A DNA stretch of 8,311 bases from assembly GCA_022560555.1 (NCBI GenBank), contig JADFSZ010000075.1:1-8311 (forward strand). The letters are read 5' to 3'. Under the pieces are notes generated by a model. The model was not told where the DNA came from and searched no databases. It saw only the letters and a program-made list of their open reading frames with translations. This document shows positions 1-8,311 of this stretch, piece after piece (the stretch's first letter is position 1; each line of letters opens with the position of its first letter). A program made the translations under genes and the position numbers. The DNA is from JADFSZ01 sp022560555 [NCBI: PVC group bacterium]. Its GTDB lineage: Bacteria; GCA-001730085; JADFSZ01.

Positions 1-117
1 GAAGAAGAATCTCTGTTTCGAGTCACTCTTAAAAGTTTGAAGCGCGTAGGAAATGACGGCCCCGGTCTGCTTTATCTTGACCGGGAGATGGGAAAAAGAA
101 CCTCGATTCGGAAATGA
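1..117 (+). CDS. 3' end of an unidentified gene (partial)
   Basis: The frame starting at base 1 is open for 38 codons and stops with TGA at 115-117. The visible C-terminus is basic and ends in KRTSIRK. It contains the stretch DGPGLLYLDREMG, which I cannot assign to a family. It is supported as a real gene end by its position directly before a strong intrinsic terminator on the same strand. The gene belongs to a separate upstream transcription unit, and nothing links it to the respiratory cluster that follows. The start lies outside the window, so product and length are unknown. Confidence 0.55.
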   Translation, partial: EEESLFRVTLKSLKRVGNDGPGLLYLDREMGKRTSIRK

Positions 118-142
118 TTTGCTGTATTTTTTGTTTTTCTAC

Positions 143-180
143 AAAAAGGGAACTTTCTTCAAAAAGTTCCCTTTTTTTCT
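143..180 (+). terminator. Strong rho-independent terminator
   Basis: A perfect 14-bp stem (143-156 paired with 163-176; core AAAGGGAACTTT / AAAGTTCCCTTT) closes a 6-base loop (CTTCAA). A run of seven T residues (172-178) begins inside the stem and extends past it. It lies 25 bases after the stop of the partial gene at 1-117 and isolates the downstream operon. Because the left arm begins with an A tract, the same hairpin would also have a U tail on the minus strand and could work in both directions. No minus-strand gene is seen that would use it. Confidence 0.93.
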
Positions 181-202
181 TGACTTTAAGAGGCGCATTC
201 GA

Positions 203-229
203 TAGACTCCTTAGAATTTATATTATACT
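203..229 (+). promoter_or_regulatory. Candidate promoter of the respiratory operon
   Basis: TATACT at 224-229 matches the sigma-70 type -10 consensus at 5 of 6 bases and sits in an AT-rich stretch. The best nearby -35 is TAGACT at 203-208 (4 of 6), with a short 15-base spacer. A better -35 sequence, TTGACT at 180-185, is too far away to pair with it. Transcription would start about 45 bases before the first gene at 281. The position between a terminator and the first gene of the cluster is the main support; the -35 is weak. Confidence 0.4.
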
Positions 230-280
230 AGTATCCGGATTTTCAAAGCCAAAATCGCCATAGATTGCCGGATTTAGAGC

Positions 281-1195
281 ATGAACATTATGAATAGTGC
301 TGACAAAGATTTGCAAGAAAACCCCCCGGAGGAAAAAAGCAAACTCGGGGTTATTGTCCATTCATTTTTTATCATTCCGTTTCTCATCGCGGTTTTTTGT
401 GTTTTAATCTTTGCGGGTGTGCGCATCCTTACCAAAGAGCCGCATACTGTCTATGATTATATTGAGGACATAAAGGTCGGCTCCCTCAGCAAAAGGTGGC
501 AGGCGGCGTTTGAATTGTCCAAAATCCTTGTAAACAAAGAGAAAGTTCCGCGCGAGGAAGCGTTTGTAAGAGAAATGATCGCGGCGTTTGAACATGCCAA
601 GCATGATGATGCGCGCATCAGACAGTATCTGGGACTTGCTATGGGGCGCTCGGAAATCAAAGCATTTGTACGTCCGATTGAAGACAGCCTTTCTACGGAA
701 TCCGAAGAGAATCTTCCCTCCCTTATTTATGCTCTCGGCCTGTTGAAATCACGGGACACAGCAACAAGCATTCATGATTTCATAAATCATCCTGATACTC
801 GAATACGGCTTTTATCCGTTATGGCGCTCGGAAATATTCAAAATCCTGAAAGCGTGCCTTTCCTTCAAAAAGCTTTGAATGACACAGAAGTCAATGTCCG
901 GTGGGACGCTGCGATTGCTCTGGCCAAATTCGGGGATGATTCAGGCTATTCGGTGCTAAGAAATCTCCTAGATAGAGATTATTTAGCTCAATTTCCGGAG
1001 GTTGATTCCTATGAAGCCAATGAAGCCATAGTTGTGGCCATTGAAGCATCGATCTTGCTCAATCATCCGCAATTAAACGAAACGATTTACCAATTGAGTG
1101 AAAATGATGAAAATATTCGTGTTCGCCGGGTGGCCCTGAAAGCTGTCAAAATGTCAACGGATAAAGCTTCAACCCAAACGCAAAATTCACTATAA
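281..1195 (+). CDS. Membrane-anchored HEAT-repeat protein
   Basis: This 304-residue protein starts with a short polar tail and then one hydrophobic helix at about residues 22-50. The rest is a soluble alpha-helical solenoid. HEAT-type helical pairs are clearest at about 172-200 (TRIRLLSVMALGNI), 203-231 (VNVRWDAAIALAKFGD) and 277-290 (NIRVRRVALKAV). Degenerate repeats lie near 67-83, 112-133 and 143-168. HEAT solenoids are protein-binding scaffolds, and no catalytic residues are seen. It is the first gene of the cluster and ends 6 bases before the Rieske gene, so a role in assembling or holding the quinol oxidoreductase is a fair inference. A free-standing structural subunit is the alternative. 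The start is uncertain: ATG 281 and ATG 290 are both possible and neither has a good Shine-Dalgarno site. The helix would place the solenoid on one side of the membrane, probably the periplasm. Confidence 0.85.
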   Translation: MNIMNSADKDLQENPPEEKSKLGVIVHSFFIIPFLIAVFCVLIFAGVRILTKEPHTVYDYIEDIKVGSLSKRWQAAFELSKILVNKEKVPREEAFVREMIAAFEHAKHDDARIRQYLGLAMGRSEIKAFVRPIEDSLSTESEENLPSLIYALGLLKSRDTATSIHDFINHPDTRIRLLSVMALGNIQNPESVPFLQKALNDTEVNVRWDAAIALAKFGDDSGYSVLRNLLDRDYLAQFPEVDSYEANEAIVVAIEASILLNHPQLNETIYQLSENDENIRVRRVALKAVKMSTDKASTQTQNSL

Positions 1196-1201
1196 TAAAG
1201 T

Positions 1202-1813
1202 ATGACTATGACCGAAGACGCAATAAATCAAAATCCAAATGAAAATCCGGAAAGTCAAAATAAACCGGAAGTGTCTCCACCGGCATCTCCTGTGGGTGAG
1301 AAAACACCCCCCATAGAAGCCAAGGAGAAGGTCAGTCGTCGATCTTTTCTAACCTCAGCGACTCTGGCATGGGGCGCTTTTGCCGTGGCCACCGCGGGAA
1401 TTTTAACCGGTGCCGGGAGATTCTTTTTCCCCAATGTTCTCTTTGAGCCGCCGCAAACTTTTAAGGCCGGGTATCCCGATGAATATACAATCGGAGAAGT
1501 TTCAGAACGATGGAAAGAAAAATTTGGTGTATGGATTGTTCGTGAAAAGGGAATGATCTACGCTCTTTCAACCGTATGTACCCATCTGGGATGTACGCCC
1601 AACTGGCTTGGCAATGAGAAGAAATTTAAATGCCCTTGTCATGGAAGCGGATTCCGGTCGACAGGGATCAATTTTGAAGGTCCGGCACCTCGGCCCTTGG
1701 AACGCTACCGGATTGTTCTGGCTGATGACGGCCAAATTTTTGTGGATAAAACCAAGAAATATCAACATGAAAAGGGACAATGGAGCGATTCTGAGTCCTT
1801 TATTGCTGTTTAA
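1202..1813 (+). CDS. petC: Rieske 2Fe-2S protein of a cytochrome bc/b6f-type complex
   Basis: The iron-sulfur subunit takes one electron from quinol at the Qo site and hands it to a c-type cytochrome. Both cluster-binding boxes are intact: C126-T-H128-L-G-C131 and C144-P-C146-H147-G-S149. C126, H128, C144 and H147 should bind iron, and C131-C146 should form the stabilising disulfide. The Pro loop GPAPRPL follows at 160-166. A twin-arginine signal (SRRSFLT, Arg46-Arg47) precedes a hydrophobic helix at about 52-75. This predicts Tat export of the folded protein, with the helix probably kept as an anchor, as is usual in this family. The first 43 residues form an unusually long, Pro/Asn/Glu-rich cytoplasmic tail. 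The 203-residue length is otherwise ordinary. ATG 1202 or ATG 1208 could be the start, since no clear ribosome binding site separates them. The gene lies 11 bases before the b6 gene. Confidence 0.97.
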   Translation: MTMTEDAINQNPNENPESQNKPEVSPPASPVGEKTPPIEAKEKVSRRSFLTSATLAWGAFAVATAGILTGAGRFFFPNVLFEPPQTFKAGYPDEYTIGEVSERWKEKFGVWIVREKGMIYALSTVCTHLGCTPNWLGNEKKFKCPCHGSGFRSTGINFEGPAPRPLERYRIVLADDGQIFVDKTKKYQHEKGQWSDSESFIAV

Positions 1814-1819
1814 GGGGAG
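1812..1819 (+). promoter_or_regulatory. Ribosome binding site of the cytochrome b6-like gene
   Basis: AAGGGGAG begins within the stop codon of the Rieske gene and lies 5 bases before ATG 1825. It is one of the few clear Shine-Dalgarno sites in the cluster, and it fixes the start of the cytochrome b gene. Confidence 0.8.
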
Positions 1820-1824
1820 CGTCA

Positions 1825-2616
1825 ATGGCTGATCCGAAGAAAAAAACGATGTTTCAAAAAATAGCTGAATCCCAATTCCTAAAGTCCATTTTTCGTACGG
1901 GGATCCCGCACACGCGTCGCCAACGCATGATGGCGGTTCTTAATAATGTGTTTCTCCATCTCCACCCGGTTCGCTTACCCAAACATGCCGTCAAAGTGAA
2001 ATACACATGGTGTATGGGGGGCTTGTCCTTTTTTGTTTTTTTGGTTTTGACGGTTACGGGGATTCTTCTCATGTTTTACTACCGTCCTACCGTCGAATAT
2101 GCTTATGGAGACATTATAGATCTTGCCGAGCAAGTGCCCCTGGGAATTATGAGAGAAATTCATCGGTGGGGTGCCCATCTCATGATCATTACTGTTTGGC
2201 TTCATATGTTTCGGGTTTTTATGACAGGATCCTATAAACCGCCGCGGGAATTTAACTGGGTTATAGGGGTTCTCCTTTTGGTACTGACGATGCTTCTGAG
2301 TTTTACAGGGTATCTTTTGCCATGGGACCAGCTCGCTATTTGGGCGATCACAGTCGGATCTAATATGGCAAGAGCAACCCCTTTTCTTGGACACGAGGGG
2401 CCCGGCGCGGCTCTTCTGGCCATAGGGGATATCAATCTTGTTCATGCCGCTAGTGATGTGAGGTTTGCGCTTTTAGGCGGCCGATTTGTCGGTGAAGCCA
2501 CATTACTCAGGTTTTATGTGCTGCATTGTATTGGATTCCCGTTCATTATAATGATCTTTATGGTCGTGCATTTTTGGCGTATCCGAAAAGACGGAGGCAT
2601 ATCCGGGCCAACGTAA
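1825..2616 (+). CDS. petB: Cytochrome b6-like subunit (N-terminal half of cytochrome b)
   Basis: This 263-residue integral membrane protein is the di-haem core of a quinol oxidoreductase. The four b-haem ligands are visible: H113 and H127 on helix B, H234 and H249 on helix D. The H234-H249 pair has 14 residues between the ligands, the b6f-type spacing, against 13 in mitochondrial-type bc1. The Qo-side motif GYLLPWDQ is at 162-169 and the C-terminal RKDGGISGPT is close to that of b6. C63 in WCMGG matches the position of Cys35 in chloroplast b6, which covalently holds haem ci (cn), and the following MFYYRPTV is also b6-like. Four transmembrane helices are expected at about 62-85, 113-134, 145-166 and 228-251. 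Residues 1-60 form a basic, amphipathic N-terminal extension. The loop between PFLG and LRFY is about 20 residues longer than the chloroplast sequence I remember. The next gene begins 2 bases after the stop. Confidence 0.96.
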   Translation: MADPKKKTMFQKIAESQFLKSIFRTGIPHTRRQRMMAVLNNVFLHLHPVRLPKHAVKVKYTWCMGGLSFFVFLVLTVTGILLMFYYRPTVEYAYGDIIDLAEQVPLGIMREIHRWGAHLMIITVWLHMFRVFMTGSYKPPREFNWVIGVLLLVLTMLLSFTGYLLPWDQLAIWAITVGSNMARATPFLGHEGPGAALLAIGDINLVHAASDVRFALLGGRFVGEATLLRFYVLHCIGFPFIIMIFMVVHFWRIRKDGGISGPT

Positions 2617-2618
2617 AT

Positions 2619-3734
2619 ATGGACGCTTTCAAAAGTATAATCAATAGCCTTTCTGAACCCCAGATCATGTTTTCCTTTCTTGTTCTGGTTTTTTTCTTTA
2701 TCTTTCCTCCGAGTGATAAGCTTTACCGGATCCATAAAAAACTCCGATTGGACCTATTGTGGACGAATGTGGGAGGGGTGTTCATTTTTACCGGCCTTTT
2801 TGTGTTTTTTGGTTTGGGCGTGACCGATGAGAATTTTCGACTGATTGTGACAAAGCCCGATAATGTTCCTATTGTGGGCCTGCTCTTTTTGACAATCTTT
2901 TTTCTCTGGCTTAGCATGAAACAGGGCCGCGATAACGATATCCGTTTGGCTGAAGGCCAAAAACCAAACGAATATCATGACCCGGAAGATAAGGTGCTCG
3001 TATGGCCGGATCTTGTCTATATTGAGTTGATCGCCATCGTTCTTTGTTCCATTCTGCTCATGGTGTGGTCCATTTATCTGAAAGCGCCTCTTGAAGGGCC
3101 GGCCAATTTGGCGGACTCCCCGAATCCCTCAAAAGCGCCATGGTATTTCTTGGGTTTGCAAGAGATGCTTGTGTATTTTGATCCCTGGCTCGCAGGTGTT
3201 GTGCTCCCGAGTTTTATCGTTTTGGGTCTGATGGCTATCCCGTATATTGACAGTAATAGAAAAGGACAGGGTTACTATACGTTTAACGAAAGAAAGACAG
3301 AGATATCCTTATTCCTGTTTGGATGGCTCCTTTTATGGGTCTTTCTGATCTTTGTCGGTACATTTTTACGCGGCCCCAACTGGAACTTTTTCGGTCCGTT
3401 TGAAGAATGGAGCCTCAGTAAAGTTGTTCCCTTGACTAATATAAATCTGTCAGAACTCGTCTACGTCAGATGGCTTAAAACGGGATTACCGGACAATATT
3501 TTTCTGAGGGAATTTTTCGGAATTTCATTCGTTGTAGGATATTATTTGATACTGCCTCCGCTCTTGGCTAGAACTATTTTGAAAAAATTCTATTCGAAGA
3601 TGGGGATATTTGCCTTTAGTATGTTCGTGATCTTGCTCCTGACATCCGTGACGCTCCCGATTAAAATGTACCTTCGATGGACCTTGAATCTTAAATATAT
3701 CGTGGCCATTCCCGAATTTTTCTTTAACATTTAG
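2619..3734 (+). CDS. petD: Subunit IV-like cytochrome b C-terminal half, extended
   Basis: This 371-residue multi-span protein supplies the other wall of the Qo site. The core resembling subunit IV spans about 128-210: VWPDLVYIELIAIV, then APWYFLGLQEML at 173-184, then a helix ending in IPYID. WY aligns with the Qo motif PEWY, but the glutamate is missing (Ala173-Pro174-Trp175-Tyr176). The protein is about twice the length of chloroplast subunit IV (about 160 residues). It has extra helices before the core (about 16-31, 49-67, 84-100) and after it (about 228-249, 300-318, 330-349), plus a loop with RGPNWNFFGPFEEW (251-264). That loop recalls other bacterial fused or extended cytochrome b C-terminal proteins. 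ATG 2619 is chosen because it lies 2 bases after the b6 stop and begins a plausible protein. An in-frame ATG at 2526 would add 31 residues that are only a shadow of the b6 gene. Translation is probably coupled to that of b6. Confidence 0.9.
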   Translation: MDAFKSIINSLSEPQIMFSFLVLVFFFIFPPSDKLYRIHKKLRLDLLWTNVGGVFIFTGLFVFFGLGVTDENFRLIVTKPDNVPIVGLLFLTIFFLWLSMKQGRDNDIRLAEGQKPNEYHDPEDKVLVWPDLVYIELIAIVLCSILLMVWSIYLKAPLEGPANLADSPNPSKAPWYFLGLQEMLVYFDPWLAGVVLPSFIVLGLMAIPYIDSNRKGQGYYTFNERKTEISLFLFGWLLLWVFLIFVGTFLRGPNWNFFGPFEEWSLSKVVPLTNINLSELVYVRWLKTGLPDNIFLREFFGISFVVGYYLILPPLLARTILKKFYSKMGIFAFSMFVILLLTSVTLPIKMYLRWTLNLKYIVAIPEFFFNI

Positions 3735-3752
3735 GACTTTGAAAGAACGCCT

Positions 3753-6689
3753 GTGGCTGAAAAAAAAGAAGCAAAACAAGAGCGATACTACAGCATCTCT
3801 AAGCTGAATAAGTGGTTCGCTATCTCCAGCATGATTCTTTGTGTGGCCGTATTTGGTGTATTTGCCCAAGATTATCTGAGGGAATGGAGGGTTTTTCAGA
3901 GAGAATTCCGTGAACTGGAAGTGGAAAAAACACGTCAGGCTTATGAGAACGCTCAACAAGATCTTGAGCAAAATCAAGAGTACCAAACGCTCATTGAAGA
4001 TCAGAAGAAAGCGTCCCTGGAACTTGAGGGGAAAGAAGTTCTGCGTAAAGCGCTTCAAAAGGACATTGATAAGCTCGACTCCGAATATTACAGCGTTAAC
4101 CGACGGCATCAGTTCGCCAAGGCCGAATACGATGCCGCGAAATATCGATATGAAGACGCCCAAGATCACGAGGGATTAACAAAAGATATCAGAGACGAGT
4201 TTGCCAAAACCCAATCCCTGATGAAAGAATTAAAAATCAGCGCCGAAGATACGAAAAAGCTTTTGGATTTCAAAAAAGAGGAGCTAAGTTCTTTCGATGA
4301 GAAGATCAATCAGTTGGACAAGGCGAAAGAGGCCTTGTCGCATGAACTTGATGTTATAAATCGGATGCTGGCGAAAATCGATACGGCCCATATGTCTTTT
4401 GGTAACAGGATGGCGGATAAATTCCGAGATTTGCCCATTGTGGATTTTATGAATCCGAGCGAAAGAATTGAACAAGTCGTTGTGAAAGTAGATACGGAAA
4501 ATCTGAATTTTATGCGTGTACCGAGAGTGGATCGTTGTGTGACATGTCATCAGGGAGTACTCAGAAAAGATTTTGCCGACGCGGACAACCCGTATAAAAC
4601 CCATCCTAATCTTGATCTCTTTTTATCCAGCGGATCGCCGCACCCGTTGGAAGAATTTGGCTGTACGAGTTGTCACGCGGGTCGCGGACGAGGCACGGAT
4701 TTTGTCAGTGCCGCGCATACACCTTCAAGTCCTGAACAAGCCAAAGAATGGGAGGAAAAATATGGTTGGCATGAATTCCATCTTTGGGAAGCCCCTATGC
4801 ATGCCAAACCCCATGTGGAAGCCGGATGTTTTAAGTGTCATTCCGGCGAAACAGTGCTTCGGGGTGCCGAGAAACTTACTTTTGGTCTCAATTTGATTGA
4901 GCGCTCAGGCTGTTATTCTTGTCACACAATCGAAAAATATAAAGGCGATCCTAAAACGGGTCCCAATCTTGCTAAAATCTCATCAAAAACATCGAAAGAC
5001 TGGACCTTCCGATGGATCAAAGATCCCCAAGCCTTTCGACCAGGAACATGGATGCCCTCATTTTATGGACTATCCAATAATGATGATCCGGAGTCTGTCC
5101 AATGGACGGATCAAGAGATTCATGCCATTGTGCACTATCTTTACACCGAGAGTGAAAACTATGACATGAAAGAAATCCCTGTAGTGGGCCATTTGGCTCG
5201 CGGGGAAGAACTTGTGTCATCTATCGGGTGTTTTGCCTGTCATAAGGGTCCCAATGAGGACGATGATGAAGATCGGGATCGACAACATCTCCTCAGTGAA
5301 TTCGGACCGCATCTTTTGGGTTTTGGATCTAAAACCAGCGAGAAGTGGCTCTATCATTGGCTGAAAGATCCGAAAACATATCACCCGGATACTCGTATGC
5401 CGAATCTCAGACTCACCGATCAAGAAGCCGCGGATATCTCATCGTATCTCGTCAGTCTTTCAAATGAGGAATTTATGGAATCGTCTGTTCCTGAAATCAA
5501 CGAAGACATGATGGATAACATTACACATGAACTCTTAAGCCTTAAATTTCCCGCATGGGAGGCCGAAGAGAAATTGAAATCCATGTCTCTTGAAGATAAA
5601 TTAGCTTTTAGCGGAGAAACAATTATTCGTCAGCAGGGATGCTTTGCCTGTCACAATATTCCCGGATTTGAAGATGAAAAACCCATCGGAGTCGAACTGA
5701 CGGAAGAGGGAAGCAAGTCACTTCATAAATTTGCTTTTGAACTTTCGGATATCGAGCATAGCAAGGCAGCCTGGTTTCAGACAAAATTGAAACATCCAAG
5801 AATTTTTGATAAAGGGAAAATAAAGGGCCCTTATGAAAAATCCCGAATGCCGAAATTCCAATTTTCGGATGAAGAGATTGATGCGGTTGTGACGGCATTG
5901 CTTGGATTTGTGAAGACAGATCCCAATCTCCGGAAAAAACCCCGAACACCCAAAAACTTGTTTGTTGAAGCCGGGCAGTCTTTTATCCGTCAACACAACT
6001 GTCAGGGATGCCATATCATAGAAGGTGAAGGGGGCGCGATACAGGAGAATATTCAGGATTGGCTTGTGAAACACCAAGGAAAAACCGAAGCGGATGCCGA
6101 AGCCCTGGCCGCAAGTTTCAGCCCTCCGAATCTCATTGGAGAAGGTAAAAAAGTTCAGTCTGATTGGCTGTTTTCTTTTTTACATGAGCCCACAATAATA
6201 CGCCCCTGGCTCAAAGTCCGAATGCCGACGTATGATTTTAATGAAGAAGAGATCAATACGGCGATCAAGTATTTCAATTTTCTGGATGACGAACCGTTTC
6301 CCTTTACCGAGAAAATAAAACCTGATTTGTCCGCGGAAGAGATGGCGGCAGGAGAAAAGATGTATTCACCGGATTATTTTGATTGTTTTAATTGTCATAT
6401 TCGGGGCGCAAAAATGCCGGGTGGAACGCCGGACCGTTGGGCTCCAAATTTGGAACTTGCCAAGGAGCGTCTCAAGGCAAAATGGATCATCGATTGGATC
6501 AAAAACCCGCAAAAACTTCTTCCCGGAACCAAAATGCCGATGTATTTTGATCCTGAATATTTTGATGACTCCGGCCCGGATGACATTTTGGATGGTGATG
6601 AACATGAGCAGATTCGTGTGCTGAGAGACTATCTCCTGGTTTTACCCAAAGCTGCAAATCCTTCGTCTCCAAGTGATCAAGACGGATAA
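3753..6689 (+). CDS. Membrane-anchored octaheme cytochrome c with coiled-coil stalk
   Basis: This 978-residue protein is the likely electron acceptor of the Rieske head, replacing cytochrome f or c1. It starts with GTG 3753; no good alternative start is in frame. One helix (about 20-39) anchors it. Residues about 44-210 are a charged coiled coil, with a probable turn near 138-145 (DHEG), so it may fold back as a hairpin. Eight CxxCH haem sites follow, at C262, C304, C359, C387, C493, C630, C750 and C878. The first three form a block rich in spare histidines (H284, H297, H322, H340, H343, H350, H354) that could be distal ligands. The last five are separate monohaem domains, each with a later Met-Pro axial ligand: M434, M549, M699, M824 and M928. 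Each of these also carries W-x3-[WKF]-[IL]-[KH]-x-P before the Met. Cytochrome c maturation and haem attachment occur in the periplasm. It starts 18 bases after the subunit IV gene. Confidence 0.95.
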   Translation: MAEKKEAKQERYYSISKLNKWFAISSMILCVAVFGVFAQDYLREWRVFQREFRELEVEKTRQAYENAQQDLEQNQEYQTLIEDQKKASLELEGKEVLRKALQKDIDKLDSEYYSVNRRHQFAKAEYDAAKYRYEDAQDHEGLTKDIRDEFAKTQSLMKELKISAEDTKKLLDFKKEELSSFDEKINQLDKAKEALSHELDVINRMLAKIDTAHMSFGNRMADKFRDLPIVDFMNPSERIEQVVVKVDTENLNFMRVPRVDRCVTCHQGVLRKDFADADNPYKTHPNLDLFLSSGSPHPLEEFGCTSCHAGRGRGTDFVSAAHTPSSPEQAKEWEEKYGWHEFHLWEAPMHAKPHVEAGCFKCHSGETVLRGAEKLTFGLNLIERSGCYSCHTIEKYKGDPKTGPNLAKISSKTSKDWTFRWIKDPQAFRPGTWMPSFYGLSNNDDPESVQWTDQEIHAIVHYLYTESENYDMKEIPVVGHLARGEELVSSIGCFACHKGPNEDDDEDRDRQHLLSEFGPHLLGFGSKTSEKWLYHWLKDPKTYHPDTRMPNLRLTDQEAADISSYLVSLSNEEFMESSVPEINEDMMDNITHELLSLKFPAWEAEEKLKSMSLEDKLAFSGETIIRQQGCFACHNIPGFEDEKPIGVELTEEGSKSLHKFAFELSDIEHSKAAWFQTKLKHPRIFDKGKIKGPYEKSRMPKFQFSDEEIDAVVTALLGFVKTDPNLRKKPRTPKNLFVEAGQSFIRQHNCQGCHIIEGEGGAIQENIQDWLVKHQGKTEADAEALAASFSPPNLIGEGKKVQSDWLFSFLHEPTIIRPWLKVRMPTYDFNEEEINTAIKYFNFLDDEPFPFTEKIKPDLSAEEMAAGEKMYSPDYFDCFNCHIRGAKMPGGTPDRWAPNLELAKERLKAKWIIDWIKNPQKLLPGTKMPMYFDPEYFDDSGPDDILDGDEHEQIRVLRDYLLVLPKAANPSSPSDQDG

Positions 6690-6722
6690 ATTCCCACCAC
6701 CCAACATACGGGTAAATTTTCT

Positions 6723-7505
6723 ATGATTTTGAATATCATCAGCATCATTTTTATTCTCTTCGCTATTTGTTATCCGCTAGGATATGTTTTTCATTTTGGC
6801 GTACCGATAAAACAAAGTTTTGATCGCTTCAATTATGCTTTAATCTCCATCGTTGCGTCTCTGGGAGTTCTGGCGTGCTTTGCCTTAAATATCCCTCGTA
6901 ATTCTCTGATCACTCTTATTGCTTGGGTCATCCTGCTTCTTTGTTTCACCTGGTTTTTGTGGGACCGGGATAAGTATAAGGAGATTGTGCTGATTTTGAT
7001 GTCCATGATAGGGATGCTTGTGTTTGGATTTGTCTCCAAAGACATTTTCCCTACGGCATCCATAAATCTCATATCCATGGCCGTGTGTATTCTCGGAGGT
7101 TGGGTTATTTCCTTGGCCATTTACGCGATGAATCTGGGGCATTGGTATCTGAATGTCAAAAAACTTGATCTTAAACATCTCATAAGAACCGTTTACGGAT
7201 TTACGGGACTTGTTATTTTGAGATTGATTTGGGATGGTGTGATGTTTCTCACTAAAAGCTTTACTTATAGAGGTGAAATGATCAGTTTAGGAAAATATCT
7301 TTTTACTCTTGATGGGGTATTCCTTTGGATCGCCCTTCTTTTCGGATCCGTAGTTCCACTTATTCTTACATTCATGACTCTGGAGACGCTTCGAGTCAAA
7401 TCAACACAATCGGCCACCGGGATCCTCTATGTTATTGTCGTGTCTTTGATGATAGGGGAGCTTACGTACAAATACTACCTCGTCCAATTTGGATGGGTTC
7501 TGTAA
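6723..7505 (+). CDS. Eight-helix integral membrane protein of unknown function
   Basis: This 260-residue protein is almost entirely hydrophobic, with about eight membrane helices near 3-23, 38-55, 60-79, 86-104, 112-135, 155-176, 196-215 and 229-250. Polar residues that could matter inside or at the edge of the membrane are H140 in GHWYLN (139-144), R167, D171, E221, the TQSATG stretch (228-233) and E246. I recognise no domain with confidence. Size and helix content are loosely like membrane quinone-binding anchor subunits, but the similarity is not enough for a call. It begins 33 bases after the octaheme gene and ends 2 bases before the zinc-knuckle gene, so it is probably co-transcribed with the respiratory complex. 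An extra subunit, a quinone- or haem-handling protein, or an assembly factor are all open. Start ATG 6723 has only a weak upstream purine patch. Confidence 0.83.
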   Translation: MILNIISIIFILFAICYPLGYVFHFGVPIKQSFDRFNYALISIVASLGVLACFALNIPRNSLITLIAWVILLLCFTWFLWDRDKYKEIVLILMSMIGMLVFGFVSKDIFPTASINLISMAVCILGGWVISLAIYAMNLGHWYLNVKKLDLKHLIRTVYGFTGLVILRLIWDGVMFLTKSFTYRGEMISLGKYLFTLDGVFLWIALLFGSVVPLILTFMTLETLRVKSTQSATGILYVIVVSLMIGELTYKYYLVQFGWVL

Positions 7506-7507
7506 CG

Positions 7508-7960
7508 ATGAAAACGGTAATCCTTGATTGTTTAGAATGTGATCAATCAACCACTAACGCTGTTGAGGATCAAAATGAAATACTCTGCTCCGGATGTCAA
7601 AAAAAATGGCTTTTTTATTCAGAAGGGTATCAATTTGAAACGTGCCCCATCTGTGAATGTAAAGAGTTTTACCGGCAAAAAGATTTTGATAAACGTATCG
7701 GATGTCTCATTATGTTTGTCGCGATTGTTCTTGTGCCATGGACATACGGGCTTTCGCTCCCGTTCTTTTTTGCGATTGATTGGTTTTTATATCGAAGGGT
7801 CCCCGATATGGCGGTGTGCTATCTGTGCCGGGGTGAGTTTAGAGGATTTGACCTTCAAAAAAAAATCAAAACCTTCAACCATATTATGGCAGAAGGCTTT
7901 GAAAAAAAACGTTTAACGCAAAAGAAATGGTTTTCAAGCCCTCAGGACACCCCCGAATGA
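7508..7960 (+). CDS. Zinc-knuckle membrane protein of unknown function
   Basis: This 150-residue protein has four CxxC pairs: C8/C11, C27/C30, C46/C49 and C104/C107. Single cysteines are at C51 and C66. The first two pairs can form one zinc ribbon at the N-terminus. Two closely spaced hydrophobic helices (about 64-78 and 80-96) separate the third pair from the fourth. If these helices form a hairpin, the third and fourth pairs lie on the same side and could join as a second ribbon. The C-terminus is basic (KKIKTF, EKKRLTQKK), which suggests that the soluble parts are cytoplasmic. ATG 7508 is chosen because it lies 2 bases after the preceding stop. Longer in-frame readings upstream (from 7325) run through the preceding gene and are not protein-like. 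It is the last gene before a 189-base gap. The function is unknown, and a metal-dependent assembly or regulatory role is only an inference. Confidence 0.82.
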   Translation: MKTVILDCLECDQSTTNAVEDQNEILCSGCQKKWLFYSEGYQFETCPICECKEFYRQKDFDKRIGCLIMFVAIVLVPWTYGLSLPFFFAIDWFLYRRVPDMAVCYLCRGEFRGFDLQKKIKTFNHIMAEGFEKKRLTQKKWFSSPQDTPE

Positions 7961-8004
7961 AAATCATCCAAGTCTAATAGTATCAGTATATTAAAAATCT
8001 CATC

Positions 8005-8033
8005 TTGACACAAAATCCCAAATAAGCTACTCT
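8005..8033 (+). promoter_or_regulatory. Candidate promoter for the secreted protein at 8150
   Basis: A perfect -35 hexamer TTGACA lies at 8005-8010. Exactly 17 bases later is TACTCT (8028-8033), which keeps the first two and last bases of TATAAT but is otherwise weak. It lies in the 189-base gap before the gene at 8150, giving a leader of about 110 bases. This suggests that the gene can be transcribed apart from the respiratory cluster. I see no clear intrinsic terminator between 7961 and 8005, so read-through from the cluster also remains possible. Confidence 0.5.
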
Positions 8034-8034
8034 A

Positions 8035-8071
8035 TCGAAAATTTTCAATCTCTGTAAGGGTTTGAATTCGA
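8035..8071 (+). repeat. AT-rich inverted repeat in the leader of the secreted-protein gene
   Basis: TCGAA (8035-8039) pairs with TTCGA (8067-8071), and TTCAA (8044-8048) pairs with TTGAA (8062-8066). A 4-base bulge and a 13-base loop interrupt the structure. The left arm also contains the perfect palindrome GAAAATTTTC (8037-8046). It lies just downstream of the candidate -10, so it could be an operator or a leader hairpin. The pairing is AT-rich and may be chance. Confidence 0.25.
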
Positions 8072-8138
8072 ATAAGTAAAGCCCAATATCGTTCCTTAAA
8101 ACAGAGAGCAGAATGCCCTTAATATCATCCCAAAACCC

Positions 8139-8143
8139 GGAGG
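8139..8143 (+). promoter_or_regulatory. Strong ribosome binding site
   Basis: GGAGG lies 6 bases before ATG 8150. It is the best Shine-Dalgarno sequence in the window and fixes the start of the secreted protein. It suggests higher translation than most genes of the cluster upstream. Confidence 0.85.
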
Positions 8144-8149
8144 ACATTT

Positions 8150-8311
8150 ATGAAACACATTCAAACAATCCTTTTACCTATCATGGCGATCTTTTTGACG
8201 ACAACGTGTGTCGATGCCGCTTCTATCACGGGGAAGGTCGTTTACGAGGGGGCCGTTCCTAACTTAAAACCCATCAGCATGGACGCGGATCCTATATGTG
8301 CCGCAAAGCAT
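8150..8311 (+). CDS. Secreted beta-sandwich-like protein with MDADPxC motif (5' part only)
   Basis: Fifty-four codons are visible and the frame is still open at the window edge. Residues 1-24 form a Sec signal peptide (MKH, then a hydrophobic core to LTTTC, then VDAA). Cleavage is likely after VDAA or nearby, so the protein should be exported. The mature start, SITGKVVYEGAVPNLKPI, resembles the first strands of carboxypeptidase-regulatory-like or cupredoxin-related beta-sandwich proteins. The MDADPICAAKH that follows is a motif I recall from periplasmic proteins of this kind near respiratory gene clusters. The Cys50 and His54 in it could bind metal or haem, which is an inference. It has its own promoter-like region and a strong ribosome binding site, and it follows the respiratory cluster by 189 bases. 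The fold and role cannot be settled from the N-terminus. Confidence 0.82.
   Translation, partial: MKHIQTILLPIMAIFLTTTCVDAASITGKVVYEGAVPNLKPISMDADPICAAKH

What the first reader, a model, noticed from the sequence alone, without database searches (positions are those of the whole stretch)
3753..6689. Octaheme cytochrome built as anchor, coiled-coil stalk, triheme block and five monohaem domains
Seen: eight CxxCH motifs in one 978-residue chain, five of them in repeated domains with a downstream Met-Pro ligand, and one N-terminal helix. In ordinary bc1 or b6f complexes the exit subunit has a single c haem. Placed directly after Rieske, b6 and subunit IV genes, this chain looks like a built-in periplasmic wire that carries electrons away from the Rieske head, perhaps over a long distance. 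It may remove the need for a soluble cytochrome c.
Basis: partly seen in the sequence, partly recalled or inferred. Interest (0 to 1): 0.68.

Follow-up and report, generated by a model that had tools for sequence, protein, structure and literature searches.

The report
Eight-haem exit arm of respiratory complex
A bacterial respiratory complex carries an eight-haem protein arm that probably passes electrons from the membrane towards an oxygen-reducing enzyme; arms of this kind were already known in a few nitrogen-cycle bacteria, but this one belongs to a widely shared gene set, often with a copper protein and sometimes an oxidase beside it.

Summary
The chain at 3753-6689 has eight CxxCH motifs, one N-terminal membrane helix, a helical stalk, a triheme block and five related monohaem domains, directly after Rieske, cytochrome b6 and subunit IV genes. 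In an alignment of 48 stalked octahemes (window plus 47 relatives, chosen for having eight motifs) exactly eight further ligand candidates are invariant: three His and five Met. So all eight haems look six-coordinate; the protein looks like a conductor, not an enzyme. Subunit IV lies just upstream in 46 of 47 stalked loci with enough DNA. An amicyanin-like cupredoxin gene starts inside the window at 8150. A contig of the same genome overlaps the window's end (94.6%) and continues into cytochrome c oxidase genes. Most likely this is the exit subunit of a complex III that feeds the oxidase, probably through the copper protein. The kind is not new: Nitrospina, Kuenenia and Methylomirabilis have Rieske/b6 operons with an octaheme. 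Unlike Kuenenia's, this operon shows no NAD(P) oxidoreductase. Haem spacing could not be measured (model pLDDT 54). 'No soluble carrier needed' is only partly supported: a copper carrier is encoded next door.

The parts
281..1195 (+). HEAT-repeat protein, 304 aa, one N-terminal hydrophobic helix; first gene of the operon
   Evidence: PF13646 E 4.8e-20; helix; a HEAT hit within 4.5 kb upstream in 26 of 31 stalked loci with at least 4 kb upstream DNA
1202..1813 (+). Rieske [2Fe-2S] protein; CTHLGC and CPCHGSGF ligand motifs, Ser present, Phe where others have Tyr
   Evidence: PF00355 E 1.5e-11; motifs
1825..2616 (+). cytochrome b6-type: His113/127 and His234/249 (spacing 14 and 15), Cys63 at the haem cn position (position recalled from b6f)
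   Evidence: PF00033 E 1e-43; residues
2613..3734 (+). subunit IV-like protein, 373 aa, about 8 hydrophobic segments; overlaps the b6 stop codon (start codon chosen by me)
   Evidence: PF00032 E 3.2e-4, 21.3 bits against a cut-off of 20.7; hydropathy
3753..6689 (+). octaheme cytochrome c, 978 aa, exit subunit
3798..3875 (+). N-terminal membrane anchor (residues 16-41)
   Evidence: hydropathy peak 21-39; helix 15-41
3882..4427 (+). helical / coiled-coil stalk (residues 44-225)
   Evidence: model helices, block pLDDT mostly 61-87; weak SMC-type matches
4434..4850 (+). triheme block, CxxCH 262/304/359, distal candidates His284, His297, His322
   Evidence: invariant in 48 of 48 rows; PF14522 and PF14537 matches overlap it
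4860..5162 (+). monohaem domain 1, CxxCH 387, Met434; SoxX/CcoO-like
5178..5468 (+). monohaem domain 2, CxxCH 493, Met549
5589..5918 (+). monohaem domain 3, CxxCH 630, Met699
5955..6290 (+). monohaem domain 4, CxxCH 750, Met824
6330..6647 (+). monohaem domain 5, CxxCH 878, Met928
6723..7505 (+). membrane protein, 260 aa, no Pfam or NCBIfam match up to E 0.1; same place in L003, L066, L115, L117, upstream of the operon in L105, L109
7508..7960 (+). small membrane protein with zinc-ribbon-like Cys pairs (my reading), travels with the 260-aa gene
8150..8311 (+). first 54 residues of a cupredoxin gene, cut by the window end; complete on contig C138 (L025:489-1187), followed by COX1, COX3 and a cut COX4
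   Evidence: overlap of window 7661-8311 with C138 1-650 at 94.6%; translation; COX1 and COX3 by Pfam

Best explanation
The protein is the built-in electron-exit subunit of a Rieske/cytochrome b6-type quinol oxidase (complex III). Quinol is oxidised at the b6/subunit IV core and the Rieske domain takes the high-potential electron (inferred from the families). Its head passes it to the nearest haem of the octaheme subunit (inferred). The electron then moves along bis-His and His/Met haems in the periplasm (ligand sets suggested by conservation, conduction inferred). It leaves to the co-encoded amicyanin-like cupredoxin and from there to CuA of the co-encoded cytochrome c oxidase (gene neighbourhood shown, transfer inferred; aa3 type inferred from the CtaA gene). 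The stalk probably wraps the membrane part or holds the haem train above the Rieske head, as the published Kuenenia model suggests.
For: Gene order HEAT-Rieske-b6-IV-octaheme in loci whose titles name Neomarinimicrobiota and Acidobacteria and in sister genome G001; Rieske-b6-IV-octaheme in the Omnitrophota locus L003, whose contig starts just before Rieske and so cannot show the first gene. Linkage counts. Three His and five Met besides the eight CxxCH His invariant in 48 of 48 rows; all 48 stalked loci counted have eight CxxCH. Cupredoxin within 4.5 kb downstream, either strand, in 23 of 33 stalked loci with at least 3 kb downstream. Its ligands H, C, H, M are kept in 37-38 of 39 rows; model pLDDT 82 for the L005 homologue; amicyanin is the best PDB match, E 8.6e-5, TM 0.62 on the amicyanin length. 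COX1 within 8 kb downstream in 7 of 26 stalked loci with at least 5 kb; COX1, CtaA or CtaB downstream in 12 of 33. COX1 in 11 of 13 genomes that hold the octaheme. Of 10 COX2 hits 9 have the CuA motif; the tenth (L014) is cut by the end of the locus. This Rieske is the only respiratory-type one found in the 91.5%-complete genome (the other of 2 PF00355 hits is a 108-aa ferredoxin-like protein), and no NrfD (ACIII) match was found in 2 of 2 genomes.
Against: Haem distances and Rieske docking could not be measured. 10 of 33 stalked loci lack a cupredoxin hit and 19 of 26 lack COX1 in the DNA seen; in L006, L007, L009 and L014 the cupredoxin is on the opposite strand, and in L100 COX1 is, so these are not one operon. 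Two of 13 genomes, G002 (the Omnitrophota locus L003) and G008 (L010), gave no COX1 match (drafts of unknown completeness), so other acceptors are possible. The link from the window to its own oxidase rests on a contig overlap at 94.6%, not 100%, so the two contigs may come from two strains. The own genome also has other c haem proteins (C56, C204) and a type II DMSO-reductase-like cluster that could exchange electrons with it. Family searches in genomes are blunt: PF14522 hits this protein alone but not in the genome search.
Confidence: 0.6

Rival explanations
1. Carrier-free supercomplex: the octaheme docks straight on CuA of the oxidase and replaces any soluble carrier, as the diheme QcrC does in actinobacteria (recalled). 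The cupredoxin serves assembly or another branch.
For: COX genes on the same contig in L004, L005, L006 and L014 and in L082, L083, L084. G001 has no PF00034 or PF13442 match outside the octaheme. Its COX2 has CuA and no CxxCH of its own.
Against: An amicyanin-like protein with a full type 1 copper ligand set is encoded between octaheme and oxidase in L004, L005, L082, L083 and L084, and before the oxidase genes on C138. No complex was modelled.
Confidence: 0.2
2. NAD(P)-linked bifurcation as proposed for Kuenenia: the low-potential branch reduces NAD(P) and the octaheme only drains the high-potential branch.
For: Kuenenia's Kustd1480-1485 combines an octaheme with an NAD(P) oxidoreductase (PMC12954380). 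Relatives of the other class (4-8 haems) have such a gene in the same locus in 10 of 13 cases.
Against: 0 of 48 stalked loci have that gene in the DNA seen. The window's cytochrome b keeps Cys63 for haem cn (34 of 37 stalked rows with a letter, 0 of 12 others); but the Kuenenia complexes are also said to have haem cn, so this is weak.
Confidence: 0.05
3. The octaheme is an enzyme (nitrite, tetrathionate or similar reductase) that uses the complex as its electron source.
For: An octaheme nitrite reductase sits beside Rieske/b genes in Nitrospira (PMC6606698 and PMC12342949, passages), and an octaheme beside Rieske/b genes in Caldithrix (PMC5317091, passages).
Against: All eight haems have CxxCH and there are eight invariant distal candidates, so no haem is left without one. 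The domain matches are SoxX, CcoO and class I cytochromes c.
Confidence: 0.04
4. Outward wire: the haem train leads to an outer-membrane conduit and extracellular acceptors.
For: Length and number of haems; weak MtrC-type match (PF22113, E 1.1e-6, 28.7 bits, below its cut-off of 30); no COX1 found in G002 and G008.
Against: No PF14522 match and one broken PF09699 match in two genomes (these searches are blunt). Copper and oxidase genes are frequent neighbours.
Confidence: 0.06

Closest known systems
Nitrospina gracilis complex III operon with 'atypical octaheme cytochrome c' (PMC3578206, passages read)
   Same: operon with moderate similarity to complex III, split b/b6-type cytochrome b, and an octaheme as the only c subunit beside it; the paper says the same operon is kept in Kuenenia and Methylomirabilis oxyfera
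   Different: HEAT gene, cupredoxin and oxidase beside the operon are not mentioned in the passages read; sequences could not be compared here
Kuenenia stuttgartiensis Kustd1480-1485 (PMC12954380, passages, section 13 and part 1 of section 14 read)
   Same: b6-like cytochrome b, subunit IV with extra helices, octaheme with long alpha-helices, Rieske with Ser but without the Tyr (as in Kustd1480)
   Different: Kuenenia's has an NAD(P) oxidoreductase subunit; none seen here. Subunit IV has about 8 hydrophobic segments here against five helices there
Kuenenia Kuste4569-4573 (hexaheme; same paper)
   Same: Rieske/b6 complex with multihaem exit subunit; relatives of the other class found here have 4-8 haems
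   Different: said to be far smaller than Kustd1485; NAD(P) oxidoreductase; HAO-like partner Kuste4574
Actinobacterial bcc-aa3 supercomplex (QcrC; recalled)
   Same: exit cytochrome built in and tied to aa3
   Different: two haems, cytochrome b not split
Cytochrome b6f (cytochrome f)
   Same: b6 and subunit IV split, b6-type His spacing, haem cn Cys (spacing and position recalled)
   Different: monohaem cytochrome f replaced by an octaheme
Geobacter Ext operon cytochromes ExtP/ExtQ/ExtS (NCBIfam)
   Same: best NCBIfam matches for b6 (ExtP 270 bits) and subunit IV (ExtQ 62.5 bits)
   Different: all below the curated cut-offs (290, 150; ExtS 57 against 100)

Membership tests
Rieske/b6 complex with octaheme c subunit (Nitrospina/Kuenenia kind) | Rieske gene with 2Cys-2His motifs | tested here: met
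   PF00355; CTHLGC, CPCHG
Rieske/b6 complex with octaheme c subunit (Nitrospina/Kuenenia kind) | b6-type cytochrome b split from a subunit IV-like protein | tested here: met
   PF00033 on one gene, PF00032 (just over cut-off) on the next; His spacing 14/15
Rieske/b6 complex with octaheme c subunit (Nitrospina/Kuenenia kind) | eight-haem c subunit in the operon | tested here: met
Rieske/b6 complex with octaheme c subunit (Nitrospina/Kuenenia kind) | sequence homology to the Nitrospina or Kuenenia octaheme | not testable with these tools
   their sequences were not reached; the single genome-contig scan returned other phyla
Kuenenia NAD(P)-linked subtype | NAD(P) oxidoreductase gene in the operon | tested here: not met
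   none among the window's genes; 0 of 48 stalked loci, 10 of 13 of the other class
Cytochrome bc1 / b6f | monohaem cytochrome c1 or f | tested here: not met
   no such match among the window's genes; octaheme in its place
Actinobacterial bcc complex | diheme QcrC | tested here: not met
   QcrC model 35.4 bits against a cut-off of 200
Alternative complex III | NrfD-like membrane subunits | tested here: not met
   0 of 2 genomes
Octaheme nitrite/tetrathionate reductase or HAO | a catalytic haem with an open site or unusual proximal ligand | tested here: not met
   8 CxxCH and 8 invariant distal candidates in 48 of 48 rows; by conservation only, no spectra
Blue copper protein (for the downstream gene) | cupredoxin fold with His-Cys-His-Met site | tested here: met
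   ligands in 37-38 of 39 rows; fold match to amicyanin, made on the L005 homologue; no Pfam cupredoxin model matched the own protein; copper binding itself untested

The most novel reading that the evidence does not exclude
A widespread respiratory module of little-studied phyla, in which a stalked octaheme with fixed ligands (three bis-His and five His/Met haems) joins a b6-type complex III to an aa3 oxidase, either directly or through a dedicated blue copper protein. It would work as a wire and as an electron store for up to eight electrons, with no soluble cytochrome c in the chain. Stalk, haem cn cysteine, HEAT subunit and oxidase partner would mark one branch; loss of the stalk and gain of an NAD(P) oxidoreductase would mark a sister branch.
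Probability: 0.27. Interest if true: 0.68.

Novelty: new member of a known kind. Interest (0 to 1): 0.47.

Why it matters
The 2025 Kuenenia paper says that the need for so many c haems in such complexes is not entirely clear (PMC12954380, section 14). Here eight haems and their ligand candidates are fixed across loci from several phyla, the complex keeps one gene order, and a copper protein plus CuA oxidase are the likely acceptors. That turns an open question into a testable chain, in two genomes where this is the only complex III that my searches found.

Tried and rejected
Structure of the whole octaheme: AlphaFold2 on 12 sequences gave pLDDT 54 and pTM 0.39; I drew no haem distances from it and did not search folds with it. 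Relatives in viral contigs and plasmids: none. Solved structures: seven sequences matched, of CcoO type, one Sco/cytochrome c and ACIII subunit A, each over one part of the chain. Rfam: nothing at the gathering score in the window. Futalosine menaquinone route (PF02621): 0 of 2 genomes, so the quinone stays unknown. COX1 hits of G001 on C85, C86 and C30 were set aside as likely mitochondrial contamination: in L062 a complex I 49 kDa subunit and ribosomal protein S12 lie beside COX1.

Rows and classes. Of the loci in hand I counted 61 unique places, 48 stalked and 13 not. Left out as repeats of the same genomes: L015, L016, L029-L039, L041-L043, L047, L048, L050, L052-L055, L057, L058, L110-L113; and L022, a fragment from the genome of L006. 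The class was set by the position of the first haem (220 or later = stalked), with two exceptions: L073 and L080 were moved to the other class because of their haem spacing (37/37) and their place in the cytochrome b tree; their true starts are unknown. Spacing alone does not separate the classes. L075 and L078 carry the label A7 in the tree but belong to the unstalked class. L088 (4 haems, no Rieske or b gene seen) is counted as a miss. The 48 alignment rows are not the same set as the 48 stalked loci: they were chosen for eight CxxCH, first haem at 220 or later, more than 900 residues and a start inside the locus. In the wider set of 63 rows (at least 5 haems) His297 is kept in 61, Met549 in 62 and Met928 in only 51, so the last haem's Met is not fixed outside the stalked class. 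The 40 regions were my pick from the match list (20 diverged or split matches, 20 near full length), not a random sample. Neighbour counts ignore strand.

One search was a rejected filing (field format only).

Literature: 10 searches (one search was an input error) listed the Nitrospina and Kuenenia work; among the listings and passages I saw no paper joining octaheme, cupredoxin and aa3. The library is open access only, so this is no proof of absence.
Full report
What is there. The window lies at C44:1-8311 of a 1.66 Mb, 222-contig genome (91.5% complete) whose phylum has only two genomes in the collection searched. Its genes on the + strand are a HEAT-repeat protein, Rieske, cytochrome b6, a subunit IV-like protein, the octaheme, a 260-aa membrane protein without a family match, a small protein with zinc-ribbon-like Cys pairs, and the first 54 residues of a cupredoxin gene. 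Chance would give 0.01 motif.

Anatomy. Membrane anchor 16-41; helical stalk 44-225; triheme block with CxxCH 262, 304, 359; five monohaem domains with CxxCH 387, 493, 630, 750, 878 and MP at 434, 549, 699, 824, 928. The five domains are related (10 of 10 HHalign pairs at 93.2-99.9), of SoxX/CcoO/class I type. In 48 rows of stalked octahemes (window plus 47, selected for eight CxxCH) the eight CxxCH His are invariant by selection; independently of it three other His (284, 297, 322) and five Met (434, 549, 699, 824, 928) are invariant, and the next best His or Met is M349 in 44 of 48. The simplest reading is three bis-His and five His/Met haems. That speaks for a conductor and against a catalytic haem. 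It rests on conservation, not on spectra.

Distribution and linkage. The one genome-contig scan gave 12 loci, with titles naming Omnitrophota, Neomarinimicrobiota/Marinimicrobia and Acidobacteria or Sulfopaludibacter, best segments 37-50% identical, matched over almost the whole length, each with exactly eight CxxCH. In samples of whole genomes, matches at E 1e-20 or better were found in 94 of 247 (phylum of the Acidobacteria locus L012), 48 of 149 (phylum of the Neomarinimicrobiota locus L004) and 40 of 193 (phylum of the Omnitrophota locus L003). By my count of those tables, 35, 46 and 33 of these have one match spanning at least 700 of 980 profile positions; some of these have in-frame stops. 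Of 48 stalked loci, subunit IV is found upstream in 46 of 47 with enough DNA, cytochrome b in 43 of 44, Rieske in 36 of 37, each time with L077 as the one miss, and HEAT in 26 of 31 (misses L077, L084, L089, L093, L099).

Two classes. The 13 other relatives have 4 (one), 5 (two), 6 (one), 7 (two) or 8 (seven) haems. By motif count and spacing most look like the triheme block followed by two to five monohaem motifs (L088, with four haems, does not fit). They too sit beside cytochrome b (12 of 13), and 10 of 13 have an NAD(P) oxidoreductase with Fe-S domains in the same locus (hits of 623-673 residues; two of them checked by Pfam). None of 48 stalked loci has it. Stalked loci have HEAT upstream (26 of 31 against 0 of 12) and often the cupredoxin downstream (23 of 33 against 0 of 13; 6 of 12 of the other class have it upstream instead). 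Cys63 of cytochrome b, the haem cn position by comparison with b6f (recalled), is Cys in 34 of 37 stalked rows with a letter there (the others Gly), and in 0 of 12 of the other class. In a cytochrome b tree of 48 rows, 36 stalked octaheme rows form one group with 99/92 support; the long branches of the other class are placed unsurely.

The acceptor side. Window 7661-8311 overlaps contig C138 of the same genome at 94.6% over 651 bases. C138 goes on with the full cupredoxin gene, COX1, COX3 and a cut COX4 and ends. The two contigs may be from two strains. Four loci with Neomarinimicrobiota or Marinimicrobia titles (L004, L005, L006, L014) carry octaheme, cupredoxin and COX genes on one contig, though in L006 and L014 the cupredoxin is on the opposite strand; L082, L083 and L084 carry them on one strand. 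In sister genome G001 the octaheme operon (C66) and a cupredoxin-COX1-COX3-COX4-COX2-CtaA-CtaB-Sco cluster (C100) lie on two contigs (COX2, COX3, COX4, CtaA, UbiA-family and Sco by Pfam). The cupredoxin keeps His, Cys, His, Met in 37-38 of 39 rows. Its L005 homologue folds with pLDDT 82 and matches amicyanin best, E 8.6e-5. G001's COX2 has the CuA motif and no haem motif. In G001 class I cytochrome c profiles hit only the octaheme; the own genome has two other such proteins, one with a DUF1573 domain (C204) and one in a type II DMSO-reductase-like cluster (C56). Against a strict tie to the oxidase: COX1 was found in 11 of 13 genomes with the octaheme, not in G002 and G008, and within 8 kb downstream in only 7 of 26 stalked loci.

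Mechanism. The best reading is the exit arm of a complex III that feeds an aa3-type oxidase, probably through the copper protein. Shown: gene neighbourhood, ligand conservation, cupredoxin fold (by prediction), CuA motif. Inferred: quinol oxidation, the Rieske-to-haem step, conduction, transfer to copper. The direct supercomplex without a carrier is the main rival.

Known or new. The Nitrospina paper (passages) reports an atypical octaheme as the only c subunit beside its complex III-like operon and says the same order is kept in Kuenenia and Methylomirabilis. The 2025 Kuenenia paper (passages, section 13, part 1 of section 14) models Kustd1480-1485 with a cytochrome whose long helices wrap halfway round the complex, and says the need for so many haems is not entirely clear. 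The window's complex is a new member of that kind by architecture; sequence homology to those proteins was not testable. Absence of the NAD(P) oxidoreductase and the ties to cupredoxin and oxidase set it apart from the Kuenenia subtype. I found no paper that describes this set, within the limits of an open-access library (searches listed under Tried and rejected).

Noticed in passing
L059 (G000:C56):222-7290: Own genome: a diheme cytochrome c fused to an ethylbenzene-dehydrogenase-type domain, a 1151-aa TAT-marked molybdopterin enzyme of the type II DMSO reductase family and the start of its Fe-S subunit. It resembles nitrite oxidoreductase/nitrate reductase sets (resemblance recalled) and could exchange electrons with the octaheme complex.
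   Followed up: partly
G001 contigs C85, C86, C30 (L062, L063, L065): Three similar contigs with cox1, complex I and ribosomal protein S12 genes look like a mitochondrial genome (my reading), so the sister MAG seems contaminated.
   Followed up: partly
6723-7960: A pair of genes (a 260-aa membrane protein without family match and a small Cys-pair membrane protein) follows the octaheme in L003, L066, L115 and L117 and precedes the operon in L105 and L109.
   Followed up: partly
2613-3734: The subunit IV-like protein is long (373 aa, about 8 hydrophobic segments) against three helices in b6f and five reported for Kuenenia.
   Followed up: partly
L071/L072, L077/L078, L079/L080: Single genomes from the Acidobacteria sample (G085, G144, G110) hold both classes of the complex, on different contigs.
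   Followed up: no
L088 (G056:C18): A 4-haem relative of 567 aa with no Rieske or cytochrome b gene found in 12 kb.
   Followed up: no
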